Source of the DNA: Paractinoplanes durhamensis
GTDB taxonomy: Bacteria; Actinomycetota; Actinomycetes; Mycobacteriales; Micromonosporaceae
Assembly: GCF_016862175.1 (NCBI RefSeq)
Contig: NZ_BOML01000027.1
Span: 124,001 to 188,000 of the forward strand
Direction of reading: 5' to 3'
Length of the DNA: 64,000 nt
Below, piece by piece: positions 1 through 64,000 of this stretch. Position 1 is the stretch's first letter. Each line of letters starts with the position of its first letter. The notes under the pieces were generated by a model, which saw only the letters and a list, made by a program, of their open reading frames with translations, was not told where the DNA came from and searched no databases. Made by a program: the position numbers and the translations under genes.

Positions 1-67
1 CGGCCGATCGGGTGACGGCCTGGGCGGGGTGAGCGCAACCACCGGGGCCGGGCCGGAAGCGGGGGAC

Positions 68-100
68 GGCCCGGACCACCGACCAGGTGGTCCGTGGGCC
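68..100. terminator. Terminator-like hairpin at left edge
   Basis: The arms GGACCACC (73-80) and GGTGGTCC (86-93) pair perfectly around a 5-nt loop. GGCCC (68-72) and GGGCC (96-100) extend the stem past a 2-nt bulge. No T run follows, as is common for GC-rich actinobacterial terminators. It could end a gene lying left of the window. Otherwise nothing recognisable sits in 1-188 apart from the leader of the first gene. Confidence 0.45.
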
Positions 101-188
101 GGGACTTGGCTTACCCGTACCTATATGGGGTTGATCACGCTGGGGTGTTCCGCTTGAATCGCTCCGGGCGGGACCGATCGAAGACCCC

Positions 189-1610
189 GTGACGAGGACC
201 CGGGACAGGCTACTTCCGCCCTTCTTGGCGCGGGCGTTCGAGCCGCTCATCGCCATCGTGGTGATCGCGCTGCTCGATCTGCGTGGCTGGGCCGGGCCCT
301 CGCCGCTGTGGTTCACGCTGGCGCCGCTGCTTCTGATCATCATCTTCGCTGAGCCGAAGGTCCTGATCTTGCTGAGACGTGGCCCCTGGCGCTCCACCTC
401 GGCGGTCGTCAATGTGGTCCTGTGCGGATGGATCATCTACGCGCTCGGCTGGGGGCCGGTGCTGCCACTTGTCTTCGCCCTGGTCGTCACGTATCAGATA
501 CGCAACATCGGCGCCTTCGTGTGGCGGCCGGTCGCGGCCTGGACGATCCTGGTCATCCTGGCGGGGCAGGCCTGCATCGCGCTCGGCTGGATCAACTGTT
601 ACCTGCCCGGCGGTCTGGCCCAGGCGGCCGGGTTCCTCGGGCTGGTGCTCACCGCGATGTTCATCCGGGCGATCGGGCAGAGCGCCGAGGAACGCGAGGC
701 CGCCGAGGCGCGGCTGCGCGACCGGGAGGAACGCTTCCGGGTGCTCGTGCAGGACTCGGCCGACGTGCTCAGCGTGCTCGGGCCGGACGGCACCCCGACC
801 TATCTCAGTCCGGCCGTCGAGCGGCTGACCGGCTATCCGGCCGACCACTACGACCAGGACGGCGGCTATCCGCTGCACGTCCACCCGGACGACATCCCGA
901 CCGTGGTCGACGCGTTGCAGCGGATCTCGGACGAGCCCGGCGGGATCAGCTATCACGTGCGGGTCAAGCACCGGGACGGCGGCTGGCGGTGGACCGAGAT
1001 CACGCTGCGCGACTTCCGCGACAAGCCGGCCGTCGGCGGGCTGGTCGCCACCATCCGGGACATCACCGAGCGGCGCGAGATCCAGGACCGGCTCGCCTAC
1101 GAGGCCCGGCACGACCACCTCACCGGGCTGATGAACCGGTCCGCGTTCCTCGGCGAGGTCGAGCAGATGGCGCAGCCGCCGGCGGTGCTCTTCATCGATC
1201 TCGACGGCTTCAAACCGATCAACGACACCCACGGCCACCGGTACGGCGATGCCGTGCTGATCGCCGTGGCCCGGTTGCTGGAAGGTGGCATCTCGGGAGC
1301 GGATCTCGCGGGCCGGCTCGGTGGCGACGAGTTCGCCGTCGCGCTCGCCATGCCGGCCACCGCCGACCGCGCCATGTGGGTCGCGGACCGCCTGCTGGCC
1401 GCCATGTCGGAACCGATATACGTGGATGGCAGAGTGCTTCGGGTGCAAGCCAGTATCGGAGTCGCGGTTCCTAAACCGGGCACCGGCGTGACCGATCTGT
1501 TGCACCAGGCGGACCTGGCGATGTACAGCGCGAAGCGGCGTGGCACGCATGATGCCCAGCTCTACGACCCTGCGGTCGTCGAGGAATCTCTTCAACCGGC
1601 ACGCAACTGA
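189..1610 (+). CDS. Membrane-anchored PAS-GGDEF diguanylate cyclase
   Basis: This probably makes cyclic di-GMP from two GTP at the cytoplasmic face of the membrane. Residues about 10-165 hold several hydrophobic segments forming an unassigned membrane sensor. A PAS domain (about 180-295) follows, then a GGDEF domain (about 300-460) with an intact GGDEF signature at 378-382. The inhibitory I-site RxxD upstream is degenerate (SGAD), so product feedback is probably weak. There is no EAL domain. The start is GTG, with GAAGA a few bases upstream. The glycogen phosphorylase gene begins 36 bp downstream on the same strand, so the two may be co-transcribed. The PAS ligand is unknown. Confidence 0.9.
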   Translation: MTRTRDRLLPPFLARAFEPLIAIVVIALLDLRGWAGPSPLWFTLAPLLLIIIFAEPKVLILLRRGPWRSTSAVVNVVLCGWIIYALGWGPVLPLVFALVVTYQIRNIGAFVWRPVAAWTILVILAGQACIALGWINCYLPGGLAQAAGFLGLVLTAMFIRAIGQSAEEREAAEARLRDREERFRVLVQDSADVLSVLGPDGTPTYLSPAVERLTGYPADHYDQDGGYPLHVHPDDIPTVVDALQRISDEPGGISYHVRVKHRDGGWRWTEITLRDFRDKPAVGGLVATIRDITERREIQDRLAYEARHDHLTGLMNRSAFLGEVEQMAQPPAVLFIDLDGFKPINDTHGHRYGDAVLIAVARLLEGGISGADLAGRLGGDEFAVALAMPATADRAMWVADRLLAAMSEPIYVDGRVLRVQASIGVAVPKPGTGVTDLLHQADLAMYSAKRRGTHDAQLYDPAVVEESLQPARN

Positions 1611-1646
1611 CAGCTGCTGGCAATATTTCTGGGGAAGGGTGCGGAC

Positions 1647-4076
<2,430 letters not shown>

Positions 4077-4083
4077 CCTGTCG

Positions 4084-7000
4084 TCATTCCTGAGGGCCTG
4101 GGCGTTTCGCCCGGGCCCTCAGTGTTTCGCGTTCTTCCCGGCCGAGAAGGATCAGGATGCGCTCGGCGAAGTCGGGGCGCTTGGCTCCGTGTCTCAACAG
4201 GAGCGCCTCGGCATTCAGCGCACGGAGCGCCATGACGTAAAGCCCCATCTCGGCGATTCTGATTGCTGCCTCAAGTTCAACCTCCGCCCAGCGACTCGAG
4301 TCATTGGAGAGTGCAAGGAAAATCAGATTGGCGAGTTGCCGAGTGTCCTCCGGGTAGCGACCCGGGTCGAGATGGGCAAGCGCACACCGGACGATCGAAA
4401 ACGGCGCGAGGTCCCGCAGCGTCTTGGCACGGGCATCGTCGTTGCCGATGATCTCGACGATCAAGGACGGAGTGATCTCTACGTCCTGCGCCAACTCTTT
4501 GAGGAGCTGGACCGCGATCAACGGGTACTGGGCACACCACCTCGAGGCGGCACGGTAGAAATTCACCCGTTCCGTCAACGGCAGCACGCTCGCGGTCATG
4601 ATCTGCGTGAACTCGCCGAGCAGACTGTGGAAACCGGCGTGCGGCGAGTCGTGCACGAGGTCACCGGCCGACTCCAAGCCGGCCCGGGCGATCGGGCCCA
4701 GGGCATGCTGCTGGAGATCCGATGCGACATCGCAGGTGAAATGGGCCTCCACGCGGAGCATCCGAAGGCGTTCGTCGAACGCGACCACGTTGTCCTGCCC
4801 AAGGCTGTCCGCACGAAGCAGCCACGACATGTCTACCGGCGGGATTTCCTCGATGGCATCGCTGTCGAGGGAGAGCGCAACGTCGGCGTAGGAGTCGCGG
4901 CGAATTCGATCGACCGACACTTGATCCAGCAATCCGGACCAGCCGGAAGCGGCGTCCTGTGATCGCCACAGCAGGCACATGCTGCGCCAGTCGCCGAAGT
5001 CCTGATGCTCATCGTCTTCCCGGCCGCCGAAAAGCCGCGTCACCGTGGTGTCCTCCGCGCAGAGCGCCAAGAGCAGCAGGTTGGAGGTGTAGGCGGCCAG
5101 CCGCGACAGGACCGACAGTCGTTTCGGTGCGTATTCGTCGAAGGCCCGCGGCGGCCGGGGCATCGTGGCCGACCGGAAGAGGCGGAACACCAGTTCCGTC
5201 CAGTCGGCACGGTCCTCGGCTGGGGCGGCCGCCACGATGCCGCGGAGGAAGTCGACGGTCTGCCTACGGCCGCTGAGCGGGGCGAACGACAACAGGCTGT
5301 ACAGCAGGTCGTCGTCCACGGCCGCGCCGGACGGGAACGTCGAGGCGCGCTCGCGGGCGATCAGGCTTCGGACGACGCCGCTGATCAGGCGGGCGACCAG
5401 GAACTCGCCGAAGGTGGCGTGCAGGAACTCGTAGGTCTCCAGGGCGATGTTGTCCCGCAGCGCCCGGGCCCGGTGCACGAAGAAGAACGATCCGAGCGCC
5501 AGCTCGGCCGACCGTAACGGCGCCCGCAGGCCGGACGACGACACCGGTGCGGCGGCCCCGGTCAGGCCGGGCAGGGCCTGCAGGTCGGCCTCCAGCTGCG
5601 CCTCAGTGACCCACTGAGTGTCCCGGTTGAACATGGCGAACGCGACCACGCTCAGCTTGCGCAGCTCGTCCTCGACCCGCCGCTCGCGCTCGCGCAACGG
5701 CAGGCCCTCGCCGAGCTTGCCGACCTCGCGCCGGGCGAAGCGGGCGAGAAGCTGCTCGTAGAGCTCATCGGTGCGCAGATACCCCGACTTGAGCAGGGCA
5801 TTCTCCTCGGCGTCGTAGAGCGCGAGCATCAGCAGCAGCAGCGGCTGCCCAGCGAGATGTGGATGCCGCATGACGGTCTCGACGCTCAACGCCCGTTCGG
5901 GTCCGGCCGCGAACCGGGCCGCGTTCACCGAGTTCCAGACATCCAGCCAGGCCGCGACCCGTTCCTCGTCGAAGGGTTCGAGACGGACGGCGATCGAACC
6001 TTCGGGCGTGCTGGCGCGGTCGGCGACGCTGGTCCGCGTCGTGACGATCACCGCGACCGGCCGGCCCAACTCGGCCTCGCGGCGTTGGAAGGCGACGACC
6101 CGGCGCAGGTAGTCGGTCTGGCTGACGCCGGTGGCCTGCAGCAGCTCGTCGAACCCGTCGAGGATCACCACCGGCAGCGCGTCGCCGGCGGACCGGGAGA
6201 AGTCGGGCCAGGCGATCCGTTCGCCGGTGTCGGCCCGGATCGCCTGCTCGATCTGGTCCTGCACCTCAGCCGCGGCGTGCACGACCCGAAGCGGGACGAG
6301 CACCGGGAGGAAGTCGGTCGCCGGCAGTTGCGCAGCGAGAACCTTCGCCAGCACCGACTTGCCCGAACCCGGCTGGCCGAGGATCAGCAAGGGCTCGGTG
6401 GTGGCCGGCGCCGACGTCAGGTGGCCGGTCAGGAACGCCATCAGGTCGTCCCGTAGAGGCTTCGCCTCCCACCAGGCCTCGCTGCTGAGCCGATCCTGAT
6501 CGCTGACGACATCGGCCCGGAAAAGCTGCGGCAGGAACGCCTCGCCGAGCAGCGGAACCCGCAGCCCGGCGGGCACCTCACCAGACTCGGCGATCGGTCG
6601 CTTGAGCGCCGCGGCGTAGCGCAGGGCGAGACCCTTGCGACGGTCGTCCGGCAGGCCACCAGCGGCGATCGCGTCGAGGACCTCACGCATGCCGGCCAGG
6701 CCAGTGATGACATCGCGTAGGCGCGCGTGGATCGCGCCCTGCTCACGCATGCCGGCCCAGAAGGCGACCTCCGGAAAGTCGGCGGCGAGCCGGCCGAGCA
6801 GGCTGTCGAAGCGGTCGGCCGCCGCCGGGGACAGGGCGCCCAGCATCTCGTCGAACGCCTGCCGGTCGCGGTGGCCAGTGCGCTCCCACACCCGCAGCCC
6901 GAGCACAAAATCCGCCAGGCGTATGGCCAGAGTCGTCCGGTAGAAGAGGATCAGACGGGCGCGGAACTCCGCGTGCGGTTCGGCCGGGCCGGGCACCGGT

Positions 7001-7389
7001 GCATGCCAGCCCAGCGGAGCCTGTTTCGCGCGGCCGAGGGAACGCTGCTCGTCCGCGGTGAGCTCGAGGTCGGGCCAGCGGAACGGCCACTCGGCCTCGG
7101 CCATCACCTCGAAGAACGCGGTCACCGCCAGGGCCGCGTGGGCCGCCTGCAAGCGTTCGGTTCGCTCGTAGCGGGACAGCTTCGAGCGCTTCTCGGCCAG
7201 GCCGGTGACCAGGCGTTCGGTCACCTTGGACAACTCGGCCTTGGCGTCGAACCAACCCAGGATGTCGCGGAACGGGCCCATCAACGCGAGCAGGCCGACA
7301 CCCGTGAGGGTGTCGACCAGCTTCACGATCTTGGCAGTGTCGCCGCCCAGGAGCTTGACGGCGTCTTCGTAGCTGACCTCGCGTCCCAC
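4084..7389 (-). CDS. NACHT-domain STAND NTPase (possible antiphage protein)
   Basis: This is a large soluble P-loop NTPase of 1101 residues. An all-helical N-terminal region (about 1-330) resembles the helical NACHT N-terminal domains of actinobacteria. A NACHT module follows, with Walker A GQPGSGKS (about 338-345), Walker B VVILDGFDEL (about 407-416) and a VTTR sensor segment (about 450). The rest is a long helical C-terminus without an obvious repeat, presumably the sensing part. Bacterial NACHT proteins of this plan (bNACHT, Avs-like) include antiphage systems; that role here is inference. The GTG start is 10 bp behind the expansin stop codon on the same strand and has only a weak ribosome site, so expression may depend on the expansin transcript. 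No nuclease or other effector domain was recognised. Confidence 0.85.
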   Translation of the reverse strand: MGREVSYEDAVKLLGGDTAKIVKLVDTLTGVGLLALMGPFRDILGWFDAKAELSKVTERLVTGLAEKRSKLSRYERTERLQAAHAALAVTAFFEVMAEAEWPFRWPDLELTADEQRSLGRAKQAPLGWHAPVPGPAEPHAEFRARLILFYRTTLAIRLADFVLGLRVWERTGHRDRQAFDEMLGALSPAAADRFDSLLGRLAADFPEVAFWAGMREQGAIHARLRDVITGLAGMREVLDAIAAGGLPDDRRKGLALRYAAALKRPIAESGEVPAGLRVPLLGEAFLPQLFRADVVSDQDRLSSEAWWEAKPLRDDLMAFLTGHLTSAPATTEPLLILGQPGSGKSVLAKVLAAQLPATDFLPVLVPLRVVHAAAEVQDQIEQAIRADTGERIAWPDFSRSAGDALPVVILDGFDELLQATGVSQTDYLRRVVAFQRREAELGRPVAVIVTTRTSVADRASTPEGSIAVRLEPFDEERVAAWLDVWNSVNAARFAAGPERALSVETVMRHPHLAGQPLLLLMLALYDAEENALLKSGYLRTDELYEQLLARFARREVGKLGEGLPLRERERRVEDELRKLSVVAFAMFNRDTQWVTEAQLEADLQALPGLTGAAAPVSSSGLRAPLRSAELALGSFFFVHRARALRDNIALETYEFLHATFGEFLVARLISGVVRSLIARERASTFPSGAAVDDDLLYSLLSFAPLSGRRQTVDFLRGIVAAAPAEDRADWTELVFRLFRSATMPRPPRAFDEYAPKRLSVLSRLAAYTSNLLLLALCAEDTTVTRLFGGREDDEHQDFGDWRSMCLLWRSQDAASGWSGLLDQVSVDRIRRDSYADVALSLDSDAIEEIPPVDMSWLLRADSLGQDNVVAFDERLRMLRVEAHFTCDVASDLQQHALGPIARAGLESAGDLVHDSPHAGFHSLLGEFTQIMTASVLPLTERVNFYRAASRWCAQYPLIAVQLLKELAQDVEITPSLIVEIIGNDDARAKTLRDLAPFSIVRCALAHLDPGRYPEDTRQLANLIFLALSNDSSRWAEVELEAAIRIAEMGLYVMALRALNAEALLLRHGAKRPDFAERILILLGREERETLRARAKRPGPQE
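4091..4121. terminator. Bidirectional hairpin terminator inside the NACHT 3' end
   Basis: TGAGGGCCTGGGCG (4091-4104) pairs with CGCCCGGGCCCTCA (4108-4121) around a TTT loop, giving 14 pairs including one T-G wobble. It starts 15 bp after the glgP stop. It also lies within the last coding codons of the convergent NACHT gene, so one structure can serve both transcripts. Confidence 0.75.
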
Positions 7390-7399
7390 CCCGGCAGTA

Positions 7400-8683
7400 T
7401 TACGGAGTGGAACAACTCACCGACACCGCGGCGGGGGTGCCGCTTCCGGTGTAGCCGAAGCTGGTGGATGCTCCGGCGGCCAGCGTGCCGTTCCAGCTGA
7501 CGTTCTTCGCGGTCACGGTGTTTCCGCTGGTGGTGTAGCTCGCACTCCACATCTGACCGATCGTCTCGCCGCCGGTGAAGGTCCACTGGACGGTCCAGCC
7601 GGTGATCGCGGTGCTGCCCGCCTTGACGGTGACGTTCGACTGGAAGCCGCCGTTCCACGAACCGGTGACGGCCGACGTCGCGGTGCACGCGCCGGTGGCC
7701 GGCGGGGTGGTGGTGACCGACGGGCTCGGGTTCGGCGACGAAGTCGTCGTCTGCGGCGTCGGGGACGTGGTGGAGACACCGCCGTCGCTGGTCGAGTAGG
7801 ACGCCGTGGTCCAGGCCTGCGAGCACTGGGTGCCGCAGACCGTCGGCAGCGCGAAGTTGTAGACCCGGCCGTTGTTGATCAGCTGGTTGTTGACGTCGCG
7901 GACCCGGATCTGGAAGCTCGACGAACCCGAGGCCGTGCCGCCGATGACGTACGACTGTCCCATGTCGCCGTTCATCTTGGCGGTGACCCAGCTGCCGCCC
8001 TGCAGGTATTCCACGCCGTGGATGCCGTTGGCCAGGTGCGACACGGCGATGGCCGGCCAGTAGACCTGCGCCCCCTGCAGGAACCCGATCTTGATGTCCC
8101 CGCTGTAGGCCGGCGGCGCGACATACTCCCAGCTCACGTGGCGGTTGTTCCAGTGGTCCGGGAGGAGGTCGGACGCGAATTTGCTGAGCGACGGCTTGGA
8201 CAGGTCGAGGTGGTTCGGGTCGTCGCGGCACCACGCGTTGGTGTCGCCGCAGCTGTCCGCGACGATCATGGTGAGCGTCTTGCCGTTGTAGGCGTCGGCG
8301 ACCCATGAGCCGTTGCGGCAGAACGCCTGGTTCTGCGCGCCGTCGTTGACCCCGGTGCAGTAGTCGCCGAGCGTCACCTGCACGTACCGTCCGCAGTTGA
8401 GGCCGTTGTTCCAGGCCCCGACCTTGGTCGCGTCGGTGACCGGCCGCGGGTAGAAGTTGTAGTCGCCCGGGGTGTTGTAGACGTTGAGGGCGACGAAGTC
8501 CTGCGTGTCCAGCTCGGCCTGCGGGATGCCGCACCCGCCGTACGGGGAGCCGAGCGCGTCGAAGTAGGTGGCGTTGCCGACGACCGGGTCGGCGTGGGCG
8601 CTGGGCAGCGCGACCACCAGCAGGAAGAGGGCGGCGACGGCGGCGACCGCCGCGGCCAGCCAGGGACGGATGCGGGAGGCCAT
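7400..8683 (-). CDS. Secreted expansin-like protein with CBM2
   Basis: This is probably a non-hydrolytic cellulose-loosening protein. A signal peptide ends near ALPSAHA. It is followed by a double-psi beta-barrel like GH45/expansin (GNATYFDA, YCTGVND, VADSCGD, HLDLS) and a second beta domain like the expansin cellulose-binding partner (SWEYV, SSFQIRVRD). A Ser/Thr/Pro linker follows, then a C-terminal CBM2 (WNGGFQSNVTVKAG, WSASYTTSGNTVT). The ATG at 8683 is preferred over an upstream in-frame start because GAAGGAG sits just before it and the signal peptide then starts correctly. The mature protein depends on Sec export. A CebR-type operator lies 32 bp upstream. The NACHT gene follows by 10 bp. 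Confidence 0.88.
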   Translation of the reverse strand: MASRIRPWLAAAVAAVAALFLLVVALPSAHADPVVGNATYFDALGSPYGGCGIPQAELDTQDFVALNVYNTPGDYNFYPRPVTDATKVGAWNNGLNCGRYVQVTLGDYCTGVNDGAQNQAFCRNGSWVADAYNGKTLTMIVADSCGDTNAWCRDDPNHLDLSKPSLSKFASDLLPDHWNNRHVSWEYVAPPAYSGDIKIGFLQGAQVYWPAIAVSHLANGIHGVEYLQGGSWVTAKMNGDMGQSYVIGGTASGSSSFQIRVRDVNNQLINNGRVYNFALPTVCGTQCSQAWTTASYSTSDGGVSTTSPTPQTTTSSPNPSPSVTTTPPATGACTATSAVTGSWNGGFQSNVTVKAGSTAITGWTVQWTFTGGETIGQMWSASYTTSGNTVTAKNVSWNGTLAAGASTSFGYTGSGTPAAVSVSCSTP

Positions 8684-8714
8684 GACGGGTTCTCCTTCGG
8701 ACGGATCAGCGAAT

Positions 8715-8728
8715 TGGGAGCGCTCCCA
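8715..8728. promoter_or_regulatory. CebR-type operator
   Basis: TGGGAGCGCTCCCA is a perfect 14-bp palindrome, identical to the established CebR box through which LacI-family CebR represses cellulase and cello-oligosaccharide genes in Streptomyces and relatives. It lies 32 bp upstream of the expansin-CBM2 start codon, a position suited to promoter repression. This predicts induction by cellobiose or cellotriose. Confidence 0.9.
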
Positions 8729-8768
8729 TCGCTGGCCATCGATGATAGACCCGCCGCACGGCAAAGAA

Positions 8769-9173
8769 CTAGAAGGTCGGCTCCCACGGGCCGTCGACGA
8801 CCGTCGCCTCGTCGTCCGAGGAGACCGGCCACGGCGGGATCGTCGCGGCGACGATCTCCAGGGCCTCGAACGCGCCCGCCCGGAACTGGAACTCGGTGCC
8901 GAGCGGGATCGTCAGGCAGAGACCGGGCCGCAGCTCGACGGTCTCGGCCACATCGTGGTGCCGGCGCCACATCGTCCCGGTGCCGCCCACGACGTACCAA
9001 ATCTCCTGGACCGTGGCGTGCACGACGGCCTTGGCCACCTCGCCGGCCGAAAGCCGGAAATGGGCGAAGCTCCCCGCTCCGGGGAGCACGCACAGCGGGC
9101 GCACCTCGGAGCCGTCCGGCGCGGTCACCACCGGTGCCGCGCCGAGCGCCACGGTCTCGAACGGCTCGATCAA
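8769..9173 (-). CDS. Single-domain cupin protein
   Basis: A small (134-residue) cupin beta-barrel. It carries cupin-type stretches (VVHATVQEIWYVVGGTGTMW and LRPGLCLTIPLGTEFQFRAG), with His and Glu residues that could hold a metal. The likely start is a TTG whose last two bases overlap the TGA of the TetR gene (TTGA at 9170-9173), which fits translational coupling. An internal GTG seven codons later is an alternative. It is the last gene of the efflux-TetR-cupin operon. Function is unknown; a small-molecule binding or isomerase role is possible. Confidence 0.75.
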   Translation of the reverse strand: MIEPFETVALGAAPVVTAPDGSEVRPLCVLPGAGSFAHFRLSAGEVAKAVVHATVQEIWYVVGGTGTMWRRHHDVAETVELRPGLCLTIPLGTEFQFRAGAFEALEIVAATIPPWPVSSDDEATVVDGPWEPTF

Positions 9174-9793
9174 GCGGCCGCCCCGCGCAGGATCGCGTCG
9201 ATCAGGGCCTCGACGAAGCCCTCCTCGGCGACGTTCGGGTTCCAGTTCAGCATGCTCTGCATCATGCCCGGGCCCTGGATCATCAGCAGGGTGAGCTCGA
9301 CGTCGAGGTCGGCCCGCAGCTCGCCGGTCTCGATCCCGCGCCGCAGCACCGCGCGCATCACGTCCCGGCGGGGCTCGATGACCGCCTGGTACATGTGGTT
9401 GAGATCGCCGTCCTTGATGAATTCGGGCAGCAGGCAGACGGTGGCCTTGCTGTAGCGGTGGGCCCGGCCGGACCGGTTGGCCTTCACCAGCATGATCAGG
9501 TCGTCCCGGACCGACTCGCCGACCGGCACCGGCAGCGCGCCCTTCATGGCCGCGACCGCGTCGATGATCAGCGCTTCCTTGTTGGGCCACCGCCGGTAGA
9601 TGGTGGCCTTGCCGACGCCGGCCTTGGCCGCGACCGCCTCGATCGAGATGGCCGCGACGCTCTGGCCGGAGCTGAGCATCTCGAGCACGGCATCCAGGAT
9701 GGCCTCGTCGGCCTGCGCGTTGCGGGGCCGGCCAGGAGCTTTGCGCTCCTGGCCGGTACCACTCTCGTTCACTGCCGTGTGCATGGGATTCAT
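9170..9793 (-). CDS. TetR-family regulator
   Basis: The N-terminal TetR DNA-binding domain is clear (AISIEAVAAKAGVGKATIYRR, then WPNKEALI). A helical ligand-binding domain follows, 207 residues in total. The start is ATG at 9793, with a second in-frame ATG at 9784. It lies 13 bp behind the stop of the efflux pump and is probably co-transcribed with it. The natural prediction is that it represses its own operon through the inverted repeats upstream of the pump. The short gap holds the palindrome TTACGTAA (9796-9803), of unknown meaning. Confidence 0.9.
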   Translation of the reverse strand: MNPMHTAVNESGTGQERKAPGRPRNAQADEAILDAVLEMLSSGQSVAAISIEAVAAKAGVGKATIYRRWPNKEALIIDAVAAMKGALPVPVGESVRDDLIMLVKANRSGRAHRYSKATVCLLPEFIKDGDLNHMYQAVIEPRRDVMRAVLRRGIETGELRADLDVELTLLMIQGPGMMQSMLNWNPNVAEEGFVEALIDAILRGAAA

Positions 9794-9806
9794 TGTTACG
9801 TAAGGG

Positions 9807-11396
9807 TTAGGCCTCGACCAGTTCCACGCCCTGCTCCTCGGCCAGGCCTTCGGCCGAGGTGGGGGCGGGAGCGGTCGCCGGGCGCTTGCCGGGGAGCCAG
9901 ACCAGGGCGACGACCGCGCCGAGCAGTGCGAAGACCACACTGCCGATCGCGGCGGAGTGCATCGCCGTGAGGAAGGCATCGTTGGCGCCGGTGAGCAGCG
10001 CCGGAGCCGCGGTACCGGCCTGCTCGGCCACGCCGTACGCCCCGGAGATGGACTCCTTGGCGGCGTCCGCCGCCGCCTGCGGCAGGCCGTCGGTGGCCGA
10101 GCCCAGGTTGTCGCGGTAGACCGAGGACAGGATCGCGCCGAGCACCGCCACGCCCAGGGCCCCGCCGAGCTGGCGGATCGTGTTGCTGACCGCCGAACCG
10201 ACGCCGGCCTTCTCGCGGGGCAGCGCTGCCATGATCGATTCGGTGGCGGACGGCATCACGTTCGCCATGCCGACGCCCATCACGAAGAACGCCGCACCGA
10301 CGATCCAGATCGGGGTGTCCGCGCCGATGAACGGCCAGGCCGCCAGGCCGAGCGCGACCAGGAGCAGGCCGACCGTGCTGACCATCTTCGGGCCGAACCG
10401 CTTGACCATAGCGGCACTACGCGGGGCGAAGACCATCTGAGCGACCGCGAACGGGACGAACAGCGCGCCGGACGCGAGCGGACCGTAGCCACGGACCAGC
10501 TGCAGGTAGAACGCGCCGAAGAACATCGCGCCCATGGCCCCGAAGAAGACCAGGCCGATCACGCCGGTCGAGGCGGAGAACTGCTTGTTGGCGAAGAGCT
10601 TGACGTCCAGCGACGGCATCGCGACCCGCCGCTCCCAGAGGATGAAGGCGGTGAGCACGACGACCGAGCCGGCCAGGGTGGTCCAGGCCAGGGTGTCGCC
10701 GAAGCCGTCCTCGCCGCCCTTGATCACGCCGTAGGTGAGCAGTGACAGGCCGATGATCGAGAGGATCACGCCGAGGAAGTCGATGCGGCCGGGCTTCGGG
10801 TCGCGCGACTCGGGCACCAGCACCGAGACCAGGACGACGCCGGCGATCACGATCGGGACGTTGATCAGGAAGACCGAGCCCCACCAGAAGTTCTCGAGCA
10901 GCAGGCCGCCGACGATCGGGCCGATGGCCACGCCGAGGCCGACCGCGCCGGCCCACACGCCGATGGCGCGGCCGCGCTCCTGCGGGGAGAAGACGTTGGC
11001 GATGATCGACAGGGTGGCCGGCATGACGGCCGCGGCGCCGAGACCCATCAGGGCGCGGGCGGCGATCAGCTGGGAGGCACTGTCCGCGTACGCGGAGACC
11101 AGCGACGCGATGCCGAAGAGCACCAGGCCGGTGGTCAGCGTGATCCGCCGGCCGAGCCGGTCGGCGAGGATGCCGGCGGTGAAGAGCAGGCCGGCGAAGA
11201 CCAGCGTGTACGAGTTGATGGCCCACTCGAGCTCGCTCTGGGTGGCGCCAAGACCGTGCTCCGGGTCGGCGATGGTGCGCAGCGCGACGTTGAGCACCGT
11301 GTTGTCGAGCACGACCACCAGGAGGCTGATGACCAGCACTCCGAGGATCGCCCAGCGGCGGGGGTGCCCGGCCTGGGTGGTGGCGGGAGTTGCCAT
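9807..11396 (-). CDS. DHA2-family (EmrB/QacA) drug efflux MFS transporter
   Basis: A 529-residue proton-driven exporter of the 14-helix DHA2 class. Marks of the family are DNTVLNVALRTI near the N-terminus, GILADRLGRRITL in loop 2-3 and the antiporter-type segment AVGLGVAIGPIVGGLLLENF. The ATG at 11396 is chosen because the hydrophobic N-terminus begins right after it; the in-frame extension to 11507 is hydrophilic and runs through the operator region. It is first in the operon with TetR and cupin genes. The substrate cannot be told from sequence. Confidence 0.92.
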   Translation of the reverse strand: MATPATTQAGHPRRWAILGVLVISLLVVVLDNTVLNVALRTIADPEHGLGATQSELEWAINSYTLVFAGLLFTAGILADRLGRRITLTTGLVLFGIASLVSAYADSASQLIAARALMGLGAAAVMPATLSIIANVFSPQERGRAIGVWAGAVGLGVAIGPIVGGLLLENFWWGSVFLINVPIVIAGVVLVSVLVPESRDPKPGRIDFLGVILSIIGLSLLTYGVIKGGEDGFGDTLAWTTLAGSVVVLTAFILWERRVAMPSLDVKLFANKQFSASTGVIGLVFFGAMGAMFFGAFYLQLVRGYGPLASGALFVPFAVAQMVFAPRSAAMVKRFGPKMVSTVGLLLVALGLAAWPFIGADTPIWIVGAAFFVMGVGMANVMPSATESIMAALPREKAGVGSAVSNTIRQLGGALGVAVLGAILSSVYRDNLGSATDGLPQAAADAAKESISGAYGVAEQAGTAAPALLTGANDAFLTAMHSAAIGSVVFALLGAVVALVWLPGKRPATAPAPTSAEGLAEEQGVELVEA

Positions 11397-11422
11397 GTAA
11401 CTTCCCCGTTCATTTTCGAAAC

Positions 11423-11485
11423 GAGACTGTTCCGTATTCGTCAGGGACTTTAGTCCCTCCCGCCGATGAAACGGAACGTCTCCGT
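11423..11485. promoter_or_regulatory. Operator-like inverted repeats before the efflux operon
   Basis: GAGACTGTTCCGTA (11423-11436) recurs in inverted form as ACGGAACGTCTC (11471-11482). The second copy is itself part of the near-palindrome ACGGAACGTCTCCGT (11471-11485). Between them, AGGGACT and AGTCCCT (11443-11449 and 11452-11458) form a perfect 7-bp inverted repeat with a TT centre. The sites lie 27-89 bp upstream of the pump start and are good candidates for binding by the neighbouring TetR protein. Confidence 0.6.
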
Positions 11486-11593
11486 ATCGGAATGTGCCCG
11501 GCGTCACGCCGCCGGCGGCCGGGCGTCACGCCGCAACCGATCCGCTACCGGCCGGGTCCTGCTCTACCGCCGCCGCCGACCGAAACTTCACAC

Positions 11594-13828
11594 GTGCTGA
11601 AACGATGGCAGAGCTGGATCCCCGCCGGGGGCGGGCTCCGAGACGAGGACTGGGCACGCCGTCACCGGCTGCTGACCCTGCTGCTCGCCGCGTGCGTGGG
11701 CGGCCTGACCATATTCGGAGCGTTCCGGCACGCCCTGGCCAGCCCCTGGCTGATCTCGGTGCTGCTGGTACTGCCATGCGTGGTGGCGGCGGCCCGGGTG
11801 CGCAACCGCCGGTTCGCGTCGGTCGCGGTCGCGTTCGGCTTCGTCGTCGTCTGCGCCGGCTTCGTCGCCATGTGCGACGGGCTCACCGAGGCACACTTCT
11901 CGTTCTTCATCGCCGTGGCCGCCCTCGCGCTCTACCGCGACTGGGCGCCGTTCGGCATGTTCCTGGTGGCGACCACGCTCGACCACGCCATCCTCGGCAC
12001 CCTGGTGCACACGAGCACGTTCGACCACCACGGCGACCACGTGAACCCGTTCGTCTGGGCCGCCCTGCACGGCGGCGCGGTGCTGCTGGCGGCCGGCTTC
12101 CAGCTGGCCCAGTGGGCGCTGACCGAGGACGAGGAGCGGCGCGCCCAGGAAAACCTGGACGACCGCGAGGCGCAGCTGTCGGTCGCGTTCGACGAGACGC
12201 CGGTGCCGATGGTGATGTTCTCGCCGACCGGTGAGCTGCTCCGGATGAACACCGCCTACCGGAAGTGGCTCCGCCTGCCGGACGAGCTGCCGGCCGGGTT
12301 CGGCGTCGCCGATCTACCGATCACCCCGATCGACAACACCATGGACGGGCTGTTCGACAACCTGGCCGCCAAGAGCACGCACAACGCGATCCGGCAGTAC
12401 CGCCGCAACGACACCGGCGAGACCCTCTGGGCCGAGGCGCACAGCACCTCGCTCTTCGACAAGGACGGCCGGCTCAAGCTGATCTTCATCCACTGCCAGG
12501 ACGTCACCGAGTCCCGGCGCCAGCAGGAGGAGCTGCACCACCAGGTCCGGCACGACTCGCTGACCGGGCTGCTGTCCCGCTCGGCGTTCGAGGGCGACCT
12601 GCAGGCGTTGCTGAGCGCTAACGCCGACGGCGCCGCCATGCTCTACCTGGACGTCGACCGCTTCAAGTCGATCAACGACGGCTCCGGCCACTCGGCCGGC
12701 GACAGCGTGCTCAAGGCCATCTCGGCCCGCCTCACCGCGCTGGCCCCGGCCGGCGCACTGATCGCCCGCTTCGGCGGCGACGAGTTCGTGGTGGCGGTCC
12801 CGGGCGGCCCGGAGGTCGGCGTGCCGACCGGCGAGGCCATCCTGGCCGCGTTCGGCGAGCCGCTGCCGGTCGAGGACAACATGCTGACCGTCTCGCTGAG
12901 CATCGGCTTGGCGATGGCCCGCGACGCCGACCAGGCCGAGGACTCGGTACTCGCCGCCGACACGGCCATGTACTCGGCCAAGCGGTCCGGCGGCAACCGG
13001 ATGAAGATCTTCAACGAGCAGATGCGCGTCTCCGTGCAGGAGCGGATCGCCGGCGAGAAGCTGCTGCGCGAGGCTCTGGCCGGCAACCGCGAGGAGACCC
13101 TGCCGGTCTGGTTCCAGCCGATCGTGCGGGCCGAGAACGGCGAGATCGTCGGCGCCGAGGCCCTCATCCGGATGCGGGCCGCGGACGGCTCGATCATCGG
13201 GCCGAACCAGTTCATCCCGGCCGCCGAGGAGACCGGCATGATCGTGCCGCTCGGCGAGCACGTGCTGATCATGGCGTTGCGCCACCTGGTGGAGTGGCGC
13301 CACGACATCGGCTACATCTCGGTCAACGTCAGCCCGCGCCAGCTCGCCGAGCCGGACTTCGTGCCGCTGCTCGCCGACCTGCTCGCCGCCAACCCGGAGA
13401 TCGACCCGAAGCGCCTGGTCCTGGAGATCACCGAGACGGCCCTGCTGGGCTCCTCGCTCGACGTCCGGGAACGCCTGGAGACGATCAAGAGCCTGGGCGT
13501 ACGGATCGCCCTCGACGACTTCGGCACCGGCTACAGCTCGCTCACCTGGCTGCAGAACATCCCGGCCGACGTGGTCAAGCTGGACCGCTCGTTCGTGGCC
13601 GGGTTGTCCTCGGACGCCCGCAAGTCGTCGATCATCCAGGCCGTGCTGTGGCTGGCCAAGTCGCTCGGCATGTCGGCGGTGGCCGAGGGGGTCGAGGAGG
13701 AGGCCGACCAGCACGCGCTGCACGCGGCCGGCTGCGAGCTGCTGCAGGGCTACCTGTTCGGCAAGCCGATGCCGCCGGTCGAGTTCGGCGAGCGGGTTCA
13801 GCGCTCCAGTATGGCGACCACGCCCTGA
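11594..13828 (+). CDS. Membrane PAS-GGDEF-EAL cyclic di-GMP enzyme
   Basis: A 744-residue protein with about five N-terminal membrane segments (residues about 20-180), a PAS domain (about 200-315), a GGDEF domain and a C-terminal EAL domain. GGDEF is intact at 394-398 without an RxxD I-site. EAL is intact at about 522-524, and the DDFGTGYSSL and TETALLG catalytic segments are present. It could therefore make or degrade cyclic di-GMP; direction is not predictable. The start is a GTG at 11594; the reading frame upstream is arginine/proline-rich and unlike coding sequence. Its 3' end overlaps the convergent thiolase gene by 31 bp. Confidence 0.92.
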   Translation: MLKRWQSWIPAGGGLRDEDWARRHRLLTLLLAACVGGLTIFGAFRHALASPWLISVLLVLPCVVAAARVRNRRFASVAVAFGFVVVCAGFVAMCDGLTEAHFSFFIAVAALALYRDWAPFGMFLVATTLDHAILGTLVHTSTFDHHGDHVNPFVWAALHGGAVLLAAGFQLAQWALTEDEERRAQENLDDREAQLSVAFDETPVPMVMFSPTGELLRMNTAYRKWLRLPDELPAGFGVADLPITPIDNTMDGLFDNLAAKSTHNAIRQYRRNDTGETLWAEAHSTSLFDKDGRLKLIFIHCQDVTESRRQQEELHHQVRHDSLTGLLSRSAFEGDLQALLSANADGAAMLYLDVDRFKSINDGSGHSAGDSVLKAISARLTALAPAGALIARFGGDEFVVAVPGGPEVGVPTGEAILAAFGEPLPVEDNMLTVSLSIGLAMARDADQAEDSVLAADTAMYSAKRSGGNRMKIFNEQMRVSVQERIAGEKLLREALAGNREETLPVWFQPIVRAENGEIVGAEALIRMRAADGSIIGPNQFIPAAEETGMIVPLGEHVLIMALRHLVEWRHDIGYISVNVSPRQLAEPDFVPLLADLLAANPEIDPKRLVLEITETALLGSSLDVRERLETIKSLGVRIALDDFGTGYSSLTWLQNIPADVVKLDRSFVAGLSSDARKSSIIQAVLWLAKSLGMSAVAEGVEEEADQHALHAAGCELLQGYLFGKPMPPVEFGERVQRSSMATTP

Positions 13829-15075
13829 CCGCCGGCCGCGCAGACGGAGATCAGGCCGCGGCCCGAGCCCTTCTGCGCGAGCAGTTTGGCCAGGGTCGCG
13901 ACGATCCGGCCGCCGGTGGCCGCGAACGGGTGCCCGGCGGCCAGCGACGAGCCGTTGACGTTGAGCTTGGCCCGGTCGATCGAGCCGAGCGGCGCGTCCA
14001 GCCCGAGCTTGGACTTGCAGAACTCGGGTGACTCCCAGGCGGCCAGGGTGGCCAGGACCTGCGAGGCGAACGCCTCGTGGATCTCGTAGAAGTCGAAGTC
14101 CTGCAGGGTGAGCCCGTTGCGGGCGAGCAGCCGCGGCACCGCGTAGGCCGGGGCCATCAGCAGCCCCTCCTCGCCGTGCACGAAGTCGACCGCGGCGTCC
14201 TCGCCGTCCACAAAATAGGCCTGCACCGGCACGTTGTGCGCGGTCGCCCATTCCTCGCTCGACAGCAGCACGGTCGAGGCGCCGTCGGTGAGCGGCGACG
14301 AGTTGCCCGCGGTCATCGTCGCGTCCTCTTTACCGAAGACCGGCTTGAGCTTCGCCAGTTTCTCCAGGGTGGTGTCGGCCCGCAGGTTCTGGTCCCGGGT
14401 CAGCCCCAGGAAAGGCGTCACAAGATCATCAAAGAAGCCGCTTTCGTACGCCGCGGCAAGCTTCTGATGCGACGCGAGCGCGAGCGCGTCCTGGTCCTCG
14501 CGGGTGACCTGCCACTGCAGCGCGGTGATCGCCGCGTGGTCGCCCATCGACAGCCCGGTGCGCGGCTCGGCGTTGCGCGGGACGGCCGGCATGAACGCCT
14601 GCTGCGGCCGGATCTTCGCGGCCGCCTTGAGCCGGTCGCCCAGCGTGCGGGCCCGGTTGAGGGCCAGCAGCGCCCGCCGCATGTCCTCGTTGACCTGCAA
14701 GGGCGCGTCCGACGTGGTGTCCACGCCACCGGCCACGCCCGCGTCGATCTGGCCCAGCGCGATCTTGTTGGCGACCAGGATCGCCGCCTCCAGGCCGGTG
14801 CCGCACGCCTGCTGGATGTCGTAGGCCGGGGTGCGCGGGTCGAGCCGGGAACCGAGCACCGTCTCGCGGGTCAGGTTGAAGTCGCGCGAATGCTTCAGGA
14901 CGGCCCCGGCGACCACCTCACCGAGCCGCTCCCCCGCCAGGCCGAAGCGGGCCACCAGGCCGTCCAGGGCAGCGGTGAGCATGTCCTGGTTCGATGCCTC
15001 GGCGTACTTCGAGTTGGAGCGGGCGAACGGGATGCGGTTACCCCCCAGGACGGCGACGCGACGCACGTTCGGCAC
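13798..15075 (-). CDS. fadA2: Acetyl-CoA acyltransferase (thiolase)
   Basis: A 425-residue thiolase that should cleave or form 3-ketoacyl-CoA in fatty acid metabolism. The nucleophilic Cys lies in QQACGTGLEA, the His in YEIHEAFA, and the second Cys in SVCAAGGQG near the C-terminus. The GTG start is preceded by GGAGGA at good spacing. It is divergent from the fabG4-like operon, the same arrangement as fadA2 opposite fabG4-htdX in mycobacteria; the symbol rests on that synteny and on family type. Its 3' end overlaps the GGDEF-EAL gene. Confidence 0.93.
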   Translation of the reverse strand: MPNVRRVAVLGGNRIPFARSNSKYAEASNQDMLTAALDGLVARFGLAGERLGEVVAGAVLKHSRDFNLTRETVLGSRLDPRTPAYDIQQACGTGLEAAILVANKIALGQIDAGVAGGVDTTSDAPLQVNEDMRRALLALNRARTLGDRLKAAAKIRPQQAFMPAVPRNAEPRTGLSMGDHAAITALQWQVTREDQDALALASHQKLAAAYESGFFDDLVTPFLGLTRDQNLRADTTLEKLAKLKPVFGKEDATMTAGNSSPLTDGASTVLLSSEEWATAHNVPVQAYFVDGEDAAVDFVHGEEGLLMAPAYAVPRLLARNGLTLQDFDFYEIHEAFASQVLATLAAWESPEFCKSKLGLDAPLGSIDRAKLNVNGSSLAAGHPFAATGGRIVATLAKLLAQKGSGRGLISVCAAGGQGVVAILER

Positions 15076-15103
15076 TGCATTCCTCCAACGTCTGGCGATA
15101 TAG

Positions 15104-15117
15104 CTACTCGTGAGTAG
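15104..15117. promoter_or_regulatory. Palindrome in the divergent lipid-gene promoter
   Basis: CTACTC and GAGTAG (15104-15109, 15112-15117) form a 6-bp inverted repeat around GT. It lies in the 51-bp space between the divergent thiolase and reductase starts. Its place and size suit a dimeric repressor of TetR type controlling both sides. The regulator is not in the window. Confidence 0.5.
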
Positions 15118-15126
15118 GCTACGCCC

Positions 15127-16452
15127 ATGGGTGACAGGTACGCGAACTTCGCAAACTCCGGATTGGGCCGTGGCGTCGTCAAGCGGCTCGGGCTGCCCGA
15201 CCCGCCGCGACTGCGTCGCTACCAGCCCGGCGACCCGCTCACCGACGGGCCGGTGCTGCTCGGCGCGGCCCCCGGCGGCCGGCTGGCCGACCCGCTCGGC
15301 AAGCTGCTCTCCGCGGTCGGTGTCGAGGTGGCCGAGACCGTCGGCGACGGCGACCGCTACGGCGCGCTCGTCTTCGACGCCACCGGGATCACCGACTCGA
15401 CCGGGCTGCGCGCGCTCTACGACTTCTTCCACCCGGCCGCCCGCAGCGGCCGCGGTTCCGGCCGGGTCGTCGTGCTCGGCACCCCGCCGGAAGCCGCGGC
15501 GAGCCCGCGTGAGGCCACCGCGCAGCGCGCCCTCGAAGGACTCACCCGCAGCATCGGCAAGGAGTTCGGGCGCGGCATCACCAGCCAGCTCGTCTACGTC
15601 GAGCCCGGCGGCGAGAGCGCCGTCGAGTCGACCGTGCGCTTCCTGCTCAGCGGCCGCTCGGCCTACGTGTCCGGGCAGGTCATCCGGGTCGGCTCCGGCG
15701 TCACGCCCACGCCGGCCGACTGGGACCGGCCGCTCGAGGGCAAGACCGCGCTGGTCACCGGCGCGGCCCGGGGCATCGGCGCGGCCATCGCCCGGGTCCT
15801 CGCCCGCGACGGCGCCGAGGTGATCGCCCTCGACGTGCCCGGCGCCGGCGACGCCCTCGCGACGGTCGCCAACGACGTGCGCGGCCGGGCCCTGCAGCTC
15901 GACCTCACCGCCGCCGACGCACCGGCCCGGCTGGCCGACCGGCTCGTCGGCCTCGACATCATCGTGCACAACGCCGGCATCACCCGGGACAAGACGATCG
16001 CCCGGATGGACGAGAGCCGCTGGGACTCGGTGATCGACGTCAACCTGTCCAGCCAGGAGCGGATCAACGACCTGCTGCTGGAGCGCGGCCTGCTCAACGC
16101 GGGCGGCCGGATCGTCGGGGTCGCCTCGATCGCCGGCATCGCCGGAAACCGCGGGCAGACCAACTACGCCACCAGCAAGGCCGGCGTGATCGGGCTGGTC
16201 CAGTCGATGGCGCCGGTGCTCGCCAAGAAGGGCATCACGATCAACGCGGTGGCGCCCGGCTTCATCGAGACGGCGATGACCGCGAAGATGCCGCTGTTCC
16301 TGCGCGAGGGCGGGCGGCGGATGAACAGCATGTCGCAGGGTGGCCTGCCGGTGGACGTCGCCGAGACGATCTCCTGGTTCGCGTCGCCGGGGTCGGCCAC
16401 CATCACCGGCAACGTGGTGCGGGTCTGCGGGCAGAGCCTGCTGGGCGCCTGA
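15127..16452 (+). CDS. fabG4: 3-oxoacyl-ACP/CoA reductase, long FabG4 type
   Basis: A 441-residue SDR protein in two parts. The N-terminal half (about 1-200) is a degenerate flavodoxin-like domain, characteristic of the high-molecular-weight FabG4 type. The C-terminal half (about 205-441) is a classical NAD(P)H ketoreductase with TGAARGIGAA, HNAGITRD, catalytic Ser in ASIAG and YATSK. It probably reduces 3-ketoacyl-CoA or -ACP in concert with the divergent thiolase and the next gene. Its stop overlaps the MaoC start by one base (TGATG), implying coupled translation. Confidence 0.93.
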   Translation: MGDRYANFANSGLGRGVVKRLGLPDPPRLRRYQPGDPLTDGPVLLGAAPGGRLADPLGKLLSAVGVEVAETVGDGDRYGALVFDATGITDSTGLRALYDFFHPAARSGRGSGRVVVLGTPPEAAASPREATAQRALEGLTRSIGKEFGRGITSQLVYVEPGGESAVESTVRFLLSGRSAYVSGQVIRVGSGVTPTPADWDRPLEGKTALVTGAARGIGAAIARVLARDGAEVIALDVPGAGDALATVANDVRGRALQLDLTAADAPARLADRLVGLDIIVHNAGITRDKTIARMDESRWDSVIDVNLSSQERINDLLLERGLLNAGGRIVGVASIAGIAGNRGQTNYATSKAGVIGLVQSMAPVLAKKGITINAVAPGFIETAMTAKMPLFLREGGRRMNSMSQGGLPVDVAETISWFASPGSATITGNVVRVCGQSLLGA

Positions 16453-17288
16453 TGGCCGTCGTCGAGGTCACTTCTGAACCCTCGGGGCTCTATCTCCGGG
16501 CCGCACTCGGTCTGTTGCCGTCACGGCGCCCGGCGACCCTTCCGGATTCCGTTTTACAACGCCGCGGAGTGACGGTCGACCGGGACCATCTCGCCCGCTA
16601 CAACCGGGTCTGCGAGTTCCGGCTCGGCGACACGCTGCCGCCGACCTATCCGCACATCCTGGCGTTCCCGCTCGCCATGCGGCTGATGTCCGGGCGGGAC
16701 TTCCCGTTTCCGGTGGTCGGGATCGTGCACATCGCCAACCGGATCACGGTGCACCGGGCGATCGATGCCGGCGAGGCGCTCAACCTCACCGTACGGTGCG
16801 AAAATCTGCGCCCGCACGAGCGCGGGCAGCAGTTCGACGTCGTCGCGGAGGCGGCGAGCGACGGTGTTCCGGTGTGGCGCGGTGTGTCCGCGTACCTCTC
16901 GAAAACCGCAACCAAGAGCGACGGGCACGGTAAGCGTGACCATCCGCTTCCGCCGGCCCCGACCGCGCGCTGGCGGGTGCCGGCGGGCATCGGTGGCGAG
17001 TATGCGGAGGTGTCCGGGGACCGGAATCCGATTCACACCTCGCGGGTCGGGGCGCGGGTGTTCGGCTTTCCCCGGCCGATCGCGCACGGCATGTGGAGCA
17101 AGGCGCGCAGCCTCGCCGCGCTGGAGGGGCGACTGCCCGCGGAATACACCGTGGACGTCGCGTTCAAGCAGCCCATTCTGCTGCCGTCGACGGTCGGTTT
17201 CCACGCCGCCGACACCGGCGACGGCGGCTGGGAATTCCGGGTCGACGGGACGAAGCCGCATCTTGCGGGCGTGGTTACGCCACCGTAA
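16452..17288 (+). CDS. MaoC-like double-hotdog enoyl hydratase/dehydratase (HtdX-like)
   Basis: A 278-residue protein with an N-terminal degenerate hotdog and a C-terminal catalytic hotdog. The latter carries the hydratase-2 motif: YAEVSGDRNPIHTS, then FGFPRPIAHGMWSKA, with Asp and His in place. It should hydrate 2-enoyl-CoA or dehydrate 3-hydroxyacyl-CoA/ACP, the step after FabG4. Gene order matches htdX behind fabG4 in mycobacteria. A 10-bp palindrome, GTAACGTTAC (17285-17294), spans the stop codon; its role is unknown. Confidence 0.88.
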   Translation: MAVVEVTSEPSGLYLRAALGLLPSRRPATLPDSVLQRRGVTVDRDHLARYNRVCEFRLGDTLPPTYPHILAFPLAMRLMSGRDFPFPVVGIVHIANRITVHRAIDAGEALNLTVRCENLRPHERGQQFDVVAEAASDGVPVWRGVSAYLSKTATKSDGHGKRDHPLPPAPTARWRVPAGIGGEYAEVSGDRNPIHTSRVGARVFGFPRPIAHGMWSKARSLAALEGRLPAEYTVDVAFKQPILLPSTVGFHAADTGDGGWEFRVDGTKPHLAGVVTPP

Positions 17289-17337
17289 CGTTACCGGCGA
17301 GTAAATTTTGTTTCCGGCCCGGAAGGTGCTCCCGCGC

Positions 17338-18549
17338 ATGGAGTTCTGGCTCGACCTCAACGAGGAACAAAACGACCTGCGGGAATGGGTCCACGGCTTC
17401 GCGGAAGGGGTGATCCGGCCGGCCGCGGCCGAATGGGACGAGCGCGAGGAAACACCCTGGCCGATCCTCCAAGAGGCCGCCAAGATCGGGCTGTACGGGT
17501 TCGAGTTCCTGGTCAACACGTGGTCGGACAGCGCCGGGCTGAGCCTACCGATCGCCAACGAGGAGCTGTTCTGGGGCGACGGCGGGATCGGGATGGCCAT
17601 TTCCGGCACCTCGCTCGCAGTGGCGTCGATCTATGGGTCAGGCACTCCGGAACAGCTCGTCGAATGGGTTCCGCAGTGCTTCGGTGACGTGGCCGATCCG
17701 AAGGTCGGCGCGTTCTGCAGCACCGAGCCGGAAGCCGGTTCCGACGTGGCGTCGATGAAGACCCGGGCGGTCTACGACGAGGCCAAGGACGAGTGGGTCC
17801 TCAACGGCCAGAAGGCGTATGCCACCAATGGCGGAATCGCCAACGTGCACGTCGTCACCGCCTCGGTCGATCCGTCGCTCGGGTCGCGCGGGCAGGCCGC
17901 GTTCATCGTTCCGCCGGGCACCACCGGACTGGTCGGCACCCGGAAGCTGAAGAAGCTCGGGCTGCGCGCCTCGCACACCGCCGACGTCTTCCTCGACGAC
18001 GTGCGGGTGCCCGGCAGCTGCCTGCTCGGCGGCAAGGAAGCGCTCGACGAACGGCTCGCCCGGGCCCGGTCCGGGCAACGGGCGCCGGGGCAGGCCGCGA
18101 TGAAGACGTTCGAGCTCTCCCGGCCGGCGGTCGGGGCGCAGGCGATCGGCATCGCCCGCGGCGCCTACGAGTACGCCCTGGAGTACGCGAAGACCCGCAA
18201 GCAGTTCGGCCGGGCGATCATCGAGAACCAGGCCATCGCGTTCGCGCTCGCGGACATGAAGATGGAGATCGACGCGGCCCGCCTGCTCGTCTGGCGGGCG
18301 GCCTGGATGGGCCGCAACGAGCGGCCGTTCACCGCGGGCGAGGGCTCGATGTCGAAGCTGAAGGCCGGTGAGGTCGCGGTGGCGGTCACCGAGAAGGCCG
18401 TGCAGATCCTCGGCGGCGCCGGCTACCTTCGCGAGCACCCGGTCGAGCGGATGTACCGGGACGCCAAGATCTACACGATCTTCGAGGGGACCTCGGAGAT
18501 CCAGCGGCTGGTGATCTCCCGCGCCATCTCCGGCATGCAGATTCGATGA
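17338..18549 (+). CDS. Acyl-CoA dehydrogenase
   Basis: A 403-residue FAD enzyme oxidising acyl-CoA to 2-enoyl-CoA. Family features are FCSTEPEAGSDVASM, GQKAYATNGG, the RKQFGRAI segment, and IFEGTSEIQRL, which carries the catalytic Glu and CoA-binding Arg region. The ATG at 17338 is preferred to a TTG ten codons upstream because EFWLDLNEEQNDLREWV is the usual N-terminus and GGAAGG precedes it. Its stop overlaps the next start (ATGA). It adds a first beta-oxidation step to the operon. Confidence 0.95.
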   Translation: MEFWLDLNEEQNDLREWVHGFAEGVIRPAAAEWDEREETPWPILQEAAKIGLYGFEFLVNTWSDSAGLSLPIANEELFWGDGGIGMAISGTSLAVASIYGSGTPEQLVEWVPQCFGDVADPKVGAFCSTEPEAGSDVASMKTRAVYDEAKDEWVLNGQKAYATNGGIANVHVVTASVDPSLGSRGQAAFIVPPGTTGLVGTRKLKKLGLRASHTADVFLDDVRVPGSCLLGGKEALDERLARARSGQRAPGQAAMKTFELSRPAVGAQAIGIARGAYEYALEYAKTRKQFGRAIIENQAIAFALADMKMEIDAARLLVWRAAWMGRNERPFTAGEGSMSKLKAGEVAVAVTEKAVQILGGAGYLREHPVERMYRDAKIYTIFEGTSEIQRLVISRAISGMQIR

Positions 18550-20075
18550 TCACACCGTTCGTCGTCGCGACCATGGCCCGGCGCGGGCTCCTCGTGCCGG
18601 GCCTGCCGCACCGGGTGGTGCAACAGTTCGCCGAGCTGCATCGGTGGGGCTTCGGGCTGGCCGGCGAGCTGCGGCAGGCCGCCGCCCGCTCACCGCGGCG
18701 GGTCGCGGTCATCGACGACACACGATCATTGACGTACGGCGAGCTTCTCGACCGGTCCGCCCGGCTGGCCACCGCCCTGCCGATCGTGGCCGGCAACCGG
18801 GTCGGGGTGCTGTGCCGTAACTCGGTGGCCATGGTGGAGACCCTGATCGCGGTGACCTCGGCCGGCGCCGACCCGGTCCTGATCAACACCGGGCTGTCGG
18901 CCGCGCAGCTCGCCGCCGTCGTCGAGGCACAGGAGCTCGCGGTCATCGTGCACGACGACGAGTTCGCCGCCGCGCTCGGCGATTTCCCGGGCGGGGTGCC
19001 GACGTCCGCGTTCGACGCGATGATCGGCGCGGTGCCGTCGACCACCCTCGCGCCGCCGGCCCGGACCGGGCGCACCATCGTGCTCACCTCCGGCACCACC
19101 GGGATGCCGAAGGGCGCGCAACGGCCCACGCCCGGCGGGTTCAGCCCGCTCTGCTCGATCATCGACCGGATCCCGCTGCGGGCCGGGGTGCGGATGATGA
19201 TCGCGGCGCCGCTCTTCCACACCTGGGGCTACGCCGGGATGCAGATCGCGCTCGCCCTGCGCGCCACCATCGTGCTGCGCCGCAAGTTCGAGCCGGCCGC
19301 GGCGCTGGCGGCCATGCGGGAGAACGCGGTGACGGCGCTCATCGGCGTACCGGTAATGCTGCAAAGCCTGATGGAACTCCCGGCGGACGTCGCCCGCCCG
19401 GCCCTGGACATCGCCGCGGTCAGCGGCTCCGCCCTTCCCGGTGGCCTCGCCACCCGCTTCATGGACCGCTACGGCGACGTCATCTACAACCTGTACGGCT
19501 CGACCGAGGCGTCCTGGGCGTCCATCGCCACCCCCGCCGACCTGCGCGCCGCCCCCGACACCGCGGGCCGCCCGCCGCACGGGACCGCGGTCGCCGTCCT
19601 CGACTTCGACGGCCGGGGAGTCCCGGCCGGCGAGACCGGGCGGCTGTTCGTCGGCAACGAGATGCTGTTCGAGGGCTACACCAACGGCACCGCGCGGGAA
19701 CTGCACGACGGGCTCCTCGCCACCGGCGACCTCGGGCACGTCGACGCGGCCGGCCGGATCTTCGTCGACGGGCGCGAGGACGACATGATCGTCTCCGGCG
19801 GGGAGAACGTCTTCCCCGCCGAGGTCGAAGGCCTGCTCGCCGACCTGCCCGAGGTGCTCGAGGTGGCGGTGGTCGGGGTGCCGGACGACGAGTACGGTCA
19901 GCGGCTCGCCGCCTACGTCGTGCTCCGCGACCCGGCCGCGCTGGACGCCGACGGCATCCGTGAGCACGTCCGCCGCAACCGGGCGCGGTTCTGCGTGCCG
20001 CGGGATATCGTCTTCCTGCCCGCGCTCCCCCGCAACGCCACGGGTAAGGTGCTGAAACGCGAGTTGCGCCGCTGA
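18546..20075 (+). CDS. AMP-forming acyl-CoA synthetase (FadD-like)
   Basis: A 509-residue ANL-superfamily ligase that activates a carboxylic acid to its CoA ester through an adenylate. The P-loop TIVLTSGTTGMPKGAQ, the A5 motif NLYGSTEA, the A7 motif ATGDLGHVD and the terminal catalytic lysine motif NATGKVLKREL are all present. The start ATG overlaps the dehydrogenase stop by four bases. With its neighbours it gives activation, oxidation, hydration, reduction and thiolysis in one locus. The substrate is unknown; a fatty or cyclic acid is likely. Confidence 0.93.
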   Translation: MITPFVVATMARRGLLVPGLPHRVVQQFAELHRWGFGLAGELRQAAARSPRRVAVIDDTRSLTYGELLDRSARLATALPIVAGNRVGVLCRNSVAMVETLIAVTSAGADPVLINTGLSAAQLAAVVEAQELAVIVHDDEFAAALGDFPGGVPTSAFDAMIGAVPSTTLAPPARTGRTIVLTSGTTGMPKGAQRPTPGGFSPLCSIIDRIPLRAGVRMMIAAPLFHTWGYAGMQIALALRATIVLRRKFEPAAALAAMRENAVTALIGVPVMLQSLMELPADVARPALDIAAVSGSALPGGLATRFMDRYGDVIYNLYGSTEASWASIATPADLRAAPDTAGRPPHGTAVAVLDFDGRGVPAGETGRLFVGNEMLFEGYTNGTARELHDGLLATGDLGHVDAAGRIFVDGREDDMIVSGGENVFPAEVEGLLADLPEVLEVAVVGVPDDEYGQRLAAYVVLRDPAALDADGIREHVRRNRARFCVPRDIVFLPALPRNATGKVLKRELRR

Positions 20076-20097
20076 GTCCCTGGGGGAGCAACGTTTT

Positions 20098-21666
20098 ATG
20101 CAGGAAGCCTCGCGGCAGGCCGCACGTCTGCTGGAAAGGGCGCAGGCCGGTGAGGCCGACGCGGTTCTGACCGAGGTCGAGGCCATCCTGCGCGCACCCG
20201 GCGGCGAGCTGGCCTGCATGCATTTCGTCCGGGTGGTGGTGTTCATCGTCCGCGGCGACCTGCGCGCGGTGCTCGACGCGGTCGAGTTGATGGTGCGGGC
20301 GGCCGAGCGCGAGGGCAGCAGCGGCTGGCTCGCCTGCGCACTCTCCACCCGGGCCTCCGAACGGATGCGGCTGGGCGAGGAGGACGGCGCGGAATACGAT
20401 GTGGACGCCGCGCTGCGCGACCTCACCGCCGCCGAGACCCAGCTGGTCGACGAGCCCGACCCGGTCGCCGCGGTCAACGCCCGGATCGGCATCGCGGTCG
20501 GCTACCAGACGCTGCGGCTCTACGAGCTGGCCGGGCCGCAGTTCGAGGCGGCGTACGAGATCAGCGCGGCCGACCCGGCGCAGAACGGCAACCGGGCGAT
20601 GTGGCTGACCAACCTCGGCGAGATGCACCTGCTCTGGGCCCTGGAGCTCTACCAGGTGAACGAATCCGACGCGGCCGAGGAGCACACCGCGATCGCCGAG
20701 GGGTTCGCGCTGCGGGCCGCGGCCGAGGTCGCCGGCGACGACGCCGACGCCTGGCGGGACAACGCGCTGCTGATGGCGGCGTGCGCGCGGGCCGACCGGG
20801 CCGACCCGGCCGGTGCCTCCATCGACATCGAACGCCTGATGCGGATCTGCCAGGAGCGCGGGCTGAGCCCGACCTCGTTGGCGTACGCCGCGCCCTTCCG
20901 CGCCGTGGCCCTGAAACGGATCGGCCGCCTCGACGAGGCCCTGACCGTGATGGAGGCGGCCGTCGCCTCGCTGCCCGCCGACGCCGGCTGGCTGATCACC
21001 GCGGCCACCCACCGCACCCACACCGTGCTGCTGGAGGCCCGCGGCTCGGCCGACGCCGCGATCGGCCTGCGCTACGGCGACACGGTCGCCGCGGCGCTGT
21101 GGCGGCAACGGCAGTACACCCTGCACACCGCCACCACGCTCAAATCCCTGGTGGCGCTGCGCGCCCAGCACGAGCAGGCCACCCGCGCCGCCGACCTGGA
21201 CCCGCTGACCGGCATCGCGAACCGGCGCGCCTTCGACCGGGCGGTCCGCCGCGCCCAGACCCTGCCCGGCGCGGCCGGCGCCACGGTCACCGTCATGATC
21301 ATCGACACCGACAAGTTCAAACAGATCAACGACACCCGAGGCCACCCGGCCGGCGACGCGGCGCTGCGCGCGATCGCCCGAGCCCTGGCCGCCGAGCTGC
21401 GCGACCAGGACCTGATCGCCCGGCTGGGCGGCGACGAGTTCGCGGCGCTGCTGCCCGGCGCCGACCCGGCGACGGCCTCGGCGATCGCCGCGCGGATGCT
21501 GGCCGCCGTGCGCACTCTGCCGGACTGCCCGGCCACCGTGAGCATCGGCGTGGCGACGGCCGCAGCCGACGAACTGGGCGAGGCCCTGCACCGAGCCGAC
21601 CAGGCGATGTACGACGCCAAGCGCTCCGGCGGCGACGCGGTACGCGAGTTCGGCCTGGTCCCGTAG
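20098..21666 (+). CDS. Soluble TPR-like GGDEF diguanylate cyclase
   Basis: A 522-residue cytoplasmic protein. Residues about 1-360 are helical, alanine-rich repeats resembling TPRs. The C-terminal GGDEF domain (about 365-515) has an intact GGDEF at 444-448 and, unlike the two other cyclases in this window, a canonical I-site RDQD five residues upstream, so product inhibition is expected. GGGGAG precedes the ATG. No membrane segment or PAS domain is seen. It follows the ligase gene by 22 bp and could be read from the lipid operon. Confidence 0.9.
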   Translation: MQEASRQAARLLERAQAGEADAVLTEVEAILRAPGGELACMHFVRVVVFIVRGDLRAVLDAVELMVRAAEREGSSGWLACALSTRASERMRLGEEDGAEYDVDAALRDLTAAETQLVDEPDPVAAVNARIGIAVGYQTLRLYELAGPQFEAAYEISAADPAQNGNRAMWLTNLGEMHLLWALELYQVNESDAAEEHTAIAEGFALRAAAEVAGDDADAWRDNALLMAACARADRADPAGASIDIERLMRICQERGLSPTSLAYAAPFRAVALKRIGRLDEALTVMEAAVASLPADAGWLITAATHRTHTVLLEARGSADAAIGLRYGDTVAAALWRQRQYTLHTATTLKSLVALRAQHEQATRAADLDPLTGIANRRAFDRAVRRAQTLPGAAGATVTVMIIDTDKFKQINDTRGHPAGDAALRAIARALAAELRDQDLIARLGGDEFAALLPGADPATASAIAARMLAAVRTLPDCPATVSIGVATAAADELGEALHRADQAMYDAKRSGGDAVREFGLVP

Positions 21667-21711
21667 TCACCCCGGCGGCGTGTGGGAGAGGCGATTCTCG
21701 GTGATCATCAC

Positions 21712-22305
21712 GTGAGTCTGGGCATCGTCGGCCAGGCCGCCGGCCTTTTCGCCGTCACCAACATCGACGACATCGTCATTCTCGCCCTGTTCTTCGCTCA
21801 GGGCGCCGCCCAACGGGGAACCGCCCGCAACATCGCCGTCGGCCAGTACCTCGGCTTCGCCGCCATCCTCGCCGTCGCCGTGGCCGCCGCGTTCGGCGCC
21901 ACCTTTCTGCCGGAGAGCGTCCTCCCCTATCTCGGGCTGCTCCCGATCGCCCTCGGCGTCAAAGCGGCGGTGCAGGCATGGCGGCACCGCGGCGCCGACG
22001 GCGAGGAGCGGGAGATCCGGGCGGGCGGCCCGAAGCCGCTCGAGGTCGCCGCGGTGACCTTCGCCAACGGCGGCGACAACATCGGCGTCTACGTGCCGGT
22101 CTTCGCCACCGCCGGAACCGGCGGCATGACCGTCTACGCGATCGTCTTCCTGCTCCTGGTCGCCGTCTGGGTCGCGGCCGGCCGGTACTTCGCCACCCGC
22201 CCGGTCATCGCCGCGGCGCTGAGCCGCTGGGGACACATCCTGCTGCCGGTCGTCCTGATCGGCATCGGCCTGCTCATCCTGATCGAGGGCGGCGTCCTCG
22301 CCTGA
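21712..22305 (+). CDS. CadD-family membrane transporter
   Basis: A protein of about 197 residues with five or six membrane segments and the family hallmark TNIDDIVILALFF near the N-terminus, plus the repeated FANGGDNIGVYVP. CadD (PF03596) proteins export cadmium or related cations, but many are uncharacterised. The GTG at 21712 puts the hallmark at the usual distance; a GTG at 21682 is an alternative. The small palindrome GTGATCATCAC (21701-21711) lies directly before the chosen start and might be a regulatory site. Confidence 0.8.
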   Translation: MSLGIVGQAAGLFAVTNIDDIVILALFFAQGAAQRGTARNIAVGQYLGFAAILAVAVAAAFGATFLPESVLPYLGLLPIALGVKAAVQAWRHRGADGEEREIRAGGPKPLEVAAVTFANGGDNIGVYVPVFATAGTGGMTVYAIVFLLLVAVWVAAGRYFATRPVIAAALSRWGHILLPVVLIGIGLLILIEGGVLA

Positions 22306-22331
22306 AGGCCGAGGCCCGGTCCCGCCGGCAA

Positions 22332-22399
22332 CCCGAAGCCGCCCTGCGCCCGAAGCCGCCCTGCGCCCGAAGCCGCCCTGCGCCCGATGCCGTCCTGTG
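22332..22399. repeat. 17-bp tandem repeat, four copies
   Basis: CCCGAAGCCGCCCTGCG occurs three times perfectly (22332-22348, 22349-22365, 22366-22382), then once with three changes (22383-22399), then breaks down. The 17-bp unit is not a multiple of three, which argues against coding use. Confidence 0.9.
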
Positions 22400-22812
22400 C
22401 CCGAACGCCGTCGCCCGGCCCGCGACCAGAGACCGACCGGGCAACCATCCCCAAATCCAGGAAACCGGCGTCTCGGTCGCAATCGGAGACCCCGGAATCC
22501 GGAAAGATAGGTCCAGTCCTCACCAGGACCTGCACGTGGGCGGTTCGGACGATCCGGCCAACTTGCGATGAGCTGGAGCTACCACGCGTAGCGGAACTCA
22601 GAACCTCGGCGGCGTCCGAGCCACCGGTGAAGCCCGCGACCGCCCGGATGATCGGCGCTGGGACTTGGATTCTGGACGGCCATCCCGCAACACGGCGCCC
22701 GGCTTCGCTCACCTGTCAACGCGCCTCCGGCCGAACGTCCCGCAGGCCAGGCAGTTACTCAGATGTCGGGGCGGGCCGAACGCCAACGGCCGAACGCCGC
22801 GGGTCTGGGGGC

Positions 22813-22857
22813 GAGGGCCGAGGGCCGAGGGCCGAGGGCCGAGGGCCGAGGGCCGAG
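22813..22857. repeat. 7-bp tandem repeat (GAGGGCC)6
   Basis: Six uninterrupted GAGGGCC units are followed by a partial GAG. A perfect array of this kind is expected to vary in copy number by slippage. Confidence 0.95.
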
Positions 22858-22861
22858 CGCC

Positions 22862-22900
22862 GGGGTCGGAGGCCCGGGGTCGGAGGCCCGGGGTCGGAGG
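22862..22900. repeat. 14-bp tandem repeat, 2.8 copies
   Basis: GGGGTCGGAGGCCC repeats at 22862-22875 and 22876-22889, with a partial third copy at 22890-22900. It starts four bases after the 7-bp array. Confidence 0.9.
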
Positions 22901-23430
22901 CTGCCGACTTCGCGGAAGTTGGGGCCTCGCACTCGCGGTCAGGGGCCGAGATCCAGGAAAACGGGCTCTCGTCGCACGCCCAAGGCCCCGACATCAAGGA
23001 AATCGAAGTCCTCAACCGCGCTGCCGCAGACCCCGCTATCAAGGAAATCGGGCCAGTCGGCCCGCCTCTGTCGACCGGAGACCGCGGGCCGGAGACTACC
23101 GACTTTGCGGAAGTGCGGCCGTCGTTGAGGACGCGTTGCTGCCGGTCGGCCTCGATTGGGGCCTCTGCACAAGACTCACAGGCCGCCCGGTGCGCAGAGC
23201 AGCGCGTATGGGTGAGCAAAGCAAAGCGCCGCGAAACACCTGGTAGATGCCCCGCCCTGCGACAGCGGGGTCCCGGGCCCGAGGATGTCGCAGCGCGCCG
23301 ATGGCGCGGCTTGGGGGTGATCGAAAGCGGACGACGGTCCGGTAGCTGGTTCAGCGATCGAGCAGAGCATGACGCCACGGACCACTTGCCGGGTGTGGCG
23401 GGGGCAGGGCCGCGCCCGGTGCGGCACGGG

Positions 23431-24231
23431 TCAGCGGAAGACGCCCAGGTACATGCAGTGGTCGGAGTAACCCGTGTAGGCGCGGGCCACGCCGACCGGG
23501 GTCAGGAAGCCGGGGCTGCCGAACAAGTAGTCGATCTTTCGTGGGATCGGGATGAACGTGGTCAGGGGGCGGATGCGGTCGCGGTTCGCCTCGGTGAAGG
23601 ACGAGTAGAAGCCGTCCAGGGCGTTGTCCTGCGGGGTCGAGTTCAGGTCGCCGCCGAAGATCACCGGGCTGGTCGCGGCGATCGGGGTCAGCCAGCGGCG
23701 CAGCACGTGCAGCTGGGTGGCCAGGTTGGGGCCGCTGGTCGCGGTGTGCGTGGTCACCACGAACACGGTCCGCCGCGTCAGCCGCACGGTCGCGCCGAGC
23801 ACGACCCGGCCCTCCCTGCTCGCCCCGTACGGCGCCGGCAGCCGGTAGATGACCCGGCTCACGAACGCACCGCGGGCCACGATCGCCACCCCGAACGCCC
23901 GGCCGTGTTTGGTGTCGTAGTTGTCGCACTTGCCACCGGTGGCGGCGGGCGCGAACGTCGCCTGGTAGCCGTACCGGGCGAGCTTGGTCCGCAACCCCAG
24001 GAACTGCGAGTAGCACACCTCCTGGAGCATGGTCACCGAGGCGCGCAGCTTGTAGATCCGGTAGGCGATGTTCGCGCTGGTGTTCTCGACCTCGCCGTGC
24101 CGGCAGACGTTGCCGCAGATGTTGAACGTCAGCGCCCGCACCGCCGGCGGCGCGGCCTGCGCCGGCGCACCGGGCACGAGGACCGCGGCGACGACGGCGA
24201 GCACGCTGAGGAGCACACGGCGAAATCTCAT
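23431..24231 (-). CDS. Secreted endonuclease/exonuclease/phosphatase-family protein
   Basis: A 266-residue secreted metal-dependent phosphoesterase or nuclease. A Sec signal peptide (cleavage after APAQA) precedes the EEP fold. Catalytic landmarks in order are Asn in LTFNICG, Glu in LQEVCYS, TTHTATSGPN, GGDLNSTPQ, KIDYLF and the terminal SDHCMY. All key residues appear intact. Four or more cysteines suggest extracellular disulfides. The substrate could be nucleic acid, inositol phosphate or phospholipid. It stands alone beside the repeat-rich desert. Confidence 0.88.
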   Translation of the reverse strand: MRFRRVLLSVLAVVAAVLVPGAPAQAAPPAVRALTFNICGNVCRHGEVENTSANIAYRIYKLRASVTMLQEVCYSQFLGLRTKLARYGYQATFAPAATGGKCDNYDTKHGRAFGVAIVARGAFVSRVIYRLPAPYGASREGRVVLGATVRLTRRTVFVVTTHTATSGPNLATQLHVLRRWLTPIAATSPVIFGGDLNSTPQDNALDGFYSSFTEANRDRIRPLTTFIPIPRKIDYLFGSPGFLTPVGVARAYTGYSDHCMYLGVFR

Positions 24232-24295
24232 GCCGGTCCGTTCGGCGCCCCGGCCGGGTCCGGCCAGTGAATGCCGGGCGCAGGATGGTTGCCGC

Positions 24296-25570
24296 TCAGA
24301 TGCCGGTGGCGACGGACCAGCCGAACGGGGCCAGGTCGGTGGCGCCGGACGGGTCGATGGTGGCGTCGCCGGCCTCGTGCTTCCAGGCGGCCGGCGGCAG
24401 CTTCGCCGCGGCGCGGCGGTCGCCGAAATTCAGGGCGACGGCCAGGTGGCCCTCCTCCGCCTTCAGGGTGTACGCCAAGACGCCGTCACCCAGCGTGTGC
24501 ACCTCGGCCGCGGCCCGGACCAGCCACGGGTTGCGCCGGCGGATGCCGATCAGCTGCTGGTGCAGGCTCTGGATGTCCAGGCCGTCCGGGCCCAGACCGG
24601 CCGGCGTCGGCGGGAACTCCGGGCGGATCGCGTCGTCGCCGCCGGCCCGCTCCTCCTTCACGCCGTGCCATCCGCGCTCGTCGCCGGCGTAGATCGACGG
24701 GACGCCGGCCACGGTGAACAGCACGGTCAGCGCGTGCGGCAGGTGCCGGGGCTCGGTCAGTCTGCTGGCGATCCGGGTCACGTCGTGGTTGCCGACGAAG
24801 GTCTGCGGCGCGAACGTGCCGAGCAGGTCGTCGTGCCGGGCCAGCGCCCAGGCCAGCTCGTGCGGGTTGACGTCGTTCAGCGAGCTCCAGATGGCCTTCC
24901 ACAGCTCGTACTGCGTCACGGTGTCGAGGCCGGCTTCCGACACGTACGCTCCGTAGTCGCCGTGGATGACCTCGCCGCTGAACCAGACGCCGGGGTGTTG
25001 TGCCCGGACCCGATCGGTGACCGTGCGCCAGAAGGGGCGCGGCACCGCGTAGGCGGCGTCCAGGCGCCAGGCCGAGACACCACGGGCGGTCCAGTGGTCG
25101 AGGATGCCGGCGACGTGGTCGGCGACCTCGGGGTTGTCGTGGTTGAGGACGACCAGGCTGTCGTGGCCCTCGAAGACCCGGAAACCATCCCCTTCGGGGC
25201 GGAACCAGTCGGCGTACGGCGAGGCGGAGCCGTTGCGGAGCACATCGGCGAATTGCGGGTACGACCGGCCGACGTGGTTGAAGACGCCGTCGAGCATTAC
25301 CCGTACGCCCTTGGCCTGCGCTTTTTCGATCAGCTCGACCAGGTCGTCCTCGGTGCCCAGGCGCGGGTCGATCCGGTAATGGTCGGTGGTGTCGTAGCCG
25401 TGCGTCTCGGCGGCGAAGATCGGCCCGAGCATGAGGCCGTTGCAGCCCAGCTCAAGTAGGTGATCGAGCCAGTCGGCGAGCGCCGGAAGCCGGCGGCCGG
25501 CGCCCTTGTCCGCGCCGAGGAAGCCGAGCGGGTAGACGTGCCACCAGATCGCATAGTCCGACCAGTTCAT
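24296..25570 (-). CDS. GH13 alpha-amylase-family enzyme
   Basis: A 424-residue cytoplasmic (no signal peptide) alpha-glucan-active TIM barrel. Conserved regions are DGVFNHVG, AWRLDAAYAVP (nucleophile Asp), SGEVIHGDYG (acid/base Glu) and FVGNHDVTRI (transition-state Asp). The N-terminus WWHVYPLGFLGA is typical of short oligosaccharide-acting members, so an alpha-glucosidase or neopullulanase-like activity is likelier than starch-degrading amylase. A hairpin terminator lies just upstream, separating it from the serine hydrolase gene. Confidence 0.88.
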   Translation of the reverse strand: MNWSDYAIWWHVYPLGFLGADKGAGRRLPALADWLDHLLELGCNGLMLGPIFAAETHGYDTTDHYRIDPRLGTEDDLVELIEKAQAKGVRVMLDGVFNHVGRSYPQFADVLRNGSASPYADWFRPEGDGFRVFEGHDSLVVLNHDNPEVADHVAGILDHWTARGVSAWRLDAAYAVPRPFWRTVTDRVRAQHPGVWFSGEVIHGDYGAYVSEAGLDTVTQYELWKAIWSSLNDVNPHELAWALARHDDLLGTFAPQTFVGNHDVTRIASRLTEPRHLPHALTVLFTVAGVPSIYAGDERGWHGVKEERAGGDDAIRPEFPPTPAGLGPDGLDIQSLHQQLIGIRRRNPWLVRAAAEVHTLGDGVLAYTLKAEEGHLAVALNFGDRRAAAKLPPAAWKHEAGDATIDPSGATDLAPFGWSVATGI

Positions 25571-25584
25571 CCGGCCAATCTACG

Positions 25585-25613
25585 GTGCCCGGCCGCAAGT
25601 CGCGGCCGGGCAC
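25585..25613. terminator. Hairpin terminator between serine hydrolase and GH13 genes
   Basis: GTGCCCGGCCGC (25585-25596) pairs perfectly with GCGGCCGGGCAC (25602-25613) around AAGTC. It lies 16 bp past the hydrolase stop on the minus strand and before the GH13 start. Confidence 0.8.
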
Positions 25614-25628
25614 GCACTCCCCCCGGAG

Positions 25629-26807
25629 TCAGTTACCGCACAGTGCGTCGTCGATCAGGTCGGTAGCCAGGTCGACCGGCGGCTGCGATACGAACGAGTC
25701 GGTGTTGAACGAGACGATGACGCTGCGCTTGCCGTCCACGCTCACCCCGTTGCGGGTCCGGAAGCCCATGATGTCGCCGCCGTGCGCCCACTCGCCGCCG
25801 CACGAGTTGGGGACGAACATCAGGCCGAGGCCGTAGCGGGAGCCCGGCCAGTTCGTCTGGAACTCGGGGCTGGTCGGCACGGTGCGCTGCATCTCGGCGA
25901 GTTGGGCCGGCTTCAGCACCCGGCCGGTGACCAGCGCCTTGAGGAAGCGGTTGCCGTCGGCCGCGGTGCTGATGATCTCGCCGGCCGCGCCGCCCCAGGT
26001 CGGGTTCAGCCGGGTGGCGTCGATCGCCGGGCCGAAGTCGGGGTCGTCCTGGGTGGCGTCCGGCCCGGGGAACCGCTCGTAGCCGACCGCGTGCGGCCCG
26101 GGGATGTCCGGGTTGTTGCCCGGGATGTACGTGTCGCGCAGGCCGAGCGGCCGGACGATCCGGTTGCGCACCTCGGTCCGCCAGTCGTGCCCGGTCACCG
26201 CCGTGATGATCAGCCCGGCCAGCATGTAGTTGGTGTTCGAGTACTCCCACTTGGCGCCCGGCGCGAACTGCGGCGGGAAGGTCATCGCGGTGGCAACGGC
26301 CTGCTCGGCGGTCAGCGAGTCGTACCGGTGCTGCTCGAAGCCCTCCTGGGTGAACAGCCACGGCATGCCGGCGAGGTAGTCGGTGAGCCCGCTGGTGTGC
26401 TGCAGCAACTGCCGGACGGTGATCTTCGTGCCGTCGTTGCCGTTGCCGCTGACCACGCCGGGCAGCCACCGGTCGACGGTGTCGTCGAGCGCGAGTTTCC
26501 CCTCGCCGACCAGCTGCAGGAGGGTCGCCGACACGAAGGTCTTGGTGAAGCTGCCGATCCGGAACCGCGCGTCCCACGGCACCGGCGTCCTCCGCTCGAC
26601 GTTGCCGTAGCCGCTGCGCACCCGGATCGTCGTGCCGTGCCCGGCGTCCAGCTCGGCCAGCACGCCCGGCGCGCCGTAGGCGAGAAGCCGGTCGGCGTCC
26701 CGCTGCATCTCGGCCCGGGTGCTGCTCCCGGTTCCGGCTTGGGCCACGCCCGGTGCGGCGACGGCGACGGCGAATGCTCCGGTGATGGCGATCAATGCTC
26801 GTCTCAT
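25629..26807 (-). CDS. Secreted serine hydrolase (class C beta-lactamase/DD-peptidase fold)
   Basis: A 392-residue exported penicillin-binding-like hydrolase. A signal peptide ends near PGVAQA. The catalytic SxxK is SFTK in RFRIGSFTKTFVSA, the YxN motif is YSN in EYSNTNYM, and the third motif is HGG in EWAHGGDIMGF. D-alanyl-D-alanine carboxypeptidase/esterase proteins of actinobacteria have this plan. The ATG at 26807 gives a proper signal peptide; the long upstream frame is a high-GC artefact. It is divergent from the histidine kinase gene 132 bp away, so it could be a target of that system. Confidence 0.92.
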   Translation of the reverse strand: MRRALIAITGAFAVAVAAPGVAQAGTGSSTRAEMQRDADRLLAYGAPGVLAELDAGHGTTIRVRSGYGNVERRTPVPWDARFRIGSFTKTFVSATLLQLVGEGKLALDDTVDRWLPGVVSGNGNDGTKITVRQLLQHTSGLTDYLAGMPWLFTQEGFEQHRYDSLTAEQAVATAMTFPPQFAPGAKWEYSNTNYMLAGLIITAVTGHDWRTEVRNRIVRPLGLRDTYIPGNNPDIPGPHAVGYERFPGPDATQDDPDFGPAIDATRLNPTWGGAAGEIISTAADGNRFLKALVTGRVLKPAQLAEMQRTVPTSPEFQTNWPGSRYGLGLMFVPNSCGGEWAHGGDIMGFRTRNGVSVDGKRSVIVSFNTDSFVSQPPVDLATDLIDDALCGN

Positions 26808-26939
26808 GCCGTCGACGCTAGGGATCGCATCGACGGTTATCGTCACCCCAGGTTGTGAACCCGCCTCCCCCCAGAGGGGTAGACGGGCTACCCCGGGCAG
26901 CGGATGCCGCGGTGGCCCGGTGTCGATAGCGTTTGCCGC

Positions 26940-28034
26940 GTGTGGACCCTGCTGCGACCGGTGCTGGTGGACGTGCTGCTCGCCGCCCTGCTGACCGCCC
27001 TCACCGTGGTCACCCTGCTGGGCCAGCCGGGCAGCGCGTCCCCGTGGGCGATCCTGCTCGCCGCGCTGTCGGTCGCTCCGCTCGCGATGCGGCAGCGCGC
27101 CCCGGTGATCACCATGCTGGTCATCCTGGCCGCGATCGCGGTGGCCAGCCTGGCCGGCTTCATCGACGTGAGCGGCGGCATCGGCCCGATCGTGGCGATG
27201 TTCTCGGTGGCCACCCTGCGGCCCCGGCGGGTCGCCGCCCTGATGTACGCCGCGACCGCCGCCCTCCTCGCGCTGGTCTACCTGACCGCCCGCGACCAGC
27301 TGGTGTGGTCGCAGATCGTCCAGGGCGCCCTGATCATCGCCGGCGCGTGGGTGCTCGGCGAGGGCACCAGCAGCTGGGCCCGCCGCAGCGAAATGCTCGC
27401 CGCCCGCGCCGAGCGCGCCGTCGCCGACGAGCGGGTGCGGATCGCGCGCGAGCTGCACGACATCCTCGCCCACCACATGTCGGTGATCTCGCTGCAGGCC
27501 GGCCTGGCCGAGTATGTCCTGGAGGCCGACCAGCCCACCGCCCGGCAGGCGATCGGCACGGTCGGCGACACCAGCCGGGAGGCGATGCTGGAGCTGCGCC
27601 GGCTGCTCGACGTGCTGCGGGTGGACCGCGACGAGCAACCCGACCTGCAGCCGCAGCCCGGCCTGGCCACGCTGGACGAGTTGATCGCCCGGACCCGCAC
27701 GGCCGGCCCGGTGGTGACGCTGCTGGTGTCCGGCACCACCCGGCCGCTCCCGCCCGGCCCGGACCTGTGCGCCTACCGCATGGTGCAGGAGTCACTGACC
27801 AATGTGCTCAAGCACGCCGGACCGGCGGACGCCCAGGTGGCGCTGGAATACACCGCGCGCACGCTGACCATCCGGGTCACCAACGGCGGGCCGCACCTGC
27901 GCGCGCACACCGAGTCCTACGGCATCCGCGGCATGCGGGAACGCGCCGAACTCTACGGCGGCGTCCTGGTCGCCGGTCCGCGCAAGGCGGGCGGTTTCGC
28001 GGTGTCCCTGCGCCTGCCGCTGGAGGAGACATGA
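26940..28034 (+). CDS. Two-component sensor histidine kinase (DesK/NarX-like, HPK7)
   Basis: A 364-residue membrane kinase. Residues about 1-140 form five or so membrane helices with almost no extracellular domain, as in intramembrane-sensing kinases. The HisKA_3 dimerisation domain follows, with phosphoacceptor His near residue 173 in RIARELHDILAHH. The ATPase domain ends with SYGIRGMRERAELYGG. The GTG start lacks a clear ribosome site and may be leaderless. The stop overlaps the regulator start (ATGA). Confidence 0.93.
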   Translation: MWTLLRPVLVDVLLAALLTALTVVTLLGQPGSASPWAILLAALSVAPLAMRQRAPVITMLVILAAIAVASLAGFIDVSGGIGPIVAMFSVATLRPRRVAALMYAATAALLALVYLTARDQLVWSQIVQGALIIAGAWVLGEGTSSWARRSEMLAARAERAVADERVRIARELHDILAHHMSVISLQAGLAEYVLEADQPTARQAIGTVGDTSREAMLELRRLLDVLRVDRDEQPDLQPQPGLATLDELIARTRTAGPVVTLLVSGTTRPLPPGPDLCAYRMVQESLTNVLKHAGPADAQVALEYTARTLTIRVTNGGPHLRAHTESYGIRGMRERAELYGGVLVAGPRKAGGFAVSLRLPLEET

Positions 28035-28690
28035 GCATCCGGGTGCTGGTGGCCGACGACCAGCCGCTGATCCGGGCCGGGCTGGTGGCGCTGTTCCGGG
28101 CGGCCGGCCTCGAGGTGGCCGGCGAGGCCGCCGACGGTGCCCAGGCGGTGGCGCTGACCGCCGAGACCCGGCCGGACGTGGTGCTGATGGACATCCGGAT
28201 GCCGGTCCTCGACGGCATCGCCGCCACCCGGGAGATCCTCACCGCGACCGGCCCGCGCCCGAAGGTGATCGTGCTGACCACGTTCGACCTGGACGAATAC
28301 GTGTACGGCGCGCTCGGTGAGGGCGCGTCCGGCTTCCTGCTGAAGGACACCCCGCCCGACCGCATCATCAGCGCGATCCGCACCATCGCGGCCGGCGACA
28401 TCCTGCTCGCCCCGCGGATCACCCACCGGCTGATCGAGACGCACGCCCGGCAGCATCGCGCCGCCGCCGGTGGTGGCCGCCTGGACGAGCTGACCGCCCG
28501 CGAGACCGAGGTGCTGCGCCTGGTCGGCAACGGCCTGACCAACACCCAGATCGCGGCCCGCCTGGTGGTCAGCGAGGCGACCGTGAAGACCCACCTGAAA
28601 CACACCATGTCCAAACTGCGGCTGAACAGCCGTGCCCAGGCGGTGGTGGTTGCCTACGAGACCGGGCTGGTCGTGCCCGGAACTGGTTGA
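28031..28690 (+). CDS. NarL/LuxR-type response regulator
   Basis: A 219-residue partner of the preceding kinase. The receiver domain (1-120) has the acidic pair ADD, phosphoacceptor Asp54 in VVLMDIRMP, Thr in LTTFD and Lys in FLLKDTPP. A C-terminal LuxR helix-turn-helix follows (LTARETEVLRLVGNGLTN, ATVKTHLKH). GGAGG precedes the ATG, which overlaps the kinase stop by four bases. Target genes are unknown. Confidence 0.96.
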   Translation: MSIRVLVADDQPLIRAGLVALFRAAGLEVAGEAADGAQAVALTAETRPDVVLMDIRMPVLDGIAATREILTATGPRPKVIVLTTFDLDEYVYGALGEGASGFLLKDTPPDRIISAIRTIAAGDILLAPRITHRLIETHARQHRAAAGGGRLDELTARETEVLRLVGNGLTNTQIAARLVVSEATVKTHLKHTMSKLRLNSRAQAVVVAYETGLVVPGTG

Positions 28691-28700
28691 ATCTGAGGCC

Positions 28701-29606
28701 ATGAGCTCAGTGAAGGCGCGCGCCTATCTCGGCCCCGAGGACCTGTTCGCGATGCAGCGGATCGTCCAGCGCGAGTGGACCACCAGCAACCGCTGGCACA
28801 TCGGTGATCTCGCCTGGCAGCGGCCGGCCATGCCCGACCTGCGCATCGCGCTGTGGGACGACGCCGCGTGGGCGTGGATCTCGGCACCGGCCCGGCTGGA
28901 GATGCAGGCGCCGGCCGAACTGGCCGGTGCGGTGCTCACCTGGTTCGACGAGGAGACCGGCGGCGGCGAGCAGTCGGTCACCATCATGGACAGCGACAAG
29001 GCCGTCATCGAGGAGCTGACCGCGGCCGGCTACCACCCGGTCGACGGGGACTTCTCCCGGCACTGCCACCGCGAGCTCGACGAGACGCTGCCGGCGCCGG
29101 TGCTGCCGGCCGGCTATCAGGTGCGGGCGGTCCGGCCGGGCGAGCTCGCGGCCCGCGCCGCCGTGCACCGGGCCGCGTGGCGGCCGAAGCGGCTCGGCGC
29201 GATGGGCGTGCCGCCGGTCGACCTCGGCGACGGCGAGTCCGGCATGACCACCGCCCGGTATGCCGACATCATCGGGCACTGGCCCTACCGGTCCGACCTG
29301 GACCAGGTCGTCGAGGCCCCGGACGGCAGCCTGGCCGGGTCGGCGCTGGGCTGGATCGACGAGGTCAACCGGGTGGCCCTGCTCGAACCGGTCGGCGTCG
29401 ACCCGCAGCACGGCCGGCTCGGTCTCGGCGCCGCGGTCAGCCTGGCCTGCCTGCATGCCATGCGCGCGGCCGGCGCCGAGCTGGCGGTGGTCTGCCCGCG
29501 CGGCGACGCCGGTTATCCGGTGCCGCGGCGGCTCTACCACGCGGTCGGCTTCCACGACGCCGGCCGCACCGTCACCTACCGGCGGGGTCAGGGCTCCCAG
29601 AGCTGA
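28701..29606 (+). CDS. Tandem GNAT-like acetyltransferase
   Basis: A 301-residue protein built like two GNAT domains. The N-terminal half is degenerate. The C-terminal half ends with the acetyl-CoA-binding stretch VDPQHGRLGLGAAVSLACL and the YHAVGFHDAGRTVTY finish typical of the family. The substrate is unknown. It begins 10 bp after the response regulator and may share its transcript. Its last 19 bases overlap the convergent protein kinase gene. Confidence 0.82.
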   Translation: MSSVKARAYLGPEDLFAMQRIVQREWTTSNRWHIGDLAWQRPAMPDLRIALWDDAAWAWISAPARLEMQAPAELAGAVLTWFDEETGGGEQSVTIMDSDKAVIEELTAAGYHPVDGDFSRHCHRELDETLPAPVLPAGYQVRAVRPGELAARAAVHRAAWRPKRLGAMGVPPVDLGDGESGMTTARYADIIGHWPYRSDLDQVVEAPDGSLAGSALGWIDEVNRVALLEPVGVDPQHGRLGLGAAVSLACLHAMRAAGAELAVVCPRGDAGYPVPRRLYHAVGFHDAGRTVTYRRGQGSQS

Positions 29607-31249
29607 AGCTCGGTGAACAGCGCGGCCGGCTTACGGACGTCCGGAGAGGACAGGTCGAGCGTGACCCCCGGCTCGGGAACCACTCCCAGGGCCATCTCGC
29701 CGACGAACTGGACGTCGCTGTCGGTGATCGTGATGCTCAGGACCGTGACGGTGTCGACGATGACGGTCAGGTGCCGGTCGACGGCGAAGAGCGTCACGTG
29801 GTGGCTGTCCTGCGGGTCGTTTCCCAGCGAGTAGTACGCGTGGCCCAGCGTCTTCCGGACGGTGTGCGCGGGGGTGTCGAGACCGACGAAGGTGCGGGTC
29901 GTGCACAGGGTCACCCGCTGACTGCCGCGGTCGTTCAAGTGCAGCCAGATCGCGGCGCACGTGTCGCCCTCCGGAATGCGCACGTCCACCGCGACCACGA
30001 CGTTCGTCACCGACGACCCGCCGGGGCAGACGTGGGCCGTGCCCTTGTCCAGCCGGGCGTAGAGACCGGTGGCGATCAGGAAGCAACCGCCGCCGTCGTC
30101 CTCGTGGCTGGCGTCCTGGAACGTCCCCGGGCCGACCAGCGGGTCGGCCAGGGTGAGCGCGGCAAACGCGGGGGTCGGCCCGGCGATCGGCACCGGCACC
30201 GTGTCGGTCGGTTCCACCAGCGGATGTTGTTCGGGCGCGCCGGTGAACGCCTTCATCAGCAGGGCGGTGACCACGGCGACGGCCACGCCGGTGGCGAACG
30301 AGGCGCGCAGCGCGAAGCGGATGCGGTGCCGGCGGGCGGCGGCCGTCCACGCCTGGGAGGCGCCGGACAGGCCGCTGTTGCGGGCGGCCAGCGCGGCCCA
30401 GCGCAGTTGCGGCTGCGCGGCGAAGCCGGCGTCCACCTTCAACAGGGCGTCGAGCAGTTCGTAGGCGGTCGGGCGCCGATCGGGGTCCTTGTCCAGCGCG
30501 GCCGCGATCAGATCCCGCAGCGGGCCGGACAGCCCGGTCAGCGAGGGCGGCTGGGTGAGGATGCGGGCGGCGGTGGCGACCGGCGAATCGGCGGCGAACG
30601 GGGTGCGGCCGGTCGCCGCGTACGCGATGAGCACGCCCCACGCGAAGATGTCCGCCGCCGGGCCGGCCGGCTGCCGGTCCTCGCCGGTGGCGAAGCGTTC
30701 CGGTGCCATGTAGGCGATCGTGCCGACCATCTGATCCGGGTGAGTGAGTTCGGTGCCGGACTCGGCGGCCCGGGCGATCCCGAAGTCGATCACTTTGAGG
30801 GTGCCGAGCGAGCAGAGCACGTTGGCCGGTTTGAGGTCGCGGTGGATCACCCCGGCACTGTGGATCGCGACCAGCGCGGTGGCCACCCCGACCGCGACGC
30901 TGTGCAGGTTGCCGCCGCGCAACGGACCGTTGCTCCGCACCAGCTCACCCAGGTCGGAACCGTCCACGTACTCGACGACCAGGTAGGGCATCGGGTGCTC
31001 GGGGTCGGCGTCGAGGACGGCCGCGGTGCAGAACGGCGGCACCTGCCGGGCCCGGGTGACCTCGCTGCGGAACCGGGCCCGGAACGCCGGATCGGCGGTG
31101 AGCTCGGATCGGATGAGCTTGACCGCGACCCGGCGGCCGTCGAGATCCTGGGCCAGGAAGACCGCGCCCATGCCGCCTTCGCCGAGTCGTGCCAGGAGTT
31201 GATATCCGCCCAGCCGGCGCGGATCGTCCGGCCGCAGTGGTTTGGTCAC
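29588..31249 (-). CDS. Receptor-type Ser/Thr protein kinase (PknB-like)
   Basis: A 553-residue transmembrane kinase. The kinase domain (about 12-275) has glycine loop LGEGGMGAVF, ATP lysine in VAVKLI, HRDLKPANV, DFG in VIDFGIARA and the APE-type MAPERF. One membrane helix lies near 315-335. The extracellular part (about 340-553) is beta-rich with Cys residues (GGCFLI, HVCPGG, DTCAAIW, VTLCTT) and no PASTA repeats. It may sense an external ligand. The start is GTG. Downstream targets are not evident. Confidence 0.92.
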   Translation of the reverse strand: MTKPLRPDDPRRLGGYQLLARLGEGGMGAVFLAQDLDGRRVAVKLIRSELTADPAFRARFRSEVTRARQVPPFCTAAVLDADPEHPMPYLVVEYVDGSDLGELVRSNGPLRGGNLHSVAVGVATALVAIHSAGVIHRDLKPANVLCSLGTLKVIDFGIARAAESGTELTHPDQMVGTIAYMAPERFATGEDRQPAGPAADIFAWGVLIAYAATGRTPFAADSPVATAARILTQPPSLTGLSGPLRDLIAAALDKDPDRRPTAYELLDALLKVDAGFAAQPQLRWAALAARNSGLSGASQAWTAAARRHRIRFALRASFATGVAVAVVTALLMKAFTGAPEQHPLVEPTDTVPVPIAGPTPAFAALTLADPLVGPGTFQDASHEDDGGGCFLIATGLYARLDKGTAHVCPGGSSVTNVVVAVDVRIPEGDTCAAIWLHLNDRGSQRVTLCTTRTFVGLDTPAHTVRKTLGHAYYSLGNDPQDSHHVTLFAVDRHLTVIVDTVTVLSITITDSDVQFVGEMALGVVPEPGVTLDLSSPDVRKPAALFTELQLWEP

Positions 31250-31344
31250 GTACCGGAACGGTACAAACGCCCGGCCAGGCTCCCGTGCCGAATCGGGCGT
31301 ATCTGCAAGGAAAGGCGACTGTGCGCAGGCGCCCCGAAAGAGGT

Positions 31345-31386
31345 ACCGATGGCCCCGGGCGTGTCCCGGCGCCCGGGACCATCGGT
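31345..31386. terminator. Hairpin terminator after the PL4-like gene
   Basis: ACCGATGG (31345-31352) pairs with CCATCGGT (31379-31386), then after one mismatch CCCGGGCG (31354-31361) pairs with CGCCCGGG (31370-31377). The loop is 8 nt. It begins 7 bp past the stop codon of the lyase gene on the minus strand. Confidence 0.8.
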
Positions 31387-31393
31387 GGTTTCG

Positions 31394-33028
31394 TCAGGCC
31401 GGGTCGACGGCGAGTGCGTCGAAGATGAAGTTCGGGCTGAGGAACGTGTCCCCGCTCGACCCGCTCAGCACCGACACGGAGATGGTGTTGCTGCCGGCCT
31501 TGAGCGCACTGGCCGGCACCGTGAACGTGTAGGTGGTGTTCACGCCGCGCCAGGTGCCGCGGGTGATGCCGCGCGAGTTGAGGTTGGTCGGCGCGGGCGA
31601 GGCCGAGGCGGGCGAGGTGAAGCTGCCGACCGTGATGGCCGGGCGGCCGCCGGCGAACGCGCCGGTGGTGGCGATCCGCACCTTCACGCCGTTGGCCGGC
31701 ACCGAGGTCAGCGGCAGGCTGACGGCGAGCGGCGAGTTGACCGACTTGAACTCGGCCATCGGCAGGGTGGCGGCCGAGCTGACCGCGCCGGTCCATGCCG
31801 ACATCCGCGAGTCCGACGGGTGCATCGTCTCGATCTTGTCGGCGTTCTTGAAGCCGGCCGGGGTGCCGTCGAACGCGCCGAGCTGCAGCAGCGTGCCGGC
31901 CGCGGGGACGTCGCCGGTCAGCGCGAGGGTGCTGGTCGCGCCGGCCGTGACGGTGACCTGCTTGGTGGCGCCGACCGCGAGCTCACCGGCGTAGAGGGTG
32001 GCCGTGTAGGTGCCCGGCCGGACGTGCCCGATCAGGAACTGCCCGGACTTGGACTGCCCCCAGTACTGGCCGTTCGGCCCGGACAGGGCGACCGTGCCGC
32101 GCTGGCCGTTCCACGACCCGCCGGAGGTCCCGCTGACCGCGCCACGAACGGCGTTCGACAGCAGACCCGGGATGTACGTGGACAGGAAGTCGAGGCTGCG
32201 CCCGGCCGGCAGAGCACCGTCGGTGACCGCCATCGCGTACGGCCCGTGCAGGCCGAGCCGCAGCCCCTCGGTGTTGTAGTGGCCGCTGAACATGTACTGG
32301 GTGACGTTCACGGCGCCGCCGGTGTCGTTCACCTCGATGTCCCGGAAGAAGGGTCCGCCCGAGGTCATCTCGTTGCTGCCCGGGATGATGTAGACGCCGT
32401 GGCCGTTGCCACTGGCCCCGAACGGCTGCTGCGCGATCAGCCGCTGCGAGCTGAAGAACTTCGACGCGGTCTGGCCGTTCGCGAAGCTGAAGACGTCCGA
32501 GCCCTCGACCGTGCCGGTGCTGTTGGCGGTGCGGGCGGCGACCGGCGAGGTGGTGAGCAGCTTCGAGCTCAGCCGGGTGATGAAGCGGGCCTCACCGGGG
32601 TTCAGCGCCTTGGTGATGTTGGTGGCGATGTAGATCGTGTTGTCGTTCTTGCGGGCGAAGTAGTACATCGTCACGCCGATGTCGTTGTTCGCGGCGGTGA
32701 CCAGGAGCGCGCCGTTGCTGAACGTCTTGCTGGTGACCGCGGCCGACGACCAGCCCGACTCGAACTGCCCGGCGGCCTGCCCGGACTGGGCGAGCTCGGT
32801 GCCGTTGTGCTTGAGCGAGGTGATGTTGCCGTTTGTCGCGTTCACCACGAACGTCACGCCGCTGCCGGTGTCGTACGTGATGTTGGTGGCCGCGGAGGCC
32901 CAGGGCTGGCCGCCGAACAGGCCGATGCCGGCAGCGGCGGCCACCACGGCGACGCCACCGGCCAGCAGGCCGCGCCGGCGCCGCGAGGGGAGGCGCCGGT
33001 GCGAGGTTGGGGACGAGATGATCGACAT
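31394..33028 (-). CDS. Secreted PL4-like polysaccharide (rhamnogalacturonan) lyase
   Basis: A 544-residue exported protein. The N-terminus has an arginine cluster before a hydrophobic stretch (RRRRGLLAGGVAVVAAA), possibly a Tat signal. The mature protein opens with a beta-sandwich catalytic domain of the rhamnogalacturonan lyase B type (ITYDTGSGVTFVVNATNGNI). A small fibronectin-like domain follows (FLIGHVRPGTYTATLYAGEL), then a C-terminal carbohydrate-binding domain (GITRGTWRGVNTTYTF). This three-part plan is that of PL4, which cleaves the rhamnogalacturonan I backbone. The ATG is 2 bp after the stop of the upstream membrane gene, so translation is coupled. Confidence 0.82.
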   Translation of the reverse strand: MSIISSPTSHRRLPSRRRRGLLAGGVAVVAAAAGIGLFGGQPWASAATNITYDTGSGVTFVVNATNGNITSLKHNGTELAQSGQAAGQFESGWSSAAVTSKTFSNGALLVTAANNDIGVTMYYFARKNDNTIYIATNITKALNPGEARFITRLSSKLLTTSPVAARTANSTGTVEGSDVFSFANGQTASKFFSSQRLIAQQPFGASGNGHGVYIIPGSNEMTSGGPFFRDIEVNDTGGAVNVTQYMFSGHYNTEGLRLGLHGPYAMAVTDGALPAGRSLDFLSTYIPGLLSNAVRGAVSGTSGGSWNGQRGTVALSGPNGQYWGQSKSGQFLIGHVRPGTYTATLYAGELAVGATKQVTVTAGATSTLALTGDVPAAGTLLQLGAFDGTPAGFKNADKIETMHPSDSRMSAWTGAVSSAATLPMAEFKSVNSPLAVSLPLTSVPANGVKVRIATTGAFAGGRPAITVGSFTSPASASPAPTNLNSRGITRGTWRGVNTTYTFTVPASALKAGSNTISVSVLSGSSGDTFLSPNFIFDALAVDPA

Positions 33029-33030
33029 GC

Positions 33031-34038
33031 CTACCTGGTGGCGATCACCGCCGGAAAGGTTGCCTCGGTTTCGCCGGTTTTTCTGATCATCACGACAACG
33101 AGCGCGAGACAGGCGAGCGCCCCGGGCACGGTCCAGTTCCCCGACTCGGCCAGCAGCGCCAGATAGCCGATCCCGCCGGTGATCAGAAGACGCCGCCGCT
33201 CGACCGCGAGGAGCAGGAACGACGCCACCGCGACCGGGTACCAGTAGTAGGGGTAGGCGACCGGATCGGTGACCACCCGGAGGAGCGCGGCGGCGAGCGG
33301 CACCGCTTGCGGAAGGCCACGAGAGTGGCCGGCGATCAGGGCGACGCCGCCGGCCACGATCACGCCCTGGGCGAGCCGCAGCCACCAGGTCACCTCGGTC
33401 ACCCCGAGCAGCCCGGCGATCGTCTGACTCGCGACCCGCCAGCGCAGGTCGAACATGGCGAAGTGCCCGGTCAGCACGAACGGCAGGTAGCAGGCGACGC
33501 CGAGCCCGGCGGCAAGCACACCGGTCCACAGGGCGCGGCGCAGCGGCACAGCGGCGAGCAGGCAGGGAATCCCGAGCATCGCCCAGGGGGCGATGGCCAC
33601 CCCGAGCGCGAGAACGGCCGCGGCGGGCAAGGGCTTTTTCAAACTTATTGCGTACGCCCAGAGCACCGGGATCGCCAGCTCCGCAGGATGCCCGTTCCAG
33701 GGCAGCGGGGCCAGCACCCACAGCAGGGCCAGCCCACCGGCGCACAGTTCGCGGCGCCGGTCGCCGCGGCCGAGCCACATCGCCGCCACCACCAGCGCCG
33801 CGTCGACGAGCGCGACGACCGGCAGCGCGGGCAGGCCGTCCCGCCCGCCGCCGATCATCAGCAGCCGGCTGATCAGCAGTTGGGCCGGGCCGGCCTGGTT
33901 CCAGGCGGCGGCATACACCTCGCCGAGCCGGCCGTGCAGCATCTGATCGGCGGCGGCCGCGAAGTCGGCGACGTCCGGCGGCACGGTCACGGTGAGGACG
34001 CCGAAGAGGGCGGCCAGCAGCGCCGCGACCACCCTCAC
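33031..34038 (-). CDS. Polytopic membrane protein, probable glycosyltransferase relative
   Basis: A 335-residue integral membrane protein with about nine hydrophobic segments. An early PPDVADFAAAADQMLHGRLGEVY loop resembles the first extracytoplasmic loop of polyprenyl-phosphate mannosyltransferases (GT-C fold). It would use a lipid-linked sugar outside the membrane; this is inference. The GTG start overlaps the stop of the preceding GT87 gene (GTGA), and the PL4-like gene follows 2 bp downstream. It may form a functional pair with the GT87 protein. Confidence 0.7.
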   Translation of the reverse strand: MRVVAALLAALFGVLTVTVPPDVADFAAAADQMLHGRLGEVYAAAWNQAGPAQLLISRLLMIGGGRDGLPALPVVALVDAALVVAAMWLGRGDRRRELCAGGLALLWVLAPLPWNGHPAELAIPVLWAYAISLKKPLPAAAVLALGVAIAPWAMLGIPCLLAAVPLRRALWTGVLAAGLGVACYLPFVLTGHFAMFDLRWRVASQTIAGLLGVTEVTWWLRLAQGVIVAGGVALIAGHSRGLPQAVPLAAALLRVVTDPVAYPYYWYPVAVASFLLLAVERRRLLITGGIGYLALLAESGNWTVPGALACLALVVVMIRKTGETEATFPAVIATR

Positions 34039-35192
34039 GCGGGCACCGGCACGGCCCGCCGCCGCAGCCACGCCCCGGACCGCACTCCCCCGACCGGGGT
34101 GGCGAGCAGCGCCACGAACAGCAGCACCTCGGCCGCGACCAGCCAGGTCTGGCCGTCGCTGCGCTGCCCGAGCAGCAGGTTGAGATAGCTGCCCGGCACG
34201 GCCAGCAGCAACAGCCCGGGCAGGAAGCGGGCCCAGACCCGGGCCGGCAGCCGGTGCACGACGACGAAGAGCAGGATCCCGGCGTACGCGATGAGCAGGA
34301 AGTGGACCTCGGCGATGCCGCCGGCCAGGAACGTGCCGAGCAGGAGCCCGTTGCCGAGCCAGACCGGCGAGAGCCGGCTCCCGCCGCCGCGGCCGACCCG
34401 CCACAGCACGGCGAGGACCACGGCGACCGCCGCCGCGACGCCGAGGACGTGCGGGGCGTGCTGCCCCTCGGCCCAGCCGCGCAGCGACAGGTTGTTGATC
34501 GCGTTGCGGTCGTGCAGGTCGGTGCCGCCGACGACGTAGCGCAGGACGTGCGGGAACTCCCGGCCGCCCGGCACCAGCAGCACCGACAGCACCAGGAGGG
34601 CGCCGGCCGGCAGCATGGTGGTGGCCAGCGCTCGCCGGCGGCGATGCAGGATCGGCACCAGCAGGAGGGGCGCCAGCAGCGGCTTGATCAGCAGGGTGGC
34701 GGCGAGCAGGGCGCAGCCGAGCACCCACCGGCCGCGGTGGAAGGCGAGCAGCACACCGACCGCGACCGGCACGAGAAGTTCGCTGAGGTTGCCGAGGAAC
34801 AGCGAGCGGCCCGCGATGACCCCGCCGAGCAGGCCCATCGCGGCCACCCCGAACACGGTGAGCCGCTGCGAGCGCGGCGCGGCCCGGGCCAGCAGCAGCG
34901 CGGCCAGCAGCAGCGCGGCGACCCCGGCGAGCACCCAGCCGACGAACGCGGCGGTGGCCGAGCCGAACGCGGCCGGCAACAGGGCGACCGCGGCGGTGGG
35001 CGGGTAGACGAAGTGCGGGTCGGCGAAGACCGGGGTGCCGTCGAGCAGCGCCCGCGCGGCGTCGCGCAGCGGCACGAAGTCGATGCCGACGATCACCCAG
35101 CCGCCGAGCACGGCGTACAGCTCCTGCCCGGCGAAGAGCGCGGCGACCGCGATCAGCAGCAGCCCACGTGCCCGCGGCGAAACAACCTTCAC
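34035..35192 (-). CDS. GT87-family polyprenyl-phosphate mannosyltransferase-like protein
   Basis: A 385-residue polytopic protein of the GT-C superfamily (DUF2029/GT87). It has an early extracytoplasmic loop carrying IDFVPLRDAARALLDG, where the Asp of GT-C enzymes sits, followed by FADPHFVYPPTAAVALLP. About ten membrane helices follow. GT87 members of mycobacteria add alpha-mannose to lipomannan and related glycolipids. It lies second in an operon headed by the sortase-like gene. Confidence 0.85.
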   Translation of the reverse strand: MKVVSPRARGLLLIAVAALFAGQELYAVLGGWVIVGIDFVPLRDAARALLDGTPVFADPHFVYPPTAAVALLPAAFGSATAAFVGWVLAGVAALLLAALLLARAAPRSQRLTVFGVAAMGLLGGVIAGRSLFLGNLSELLVPVAVGVLLAFHRGRWVLGCALLAATLLIKPLLAPLLLVPILHRRRRALATTMLPAGALLVLSVLLVPGGREFPHVLRYVVGGTDLHDRNAINNLSLRGWAEGQHAPHVLGVAAAVAVVLAVLWRVGRGGGSRLSPVWLGNGLLLGTFLAGGIAEVHFLLIAYAGILLFVVVHRLPARVWARFLPGLLLLAVPGSYLNLLLGQRSDGQTWLVAAEVLLFVALLATPVGGVRSGAWLRRRAVPVPA

Positions 35193-35232
35193 CCCAACCC
35201 GATCGGCCGCGGTGGCGGTTGCCCTGAGTCGG

Positions 35233-35733
35233 TCAGTCCTCCGGCAGCAACGAGGCCGAGACCACCAGACTCCGGTCCTGGCCGTCGCCGATCGTGAGCA
35301 GGGTGAGGGTCGGCTGCGTGGGCGGGCCGTAGGCGTGGTCGGCGGGGAGCGCGGCGGTCGGGTAGATGCCGACGCCGGCCACCGCGAACCGGGCGGTGCT
35401 GCGGTCGGCCCGGCGCACCGCGATCCGGTCGGCCGGGCGCAGCAGCCGCAGCCGGAAGAACACCGCGGGCGCGTCGTCGGCCACCGTGGCGTGCCCGGCG
35501 ATCAGCGACGACCCCAACTCGCCGGGGGTGGGCGAATTCCGGTACCAGACCGCCGGGGCGTCGCCGAGCGGCGGCGGCACGTCGAGGGTGCCGTCGGCGC
35601 ACAGGCCCATCGGCACCACGACGGTGCTCACGCCGATCGCCGGGATCTCCAGCCGGACCGGCATGGCCGGGCCGAGCACGCGGAAGTCACGCAGGCCGGC
35701 GGCGGGCGCCGGCGGGAAATAGCTCTCGGTCAT
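35233..35733 (-). CDS. Class F sortase-like protein lacking the catalytic Cys
   Basis: A 166-residue sortase domain. It matches class F sortases over the beta-barrel: RLEIPAIGVSTVVVPMGL, AVWYRNSPTPGELGSSLIAGH (putative catalytic His) and FFRLRLLRPADRIAV. Where active enzymes have a TC motif, this one reads LTLLTIGDGQ: the Cys codon is replaced by ATC (Ile). The active-site Arg may persist (QDRSLVV). No membrane anchor or signal peptide is visible before the domain, which is also unusual. It is likely not a transpeptidase; a binding or scaffolding role or early decay are both possible. It heads the GT87 operon. Confidence 0.8.
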   Translation of the reverse strand: MTESYFPPAPAAGLRDFRVLGPAMPVRLEIPAIGVSTVVVPMGLCADGTLDVPPPLGDAPAVWYRNSPTPGELGSSLIAGHATVADDAPAVFFRLRLLRPADRIAVRRADRSTARFAVAGVGIYPTAALPADHAYGPPTQPTLTLLTIGDGQDRSLVVSASLLPED

Positions 35734-35752
35734 GGCGGCATCTCCCCGTGCG

Positions 35753-35776
35753 CGGCGGGGCGAGACCGCCCCGCCG
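35753..35776. terminator. Hairpin terminator after the multi-PAS kinase
   Basis: CGGCGGGGCG (35753-35762) pairs perfectly with CGCCCCGCCG (35767-35776) around AGAC; flanking GTG and CAC can add three pairs past a bulge. It lies 35 bp past the kinase stop on the minus strand and before the sortase-like gene. Confidence 0.8.
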
Positions 35777-35811
35777 CACGCTAACCCGGGCGCCGCGGCA
35801 CCGGAACACTT

Positions 35812-38800
35812 CTATCCGTGATCGGTCAGTGCGATGGTCTGCAGGGTGACCACGAACCGGGAGCCGCCGCCCGGGTTGGGTTCGTGGTGGATGTCGCCGT
35901 GGTTGGCGTGCGCCAGCCCCTGCACGATGTAGAGGCCGAGCCCGGTGCCCTTCACGCTGGCCGCGTCCCGGTCGGCCCGGGCCAGCCGCTCGAACAGGTG
36001 CGGCCGGAACTCCTCGGGCACGCCCGGCCCGCTGTCCTCGACGTAGACGCTGGCGTGCCCGCGCCCGTCCCCGGTCAGCCGCATCGCGGTGGCGCCGCCG
36101 CCGTACTTGGCCGCGTTGGAGAGCAGGTTGACCAGGATCTGCTGGAGGTGACCGGGGTGGCAGAGCACCCGGGCGTCGGCGCCGGCCACCGGGATCCGGT
36201 CCAGGTCCATCGAGGCGAGCGCCTCCTCGACCTCGCCGCGCAGGGACAGCTCCTGCCGGGTCGCGGTGATCGAGCCGGCGTCGATGCTGACCATGGCGAG
36301 CACCTCGCGGACGATCTCGTCGAGGCGCTCCCCCTGCCGGGCGATCGCGTCGACGGCCCGCCCGCGGCGGTCCTCGTCGAGTTCGGGCGGGTTGTCGCAG
36401 AGCAGCTCGGCGTAGCCGCGGATGGACGACAGCGGGTTGCCGATCTCGTGGCCGAGCATCCCGATGATGTCGAGTTTCAGCTGGTTGGCCGCCTCCAGCT
36501 CGATGTTGCGCTCGCCGAGGGCGGCGGCCGCGGAGTCGCGGGCCTTCTCCGCGGCCCGCCGCGCGGAGATGTCGGTGACCACGCCGATGATGCTCTTGGG
36601 GCGGCCGATCTCGTCGCGGACCAGCGAGATGGTGGCGGACACGTCGACCCAGTGGCCGTCGGCGTGCCGCAGCCGGCCCTCATGGGTGAACGCGGTGGCG
36701 TCCCCGGCGAACAGGCCGGCGATCCCGTGCCGGACCGTCGCGAAGTCGTCCGGGTGCACCAGGTAGGTGTCGCCGACCGCGACCAGTTCCTCGGGCGGGT
36801 AGCCGAGCATCGCCGCGTAGGCCGGGTTGACCTGGGTGCCGGTGCCGTCGAGGCTGCGGATGATCTGCCCGGCGGCCGAGTTGGCGAACTGGGCCCGGAA
36901 CCGCTGCTCGCTCTCGGCCAGGGCCTTCTCGGCGGCGCGGGCCGCGGTCACATCCGTGTTGATCTCCAGGACCTGCGGGTCGGCGCCGGTGCTCGGCCGG
37001 TGCAGCACCTGCCGGCTGACCACGGTCACGGTCCGGCCGCCGGCGGTGAGGTGTTCCAGCGTGCCATTCCAGTGCCCGTCCCGGTCGAGGCTGTCCCGCA
37101 CGACCTGGTCGCTCCCCCCGCCCGGGAATCCGGTGGCGAGCAACCGGTTGGTGTGCCGGCCCTGCACGACGCTGAGCGGCCAGCCGTACAGGGTTTCCGC
37201 GCCGGCGTTCCACCAGCGGATCGTCCCGTCCAGGTCGCGGACGATCACCGCGGCCGGGATGAGTTCGAGCAGCCGGGCCTGCCGCCGCAGCTCGGTGGTG
37301 GCGGCCCGCTTGGCGGTGATGTCCTCGACCTGGCTGACCACGTAGAGCGGGTCGCCGCGGTCGTCGAACACCGGCGCCCCGGCCACCGAGACCCAGACGA
37401 CGTGCCCGTCCTTGTGCCGGTAACGCATCTCGGCGCGGTACGGCGTGAGCCCGGCCGCGATCGCCTCCTCGATCACCTCGTCGTCCGGCACGTCCGACGG
37501 GTGCACCAGGTCCTTGTAGGTCATCTCGATCAGCTCGGCGCCGCGGTAGCCGGTGATCGCGCTCATCGCCGGGTTGACCTGCAGATAGTGGCCGCGGTCG
37601 GACTCCCCCATGCCGACCAGGGTGAGGCCGAGCGGCGAGTTCTCGAACGCCAGCCGGAACCGGGTCTCGCTGGCCTCCAGGGCGTTGAGCGCGCCGGTCC
37701 GCTCGGCGAGCAGCTGCGCGTTGCGTTCGGCGTCGTCGGCGTGCCGCAGGGCCGAGCTGAGGCTGTCGGCGAGCAGCGCGAGCTGCTGCTCGTCGGTCTC
37801 GTCGAACACGTGCGACCGGGTGGCCGAGATCTTCAGGCAGCCGATCACCCGGTTCTCGGCGTGCAGCGGGGCGATCAGCATCGACCCGATGCCGAGGCGC
37901 TCGCAGGCGGCCCGGTCGACCCGCGGGTCTTCGGTGGTGTCCGGGGAGTGCGCGGGTGCGTCGGTGACCAGCACCCGGCCGCTGAGCGACCCCTTGATCT
38001 TGACACGGGCACCGGCCGCGGTGGCCAGCTTCCCGGCGGTGGCCTGGTAGTAGAGGTCGTCGCCGTCGACGAGTTCGAGCGCGGAGCCGTCGGCCGCGTC
38101 GAACAGCTCCACCGCCCGCACCGCGACCACCTGCAGGGCGGCGTCGCGGGTGCCGGCCGCCGCGGTGACCTCGCGCTGCACGGCGAGGGTGGCGCGCAGC
38201 CGGCGCACCTCGCGTTCGCTGACCGCGGCGGCGGTCCGCTCGGCCGAGATGTCCTGGAGCTGGACCAGCCACCAGCGCCGGCCGGCCGGGCCGGGGATGA
38301 GCGCCAGGGTGACCCGGGTCCAGCAGACGGTGCCGTCCGGCCGGCGCAGCCGGGCGTCGTAGGAGACATCGCGGGCGCCGCGCAGCAGCGCGAGCCGGCC
38401 GTGGGTGGCCTCGTCGAGGTCGGCCGGGTCGGTGATCTCCCGGTGGGTGAGCCCGAAGAGCTCCCCGCGGGGCCGGCCGGTGAGGGCGGCGGCGGCCGGG
38501 TTGGCCCGCTGGAACCGGCCGTGCTCGTCGGTGATCAGCAGGCCGATCGGGCAGCCGTCGAAGGCGGTGCGGAACTGTTCCTCGCTGCGGGCCAGGTCGG
38601 CCCGGGCCTGCCGCTCGGCGGTGACGTCGAGCAGCTGCACCACCGCCGACTCCGGTCCCCGGTCGTCGGTGATGGCGAGCAGATGAACGGCCACCGTGAC
38701 CCGGCTGCCGTCGGCCCGGTGCAGCTCGGCCTCGCGGGCCGGCCCGACGTCGTCGCCGGCGTCCGCGACGGCCAGCGCGAGGGCCGGCAGGTCGCCGTCG

Positions 38801-40320
38801 GGGAGCTGGCCCGGGCCGAAGCCGAGCAGATATTGGAAGGCCGGGTTGGCCAGCAGGATCCGGCCGCGGTCGGCGCCGCGCAGCCCGATCACGATGTTCG
38901 GGACCGGGCTGTGCTCGAAGACCTCGGCGAACCGGCGCTCGCTGCGGGCCAGCCGCTCCACCCCGGCCAGCACGGCGGTGCGTTCCGCCTCCAGCTCCTG
39001 CACCGCGGCGGTGGCCCGGGCGAGGAGGTCCTGCTTGTGGGCGGCGTCGTCGGCGTGCCGCAGCGCCGCGGCGAGGGCGTCGGCCAGCAGGGTGAGCTGC
39101 TGCTCGTCGGCGTCGTCGAAGGCGTCCGCGTGCCGGCTGGCCACCGCCAGCACGCCGAGCGGGCCGGTCGGGGTGCGCAGCGGGGCGAGCAGCAGCGAGC
39201 GGACCCCGACCGCGGCGTTGAAGTCGCGGTTGCCACGCGGGTCGGCGCCCGCGTCACCGGTGCGCAGGGTGAGCCCGGTGGCGAGGACGTGCTCGGCCAG
39301 CGAACCGCCGACCGGCAGCACCGGGATCCGGCGGTGCGAGAGGGCGCCGGTGCCGACCGCCGCGCGCAGGGTCTTCCCGTTCGGCCCGAGCAGCAGCACG
39401 ACGGCCGAGTCGCCGGCCGGGAGCACCTGCAGCGCGCGGTCGGCCATCAGCCGGAGCACGGTCTTGCGGTCGGTGGCGGCGGCGATCACCTCCCGCTGCA
39501 CCGCGATGGTGGTGCGCAGCCGTTGCCGCTCGCCGGCGGCCGATTCTTCGGCCAGTTTGCGGGCGGTGATGTCCTCGCACTGCAGCAGCCGGTCGAGGCC
39601 GCCGTCGGTGCCGGGGATGCTGGTCATGCTGACCCGGGCCCAGACGATCACGCCGTCCGGGCGTACGTAACGCTTGTCGAAGGCCGCGACCGTGCCCGGA
39701 ACCGCGCCCACCCGGTCGTTCTCGCGTTCGTTGCCGGAGCGGTCGTCGGGGTGGGTGAACTCGACGAAGCAGTGCCCGGTGAGGTCGGCCGCGGGCCGGC
39801 CGACCAGCTCCTCGAAGGCCCGGTTGACCCGGCGGATCGTTCCATCCGCACCGGCCAGGACCGCGCCGAGCGGGCTCACCTCGAACGCCGTCCGGAACTG
39901 CTCCTCGCTGCGTTCGAGGGCCTCCCGGGCGGCCATCGCCGCGGTGCGGTCGACGATCTGGGCGAACAGCTGGACCGGTACGCCGTCGTCGCGCAGCACC
40001 GTCACCCCGAGCAGGCAGGGCACCACCCGCCCGTCCGGCCCCAGCAGCCGCACCTGTTCCTGGTAGCTGTCCGCCGTACCATCCAGCAGTTCTTTTCGTC
40101 GTTCCTGCTCTTCGTCGCGGTCGTCGGGGTGCACGACGGCGGCCAGGTCGAGGGCGGTGAGCTCGTCGGCGGCATACCCGAGCAGCGCCGTGACCACGGG
40201 GTTGACCCGCAGCCAGGCGCCGTCCGGGGCGAACACGGCCATGCCGATCGGCGAGGAGTCGAACACCGACCGGAACCAGGCCTCGCTGTCGGCCGGCCGA
40301 TCCAGGTAGCCGACACTCAC
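35812..40320 (-). CDS. 1502-aa soluble multi-PAS/GAF hybrid sensor histidine kinase
   Basis: Domains in order: PAS1 (10-125), PAS2 (138-255), GAF1 (275-425), PAS3 (458-570), PAS4 (578-695), GAF2 (715-865), PAS5 (about 885-1000), PAS6 (about 1010-1130), PAS7 (about 1140-1255), HisKA (about 1275-1345) and HATPase (about 1375-1490). The His box is GMLGHEIGNPLSS. ATP-site boxes NLLSNAAKYG, DSGPGVP and GTGLGLYIV are intact. There are no membrane helices and no receiver domain. The PAS-PAS-GAF block is duplicated with a period of about 440 residues (IAVQREVIAAA and LAVQREVTAAA at equal places). The start is GTG. No response regulator adjoins it. Confidence 0.92.
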   Translation of the reverse strand: MSVGYLDRPADSEAWFRSVFDSSPIGMAVFAPDGAWLRVNPVVTALLGYAADELTALDLAAVVHPDDRDEEQERRKELLDGTADSYQEQVRLLGPDGRVVPCLLGVTVLRDDGVPVQLFAQIVDRTAAMAAREALERSEEQFRTAFEVSPLGAVLAGADGTIRRVNRAFEELVGRPAADLTGHCFVEFTHPDDRSGNERENDRVGAVPGTVAAFDKRYVRPDGVIVWARVSMTSIPGTDGGLDRLLQCEDITARKLAEESAAGERQRLRTTIAVQREVIAAATDRKTVLRLMADRALQVLPAGDSAVVLLLGPNGKTLRAAVGTGALSHRRIPVLPVGGSLAEHVLATGLTLRTGDAGADPRGNRDFNAAVGVRSLLLAPLRTPTGPLGVLAVASRHADAFDDADEQQLTLLADALAAALRHADDAAHKQDLLARATAAVQELEAERTAVLAGVERLARSERRFAEVFEHSPVPNIVIGLRGADRGRILLANPAFQYLLGFGPGQLPDGDLPALALAVADAGDDVGPAREAELHRADGSRVTVAVHLLAITDDRGPESAVVQLLDVTAERQARADLARSEEQFRTAFDGCPIGLLITDEHGRFQRANPAAAALTGRPRGELFGLTHREITDPADLDEATHGRLALLRGARDVSYDARLRRPDGTVCWTRVTLALIPGPAGRRWWLVQLQDISAERTAAAVSEREVRRLRATLAVQREVTAAAGTRDAALQVVAVRAVELFDAADGSALELVDGDDLYYQATAGKLATAAGARVKIKGSLSGRVLVTDAPAHSPDTTEDPRVDRAACERLGIGSMLIAPLHAENRVIGCLKISATRSHVFDETDEQQLALLADSLSSALRHADDAERNAQLLAERTGALNALEASETRFRLAFENSPLGLTLVGMGESDRGHYLQVNPAMSAITGYRGAELIEMTYKDLVHPSDVPDDEVIEEAIAAGLTPYRAEMRYRHKDGHVVWVSVAGAPVFDDRGDPLYVVSQVEDITAKRAATTELRRQARLLELIPAAVIVRDLDGTIRWWNAGAETLYGWPLSVVQGRHTNRLLATGFPGGGSDQVVRDSLDRDGHWNGTLEHLTAGGRTVTVVSRQVLHRPSTGADPQVLEINTDVTAARAAEKALAESEQRFRAQFANSAAGQIIRSLDGTGTQVNPAYAAMLGYPPEELVAVGDTYLVHPDDFATVRHGIAGLFAGDATAFTHEGRLRHADGHWVDVSATISLVRDEIGRPKSIIGVVTDISARRAAEKARDSAAAALGERNIELEAANQLKLDIIGMLGHEIGNPLSSIRGYAELLCDNPPELDEDRRGRAVDAIARQGERLDEIVREVLAMVSIDAGSITATRQELSLRGEVEEALASMDLDRIPVAGADARVLCHPGHLQQILVNLLSNAAKYGGGATAMRLTGDGRGHASVYVEDSGPGVPEEFRPHLFERLARADRDAASVKGTGLGLYIVQGLAHANHGDIHHEPNPGGGSRFVVTLQTIALTDHG

Positions 40321-40355
40321 ACGGTTCCGTTCGGCGGGAACTCCCCCGATGTGAG

Positions 40356-41687
40356 CTACCTCTTCGTGTAGATCAACCCGACCTTGTCCACCTCATCGCC
40401 CGAGCGGCCCGAGAAACCGGCCACCTGCCAGCCGCTCGGCGCCGTCCGCGTGACGCAGTCGGCGGTGGTGGTGCCGCCGGCCAGGGTGTTGCCGGAGCTG
40501 GTGGTGAACTGGACGTAGAAGATCCGGGTGGTGTTGCTGTACTTGCCCGAGCAGAGTTTCACCGCGGTGACGTACTCGCTGGTGCCCAGGGTGAGCGATT
40601 TCGCGGTGCCGCCGGTGCCGCCGTGCGCCAGCACGGTCCCGGTGCTCAGGGTCAGGCCGACCTGGTCGACCCGGCTGCCGGCGCGCAGGCTGATCGCGCC
40701 GGCCCGGCCGGCCGCCGGCACCTTGTCGATGTCGTTGTAGTAGTCGCCGTGCGGCCCGCCGAACTGCTCGCTCATCGCGAAGGCGGCGTTTGTCGACCAG
40801 CTGAACTTCGTGCTGATCGGGTCGTGGTCGCTGAGCATCAGCCCGGTCCCGGTCTCCAGGAAAGCGGCGTGCTCGTTGTGGTAGTCGGTGGCGTTGAGGG
40901 TGAGGAACTTGCTGCTGCGGTAGAGGACCTTGTCGACCACCTCGCAGGTGTCGGTGATCGCGCTCTCGTCGCAGACCAGCGCGTCGGTGCCGATGGGCGG
41001 CGCGACGCCGGCGCGCTCGATCTTCACCCAGGCGTCGGTCAGTCCGTTCGCCGCCGCGAACGCCGCGATGGTGTCCCCGGTCCGGGTGTAGCGGGTGTTC
41101 GAGTCGCCCATCACGAGCACGGCGTTGCCGGCCGAGTGGGTGGCGATGAACGCGGACAGCTGGTTGAGGTTGTCGGCCCGCGACGTCAGGTCACCGGCGT
41201 TGGTGCCGGCGTTGGTGTGGATGTTGTAGAGGTCGACGTACACCCCCTCGGCCAGCCGCTGCCGCATGAAGGTGAAGCCCTTCGGGGTCAGGCAGTCCCC
41301 GGAGTCGATCTGGCACGAGTTCCAGTGCACCCGCTCGAAGTCGTCGCCGTCGTACGCATAGTTCGACAGCGTGTTGAGCCCGCTGCCGATGCCCGCGCCG
41401 CCGCTGGTCGGCGTGCGGTAGGCGTGGGTGTCGGCGGCGTACAGATTGGCGTGGTAGTTGAAATCCTCCTGGACGTGGATGACGTCGTAGGGGGAAAGTC
41501 GCTGGCCGATGGCGGTGGTGGCGGTGTCGCGCGGGGTGGGCGCGCTGGACAGGCCCTCGGGGAGGCCAGCCACGTTGTAGGACAGAGCGGTGAAGGTGCC
41601 ACTCGCGGCTTGGGCCGGCGAGGCGACCACCGCGAGACCGGCGGCGGCGAGGAAGGCGGCGGCCAGACCGGCCTGGATACGGGACAT
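40356..41687 (-). CDS. Secreted EEP-family phosphodiesterase with C-terminal lectin-like domain
   Basis: A 443-residue exported protein. After a signal peptide (cleavage near SPAQA) comes an EEP domain resembling bacterial sphingomyelinases: ALSYNVAGLP, VIHVQEDFNYH (metal Glu), YNIHTNAG, VMGDSNTRY and LSDHDPISTKF. The C-terminal third (about 300-443) is a beta-rich, jacalin-like fold (GDYYNDIDKVP, ISLRAGSRVDQVGLTL) that may bind sugars. The substrate could be a phospholipid, polyphosphate or nucleic acid. It is divergent from a secreted PAP2 phosphatase. Confidence 0.87.
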   Translation of the reverse strand: MSRIQAGLAAAFLAAAGLAVVASPAQAASGTFTALSYNVAGLPEGLSSAPTPRDTATTAIGQRLSPYDVIHVQEDFNYHANLYAADTHAYRTPTSGGAGIGSGLNTLSNYAYDGDDFERVHWNSCQIDSGDCLTPKGFTFMRQRLAEGVYVDLYNIHTNAGTNAGDLTSRADNLNQLSAFIATHSAGNAVLVMGDSNTRYTRTGDTIAAFAAANGLTDAWVKIERAGVAPPIGTDALVCDESAITDTCEVVDKVLYRSSKFLTLNATDYHNEHAAFLETGTGLMLSDHDPISTKFSWSTNAAFAMSEQFGGPHGDYYNDIDKVPAAGRAGAISLRAGSRVDQVGLTLSTGTVLAHGGTGGTAKSLTLGTSEYVTAVKLCSGKYSNTTRIFYVQFTTSSGNTLAGGTTTADCVTRTAPSGWQVAGFSGRSGDEVDKVGLIYTKR

Positions 41688-41760
41688 GTACCGGACAGTA
41701 GGGTTCGACAGCCGTCGATGGGAAGACCTCCACTTATCCTCAAAGGTGAAAAAAGGTCGC

Positions 41761-41804
41761 GTTACTTCAAGATTCACAACCTGACCAACGCGTGTTCGCC
41801 CATC
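41761..41804 (+). promoter_or_regulatory. Possible PhoP-type direct-repeat site
   Basis: In the divergent gap of two secreted phosphoesterase genes, 11-bp steps read GTTACTTCAAG, ATTCACAACCT, GACCAACGCGT and GTTCGCCCATC. Two of the four resemble the GTTCACC core of Streptomyces PHO-box units and are in phase 22 bp apart. The match is partial, so this is a tentative call. Confidence 0.3.
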
Positions 41805-41832
41805 GGCCGCCCGAACTGCAAAGCATCTGTGC

Positions 41833-43611
41833 GTGGAAATTCTTTTCAGCCGCCGCACGCTGCTGCGCTCCGCCGTGGCCGCGGCCATGGCCCCCGCCGT
41901 CCTGGCCGCTCGCCCGGCCCTCGCCGCCACCGCCGCCGCCTTCGTCGACGACTACAAGACGAACGTCACCGGCAACCTGACGGCCGACACCAACGCGGCC
42001 GTCCGGATCCTCTCCGGCATGCAGCGGCTGTGGCGGACCGGCACCGCCTGGAACACCGGGACCGCCCTCGACGAGGCCACGCTGCGCGCCAACCTGCGCT
42101 ACTGCGTGCGGATCACCGGCCACCGCAGCGCCGCCGACGAGGCCCGCGCGTTCATCCAGGACCGCCAGCACCAGAGCTACGCCGCGATCGCCGGCCTCGG
42201 CCCGCTCGCCGCGAGCTACAAGGCGGGCGCACTCGCCGTCACCGGCATCACCGCGGCCCCGGCCGGCACCCCCGCCACCAAGATCGACGACGCCGTCCCC
42301 GCCGACGCGCCGGCCGGCTCCGCACTCGGTGCCGGCTCCGCCACCTCCGCGCTCGGCCAGGTGGTCACGCTGGTCAACACCGTCCGCGGCGCGTACTCCT
42401 CGGGCAACCCCAGCAAGGCCGCCTACCAGTACCCGCGCCCCTGGCGGATGAACGCGGCCAGTCAGGTGGTCGACACCGGCGCGGTCGACGACCTCGGCTT
42501 CCCGATCTACGACTCTCCGGTCACCGTCGTGCCGCAACTGCTGCGCCAGCGCAGCACCACCCCCGCCGAGGACGGCGGTTTCCCCAGCGGTCACACCAAC
42601 GCTTTCTACCTGGCCGCGCTTGCTTTTGCGTACGCCGTGCCCGAGCGCTTCCAGGAGCTGGTGACCGCCGCCTTCGACCTGGCCGAGACCCGCATCGTGG
42701 CCGGCATGCACTCCCCCGTCGACGTGATCGGCGGCCGCATCCTGGCCACCGCCCTGGCCGCCGCGATCCTCAACGACCCGGCCAACGCCACGGTGAAGAC
42801 CGCCGCCCGCGCCCAGGCCCTGTCCTACTTCGGCCCCGGCATCACCGCCGACGCCCACCGCGCCGACCCCACCGACGCCTACGCCTCGCGGGCGGCGAAC
42901 GAGCGAATCGTCACCCCGAAGCTGACGTACGGCCTGCCGCGCGGCCGCTCGAACGCCGAGATGGTGGTGCCGACCGGCGCCGAGGTGCTCCTCGAAACCC
43001 GCCAGCCGTACCTGACCGCCGCCCAGCGCCGCGAGGTCCTGCGCACCACCGCCCTGGGCGCGGGTTGGCCGCTGCTGGACGGCACCGAATTCTGGGGCCG
43101 CCTCAACCTGTTCGCCGCGGCCGACGGCTACGGCGCCTTCGACCGCGACGTGGTGGTCACCCTGGACGGCACGGCCGCCGACGCCTGGCGCAACGACATC
43201 GACGGCCGCGGCGGCCTGATCAAGCGCGGCACCGGCACCCTGACCCTGACCGGCCACAACTCCTACCGAGGCGGCACCACGGTCGCGGCCGGCACTCTGG
43301 CGGCCGCGTCCCGCACCGCCCTGGGCTGCGGCGACGTGCTGCTCACCGGCGGCACCCTGCAGGCCGCCGACCTGACCGTGAACGGCGACTACCGCCAGCA
43401 GACCGGCACCCTGATCGCCCGCGGCGGCCACCTCGACGTCCGCGGCGACGCCGTCCTGGGCACCCAGAGCGTCCTCGAGGTCCACGGCGAGACCGTCCTG
43501 CGCGCCCGCCGCGTGTCCGGAAAGTTCGGCAAGGTGGTCGCCCCGGCCGGTTACCAGGCCACGGTCACCTACACCCGCACGACCGTCACGGTCCGCCTCC
43601 GGCGCGGCTGA
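41833..43611 (+). CDS. Tat-exported PAP2 acid phosphatase with beta-repeat tail
   Basis: A 592-residue secreted phosphatase. The start SRRTLLRSAVAAAMAPAVLA is a Tat-type signal. The PAP2 motifs appear in order: YQYPRPWRM, GGFPSGHTNAFYLAA, and ETRIVAGMHSPVDVIGG with the nucleophilic His. The C-terminal 130 residues carry the autotransporter-associated repeat GTGTLTLTGHNSYRGGTTV followed by further short beta repeats, unusual in a Gram-positive. It probably releases phosphate from organic esters outside the cell. The GTG start lacks a clear ribosome site. The region up to 41687 holds the candidate regulatory repeats. Confidence 0.88.
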   Translation: MEILFSRRTLLRSAVAAAMAPAVLAARPALAATAAAFVDDYKTNVTGNLTADTNAAVRILSGMQRLWRTGTAWNTGTALDEATLRANLRYCVRITGHRSAADEARAFIQDRQHQSYAAIAGLGPLAASYKAGALAVTGITAAPAGTPATKIDDAVPADAPAGSALGAGSATSALGQVVTLVNTVRGAYSSGNPSKAAYQYPRPWRMNAASQVVDTGAVDDLGFPIYDSPVTVVPQLLRQRSTTPAEDGGFPSGHTNAFYLAALAFAYAVPERFQELVTAAFDLAETRIVAGMHSPVDVIGGRILATALAAAILNDPANATVKTAARAQALSYFGPGITADAHRADPTDAYASRAANERIVTPKLTYGLPRGRSNAEMVVPTGAEVLLETRQPYLTAAQRREVLRTTALGAGWPLLDGTEFWGRLNLFAAADGYGAFDRDVVVTLDGTAADAWRNDIDGRGGLIKRGTGTLTLTGHNSYRGGTTVAAGTLAAASRTALGCGDVLLTGGTLQAADLTVNGDYRQQTGTLIARGGHLDVRGDAVLGTQSVLEVHGETVLRARRVSGKFGKVVAPAGYQATVTYTRTTVTVRLRRG

Positions 43612-43630
43612 TTGGCTACTGTTTCTCGGC

Positions 43631-44476
43631 ATGACCACCCGTGTCGGGCGCCTGCTGGCGGCTCTGCTGGCCGGTGGACTGGTGACAGCGTGCTCCAGCC
43701 CACCGGCAGCGGTCACCTCCGCTACCACCTCGGCGCCGGCTTCGAGCCCGTCGGTCGAGCCCCGTGGCAGCGCCACCGCCGCGCCGGCCTGGCTCGGCAC
43801 GCGGGTGCTGACGGTCGGCGCCAACGGGTTCGCGGCCGCTCAGGACACCCCGCCGGAGTTGCGTGACCGGTCGATCGTCACCACCGACGACCTGCCGCCC
43901 CCGGCCGACGGCGGCTTCCACTCGACGATCCAGGCCGTACCCCCGGACGTACTCTCCCGATCCACCTGGACCACCGCCTGCCCGGTGAAAGCCGCCGAGC
44001 TGAGGTATGTGACGGTCGTTTTCCGGGGGTTCGACGGGCGGGCGCACACCGGGGAGTTGCTGGTCAACGCACGCGCCGCCGAGCCGTTGGTCAAGGTATT
44101 CGGGACGCTTTTCGCCCAGGGCTATCCGATCGAGCGGATGCGGGTCACCAGCGGTGCCGAGCTCAACGCGCCGCCGACCGGGGACGGCAACACCACCGCC
44201 GTGTTCGCGTGCCGGCCGGTGCGGGGCAGCAAGAGCTGGTCACAGCATGCGTACGGGCTCGCGGTCGACGTCGACCCGTTCCAGAATCCGTACCACAAGG
44301 GCAAGGTTGTCCTTCCCGAGCTGGCCACGTCCTACCTCGACCGGGGTACCGTCCGGGCCGGGATGATTCTCGCGGGTGGGCCGGTCGTGCGGGCGTTCGC
44401 GGCGGTCGGCTGGAAGTGGGGCGGCGACTACCGATCGCTGAAGGATTTCATGCACTTCTCCGCCAACGGCGGCTGA
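43631..44476 (+). CDS. Lipoprotein with M15 (VanY-like) peptidase fold
   Basis: A 281-residue membrane-anchored protein. The lipobox is LVTAC (Cys about 21), followed by a Ser/Thr/Pro linker. The C-terminal domain matches D-alanyl-D-alanine carboxypeptidase-like M15 proteins, with zinc ligands in SQHAYGLAVDVDP (His, Asp) and DFMHFS (His). It may trim peptidoglycan peptides. It starts 19 bp after the PAP2 stop and is probably in one transcript with it. Confidence 0.82.
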   Translation: MTTRVGRLLAALLAGGLVTACSSPPAAVTSATTSAPASSPSVEPRGSATAAPAWLGTRVLTVGANGFAAAQDTPPELRDRSIVTTDDLPPPADGGFHSTIQAVPPDVLSRSTWTTACPVKAAELRYVTVVFRGFDGRAHTGELLVNARAAEPLVKVFGTLFAQGYPIERMRVTSGAELNAPPTGDGNTTAVFACRPVRGSKSWSQHAYGLAVDVDPFQNPYHKGKVVLPELATSYLDRGTVRAGMILAGGPVVRAFAAVGWKWGGDYRSLKDFMHFSANGG

Positions 44477-44489
44477 GTACTGTGGCCGG

Positions 44490-45239
44490 ATGGAGGTACA
44501 GCGGCCGATCGTCGCGGTAGCCAGCGGCAAGGGCGGGGTCGGCAAGTCGAGCGTCGCGGTCGCGATCGGGCGCGAGCTGGCCCGCGCCGGCCGCCGGATC
44601 GGGCTGGTCGACGCCGACATCGCCGGGCCGGACGTGCCGCGGATGCTGGGGTTGCGCCGGGACGCGCCGGCTAGGTCGGTCACCCTCGCGCGGTGGGCGC
44701 ACGGCGGCGGACGTGACTCCGGGCTGGAAGCGATGGAGGTGGACGGCCTCAAGGTCGCGTCCGCGGGCTTCCTGATGGCCGGCGGGCAGGGCCTGGCGCT
44801 CGGGTCCGACCTGGGCGATCTCATGCTCGGCCGGCTCATCCGGGAAACCGTCTGGGGTGACGTCGAGGCCCTGATCGTGGACCTGCCGCCCGGCGTCAAC
44901 TTCACCCAGCAGGGCGTGCTCTCCGGCGCCGGGCGGGTGACGACGATCCTGGTGGTGACCCCGGCCGAGGTGTCCCACCTGGACACCGGCCGCGCCCTGA
45001 GCACGCTGCGCCAGGTGCGGACGCCGGTGCTGGGCGGGGTGGAGAACATGGCCTACTTCGCGTGCCCCTGCTGCGGCGAGCGCACCGACCTGCACGCCCC
45101 GGCGCCCGACGACCGCACCATCTGGGCGGCCGGCGTCCCCCGGCTAGCGCGGCTCCCGTTCCGGCCCGAGGCCGCGATCACCGCCGACGACCTGGCCCCC
45201 GTCCTGGCCGCGGTCGCCGCCCACATCGCGACGCCATAG
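44490..45239 (+). CDS. Mrp/NBP35-type Fe-S cluster carrier ATPase
   Basis: A 249-residue P-loop ATPase of the MinD/Mrp family. It has the deviant Walker A SGKGGVGKSSVA at the N-terminus, DADIAGPDVPRMLG, VDLPPGVNF and the C-terminal CxxC motif in FACPCCGERTDLH, which holds a bridging [4Fe-4S] cluster in ApbC/Mrp proteins. It lacks the N-terminal DUF59 domain of longer Mrp proteins. It follows the M15 lipoprotein by 13 bp; the functional link is unclear. Confidence 0.9.
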   Translation: MEVQRPIVAVASGKGGVGKSSVAVAIGRELARAGRRIGLVDADIAGPDVPRMLGLRRDAPARSVTLARWAHGGGRDSGLEAMEVDGLKVASAGFLMAGGQGLALGSDLGDLMLGRLIRETVWGDVEALIVDLPPGVNFTQQGVLSGAGRVTTILVVTPAEVSHLDTGRALSTLRQVRTPVLGGVENMAYFACPCCGERTDLHAPAPDDRTIWAAGVPRLARLPFRPEAAITADDLAPVLAAVAAHIATP

Positions 45240-45242
45240 CCG

Positions 45243-45359
45243 TCAGGTCCAGCCGACCGGATTGCCGGTCTCGAACGCCGCGGTGCAGAGCCGCCGCAGC
45301 ATGCCCGCCATGCGGCTGAAGTCCGCCGCCGAGCACTGCACGAACGCGCTGACTCCCAT
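45243..45359 (-). CDS. Possible 38-residue ORF
   Basis: A short frame starting one base after the SnoaL-like stop codon (TGACATG) and ending 4 bp from the Mrp stop. The peptide begins MGVSAFVQCSAADFSRM and resembles no family I know. The tight junction suggests coupled translation, but it may equally be the remnant of a longer gene. Support is positional only. Confidence 0.3.
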   Translation of the reverse strand: MGVSAFVQCSAADFSRMAGMLRRLCTAAFETGNPVGWT

Positions 45360-45360
45360 G

Positions 45361-45759
45361 TCAGGCCTGCAGCGGAACTCGGCGCGGCCGCACGACCCGG
45401 TGCGTGATCCGCCAACCGTCGTCGCCGTTGGTGAGCGTGTCCTCGTAGGTGCCGCTGCCGACCGAACCGTTCGCCATGACGCCGAGGTATTTCGACAGCG
45501 CACGGACCGTGCCGTCGCTCCGCTCCTCGACGACGATGTTGGTGACGTGGTGGGCGAGCGGATTGGCGTCGCCGAGCGCGAGGGCGGCCGCCTTCATCTC
45601 GGCCGGCCCGGTGAGCACGCCGGCGCCGAAGGCGGTGAGGTCGTAGGTGACGTCCGCGGCGAACACCCTCGTCATGCCGTCGAAGTCGCCCCGATCGGTC
45701 AGGTGCCCGTGCAGGTTGATCACGTCGGCGATGGCGAACCGGTCGTCAGCGGTCAGCAT
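45361..45759 (-). CDS. SnoaL-like (NTF2-fold) protein
   Basis: A 132-residue cone-shaped NTF2-fold protein (LTADDRFAIADVINLHGHL, DRGDFDGMTRVFAADV, GWRITHRVVRPRR) as in SnoaL-like 4 proteins. Such proteins bind or isomerise small hydrophobic molecules. The Asp and His residues of the pocket are present. Its start overlaps the stop of the upstream SnoaL-like gene by 14 bp. The function is unknown. Confidence 0.85.
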   Translation of the reverse strand: MLTADDRFAIADVINLHGHLTDRGDFDGMTRVFAADVTYDLTAFGAGVLTGPAEMKAAALALGDANPLAHHVTNIVVEERSDGTVRALSKYLGVMANGSVGSGTYEDTLTNGDDGWRITHRVVRPRRVPLQA

Positions 45760-46201
45760 CGGCTTCCTCGGCCGGGCGGAGGGCGGCCAGCAGGCTGTCG
45801 AGCTGGCCCCACGCCCGGGCGCTGGCGATCGCGTCGATGTAGTCGCGGGACTCGATGATCCGGCCGTCGCGGATGCGCATGATGAAGACGCAGGGCACGG
45901 TGAAGGTTTCGCCGGTCTCGGCGACGTGGCCGCGGTAGGCGAACTCGGCGACGATCACCTCCGGGTCGGCGGTCTCGTGCACGGTGATGTCGACCGGTTT
46001 GCGGATCAGGGTGCGGGCGACCGGGGGTGCGCCGGTGAAATGCTCGTGCAGCTCCGCGCGGCTGAGCAGCGGCGGCGGGCTCAGCGGGTGGAACGGGTGA
46101 GAGACGTGGGTCTGCTCGGCGTACAGCTCGGCGAGCTCGTCGTATGGGCCGTCGCAGACGCCGTTCACCAGCCGGAGGAAGACCTCACGTGGACTGTCCA
46201 T
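45746..46201 (-). CDS. Second SnoaL-like (NTF2-fold) protein
   Basis: A 151-residue NTF2-fold protein distinct from its neighbour: VFLRLVNGVCDGPYDELAEL, VSHPFHPLSP and the closing DGRIIESRDYIDAIA. It is typical of ketosteroid-isomerase-like proteins. It heads the two-gene unit and is divergent from an MFS gene 44 bp away. A shared substrate with the transporter is possible but unproven. Confidence 0.85.
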   Translation of the reverse strand: MDSPREVFLRLVNGVCDGPYDELAELYAEQTHVSHPFHPLSPPPLLSRAELHEHFTGAPPVARTLIRKPVDITVHETADPEVIVAEFAYRGHVAETGETFTVPCVFIMRIRDGRIIESRDYIDAIASARAWGQLDSLLAALRPAEEADADR

Positions 46202-46245
46202 GATCGAACATCCTATCCGCCGGCCGGCCGGTACGATGACCGTCG

Positions 46246-47487
46246 ATGGGACTGCTTCGTGACCGCGGATTCCGGAGTCTCTTCCTCGCCGACGCGATAA
46301 GTCAGGTCGGCGCCCAGGTCAGCCTGCTGGCGCTACCCCTGGTCGCGGTGATCGTGCTGCGCGCCTCCAACTTCGAGGCCGGTCTGCTGAACGCGTGCGA
46401 GACCCTGGCCTTCCTCCTGGTCGGGCTGCCGGCCGGGGCGTGGGTCGACCGGATGCGCAAGCGCCGGGTCCTGATCGTCAGTGACCTCGCGCGCGCCGCC
46501 CTGCTGGCCTCGGTGCCGATCGCCTGGGCGCTCGGCGGGCTCACCGTGACCCAGCTCTGCCTGGTCGCCCTCGCCACCGGCGTGTTCACGGTCTTCTTCG
46601 ACATCGCCTACCAGAGCTACCTGCCGCACCTGGTCGGGCCAGAACACCTGGTCGAGGGCAACGCCAAGCTGGAGGGTGTCCGGGCGACGAGCCAGATCGT
46701 CGGGCCGACGCTGGCCGGCTTCGTCATCCAGCTGATCACCGCGCCGTACGCGCTGGCGCTGAATGCGGTGAGCTTCGCCGGCTCGGCCCTGTTCGTCAGC
46801 CGGATCGCCGCCATCGAGGAGCGGCCGGAACGCCGCCCGGACCGGCACCTGGGCCGGGAGATCCTCGACGGCCTGCGGTTCGTCTTCGGCAATCGGCTGC
46901 TGCGGGCGATCGCCCTGTGCATCTCCACCTACAACCTGATGTCGGCCGCGCGCACGGCGATGCTTGTGGTGCTGCTCGCCCGGGATCTGGGGCTGCCGGC
47001 CGGCACGATCGGCGTCTTCTACTCGATCGCCTCGGTCGGCGCCCTGGTCGGCGCGCTGACCGCCCGCCGGATCGCGGCCCGGATCGGGCAGGGGCCGGCG
47101 ATCTGGATTCCGATCGCGGTGTGCGTGCCGCTGCAGTTCGTCGTTCCCTTGGCGCAGCGGGGCTGGCTGCTGTGGGTCGCGGCCGTCGCGTACCTCGGGA
47201 TCTGGGCCTGTGTCTCGGTCAACAACATCACCCAGGTCAGTTTCCGGCAGGGCCTGACGCCGCCGGCCCTGCTGGGCCGGATGAACGCCACCATGCGCTT
47301 CCTGGTCTGGGGCACGCTGCCGATCGGCGCGTTCCTGGGCGGTGTGCTCGGCCAGGCGATCGGGGCCCGGGCCACGCTGTGGATCGCGGCGGCGGCCGGC
47401 GTGATCCCGCTGATTCCGCTCCTCGCCTCGCCCCTGCGCACCACCCGCGAGCTGCCCACCGCCTCAGTCGAACAGGATCTCCATTAG
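46246..47487 (+). CDS. MFS exporter (MFS_3/enterobactin-exporter-like)
   Basis: A 413-residue transporter with 12 predicted helices. The N-terminus FRSLFLADAISQVGAQVSLLALPL and the loop WVDRMRKRRVLI are typical of the MefA/EntS-like group. The substrate is unknown. No ribosome site is evident, so the start may be leaderless. Its 3' end overlaps the convergent Ddn-like gene by 24 bp. Confidence 0.9.
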   Translation: MGLLRDRGFRSLFLADAISQVGAQVSLLALPLVAVIVLRASNFEAGLLNACETLAFLLVGLPAGAWVDRMRKRRVLIVSDLARAALLASVPIAWALGGLTVTQLCLVALATGVFTVFFDIAYQSYLPHLVGPEHLVEGNAKLEGVRATSQIVGPTLAGFVIQLITAPYALALNAVSFAGSALFVSRIAAIEERPERRPDRHLGREILDGLRFVFGNRLLRAIALCISTYNLMSAARTAMLVVLLARDLGLPAGTIGVFYSIASVGALVGALTARRIAARIGQGPAIWIPIAVCVPLQFVVPLAQRGWLLWVAAVAYLGIWACVSVNNITQVSFRQGLTPPALLGRMNATMRFLVWGTLPIGAFLGGVLGQAIGARATLWIAAAAGVIPLIPLLASPLRTTRELPTASVEQDLH

Positions 47488-47829
47488 CGGGCTGCCGGCG
47501 AGCCAGCTCTCCAGGCTCTCGGCCCAGTCGAGGGTCGGCACGATCTCGGCGAAGACGCGGGCTCGCTCGTCGGGATCGGTGACCGGGCGGCCGCGTACCG
47601 CAAGATCCTGATTTTTCAGATGCAGGGTGAAGCGGGGGTCGGCGAGCATGTTGGCGTACCAGTCGCGCGCGCCCGGGCTGCCGGTCAGCCAGTAGCGGCC
47701 GGCCGCCCGGTACCGCCAGGTCTCGATCCGGCGCGGCTCGCCGCTGCGGCGCCCGGTGGTGGTGATCTCCACGGTCTGCTGGGTCTCCAGCGCCTGTCGC
47801 GCCTCGTCCGTCGACGTCATGGCCCCCAT
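47464..47829 (-). CDS. F420-dependent nitroreductase-like (Ddn family) protein
   Basis: A 121-residue split-barrel protein. The features TVEITTTGRRSGEPRRIETW, YWLTGSPGARDWYANM and FTLHLKNQ match deazaflavin-dependent Ddn-type reductases, which use reduced F420. The ATG at 47829 is chosen because GAGG lies seven bases before it; an ATG three codons later is possible. Confidence 0.85.
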   Translation of the reverse strand: MGAMTSTDEARQALETQQTVEITTTGRRSGEPRRIETWRYRAAGRYWLTGSPGARDWYANMLADPRFTLHLKNQDLAVRGRPVTDPDERARVFAEIVPTLDWAESLESWLAGSPLMEILFD

Positions 47830-47954
47830 CCTGCGACCTCAAGCCGACTTCAGGTCAAGCGCAGGCGTTATCTTTCCGTTACCGAACGGCTGAAATCGGC
47901 CGGGCTCCCGGGGCGTGTTCGAGGCACATCACACCCCCGACAAGGAGTCACCCC

Positions 47955-48611
47955 ATGCGTTCGATCATCGTCGGAGCCGTTGCCCTCGCCGGCGTCGCAG
48001 CACTGTACGGGTGCGCCGGCAACGGGACGGGCACCGCCGCCGCACCGGCCGCATCCGTTGCACCGACCCCGTCCGCTGCGGTTTCCACCGAGGCCACCAG
48101 CGCGCCGGTCAAGGAAGCCGCCACGAAGACGGCCACCAAGACGCCGACGAAGACGGCGAAGCCCGCGAAGGCCGACGTCAGTCAGCTCAAGAAGCTCGGC
48201 ATCACCCTCGACGAGGGCGTTCTGATCGACGTCGCGGACGACGGCGTGGACCGCTTCCTCGCGATCGGCAAGGACGGCGTCGACTTCACCGGCACCACGA
48301 AGACCGACGCGACGATGATGTCGCTGAAGGCGGCGCCGGGCGGCCGGAAGAACCAGGTGCTGATCGTCCCGCCGTTCTGGAACGAGGACCTCGGCGACGG
48401 CTCGTGCGTCGCCGACACCGCCGGCGCCGCCCTGAAGCTGGAGACCTGCGCCACCGGCAAGCCCGCGCAGATCTGGACCGTGGTGCCGGCCGGCGACTCC
48501 GGTCAGTTCGAACTTCGCGGAACGTACGGCATCATCCGGGTCGAGGACGGAAGGATCACGACGGGGGCGAGCGGCCGCACGGGCCTGCAGACCATTACGT
48601 TCGCGAAGTGA
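47955..48611 (+). CDS. Lipoprotein with the exodomain shared by the downstream sigma-factor partner
   Basis: A 218-residue lipoprotein: lipobox ALYGC, then a Ser/Thr/Ala/Lys-rich linker to about residue 75. A beta-rich domain follows with GVLIDVADDGVDR, VDFTG, two Cys (GDGSCVADT, LETCATG) and VVPAGDSGQFELRGTYGI. The last domain is clearly homologous to that of the protein two genes downstream. I do not recognise the domain; its finish resembles ricin-like trefoils loosely. AAGGAG precedes the ATG. Three bases separate its stop from the sigma-factor start. Confidence 0.85.
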   Translation: MRSIIVGAVALAGVAALYGCAGNGTGTAAAPAASVAPTPSAAVSTEATSAPVKEAATKTATKTPTKTAKPAKADVSQLKKLGITLDEGVLIDVADDGVDRFLAIGKDGVDFTGTTKTDATMMSLKAAPGGRKNQVLIVPPFWNEDLGDGSCVADTAGAALKLETCATGKPAQIWTVVPAGDSGQFELRGTYGIIRVEDGRITTGASGRTGLQTITFAK

Positions 48612-48614
48612 ATC

Positions 48615-49109
48615 ATGCGTGATGCCGGGGATTTCGACGCGTTCTACGCGACGTCCTCGCGCCGGGTTCTCGCCCACGTCTCGATGATGGTGGGCAGCCA
48701 GGCCGAAGCCGAGGATGCGGTCGCGGAGGCATATCTGCGCGCCTGGAACCGCTGGTCCAAGATCAGCAAATACGAGAATCCCGAGGCTTGGGTACGCCAG
48801 GTCGCGTACCGCCAAGCGGTAAGCACCTGGCGTAAGGCGGTCAACCGGCTGCACGCCCATCGCAAGGACGACAGCGACCGGCACGTCGAGGCACTGAGCC
48901 CGGACCACGTGGCGATCGTCGCCGCGCTGCGCCGCCTGCCGGCCGATCAGCGCCGGGTGATCGTGCTGCACCACCTGTGCGGCCTGAGCGTGGCCGAGAT
49001 CCACCAGGAGACCGGGATCCCGGCCGGCACCGTGACCACCTGGCTGGCCCGGGGTCGCCGGGCGATGGCCGCCTACCTGACCGACGAGGAGGAGCGCAGC
49101 GATGTCTGA
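48615..49109 (+). CDS. SigE-family ECF RNA polymerase sigma factor
   Basis: A 164-residue two-domain sigma factor. Region 2 (VGSQAEAEDAVAEAYLRAW, NPEAWVRQVAYRQA) binds the -10 element. Region 4 (LRRLPADQRRVIVLHHLCG, AGTVTTWLARGRRAM) binds the -35 element. This is the actinobacterial SigE-like ECF type. It lies between two genes for homologous extracellular domains and overlaps the downstream gene by 8 bp, which implies co-translation with its likely controller. Target promoters are unknown; autoregulation of this operon is probable. Confidence 0.95.
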   Translation: MRDAGDFDAFYATSSRRVLAHVSMMVGSQAEAEDAVAEAYLRAWNRWSKISKYENPEAWVRQVAYRQAVSTWRKAVNRLHAHRKDDSDRHVEALSPDHVAIVAALRRLPADQRRVIVLHHLCGLSVAEIHQETGIPAGTVTTWLARGRRAMAAYLTDEEERSDV

Positions 49110-49815
49110 TGATCCCATCAACCCCGGGCTCCAGGCCTACGCGGATCAGGTCCAGCGCACCGCCCAGCTCGCCCCGGCCGAGGAGATCCGCCGCCGCGGC
49201 GACCGTCGCCGCCGCAACCGCGCGGCCGGTGCCGCCTTCGCCGCGGTCCTGATCGCCGCGGTCGGTGCGGGCGCCCTCCTCGACCGCCGCCCGCAGCGCT
49301 CGGTGACCCCGGTCGGCCCGTCGCCGTCGGTGTCGCTCCCGTCGTCGACGCCGAGCACCCTGCCCAGCTACAAGCCGTCGACCTCGACCCGATCGAAGGT
49401 GACCCAACTGCGCAGCATCGGGGTCGACCTGCAGGTCGGCGTGCTCATCGACGTGGCGGACGACGGCGTGGACCGGTGGATGCAGGCCGGCCCGGACAAC
49501 GTCGTCGACTTCACCGGCTCCACCAAGGACGACACCACCGAGATGTCGCTGCAACCGGCACCGGTGACCGGTGAGAACCGGGTGCTGATCATCCCGGTGG
49601 CGCAGCCCGGCATGTGCGTGACCGACACGCCGCAGGAGCCGCTGGCGCTGCAGCCGTGCAAGGACGGCACCGAGGCGCAGGTCTGGCGGGTGGTGCCGGC
49701 CGGCGATTCCGGTCAGGTCGAGCTGGAGGGCCGCTACGGCATCCTGAAGGTCGACCAGAAACTGATCGGCACCGACCAGACCGGCTGGACCGGGATGCAG
49801 ACGATCAAGTTCTAG
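49102..49815 (+). CDS. Single-pass membrane protein, likely regulator of the ECF sigma factor
   Basis: A 237-residue bitopic protein. About 40 cytoplasmic residues (EEIRRRGDRRRRNRA) lead into one helix (AAGAAFAAVLIAAVGAGALL). A Ser/Pro linker leads to an exodomain homologous to that of the upstream lipoprotein: GVLIDVADDGVDR and VVPAGDSGQ are nearly or fully identical, and the two Cys are conserved (PGMCVTD, LQPCKDG). It lacks the HxxxCxxC of zinc anti-sigma factors. By position it is the best candidate for the anti-sigma or sensor of the preceding sigma factor; this is inference. Confidence 0.88.
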   Translation: MSDDPINPGLQAYADQVQRTAQLAPAEEIRRRGDRRRRNRAAGAAFAAVLIAAVGAGALLDRRPQRSVTPVGPSPSVSLPSSTPSTLPSYKPSTSTRSKVTQLRSIGVDLQVGVLIDVADDGVDRWMQAGPDNVVDFTGSTKDDTTEMSLQPAPVTGENRVLIIPVAQPGMCVTDTPQEPLALQPCKDGTEAQVWRVVPAGDSGQVELEGRYGILKVDQKLIGTDQTGWTGMQTIKF

Positions 49816-49821
49816 CGGGCC

Positions 49822-49854
49822 CTGGCGGTCATCGCCGATCGCGATGACCGCCAG
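49822..49854. terminator. Strong hairpin terminator of the sigma-factor operon
   Basis: CTGGCGGTCATCGC (49822-49835) pairs perfectly over 14 bp with GCGATGACCGCCAG (49841-49854) around CGATC. It lies 6 bp after the stop of the membrane protein. It may also serve the convergent SIMPL-domain gene. Confidence 0.9.
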
Positions 49855-49943
49855 CGGCAACGTCGTTCGGTGTCGGCGCGGGTCGAGATGCTGATGGCCA
49901 CGGCTTCCCGGCCACCGGCCGGCCGCGGGCATCCGTGGCCCGG

Positions 49944-50648
49944 TTACGGGCGCAGGGCCCACTCCACCGTGACCGACGCCGACAGTCGCTGCCGGCCCGG
50001 CTCGATCGAGAGCTTCGCGTCCGAGGCGATCATGCCGGCCATCGGGACCGGTCCCCCGCCGCCGGACGTCGCCTCACTGATCCGCAGGACCCGCCCGAGC
50101 GGCCGGCCCGCCTCGCGGGCGTAGAGCTCGGCCTTGCCGCGGGCGTCGGCGAACGCCTTCTTGCGGGCCTCGGCGAGCAGGGCGGTGTCGTCCTCGATGG
50201 CGAACGACACACCGTTCAGCCGGGCCGCGTCGCCACCGGCGGCGATGGCCGCGGACAGCAGCGCCCCGGCCTTCGGCAGGTTCCGGATCGTCGCGGTGAG
50301 CCCCTGATTCACGGTGTAGGCGACAATTTTCCGGTCGTCGTCGGTTCGCGTGCCGACGTTCACGTTCGACGTCTGCAGGTCGGCCCGGGCGATCCCGGCC
50401 CGGACGAGGGCGTCCCGCATCTTGTTCGCGGCCGTGCTCGCTCGGTCCAGGGCATCGCCGACTGTGGACGCCTCGGTCTCCACCGCGAAGTCGGCGGTGA
50501 GCAGGTCGGGCTGGCCGGACACCTCGCCGCTGCCGGTGACCATGATGCTTTCGACGGGCGGGGCATCCGCTGCCGCGGCCGGGCGGCCACTCAACAGAGT
50601 GGACGACAGCACAACGAGAGCAACCGCGGCGACTCGTGACGTTTTCAT
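49944..50648 (-). CDS. Secreted SIMPL-domain (DUF541) protein
   Basis: A 234-residue exported protein. A signal peptide ending in RPAAA precedes a SIMPL domain: VTGSGEVSGQPDLLTADFAVE, TSNVNVG, and the helix KKAFADARGKAELYAREAGRPLG. The family is widespread (BP26, YggE) and linked to oxidative stress or membrane channel formation, but without a settled activity. It stands alone between the sigma-factor operon and a divergent DUF2007 gene. Confidence 0.9.
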   Translation of the reverse strand: MKTSRVAAVALVVLSSTLLSGRPAAAADAPPVESIMVTGSGEVSGQPDLLTADFAVETEASTVGDALDRASTAANKMRDALVRAGIARADLQTSNVNVGTRTDDDRKIVAYTVNQGLTATIRNLPKAGALLSAAIAAGGDAARLNGVSFAIEDDTALLAEARKKAFADARGKAELYAREAGRPLGRVLRISEATSGGGGPVPMAGMIASDAKLSIEPGRQRLSASVTVEWALRP

Positions 50649-50754
50649 TTGGTACCTTCCAGCCGTATTTCTACCTATTCAAGGCTTTTGGACGGCAGGT
50701 CGGCGCGGGTATCCCGTACATCTAGATCGTCCGGCTGAAAGTAGGGTTTCACCC

Positions 50755-50970
50755 GTGACCAATCAGACGGTGAGCGTTGCCAGTGTGTCGAGCCGCGCCG
50801 AAGGCGACATCGTGGCCGGCCTCCTGCAGAGCGCGGGCATCAACGCATGGATCTCGGCCGACGACGCCGGCGGCGAGATCGGCTCCCTCCAGTTGGAGGG
50901 AGTGCTGGTGCTGGTCGCCGCCGCCGACGAGGCCAAGGCCCGGGAGATCCTGGCCGAAACGGCGTCCTGA
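50755..50970 (+). CDS. Small DUF2007-like protein
   Basis: A 71-residue protein beginning from a GTG (MTNQTVSVASVSSRAEGDIV). The pattern of a beta strand, AEGDIVAGLLQSAGINAWI, and EGVLVLVAAADEAKAREIL is that of DUF2007/putative signal-transducing proteins, a ferredoxin-like half-fold. Its function is unknown. It is read away from the SIMPL gene and precedes the broken M48 gene by 50 bp. Confidence 0.8.
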   Translation: MTNQTVSVASVSSRAEGDIVAGLLQSAGINAWISADDAGGEIGSLQLEGVLVLVAAADEAKAREILAETAS

Positions 50971-51020
50971 CGGCAAACGGGGTCGCGCGGACGGCACTCA
51001 GAGCGGCATGATCCTCGGCC

Positions 51021-51730
51021 GTGACCGCTCTTCCCGCCCCGCCGTCCGTCGCCTGCCCGCGCTGCGCGAAATCCACTGTCACCACCGGGCTTCGCGAGCC
51101 GTGGTGCCCGTCCTGCGACTGGAACCTGGACCAGGCGACGCCGGCCCTCTTCGGCATCGGCTGGATCGACCGCCGGCTGCACCGGGTGGCGGGCCGGCTC
51201 ACCGACCTCGCCGGGCGGGGCACCATCGTGGAGGCGGACCGGATCCCCCGGCTGACTGGCCTGGTCCAGCGGGTCGCGACCGCGGTCGGCGCGCCGGTCC
51301 CCCAGGTGGTGATGGTCGGGTACGACCTGAACGCGTTCACCGCCGCGGGCGGCCTGCGCCGCACCCGGGTGCTGTGCATCGGCCTGCCGCTGTGGCGGTC
51401 GGCCTGGCGGATCACTTCGTGATGCGGGCGTCGATCGACACCGTGGTCCGCCGGGAGGCCCGGGCCGGCAACGGCATGCCGGCCTGGCACGACGCCGCGC
51501 GGGTCGCCCGGACTAACCTCGCCGCGAACCTTCCGGTCCTGCGCCGCCTGAGCCGGCACACCGAGACGTCGCTGTACGCCTCGCATCCGCCCGCCGGGCT
51601 GCGCGCCGAGATGCTCGAACAGCGTCCCCGGCTGGCGGCCGCGGTCACCCTCACCGAGGCCGAGGCGGCCCACATCGATGAGGAGCTCGCCGTGCACCAG
51701 AGGCGGGTTCTGCGCGAACTGACCGCCTGA
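51021..51730 (+). pseudogene. M48-type metalloprotease gene with internal deletion and frameshift
   Basis: The 5' part (51021 to about 51400) encodes a zinc ribbon (ACPRCAKS, PWCPSCDW) and the lead-in to an M48 peptidase domain, ending LCIGLPLWRS. The 3' part, in another frame (about 51405-51730), encodes the usual C-terminus (LADHFVMRASIDTVVRRE, YASHPPAGLRAEM). The expected middle with HExxH, the membrane segments and the third ligand is missing. TGGCGG occurs twice across the join (51393-51398 and 51405-51410). Translation of the first frame stops within residues WRITS at 51422. The product cannot be a protease. Confidence 0.85.
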
Positions 51731-52269
51731 TGGTGGTCCTCGTCGTGACCTGCGGTGCGTTCGCGGCGGGTGAGCTCGTGCAGGCCTTCCGCCGGCGGCG
51801 CGGCGCGACGCGAGTGGACGTACGCGCCGAAATGGTCTTCCGGTTGTTGCTCTTCGCCGCCATCGCCATGTGGCCACTCGGCCGGGCGGTCGCCCCCGGC
51901 GCTGTCATCGGGGGCGAAGTGGTCGGGGCGGCGGTCGGCTGGGCCGGTGCCCTGTTGCGCTGGTGGTCGTTCGTGACGCTCGGCCGGTACTTCACCGTCG
52001 TGGTCCTGACCAGCAAGGATCAGCCCGTCATCGACCGCGGCCCCTATCGTGTGCTGCGGCATCCGAGCTACACCGGCCTGCTTCTCATGATCGCCGGGGT
52101 GGGCGTGATGATCGGCAACTGGGTGGGCGCGGCCGGCGCGTTCGTGCTGGTCCTGGTCGCGTTGCTGCATCGGATGCGGGTCGAGGAGAGAGCGCTGACG
52201 GCCCAGCTCGGCGACCGCTACCGCGACTTCGCGGCCCACCGAGCCCGGCTCATCCCCTACATCTGGTAG
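51730..52269 (+). CDS. Isoprenylcysteine carboxyl methyltransferase-like membrane protein
   Basis: A 179-residue integral membrane protein with about four helices. The C-terminal motif GRYFTVVV...RGPYRVLRHPSYTG and the late VEERALTAQLGDRYRDF match the ICMT/phospholipid methyltransferase family, which binds S-adenosylmethionine. The real substrate in bacteria is seldom known. The start shares one base with the stop of the M48 pseudogene (TGATG), so it may have been translationally coupled to the intact gene. Confidence 0.88.
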   Translation: MVVLVVTCGAFAAGELVQAFRRRRGATRVDVRAEMVFRLLLFAAIAMWPLGRAVAPGAVIGGEVVGAAVGWAGALLRWWSFVTLGRYFTVVVLTSKDQPVIDRGPYRVLRHPSYTGLLLMIAGVGVMIGNWVGAAGAFVLVLVALLHRMRVEERALTAQLGDRYRDFAAHRARLIPYIW

Positions 52270-52291
52270 CCGCCGACCGTAGGGTGGTTCG

Positions 52292-53620
52292 ATGAGCGCG
52301 ATCAGGGGCAACCGGGCGGCCTTCTACCAGGTGCTGATCAACACTCTGCTCGTCTCGGTCATGAACTTCACGGTCTGGTTCGCGATCACCTTCTACGTCT
52401 ATCTGCAGACGCGATCGGTGTTCGCCACCGGTGTCATCTCCGGCATCTTCCTGGTGATGACCGCGCTCACCGGCATCTGGTTCGGCAGTCTCGTCGACCA
52501 CTTCCCGAAGAAGACGGTGCTCCAGGTCTCGGCGCTGACCTCCACGATCGTGTACGCGGCGGCCCTCGCCATCTACCTGGCCACGCCCCGCGCCGAGTTC
52601 ACCGATCCGGCCAGTCCCGTGCTCTGGAGCATGGTGGTCCTGCTCATGCTCGGCGTGATCGCGAGCAACCCGCGGGCCATCGCACTCGCCACCCTGGTCA
52701 CCGTGCTGATCGAGCCGGAGTCCCGGGACCGCGCGAACGGCCTGGTCGGCACCGTCTCCGGCACGTCGATCCTGGTCACCTCGGTGATCAGCGGCCTGCT
52801 CGTGGCGTACGGCGGGATGACCTGGGTGTTGGTCCTCGCGCTGGTGGTGCTCGGCGGCGCGCTGCTGCACCTGGCTCTGGTGGCGCTGCCCGAGCCGGCC
52901 AAGGACACCACCGAGAAGCGCAGCGTCGACTTGCGGGGCACGATCACCCTCGTACGCTCAGTTCCTGGTCTGTCGGCTTTGATCGTCTTTTCGGCGTTCA
53001 ACAATCTGCTCGGCGGCATCTTCATGGCGCTGCTTGACGCGTACGGATTGTCGCTCGTCTCGGTCCAGGTGTGGGGCCTGCTGTGGGGCCTGCTCAGCAC
53101 CGGTTTCATCGTCGGCGGCCTGATGATCGCCCGCACCGGCCTGAGCGCCAACCCGGTCCGCGTCCTGCTCGCGATCAACCTGGTGCTGTGGGCGGTGACG
53201 GCGCTGTTCCCGCTGCGCTCCTCGGTGGTGCTGCTGTGCGCGGGCCTGTTCGTCTACATGACCCTCGCGCCGTACGCCGAGGCCGCCGAACAGACCATCC
53301 TGCAGAAGGTGGTCCCGTACGAACGGCAGGGCCGGGTCTTCGGTTTCGCCCAGAGCGTCGAACAGGCCGCGTCTCCGCTGACCGCGTTCCTGATCTCCCC
53401 GGTGGCCCAGTTCTTCTTCATCCCGTTCATGACCGACGGCGCCGGCGCCCGCGCGATCGGCGACTGGTTCGGCACCGGCGCCGAGCGCGGCCTGGCCCTG
53501 GTCTTCGTGCTGACCGGCATGATCGGCCTGATCGCCACGACGGCGGCCCTGCGGAGCCGCCCGTATCACCGCTTGAGCGCCCGCTACGCGGAGTCCCCGG
53601 CATTCGGGTCGGTCTATTAA
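52292..53620 (+). CDS. MFS transporter
   Basis: A 442-residue, 12-helix transporter of the MefA/MFS_3 type (GNRAAFYQVLINTLLVSVMNF, GIWFGSLVDHFPKKTVLQ). The substrate is unknown. It begins 22 bp after the ICMT-like gene and 10 bp before the PPOX gene, so all three are likely one transcript. A GGATCC-like promoter element was not recognised. Confidence 0.9.
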   Translation: MSAIRGNRAAFYQVLINTLLVSVMNFTVWFAITFYVYLQTRSVFATGVISGIFLVMTALTGIWFGSLVDHFPKKTVLQVSALTSTIVYAAALAIYLATPRAEFTDPASPVLWSMVVLLMLGVIASNPRAIALATLVTVLIEPESRDRANGLVGTVSGTSILVTSVISGLLVAYGGMTWVLVLALVVLGGALLHLALVALPEPAKDTTEKRSVDLRGTITLVRSVPGLSALIVFSAFNNLLGGIFMALLDAYGLSLVSVQVWGLLWGLLSTGFIVGGLMIARTGLSANPVRVLLAINLVLWAVTALFPLRSSVVLLCAGLFVYMTLAPYAEAAEQTILQKVVPYERQGRVFGFAQSVEQAASPLTAFLISPVAQFFFIPFMTDGAGARAIGDWFGTGAERGLALVFVLTGMIGLIATTAALRSRPYHRLSARYAESPAFGSVY

Positions 53621-53630
53621 GGTCGATGGT

Positions 53631-54290
53631 ATGACGTCTGTCCGGGCCACCAGTGTCTTCGACTCGCTGCGGCTTGACGCCGTGGCCGACCACGAGGCGC
53701 TTCGCCAGGTCTACGCGCTTCCGAGCGACGGGGCCGTGCGCAAGCAGATGACCGAGCTCACCGATCAGACCCGGCGGCTGATCGGCTGCTCGTCGCTGGT
53801 GTTCGTGGCCAGCGTGGACGCCGCGGGCAACTGTGACGTCTCGCCGCGCGGCGGGCCCGCCGGGTTCGTCGCCGTGCTGGACGAGCGGACCGTGGCGATC
53901 CCGGACGCGACCGGCAACAAGCGGCTGGACACCCTGCAGAACATCGTCGTCACCGGCCGGGCCGGGCTGCTCTTCGTCATCCCGGGGCGCACCACCACGC
54001 TCCGGCTCAACGGCCGGGCCTGCGTCTCCACCCGCCCCGATCTGCTGTCCCAGCTGACCGCCGTGGGCAAGCCGCCGGCCAGCGCGATCGTGCTGGAGAT
54101 CGAGGAGGTCTACCCGCACTGCCCGAAATCGCTGATCCGCAGCGGCGCATGGAAACCGGAGCAGTGGCTGCCGGCCGACGCCCAGCCGACGTCGGCCGAG
54201 GTGACCCTGGCCCAGATGCGGATGCCGGAGCTGACGATCGCCCAGATCGAGCAGGCGGAGGCGGACATGATGAAGTACCGGTACGAGTAG
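53631..54290 (+). CDS. FMN-binding pyridoxamine 5'-phosphate oxidase-family protein
   Basis: A 219-residue split barrel (MSMEG_1061-type PPOX). Features are LGCSSLVFVASVDA-like start (IGCSSLVFVASVDAAGNCDV), SPRGGPAGFVAVLDERT, IPDATGNKRLDTLQNIV and GLLFVIPGRTTTLRLNG. Family members bind FMN or F420 and act on small molecules. It ends 6 bp from the convergent DHA2 transporter stop. Confidence 0.92.
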   Translation: MTSVRATSVFDSLRLDAVADHEALRQVYALPSDGAVRKQMTELTDQTRRLIGCSSLVFVASVDAAGNCDVSPRGGPAGFVAVLDERTVAIPDATGNKRLDTLQNIVVTGRAGLLFVIPGRTTTLRLNGRACVSTRPDLLSQLTAVGKPPASAIVLEIEEVYPHCPKSLIRSGAWKPEQWLPADAQPTSAEVTLAQMRMPELTIAQIEQAEADMMKYRYE

Positions 54291-54295
54291 ACGGC

Positions 54296-55885
54296 TCAGT
54301 GCACGAGTTCCTCCACCGGCTCGGGGGCCGGCCGGGCGGCCGGGATCAGCAGCGTCGCCAGCAGGCCGAGCGCGAGCAGGCCGGCGGCGAGGTAGGAACC
54401 GATGGCGATGCCGTGGGCCATGGCGTCGCGGGCGGCGTCGGCGACCGCGGCGGTGGCGGGGTCGGCGGCGAGCGGGGCGATGGCCGCGCCGGCGCTGTCG
54501 GTGACCGTCGCCGCGAACCGGTCGATCTGGTCGGACGGGATCGGGCCGCCGCTGAGGGTGTCCTTGACGTCGCGGCCGAGGGCGGAGAAGAAGACCGTGG
54601 TCAGCACGGCGATGCCCAGCGCTGAGCCGAGCTGCCGGAAGGTGGCCTGGACGCCGGAGCCCTGGCCGGCCTCGGCGGCCGGGATGTCGGCCAGCACGAC
54701 GTTGGTGACCTGGGCGGTCGCGAAGCCGACGCCGATGCCGTAGACGAACAGCACGATCGCGATCGACCACCACGGCGCCGAGGTGGTCCCGGCGACGATG
54801 CCGAGCCCGACGAGAGCAACGGCTTCCAGGGCCAGGCCGAGCCGGACGAGACCGAGCGCGGACACCTTCTCGGCCAGACCGAAGCTCGCGCCGCTGGCGG
54901 CGAAGCTGCCGATCGCCAACGGCAGCAGGGCGACGCCGGCCTGCAGGGAGCTGTAGTCGAGGGTGAACTGCAGCCACAGCGGCAGGACCGCGATGATGCC
55001 GAACTCGCCCAGCCCGATGATGACGGTCGCGATGTTGCCGTTGCGGAACGACGAGATGGTGAACAGGCGGGTATCCATCAGCGGCTGCCCGCCGCGGCGG
55101 CTCAGTCGCGCCTGCCGCCACCCGAACAACCCGAGCAGGACGACCCCGGCCACCAGGGCGAGGAACACCGGCGACAGGCCGGCCACATCGGCATGCCCGT
55201 TCGCGGCCGTCACCCAGCCGTACGTACGGCCCTCGACCAGACCGAAGGCGAGAGCTCCCAGCCCGGCCATCGACAGCAGCGCTCCGGGCACGTCGATCCG
55301 CCCGGCCGTCCGCGGCGACGGGGTGATGAACACCAGCGTCAAGACGAAGATCAGCACGACGAGCGGCACGTTGATGCCGAACGCCCAGCGCCAGCTCGCG
55401 TGCTCGGCGAACCACCCGCCGATCACCGGGCCGACCGCGGTGGCCGCGCCGATCGTCGAGCCCCACACCGCGAACGCCTGACCGCGCTCCCTGCCGGTGA
55501 ACGTCTGGTTGAGCAGCGACAGCGACGTCGGCAGCAGCATCGCCCCGCCGACACCCTGCAGGAACCGGGCCAGGATAAGCACCTCACCGTTCGGCGCGAG
55601 GCCGGCGAGCAGGCTGGTCACGCCGAACACGACGACGCCGGCCGCGAAGATCCGGCGCGCCCCGATCAGGTCGGCCAGGCGGCCGAAGACCAGCAGCATC
55701 GCGGCGAAGGTGATCGCATACGACTCCTGGATCCACTGCGCCTGCGAGGAGTTGATGGCCAGGTCCTCGATGACCGACGGGGTGATCACGTTGACGATCG
55801 TCGTGTCCACCACGATCAGCGAGACGCCGAGCGCGATCGCGACCAGCCCCCACCATTTGCGAGCCGTTGTTGACTGTGCCGGCAT
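54296..55885 (-). CDS. DHA2-family (EmrB/QacA) efflux MFS transporter
   Basis: A 529-residue, 14-helix drug exporter: VDTTIVNVITPSVIEDL, GRLADLIGARRIF and the motif C-type STIGAAATAVGPVIGGWFAEH. It is divergent from a MarR gene, and two inverted operator-like copies fill the gap between them. Regulation of the pump by that MarR protein is strongly suggested. Confidence 0.92.
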   Translation of the reverse strand: MPAQSTTARKWWGLVAIALGVSLIVVDTTIVNVITPSVIEDLAINSSQAQWIQESYAITFAAMLLVFGRLADLIGARRIFAAGVVVFGVTSLLAGLAPNGEVLILARFLQGVGGAMLLPTSLSLLNQTFTGRERGQAFAVWGSTIGAATAVGPVIGGWFAEHASWRWAFGINVPLVVLIFVLTLVFITPSPRTAGRIDVPGALLSMAGLGALAFGLVEGRTYGWVTAANGHADVAGLSPVFLALVAGVVLLGLFGWRQARLSRRGGQPLMDTRLFTISSFRNGNIATVIIGLGEFGIIAVLPLWLQFTLDYSSLQAGVALLPLAIGSFAASGASFGLAEKVSALGLVRLGLALEAVALVGLGIVAGTTSAPWWSIAIVLFVYGIGVGFATAQVTNVVLADIPAAEAGQGSGVQATFRQLGSALGIAVLTTVFFSALGRDVKDTLSGGPIPSDQIDRFAATVTDSAGAAIAPLAADPATAAVADAARDAMAHGIAIGSYLAAGLLALGLLATLLIPAARPAPEPVEELVH

Positions 55886-55910
55886 GGTTATCCCTTCAAG
55901 TAGTTACACC

Positions 55911-55974
55911 ATCAAACTATCACAGCATCAAGCTAAGTACGCCGAGGGAATGTTTGACGGTGTGACAGTTTGAT
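55911..55974. promoter_or_regulatory. Paired inverted operators between MarR and efflux genes
   Basis: A 22-bp element at 55911-55932 (starting ATCAAACTATCACAG) recurs on the opposite strand at 55953-55974 (starting ATCAAACTGTCACAC there), matching at 18 of 22 positions. Each contains two TCAA steps. The pair is centred at about 55943, between the two divergent starts, so one could serve each promoter. Confidence 0.75.
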
Positions 55975-55980
55975 CCGGGT

Positions 55981-56463
55981 ATGATCGCCGAAATGACGGA
56001 CGCTGATGCTCGACGCGATCGGGTCCTCATGGGCCTGCGTGACCACGGCACGCTCTTCGGCGAGCTCGGCCGGCAGCTCGGCATCGCGGCCGGCCTGCAC
56101 CACACCGACGCCAGGGCGCTGGTGGAGATCCTGGGCGCCCAGGACAACGGCGCGCCGCTGACCCAGTCCGAGCTGAGCCATCGCATCGGCCTGACCACCG
56201 GCGCCACGTCGTCCCTGCTGAACCGCCTCGAAGCCGCCGGCCACATCGAGCGGGTGCGCAACCACGCCGACCGGCGCGTCGTCACCCTGCACGCCACCGA
56301 GGGCGTCGACGCGATGGTCGACCGCTTCTTCGACCCCCTGATCGACCGGATGGGCGCGATGATGGACGGCTACCCGCCCGAGCTCCTGGACGAGTTCGCC
56401 CGCTTCCTCGGCGACGTCAGCCGGACGATGAAGGGCTACCTCGAGGAACTGCCGGCGCGGTAG
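55981..56463 (+). CDS. MarR-family regulator
   Basis: A 160-residue winged-helix repressor: LTQSELSHRIGLTTGATSSL recognition helix region, then LEAAGHIERVRNHADRRVVT wing. It is expected to bind the inverted 22-bp elements directly upstream and to control both itself and the DHA2 pump. The likely inducer is a pump substrate. The ATG start abuts the second operator by 6 bp, implying a very short leader. Confidence 0.92.
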   Translation: MIAEMTDADARRDRVLMGLRDHGTLFGELGRQLGIAAGLHHTDARALVEILGAQDNGAPLTQSELSHRIGLTTGATSSLLNRLEAAGHIERVRNHADRRVVTLHATEGVDAMVDRFFDPLIDRMGAMMDGYPPELLDEFARFLGDVSRTMKGYLEELPAR

Positions 56464-56544
56464 CTCACACCTCGCGCTTGGGCGCAGGTCAGCGGGTCCG
56501 GCGCGGACGACGCAATGTCCATCCGATCATGATGCCGGGTCGGG

Positions 56545-57105
56545 TCAGGGGATGAAGACCAGGCGGTCGCCGGTCTCGGCGGTCCACGCCTGGTTGATGC
56601 GATTCAGGGGTACGGCGTGGGCCTGCACGTCGACGCGGCCGGTCGCCAGCGCCTCGGCGAGGGCCGGCAGCTCGGCCATGAAGTCGCGCGGGGCGATGGA
56701 GCCGATGCCGCTGCCGACGATCTGCAGCCGGGCCCCGCGCAGGGCGACCGACGGGATGGCCGCGAGCTCGCCGGCCATCGACCCGATCTGGATCCAGGTC
56801 ATCGGGGCGCCACGGTCGGCACGGGCGGTGAGCAGCGGCAGCATGGCCTGGGCGGAGGCCTCGCCCCAGACGTAGTCGAGCACCACATCGGCGTCGGCGG
56901 CCCGGTCGATCTTGTCGAAGGTGATCGTCTCGTCCGCACCGAGGGCGGCCAGCGTGGCGAGCCGGGCGGTGTCGCGCCCGGCCGCGATCACCCGGGCGGC
57001 GCCGAAGAGCTTGGCGATCTGGATCGCCATCCGGCCCGCACTGCCGGTCGCGCCGAGGATCAGCACTTGCTGCCCGGCCTGGAAGTCGATGCGCCGGCGC
57101 AGGGC
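56545..57105 (-). pseudogene. Zinc-binding dehydrogenase/quinone oxidoreductase, 5' half lost
   Basis: The remnant encodes about 186 residues of the C-terminal Rossmann domain (IDFQAGQQVLILGATGSAG, VIAAGRDTARLATLAALGAD, VPLNRINQAW). Intact family members have about 320 residues. The N-terminal GroES-like catalytic domain, about 130 residues, is absent. Homology runs to about 57105, where it meets the MarR remnant on the other strand. A GTG at 57066 could start a cofactor-domain fragment, but no ribosome site is evident. Confidence 0.82.
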
Positions 57106-57453
57106 GACCTGACCCAGCTGCGGGTGCTCGGCATCCTGCGCGACCGCCGCGCCCGGGTGACCGACCTGGCGATGTTCCTGGGCGTGGACAAGTCGTCGAT
57201 GTCCGGCCTGATCGACCGGGCCGAGCGCCGCGGCCTGATCGGGCGCGACAAGAACCCGGACGACCGGCGGGCGCTCGACGTGTTCCTGACCCCGGCCGGC
57301 CTGGAGCTGACCGAGCGCCTCTACGCCCAGGTCCGCACCACGATGGAGCCCGCGACGGAAAGGCTGGACGCGGACCAGCTGCGGACCCTCGCCACCCTGC
57401 TCGAACCCATCCTGATCGCGTCCGCGGGCCCGGGGCCGCTCAGGCCGAGGTGA
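57106..57453 (+). pseudogene. MarR-family regulator, 5' end lost
   Basis: About 115 residues remain: the winged helix (DLTQLRVLGIL, DLAMFLGVDKSSMSGLIDRA, GLIGRDKNPDDRRALDVFL) and the C-terminal helix. The first dimerisation helix, about 35-40 residues, and the start codon are missing. The frame stays open upstream only by running antisense through the oxidoreductase remnant, so any product would carry a foreign N-terminus. Its last 14 bp overlap the convergent kinase gene. Confidence 0.8.
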
Positions 57454-58171
57454 GTTCCATCGGAGTCAGGGTTTCGCCGGCCCGCACCGCGGCCTCCAGT
57501 CGCCGCTGCCCGCGGACGGCGACGAAGTGCGGCGCCCGATGCACCACCGCGATCTCGCCGTCGTCGTCGGTCACCGCGGCGGGGCGTACGCGACGAGGGT
57601 CGAGGTAGCAGACCAGCGCGGCGGGCGGCCGCTCGAGCATCTCGACGATCCGCGCGACCACCTGCTCCGGGTCGGCGCTCGTGGTGTCGCAGACCAGGTC
57701 GTAGTTGCGGAGGTCGGTCTTGTCCACGCCGTACCGGGACAGGAACCGCTGCCGTTCGCTCTCGCTGCGGTCGGCGAGCTGGCGGCCGGCGTCCTCGATG
57801 CTGCCGTAGTTCTCCACCGCGTCGCCGGGCCGGCCGAGCACCCGCCGGGCGGCCTCGACGGGATCGGTGATGAGGTGCACCTTCAGGGCGTCGGTGAAGA
57901 AATGCCACGCCAGCCGGCTGTCCACCACCAGCCGCTCGTCCGAGGCGGCGATGTCGTGCTGCAGCTGGTCGATGTAGTGGTCGACCTTGTCGTCCAGCTC
58001 CGAGTGCAGGTTGAACTGCAGCGCGGTCATGCCGTGCTCGGCGGCCATCCGGCGGTAGAGATCGCCGATGCTGACCCGGCGCACCCCCAGCCGCTCCGCC
58101 AGCATCACCGACACGGTTGTCTTGCCGCTACCGAGATCACCGTTGAGTACGACCGTACAGGGTCGGATCAT
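57440..58171 (-). CDS. Cytidylate kinase-like P-loop kinase
   Basis: A 243-residue protein. The P-loop VVLNGDLGSGKTTVS starts the protein, followed by SIGDLYRRMAAEHGMTALQFN and VVDSRLAWHFF, as in the cytidylate kinase-like family (AAA_33/Cytidylate_kin2). The C-terminal 60 residues form an added small domain. The substrate is unknown and may be a nucleotide or an antibiotic. Its 3' end overlaps the MarR remnant. Confidence 0.85.
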   Translation of the reverse strand: MIRPCTVVLNGDLGSGKTTVSVMLAERLGVRRVSIGDLYRRMAAEHGMTALQFNLHSELDDKVDHYIDQLQHDIAASDERLVVDSRLAWHFFTDALKVHLITDPVEAARRVLGRPGDAVENYGSIEDAGRQLADRSESERQRFLSRYGVDKTDLRNYDLVCDTTSADPEQVVARIVEMLERPPAALVCYLDPRRVRPAAVTDDDGEIAVVHRAPHFVAVRGQRRLEAAVRAGETLTPMELTSA

Positions 58172-58189
58172 CGGTCCACGGTAGTCGAT

Positions 58190-59152
58190 TCAGCCGACCG
58201 TGGCCGCGGCCTCGCGCTCCCGGTAGTAGTCGCCCGCCACCACCGGCGGGTAGTCGGTGCCGCCGCCGACCGGGGGCGCGAGCGGCGTGACGACCCGGTC
58301 CATGTCCGATTCGCAGAAGACGATGAGGCTGATCAGTTCCTCGTTCGGGTCGGCGTCCGACGGCGGCAGCACCCGGTGCCGGGTGGACCGCCAGCGGTCA
58401 CCGGTCCAGCGGGCGAGCAGGTCGGCGATGTTGACGGTGAGGGCGCCCGGCACGAACGGCGCGTCCGCCCACTCGCCGTCGAGGGTCTGCACCTGCAGTC
58501 CGCCGTAGCCCGGCTGCCGGTCGAGGATGGTGAGGATCCCCCAGTCGGTGTGCGGCCCGACCCGGAACTGCCCCTCGACCGGCGCTCCGGTGACCGCCAG
58601 CGCCGGGTAGCGGTTGATGTTGAAGGTGTGCGGCGCGTTCCTGGTCCGCTCGACGAAGTAGCCGGGGTCCAGCCCGAGCGCGACGGCCAGCACCTCCAGC
58701 AACTCCCGATAAAGATCAAGAACCTGCTCCGCGTACGCCGTGACCGGGTCACGCAGCGCGGGCACCTCGGCCGGCCAGACATTCGCCATGAACCAGGCCG
58801 GGTCGCCGTCCGGGTCCTCCCGACCGAGCGTGAAGGTCTCCTTGAGGTCGGCCGTCGCCGCGTCGCCGACCTCGCCGTAGTAGGAGTTGGCCTCCCGGCC
58901 CCGGGCGATCCACCCCCGCCCGCCAACTCCCGTCCCGTAGGCGTCCTTGGCGGCATCGGGCAGCGCGAAGAACGCGCGGGACGCCAGCCGGACACGCTCC
59001 TTCAGTGAGTCGTCGATGCCGTGCCCGCTGACCAGGAAGAACCCGGAATCCTGCATGGCCCGGTCGAGCCGGGCCGCAAGCGCAGCCCGCTCCTCAAGGC
59101 CGGCGACCCGCCAGGCCCCGATGTCGAAAAGCGGAATGTCCGGAGCGCTCAT
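58190..59152 (-). CDS. Isopenicillin N synthase-like 2OG-Fe(II) oxygenase
   Basis: A 320-residue iron oxygenase. The N-terminal DIOX_N part begins DIPLFDIGAWRVAG. Iron ligands are His and Asp in VGPHTDWGILTIL and His in WRSTRHRVLPP; the 2OG Arg-x-Ser pair lies just beyond (RHRV and downstream). Many actinobacterial members act in secondary metabolism or in ethylene-like or gibberellin-like oxidation. It starts 19 bp upstream of nothing operonic except the kinase, whose start is 18 bp past its stop, so the two may be co-transcribed. Confidence 0.9.
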   Translation of the reverse strand: MSAPDIPLFDIGAWRVAGLEERAALAARLDRAMQDSGFFLVSGHGIDDSLKERVRLASRAFFALPDAAKDAYGTGVGGRGWIARGREANSYYGEVGDAATADLKETFTLGREDPDGDPAWFMANVWPAEVPALRDPVTAYAEQVLDLYRELLEVLAVALGLDPGYFVERTRNAPHTFNINRYPALAVTGAPVEGQFRVGPHTDWGILTILDRQPGYGGLQVQTLDGEWADAPFVPGALTVNIADLLARWTGDRWRSTRHRVLPPSDADPNEELISLIVFCESDMDRVVTPLAPPVGGGTDYPPVVAGDYYREREAAATVG

Positions 59153-59220
59153 GAATCACATCCCAGCCAAGAACGGAAACCCCGACCGTACGGGCCCATT
59201 GTTACGACAGCCGTCCGGGC

Positions 59221-59997
59221 CTACCGCCTTCGAAACAACACTCTGCCGACCTTCTCGCCAGCGGCCGGCGGGCCGGCTGCGGGCGTCGGCGCATCGATCC
59301 GGTAGCCGATCACGTCGTCGATCGGTTTCGAAAGGTTCCCGCCGAGATCCACCTGGAGTCCGCCGTCGGGGAGGCGCGAGAGCGAGGTCAGCGGTTGCGA
59401 GTCCGGCAGGCCGCGGCACTGCACGGTCACCGGCCGCCCGGTGGCCATGGCCGCGGTGAGCTCGGCCGCCATCGCCTTCGCCTTCACCTGGCCAGGGAGC
59501 GCGGCCGTTCCGGTCAGGAACGCCGCGGTCACCTCGGCGCGACCCGAGTTGCGCGCGGCCGTGGCGATCCCACGCGCCTCCAGGTCACCCGCGATGAGCA
59601 ACGCGGCGGACAACAACGCGGCTGCGGTGACGAGCGCCCCGCCGGCGACGAGCGCGACTATCAGCGGCTCGCCCAGCGTGGTCCGGATGTCGGTGATCGT
59701 CCCGGCCGCTGTGCCGAGGATCGCCGTCACGCCGCCGGCCCCGGCGATCCGGCGCGTCAGCTTCGCCCATCTGCGCGTGATCTCCGTGGCCCCGGACTTG
59801 ATGACCTGGATCGAGCCCGGCGTGCCATCGTTCCACCCACTCTTGGCCGCGATGGTGCGCTGCTTGTCGGTGCCGAGCAGTTGCAGGCCGATGAGTAGGT
59901 CCTGCAGGTTTACCGGGTCGCCCAGGTCGGCCGCGGGCACCGCCCATTTCAGCGGACCCAGTGCCTTTTCAGCGTCGACGGGATCATCCTCCGCCAT
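59221..59997 (-). CDS. Hypothetical protein with two membrane helices
   Basis: A 258-residue protein not assigned to a family. A soluble N-terminus contains LKWAVPAADLGDPVNLQDLL and SGWNDGTPGSIQVIKSGATEI. Two adjacent hydrophobic segments follow (VTAILGTAAGTITDIR, VALVAGGALVTAAALLSAALLIAG). The C-terminus has a small beta part with a Cys (VTVQCRGLPDSQPL). GGGAGG precedes the ATG at 59997, which is why the longer frame is not used. The function is unknown. Confidence 0.75.
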   Translation of the reverse strand: MAEDDPVDAEKALGPLKWAVPAADLGDPVNLQDLLIGLQLLGTDKQRTIAAKSGWNDGTPGSIQVIKSGATEITRRWAKLTRRIAGAGGVTAILGTAAGTITDIRTTLGEPLIVALVAGGALVTAAALLSAALLIAGDLEARGIATAARNSGRAEVTAAFLTGTAALPGQVKAKAMAAELTAAMATGRPVTVQCRGLPDSQPLTSLSRLPDGGLQVDLGGNLSKPIDDVIGYRIDAPTPAAGPPAAGEKVGRVLFRRR

Positions 59998-60130
59998 GAC
60001 CGCACCTCCCGTTGCCGTGCCGACGCGGAGCGAGCCGGAGCGGCCTGCTCTCCCCTGCGACATCAACACTCGGGGGGTGCGGCGGACAATCGACGGCGTT
60101 ACCTGCGGGCTGCCGGATCTAGGACACGCC

Positions 60131-60676
60131 TCAATCGGCCGGCGTCTCGGCGGTGGCCACGATGGTGGCGCGGCCGAGGATGTGGCCGGCCATGGTGAAG
60201 CCCAGGAAGGCCGGGGTGCCCTCGGCGGGCACGCCGATGTCCTCGACATCGAGGGCGTGCACGGTGATGAAGTACCGGTGCGGGCCGTGCCCGGCGGGCG
60301 GGGCCGCGCCGACGTACTGCGGCAGCCGGGCGTCGTTCGGCAGCTGGATCGCTCCCGCCGGCAGCCCGGTTCCGGCAGCGCTCCCGGCTCCGGCGGGCAG
60401 AGCGGTCACGGTGGCGGGGATGTTGGCGACCGCCCAGTGCCAGAAGCCCGACATCGTCGGCGCGTCGGCGTCGAAGACGGTCACCGCGAAGCTCTTGGTG
60501 CCCTCGGGCGCGCCGGACCAGGCCAGGTCGGGGGAAATGTCCTGTCCGCCGGGGATCCCGAAGGCACCGGACATCTGCGGCAGCGGCAGTGCCTGACCGT
60601 CGGTGGCCGCGTCGCTCCTGACCTCGAAGCTCGGGACCTGCGGAAGACGAGCGAACGGGTTGTTGGTGGCAGTCAT
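60131..60676 (-). CDS. YbhB/YbcL-type PEBP protein
   Basis: A 181-residue phosphatidylethanolamine-binding-like protein. The family core is DISPDLAWSGAPEGTKSFAV, FDADAPTMSGFWHWAVANIP and the HRYFITVHALDV region. Bacterial members have no agreed role. AAGGAG precedes the ATG. It is divergent from an XRE regulator with a 138-bp gap, and the two may be linked. Confidence 0.93.
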   Translation of the reverse strand: MTATNNPFARLPQVPSFEVRSDAATDGQALPLPQMSGAFGIPGGQDISPDLAWSGAPEGTKSFAVTVFDADAPTMSGFWHWAVANIPATVTALPAGAGSAAGTGLPAGAIQLPNDARLPQYVGAAPPAGHGPHRYFITVHALDVEDIGVPAEGTPAFLGFTMAGHILGRATIVATAETPAD

Positions 60677-60814
60677 GGCGCTCCTTGACGAAGTGGTGAA
60701 CACCGAAAAGCCTGCGACCTGCGGCAACAAGCAGGGAGATCCTCGGCATGCTGGTGCCCGCAGTGCCACCATGGGCGGTCGACGCCGCGCATCGCGGTGG
60801 AGCAAACTGGGGCA

Positions 60815-61645
60815 ATGCCCAACCGGCCCGAGCTCTCCGCGTTCCTGCGCGCGATGCGAGCGCGCGTGCAACCGGACGACGTCGGCCTGCCGGCGATGAG
60901 CCGCCGCCGGACGCCCGGCCTGCGGCGCCAGGAGGTCGCGCAGCTCGCCGCGGTCAGCATCGACTGGTACATCCGCTTGGAGCAGGGCCGGGTCGGCGTT
61001 CCGGGGACGGCCGTGCTGGATGCGGTGGCCCAGGCCCTGAAGCTCACCGCGGCCGAACGCCACCACCTGCACCTGATCGCCCGCGGCGAAGCTCCGCCAC
61101 CCCGACACGTGCCGGCCCCGGCCAGCGAGTCGTTGCAGACCCTGCTGCACAGCATGCCGACGGTCCCCGCCTGGATCCTCGACTTCCGATTCGACGTCCT
61201 CGCGCACAACACGGCCGCGGTGGCCCTGTTCGGCCCCGGCTTCACCGTCGGGATAAACACAGCGAAACCGCTTTTCCTGGACCCGGCGACCCGTGATTTC
61301 CAGCTGGACTGGACCCGAATCGCCCGCGAGCACGTCGGCAACCTGCGGGCCAACCTGACCCGGCACCCCGACGATCCCCGGCTCCGATCCCTGGTCGGCG
61401 AGCTACGCCGGAAGAGCAGGGACTTCGCGACCTGGTGGGACGACCAGACCGTGCAGGAGCGCACGAACGGCACCAAACGAATCCTGCACCCGACCGCCGG
61501 CGTGATGACCTTGCGCTACGACGTCCTGGCCGTCCAGGACGGCTCCGAACAGCGCCTCTCGGTCATCACCCCGGCGGACACGGACGCGGAGAACGCGCTG
61601 CGCGCCCTCATCTTCCAGCCGCACGGCCTACGCGCGGTCAACTGA
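60815..61645 (+). CDS. XRE-family regulator with MmyB-like ligand domain
   Basis: A 276-residue transcription factor. The N-terminal helix-turn-helix (SRRRTPGLRRQEVAQLAAVS, WYIRLEQGRVGVPG) is followed by a PAS-like MmyB ligand-binding domain (VPAWILDFRFDVLAHNTAAV, DPATRDFQLDWTRIAREHVG). Family members often bind fatty acids and regulate an adjacent divergent gene; here that would be the PEBP gene. An in-frame GTG six codons upstream is an alternative start. Confidence 0.92.
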   Translation: MPNRPELSAFLRAMRARVQPDDVGLPAMSRRRTPGLRRQEVAQLAAVSIDWYIRLEQGRVGVPGTAVLDAVAQALKLTAAERHHLHLIARGEAPPPRHVPAPASESLQTLLHSMPTVPAWILDFRFDVLAHNTAAVALFGPGFTVGINTAKPLFLDPATRDFQLDWTRIAREHVGNLRANLTRHPDDPRLRSLVGELRRKSRDFATWWDDQTVQERTNGTKRILHPTAGVMTLRYDVLAVQDGSEQRLSVITPADTDAENALRALIFQPHGLRAVN

Positions 61646-61658
61646 GTGCCGGCGAAGA

Positions 61659-62072
61659 ATGTGGGTCATGACCGGCTCGGACGCGGCGCCCGTGGGACGC
61701 CTGCACCACCTGATCATCGACTGCGACGACCCGGCGGCCTCGGCGGCCTTCTGGAGTGCGCTGCTGGGCCAACCGGTCACCTACCACGATCACGACTTCG
61801 CGGTGGTCTCCGCCGACACCACCACCTCCGGCCTGGCCTTTCAGCGCGCCCCCGACCGGCGGCCGCCGACCTGGCCCGACCCGGCCGTTCCACAGCAGAT
61901 GCACCTCGACGTCATGGTCGACGACCTCGCCGCCGCCGCGGAAGCCGTACGCGCCCTCGGCGCGCGTCAGCTTCCCGGCGACCACGTCTTCGCCGACCCG
62001 GACGGTCACCCGTTCTGCCTGATCCCGAGGCCGAGCTGGGCACCACCCGTCAGACCGGCACCGGCCGGGTGA
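61659..62072 (+). CDS. VOC-fold glyoxalase-like protein
   Basis: A 137-residue single-domain VOC protein (GRLHHLIIDCDDPAASAAFW, MHLDVMVDDLAAAAEAV, ADPDGHPFCLIP). Metal ligand candidates His and Glu/Asp are present. The substrate is unknown. An ATG at 61668 is an alternative start. Its 3' end overlaps the convergent dehydrogenase gene by 23 bp. Confidence 0.88.
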   Translation: MWVMTGSDAAPVGRLHHLIIDCDDPAASAAFWSALLGQPVTYHDHDFAVVSADTTTSGLAFQRAPDRRPPTWPDPAVPQQMHLDVMVDDLAAAAEAVRALGARQLPGDHVFADPDGHPFCLIPRPSWAPPVRPAPAG

Positions 62073-63096
62073 CGCCCAGCTTCTCGGCCGCAACCTCCAA
62101 CTCGGCCCACACCTTGGGGCCGACCGGGATGCCGTCCTTGGCGCGGGTTTCGGCGACCGCCGCGCTGTGTTCGCCCGGGTAGCGGATCGCGGTGTTCTCG
62201 TCGGCCCGAGGTAGGGCGTGCACGGTGTCGAGAGTGGCGGTCACCGCCTCCGTGAACGCTGATGGGTCGCCGAAGGCGGCCGGGTCGAGGGCGATGATCA
62301 GGGCGTTCTGGCGGTGCGAGCGGCCCTGCGGGTCGTCCGAGTGGAACGACGACACGATCGGGGCGCCGACCAGGACGCTGGTGAGCAGTTCGAACGCCAG
62401 GGACATCCCGGCGCCCTTCGCCCCGCCAAGCGGCAGCGGCATCTTGGCCAGGGCCGGGTCGGTGGTCGGGGTGCCGTCGGCGGTCGCGGCCACGCCCTCG
62501 GGCAGCTGTTTTCCGGCGTTGCGGTACTGGGCGATCTTGCCGAGGGCGATGCCGGCGGTGGCCATGTCGAGCAGGACCGGCGGGCGGCCGTCAGCGGTCG
62601 GCACCGAGATGGCGAGCGGGCTGGTGGCGACCGCGGCGCCGGTGACGCCGGGGTAGCTCATGTTGGGCATGCCGGCCACGAACGCGATGCCGATCAGGCC
62701 CTCGGCGGCGATCTGCGACGTGTAGTAGCCGATCGCGCCGGTGTGGACGGTCCGGCGGACGCCGACCGCGCCGATGCCGACCGCGCGGGCCCGGGTGATC
62801 GCCTCGGCGGCGGCCGCGGTCAGCGCGACCGGGCCGGGGGCGCGGTCGGCGTCGAGCACGGTGACGCCGGCGGCGGTGCCGGTGAAGGTCATCGACGGTG
62901 TCGCGTTGGCCTCGCCGGAGGCGAGAAGTTCGAGGTAGCGCGGGACGCGGGCGACGCCGTGCGAGTCGACGCCGCGGACGGCGGCCCACAGCAGGACGTC
63001 GCTGATCGTGCGGGCGTGGGCGGGGTCGGGGACGGACGCGGTGAACAGGGCGGTGACGAACTCGCCCAGGTCGGCGGCCGGGATCACGACTGGCAT
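62050..63096 (-). CDS. Malate/L-lactate dehydrogenase (Ldh_2) family oxidoreductase
   Basis: A 348-residue NAD(P)-dependent oxidoreductase of the Ldh_2/ComC/YlbC type. It has VRGVDSHGVARVPRYL with the catalytic His, TGAIGYYTSQIAAEGLIGI, MPNMSYPGV and PLGGAKGAGMSLAFELL. Members oxidise 2-hydroxy acids such as malate, lactate, ureidoglycolate or 3-sulfolactate. It lies 20 bp downstream of the TPP-enzyme gene, suggesting a joint path over a 2-oxo/2-hydroxy acid. Confidence 0.92.
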   Translation of the reverse strand: MPVVIPAADLGEFVTALFTASVPDPAHARTISDVLLWAAVRGVDSHGVARVPRYLELLASGEANATPSMTFTGTAAGVTVLDADRAPGPVALTAAAAEAITRARAVGIGAVGVRRTVHTGAIGYYTSQIAAEGLIGIAFVAGMPNMSYPGVTGAAVATSPLAISVPTADGRPPVLLDMATAGIALGKIAQYRNAGKQLPEGVAATADGTPTTDPALAKMPLPLGGAKGAGMSLAFELLTSVLVGAPIVSSFHSDDPQGRSHRQNALIIALDPAAFGDPSAFTEAVTATLDTVHALPRADENTAIRYPGEHSAAVAETRAKDGIPVGPKVWAELEVAAEKLGVTRPVPV

Positions 63097-63116
63097 CGGT
63101 GGTTCTCCAGTGGGGG

Positions 63117-64000
63117 TCAGCGGGAGACGTGGACGTTGACGATCGCGGTGGTGCCGTTGCGGACGGACTTCAGCGCCCGGTCGAGGGCCGGTTCCAGCTC
63201 GGACGCCGCCGTGACGGTCTCGCCGTGCATGCCGAACGGCTCCGCGAACGCGGCCAGCGACGGCTGCCCGGACAGGTCGTGGCCGAGGAACTCGCCGGTC
63301 TGCACGGCCGCGCCCTGCGGGTAGAAGCGCAGGTGGTTCATCTTCATCGAGCGGTATTCGTGGTTGTTGAACACCACGATCAGCAGCGGCAACCCGTTGG
63401 CCCTGGCGGCTTCGAGCGACGGGATGACCGGGTTGTAGAGGAACGCGCCGTCCCCGATGGTCAGCACCACCGGCCGGTCGGCGGCGGCCAGCTTGACCCC
63501 GAGCGCGACGGCGATGCCCTGCCCGAGCCCGCCCTGCACGTAGAAGTACGAGTCCGGCTGCGACCGCTGCAGATGCCGCTGCACGACCCGGCTGTGCGTG
63601 ATGGTCTCGTCCACCACGATCGCGTCGCCGGCCAGCTCGCGCAGCGCCACGACGACCTGCACCGGGTCGATCCCGACCGCCGCCGCGGCTTTCTCCTCGG
63701 CGGCGAGGACCGCCGCCACCTCGATCGCGTGATGATCTTCAAGCCCGGGACGGCCGGGTGCGGGGCCGGCCTGGGCGGCCAGCGCGCGCAGCGTTTCGGC
63801 GACACCTCCTTCGAGGTACGCGTCGGCGCGCAACACCTGGTAGACGATGTGTGGCCGCTGCGGCACGTCGTCGATCACCACGATCCGGGCCCGGGCCGGC
63901 TTGCGGGACGGCGGGTAGAACGGCGCCCGGCAGTTGACCAGCAGGATCAGGTCGGCCGCGTCGACCCACGGTTCGAGGTCACCGCCGGCGTGCAGGACGT
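63117..64000 (-). CDS. Thiamine-pyrophosphate enzyme, partial (5' end beyond window)
   Basis: This is the C-terminal part of an acetolactate synthase/benzoylformate decarboxylase-type enzyme. The frame stays open to the window edge, through a segment like the central domain (DLILLVNCRAPFYPPSRK). The TPP-binding motif is GDGAFLYNPV to VVFNN, the GDG-N pattern. A tail with NHLRFYPQG follows. The substrate is a 2-oxo acid not specified by sequence. Together with the Ldh_2 gene it may form a two-step path. The start codon is off the window. Confidence 0.88.
   Translation of the reverse strand, partial: VLHAGGDLEPWVDAADLILLVNCRAPFYPPSRKPARARIVVIDDVPQRPHIVYQVLRADAYLEGGVAETLRALAAQAGPAPGRPGLEDHHAIEVAAVLAAEEKAAAAVGIDPVQVVVALRELAGDAIVVDETITHSRVVQRHLQRSQPDSYFYVQGGLGQGIAVALGVKLAAADRPVVLTIGDGAFLYNPVIPSLEAARANGLPLLIVVFNNHEYRSMKMNHLRFYPQGAAVQTGEFLGHDLSGQPSLAAFAEPFGMHGETVTAASELEPALDRALKSVRNGTTAIVNVHVSR

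What the first reader, a model, noticed from the sequence alone, without database searches (positions are those of the whole stretch)
47955..49815. ECF sigma factor sandwiched between two copies of one unrecognised extracellular domain
A lipoprotein, a SigE-type sigma factor and a single-pass membrane protein form a tight operon (3-bp gap, then 8-bp overlap). The two outer proteins share one exodomain, including GVLIDVADDGVDR, VVPAGDSGQ and a conserved Cys pair, but differ in anchoring: a lipid in one, a helix with a 40-residue cytoplasmic tail in the other. The tail lacks a zinc anti-sigma motif. Inference: the membrane copy controls sigma, and the free lipoprotein competes with it for a ligand or pairs with it, giving a decoy-type surface sensor. 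The same sigma would raise both sensor and decoy, a built-in feedback.
Basis: partly seen in the sequence, partly recalled or inferred. Interest (0 to 1): 0.72.

Follow-up and report, generated by a model that had tools for sequence, protein, structure and literature searches.

The report
Sigma factor between twin surface domains
A soil bacterium has a small, apparently self-activating gene switch placed between two relatives of one sugar-lectin-like surface domain, one tied to the switch through the membrane and one free outside; the same layout recurs in its family with other surface domains, which suggests that these sensors work as matched pairs.

Summary
A (probable lipoprotein), an ECF sigma factor, and C (single-pass membrane protein) lie as described, and A and C share one exodomain (53% identity, E 8e-46). 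The domain is not without a known fold: sequence profile and a modest structure model both point to a beta-trefoil of the ricin-B/CBM42 kind. The genes recur as a cassette: the 23 closest sigma orthologues found have C, and 19 of them also have A. In related sigma loci the same layout occurs with other matched domains: a second trefoil-like family and, in two genomes, DUF4232. In all, 69 of 110 sigma loci inspected are matched twins. A promoter TGAAATC-N16-CGTGT precedes A, and its exact form occurs once in the 10.5-Mb genome. A keeps an aromatic loop that 16 of 16 non-homogenised twin C copies lack. That argues against a plain decoy and for a division of labour. Best reading: an autoregulated surface-sensing cassette in which C restrains sigma and A is both the main product and the partner, or ligand-binding half, of C. 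Sigma inhibition, A-C contact and ligand are untested.

The parts
47867..47882 (+). Direct repeat GTTATCTTTCCGTTAC just upstream of the -35; conserved in T1 operons; possible response-regulator box
   Evidence: Such a repeat is present in 12 of 13 T1 loci that have a promoter match, and in 0 of 41 loci with a T2 upstream gene and a promoter match; 0.04 T1 loci expected from shuffles. Likeness to MtrA/GlnR boxes is recalled, not tested.
47891..47918 (+). ECF-type promoter TGAAATC-N16-CGTGT
   Evidence: the only exact match in the 10.5-Mb genome
47955..48611 (+). Gene A: extracytoplasmic twin; signal sequence with probable lipobox LYGC, linker, exodomain
48165..48608 (+). Exodomain of A (probable beta-trefoil)
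   Evidence: profile A1 matches designed trefoils and ricin-type lectins among PDB sequences
48369..48395 (+). A-type aromatic loop PPFWNEDLG
   Evidence: Loop in 19 of 19 A copies, 0 of 16 non-homogenised twin C copies
48615..49109 (+). ECF sigma factor, SigE-like
   Evidence: Pfam r2 and r4 above cut-off; TIGR02983 136.3 bits
49102..49815 (+). Gene C: putative anti-sigma-type membrane sensor
49102..49281 (+). Cytoplasmic tail (about 40 residues, basic, no Cys or His) and transmembrane helix of C
   Evidence: Tail-TM profile recurs just downstream of other ECF sigma genes of this genome; no Cys or His in the first 45 residues
49387..49812 (+). Exodomain of C (probable beta-trefoil, lacks the aromatic loop)
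   Evidence: AlphaFold2 model m7b539bf3eb2c, mean pLDDT 62.7; Foldseek and VIA rows shown are trefoil-bearing proteins

Best explanation
This is a self-contained, autoregulated surface-sensing cassette. C spans the membrane: its basic tail holds the sigma factor (inferred) and its beta-trefoil faces outside. A is a free extracytoplasmic relative of the same trefoil. When the state of the outer trefoils changes (a ligand, probably a glycan, or the amount of A itself: inferred), C lets sigma go and sigma transcribes its own operon from the TGAAATC-N16-CGTGT promoter (promoter shown by conservation, activity inferred). The main product outside the loop is A. I think A is the ligand-binding or partner half that docks with C, not a mere competitor. 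Shown: gene order, homology, probable fold, cassette conservation, matched domains in other cassettes, promoter motif, loop asymmetry. Inferred: sigma inhibition by the tail, A-C contact, ligand, release mechanism.
For: C lies beside the 23 closest sigma orthologues (69-100% identity), found without using the exodomain. The tail-TM module is shared with genes just downstream of other ECF sigmas: of 9 tail matches under E 0.02 in this genome, one is C itself, 7 begin within about 0.3-0.8 kb of a sigma region-2 match on the same strand, and one lies in a frame with stops. Twins are domain-matched within a locus across several domain types: 19 T1, 42 T2, 6 divergent T2 and 2 DUF4232 among 110 sigma loci. 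Receptor kinases of the same family carry both trefoils in tandem, T2 then T1 (12 fused), and in 3 genomes T1 is a separate lipoprotein gene beside the kinase. Promoter: AATC-N16-CGTG upstream of A in 12 of 16 T1 loci scanned, against at most 5 for any such word pair in one shuffle; the exact longer pattern lies at the operon in 12 of 12 genomes searched and occurs once in the own genome. Loop: 19 of 19 A, 0 of 16 non-homogenised twin C. In G216 a second, decayed locus keeps A and the promoter while sigma is missing and C is broken.
Against: No binding, expression or phenotype data. A is dispensable: of the 23 sigma loci, 3 have no A and 1 has a T2 protein in its place. About 15 T1 A-type proteins stand away from a sigma gene of this kind and from the kinases (one of them, in G091, has another ECF-like sigma gene some 1.3 kb off, and those in G203 and G107 lie a few kb from the twin cassette), so A-type proteins can act without C. 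In 22 of 66 automatic twin pairs, all T2, I see no lipobox Cys in the upstream protein (by eye), so a lipid anchor is not essential. Fifteen of the 22 non-self tail matches at E up to 1 are not beside a sigma gene (all but one of them weaker than E 0.02). The structure models are modest (mean pLDDT 62.7 and 64.8). With one mismatch allowed, the promoter pattern exceeds its control (42 against 27 in four genomes), so further targets may exist.
Confidence: 0.45

Rival explanations
1. A is an independent surface effector (for example a glycan-binding lipoprotein) and C only senses the same ligand; the two never touch. The operon is a simple demand-driven switch for A.
For: T1 A-type proteins exist away from such sigma genes in many genomes, with varied neighbours in the ten loci looked at; A keeps the conserved loop; the operon is the only exact promoter match in the own genome.
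Against: Does not by itself explain why twins are domain-matched in T1, T2 and DUF4232 cassettes, nor the kinase tandem and split forms.
Confidence: 0.28
2. Decoy model of the first reader: A competes with C for one ligand and damps the signal.
For: Same domain family outside the membrane; same operon and promoter. In 3 of 19 T1 loci and 3 of 44 T2 pairs the two exodomains look homogenised, as expected if one site had to be kept equal.
Against: In 16 of 19 T1 loci C lacks the A loop. Most T2 pairs are about 50% identical within a locus, while the best A-A and C-C identities between genomes are far higher.
Confidence: 0.15
3. C is not an anti-sigma but another membrane protein of the operon; sigma is controlled by transcription alone, for example through the upstream GTTAY repeat, as sigE is by CseB in Streptomyces.
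For: No zinc motif; conserved GTTAY-N6-GTTAY repeat before the promoter; S. coelicolor sigE is described as lacking an anti-sigma (PMC6767563, passages).
Against: Tail-TM module recurs next to other ECF sigmas; residues 15-65 of C weakly match NCBIfam NF052375 antisigma (18.7 bits, cut-off 100); no two-component gene among the eight neighbours scanned.
Confidence: 0.1

Closest known systems
SigI/RsgI biomass sensors of Clostridium thermocellum (RsgI5 has a C-terminal CBM42)
   Same: Membrane-spanning anti-sigma with an extracellular carbohydrate-binding module, CBM42 in RsgI5; sigma autoregulates (PMC4711584, passages read). CBM42 structures are among the trefoil matches of the exodomain model.
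   Different: SigI is not an ECF sigma; no RsgI N-terminal domain was found in C; the passages read mention no free twin of the ectodomain; SigI targets include cellulosome genes.
SigE-CseABC of Streptomyces coelicolor
   Same: SigE-type ECF sigma encoded with a lipoprotein, CseA, whose loss raises sigE promoter activity (PMC6767563, passages).
   Different: Control is by the CseBC two-component system, the sigE promoter is not a SigE target, there is no anti-sigma, and many SigE targets are listed. A 2026 paper reports no lipoprotein-response regulator-kinase cluster beside 11 SigE-family genes of Actinoplanes missouriensis (PMC13251363, passages).
ECF52 sigma factors (SCO4117)
   Same: Actinobacterial ECF control with an extracytoplasmic carbohydrate-binding domain (PMC8999054, passages).
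   Different: There the binding domain is part of the sigma protein itself; here sigma is free and two separate proteins carry the domain.
Ricin-type beta-trefoil lectins and CBM42
   Same: Predicted fold and the QxW-type repeat with its Cys pair.
   Different: Only one repeat is recognisable by sequence, scores lie under the Pfam cut-offs (14.8 of 25.6; 13.3 of 29), and no sugar binding has been shown.

Membership tests
ECF sigma factor | Sigma-70 regions 2 and 4 only | tested here: met
   PF04542 38.8 bits (cut-off 24), PF08281 56.7 bits (cut-off 25.7); 164 residues
TIGR02983 SigE family | Score at or above the curated cut-off | tested here: not met
   136.3 against 141.55 bits, over almost the full model; close relative, not a formal member
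SigE-CseABC system | Response regulator and sensor kinase next to sigma | tested here: not met
   Eight of the neighbouring genes within 44.4-53.7 kb, the nearest on each side included, scanned with Pfam: PF10609 ParA/NUBPL type, SnoaL, two MFS, F420H2 quinone reductase, SIMPL, ICMT/PEMT, one without match; none is a two-component gene. Other genes of that stretch were not scanned.
Zinc-containing anti-sigma (ZAS) | HxxxCxxC-type motif in the cytoplasmic part (motif recalled) | tested here: not met
   No Cys or His in the first 45 residues of C
RsgI-type anti-sigma | RsgI N-terminal domain | tested here: not met
   No such Pfam match listed at E up to 1
Anti-sigma factor in the functional sense | Binds and inhibits its sigma | not testable with these tools
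   Only gene order and the tail module support it
Beta-trefoil fold | Three-fold arrangement of strand hairpins | tested here: met
   The 50 Foldseek PDB rows shown are proteins I recognise as trefoil-bearing, best E 4.3e-4, 1 row under 0.001; VIA best Z 11.0, rmsd 2.9, 124 aligned; CBM42 Z 10.7, rmsd 3.1, 115 aligned. The model is modest (pLDDT 62.7, ends under 50)
Ricin B lectin (PF00652/PF14200) | Score above the Pfam cut-off | tested here: not met
   13.3 of 29 and 14.8 of 25.6 bits
Lipoprotein (A) | Signal sequence with lipobox | tested here: inconclusive
   LYGC in the window protein (Tyr at -2); a lipobox was found by regex in 14 of 16 T1 A proteins scanned, the window protein and G182 being the misses

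The most novel reading that the evidence does not exclude
Twin-ectodomain signalling is a general design in this family: each unit holds two matched copies of an extracellular binding domain, one wired through the membrane to a sigma factor (or, in tandem, to a kinase) and one free outside. The domain type differs between cassettes (trefoil T1, trefoil-like T2, DUF4232) but both partners change together, and the sigma serves chiefly to set the amount of the free twin, so that the cell measures occupancy or ratio instead of simple presence of a ligand.
Probability: 0.35. Interest if true: 0.78.

Novelty: new variant of a known kind. Interest (0 to 1): 0.6.

Why it matters
ECF sigma systems are usually drawn as sigma plus one membrane anti-sigma. 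Here a third gene, a free extracytoplasmic relative of the sensor domain, is conserved with them and is domain-matched even where the domain family differs. If the two twins work together, this is a two-part receptor on the outside of a Gram-positive cell, with a regulon that may be little more than the receptor itself. It also gives a test bed for asking how surface sensors without a known ligand are wired. The kinases with the same two trefoils in tandem give an independent handle on the same question.

Tried and rejected
Rejected: chance similarity of the two exodomains (E 8e-46). Rejected: a domain of no known fold. Rejected as the main story: steady concerted evolution of the twins. Homogenised pairs look real but are few: T1, G009, G028 and G107 (3 of 19; support 96/87, 100/99, 100/95); T2, G068 and G156 as sister pairs (98 and 96) and G048 by identity (82% within against 74% best elsewhere), all in one clade (92), 3 of 44. 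Fourfold sites agree at 95% against 35% expected in G107 and 88% against 56% in G028. In most other loci the twins are old, diverged copies.

Inconclusive: whether T1 and T2 trefoils are homologous (hhalign E 0.002 at 14% probability, and E 0.015 at 3%), and the fold of T2 itself (no model made; one weak ricin-type Pfam row), although the T2 twins and the first kinase ectodomain are one family (E 1.4e-32).

Led nowhere: PHROGs (two weak unnamed rows), plasmids (no match), profile search of T2 in PDB sequences (one weak row), exodomain outside the family (2 of 296 genomes, both family members). Twins outside the family: of the 29 class loci inspected (L257-L285), two (L257, L273) are family members; among the other 27, nine have related proteins on both sides of sigma, but judged by eye and by the aligned stretches these are membrane protein with membrane protein of the same tail type, not free twin with membrane protein. 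Of 20 further sigma loci of the own genome one (L254) has related flanking proteins, also not a T1 or T2 twin. Ten lone T1 loci share no constant neighbour by eye.

Literature: I found no paper in the held library (open-licence PMC only) that joins these features; the searches were made, seen as listings, with passages read from five papers. Searches looked for RsgI and CseA. One search was malformed.

Rows dropped before counts: one search lists more sigma matches than the 110 loci I inspected, and its list was itself cut by the tool; 3 T1 twins hidden by merged reading frames (G216, G269, G204) were added by hand; exodomains shorter than about 125 residues were left out of the 74; the 46 genomes include two with only a weak partial match (G084, G040) and one with a partial copy (G214). 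L009 and G208 hold the same locus and were counted once; the early tree used L009.

Full report
WHAT IS THERE. A and C share 143 aligned columns at 53% identity, E 8e-46. The sigma protein has regions 2 and 4 above the Pfam cut-offs and is close to, but just under, the SigE-family model. The first 45 residues of C have no Cys or His. The lipobox of A is LYGC, with an unusual Tyr; the orthologue in Paractinoplanes ferrugineus reads LTAC.

WHAT THE DOMAIN IS. Pfam gives only sub-threshold ricin-B matches in the second half of the exodomain. A profile of 32 copies finds designed beta-trefoils (best E 1.1e-4) and mistletoe-type lectins (best E 0.006) among PDB sequences. AlphaFold2 models of the C and A exodomains from four sequences are modest (mean pLDDT 62.7 and 64.8). 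For the C model, the 50 Foldseek rows shown are proteins I recognise as trefoil-bearing (designed trefoils, CBM42, FGF, agglutinins; best E 4.3e-4); the best VIA row has Z 11.0, rmsd 2.9, 124 aligned. The A model was not searched. I call this trefoil T1.

HOW COMMON IT IS. T1 occurs in 46 of 354 genomes of the family, three of them with only partial matches, and in 2 of 296 genomes of a class sample, both family members. Searching with the sigma protein, independently of T1, the 23 closest orthologues (69-100% identity) have C next to them. Nineteen also have A, three have none (G178, G170, G207), and one (G252) has a secreted-looking T2 protein in that place, ending some 280 bp before sigma. 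Among 74 near-complete T1 domains, 19 are A, 23 are C, 12 are fused to kinases and 20 are elsewhere. Of those 20, three lie beside a kinase, one is in each of two decayed cassettes (G216, G206), and 15 stand away from both; of these 15, two lie a few kb from a twin cassette (G203, G107) and one has another ECF-like sigma gene about 1.3 kb off (G091).

THE LAYOUT RECURS WITH OTHER DOMAINS. I inspected 110 sigma loci: the 23 above, 7 more returned with the search and 80 fetched. Sixty-nine are matched twins, that is, homologous ectodomains in the upstream and the downstream gene: 66 by the automatic pair test (E up to 1e-5) and 3 T1 loci added by hand. They are 19 T1, 42 with a second trefoil-like family (T2), 6 with a divergent T2, and 2 with DUF4232 (DUF4232 above the Pfam cut-off in all four proteins). 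The other 41 loci have a recognised domain downstream only (23, some by weak matches), neither (16), T2 upstream with T1 downstream (1, G252), or a contig end (1). A quick sigma tree puts T1 cassettes in one clade (SH-aLRT 99) and T2 twins in another (97), with the DUF4232 twins outside both. A hydrophobic segment is found in 63 of 66 downstream proteins. The anchor of the upstream protein is not constant: a lipobox was found by regex in 39 of 66; of the 27 misses, five have a Cys box by eye or are damaged (window, G182, G342, G038, G115), and 22, all T2, show none.

THE SAME TWO TREFOILS IN KINASES. Twelve receptor kinases carry T2 and then T1 outside the membrane; in three more genomes, this one included (C57), the kinase keeps T2 and T1 is a lipoprotein gene right beside it. 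The kinase T2 and the twin T2 are one family (hhalign E 1.4e-32). Such fusion and fission suggests that a free T1 protein works with a membrane-bound trefoil. This is inference.

THE TAIL OF C. A profile of the tail and transmembrane part (6 sequences), run on the own genome, gives 23 matches at E up to 1. Of the nine under E 0.02, one is C itself, seven begin within about 0.3-0.8 kb downstream of a sigma region-2 match on the same strand, and one is in a frame with stops; the 14 weaker ones are not beside a sigma match. By my arithmetic about 0.4% of positions lie within 1 kb downstream of the 90 sigma matches. So the tail is a module of sigma-linked proteins, which is what an anti-sigma would be; binding is not shown.

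PROMOTER AND REGULON. Upstream of A, AATC-N16-CGTG occurs in 12 of 16 T1 loci scanned and GAAA-N18-CGTC in 38 of 49 T2 loci; the best word pairs in one shuffle reached 5 and 11. In the window it is TGAAATC-N16-CGTGT at 47891-47918. The exact pattern TGMAATC-N16-CGTGT gives 18 matches in 12 genomes: 12 at the operon, one at the decayed second locus of G216 and five elsewhere, against 3 for the reversed control; in the own genome the operon is the only match. Ten of these 12 genomes were among those from which the motif was read, so presence at the operon is expected; the rarity elsewhere is the news. With one mismatch, four genomes give 42 matches against 27 control matches, so a few weaker targets may exist. 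For T2, the exact pattern TGAAACC-N16-CGTCA is found in 6 of 12 genomes, in each at the operon, with three further sites and no control match; the other six have variants or none. In G252 the promoter is of the T1 type, as its sigma is, although its upstream protein is T2. Twelve of 13 T1 loci with a promoter match also have a GTTAY-N6-GTTAY-like repeat before it, and none of 41 loci with a T2 upstream gene has.

HOW THE TWINS DIFFER. All 19 A copies have a loop with two aromatic residues after P-P or P-S (PPFWNED or PPFYNED in most); all 16 non-homogenised twin C copies lack it; the three homogenised C copies have it; 16 of the 20 other T1 proteins have it in full or near form, and the 12 kinases do not. 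Of four C copies without a T1 partner, two keep a partial form (PPAWNE) and two do not. This asymmetry speaks against a simple decoy, which should present the same site, and for a division of labour. Homogenised pairs (3 of 19 T1, 3 of 44 T2) show that the two can also be made alike again, which is the best point in favour of a shared ligand.

READING. I think the cassette senses something at the surface through paired trefoils, that C holds sigma, and that the main purpose of the switch is to set the level of A. The closest mechanistic relative I know of is RsgI5 of Clostridium thermocellum, an anti-sigma with CBM42 (PMC4711584, passages). The closest by gene content is SigE with the lipoprotein CseA (PMC6767563, passages), from which it differs in control and regulon. 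I found no paper in the held open-licence library that describes twin ectodomains around a sigma gene.

Noticed in passing
window 47867-47882: GTTATCTTTCCGTTAC direct repeat upstream of the -35, of a kind kept in 12 of 13 T1 operons and in none of 41 loci with a T2 upstream gene; it recalls MtrA or GlnR boxes (from memory) and could link the cassette to cell-wall or nitrogen control.
   Followed up: partly
L010 3248-5450 (own genome C57), L057, L059; fused forms L056, L060-L062, L064, L097-L103: Receptor kinases with two tandem ectodomains (T2 then T1), and split forms in which T1 is an adjacent lipoprotein gene.
   Followed up: partly
L215, L226: Sigma loci flanked by two DUF4232 proteins, one with a signal sequence and one with a tail like that of C: a function lead for DUF4232.
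   Followed up: partly
22 T2 loci, for example L170, L172-L175, L177, L183, L185-L192: Upstream twins without a visible lipobox Cys while a signal sequence remains, so the free twin is probably secreted or signal-anchored there (by eye).
   Followed up: partly
L096 (G216 C48) and L124 (G206): Decayed cassettes: in L096 A and its promoter are intact while sigma is missing and C is broken; in L124 A is broken and sigma missing while C remains largely readable.
   Followed up: partly
L264, L266, L267, L270, L276, L277, L280-L282; own genome L254: Outside the family (nine loci), and once in the own genome, sigma genes are flanked by two related proteins that look like two membrane proteins of the same tail type, a different kind of duplication.
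   Followed up: no
L047 6488-7168: In G182 the A reading frame shows no signal sequence, so the gene may be damaged or mis-assembled at its start.
   Followed up: no
window 29594-31246 (-): A serine/threonine protein kinase in the same window; its ectodomain did not match the T2 domain of the other kinases.
   Followed up: no
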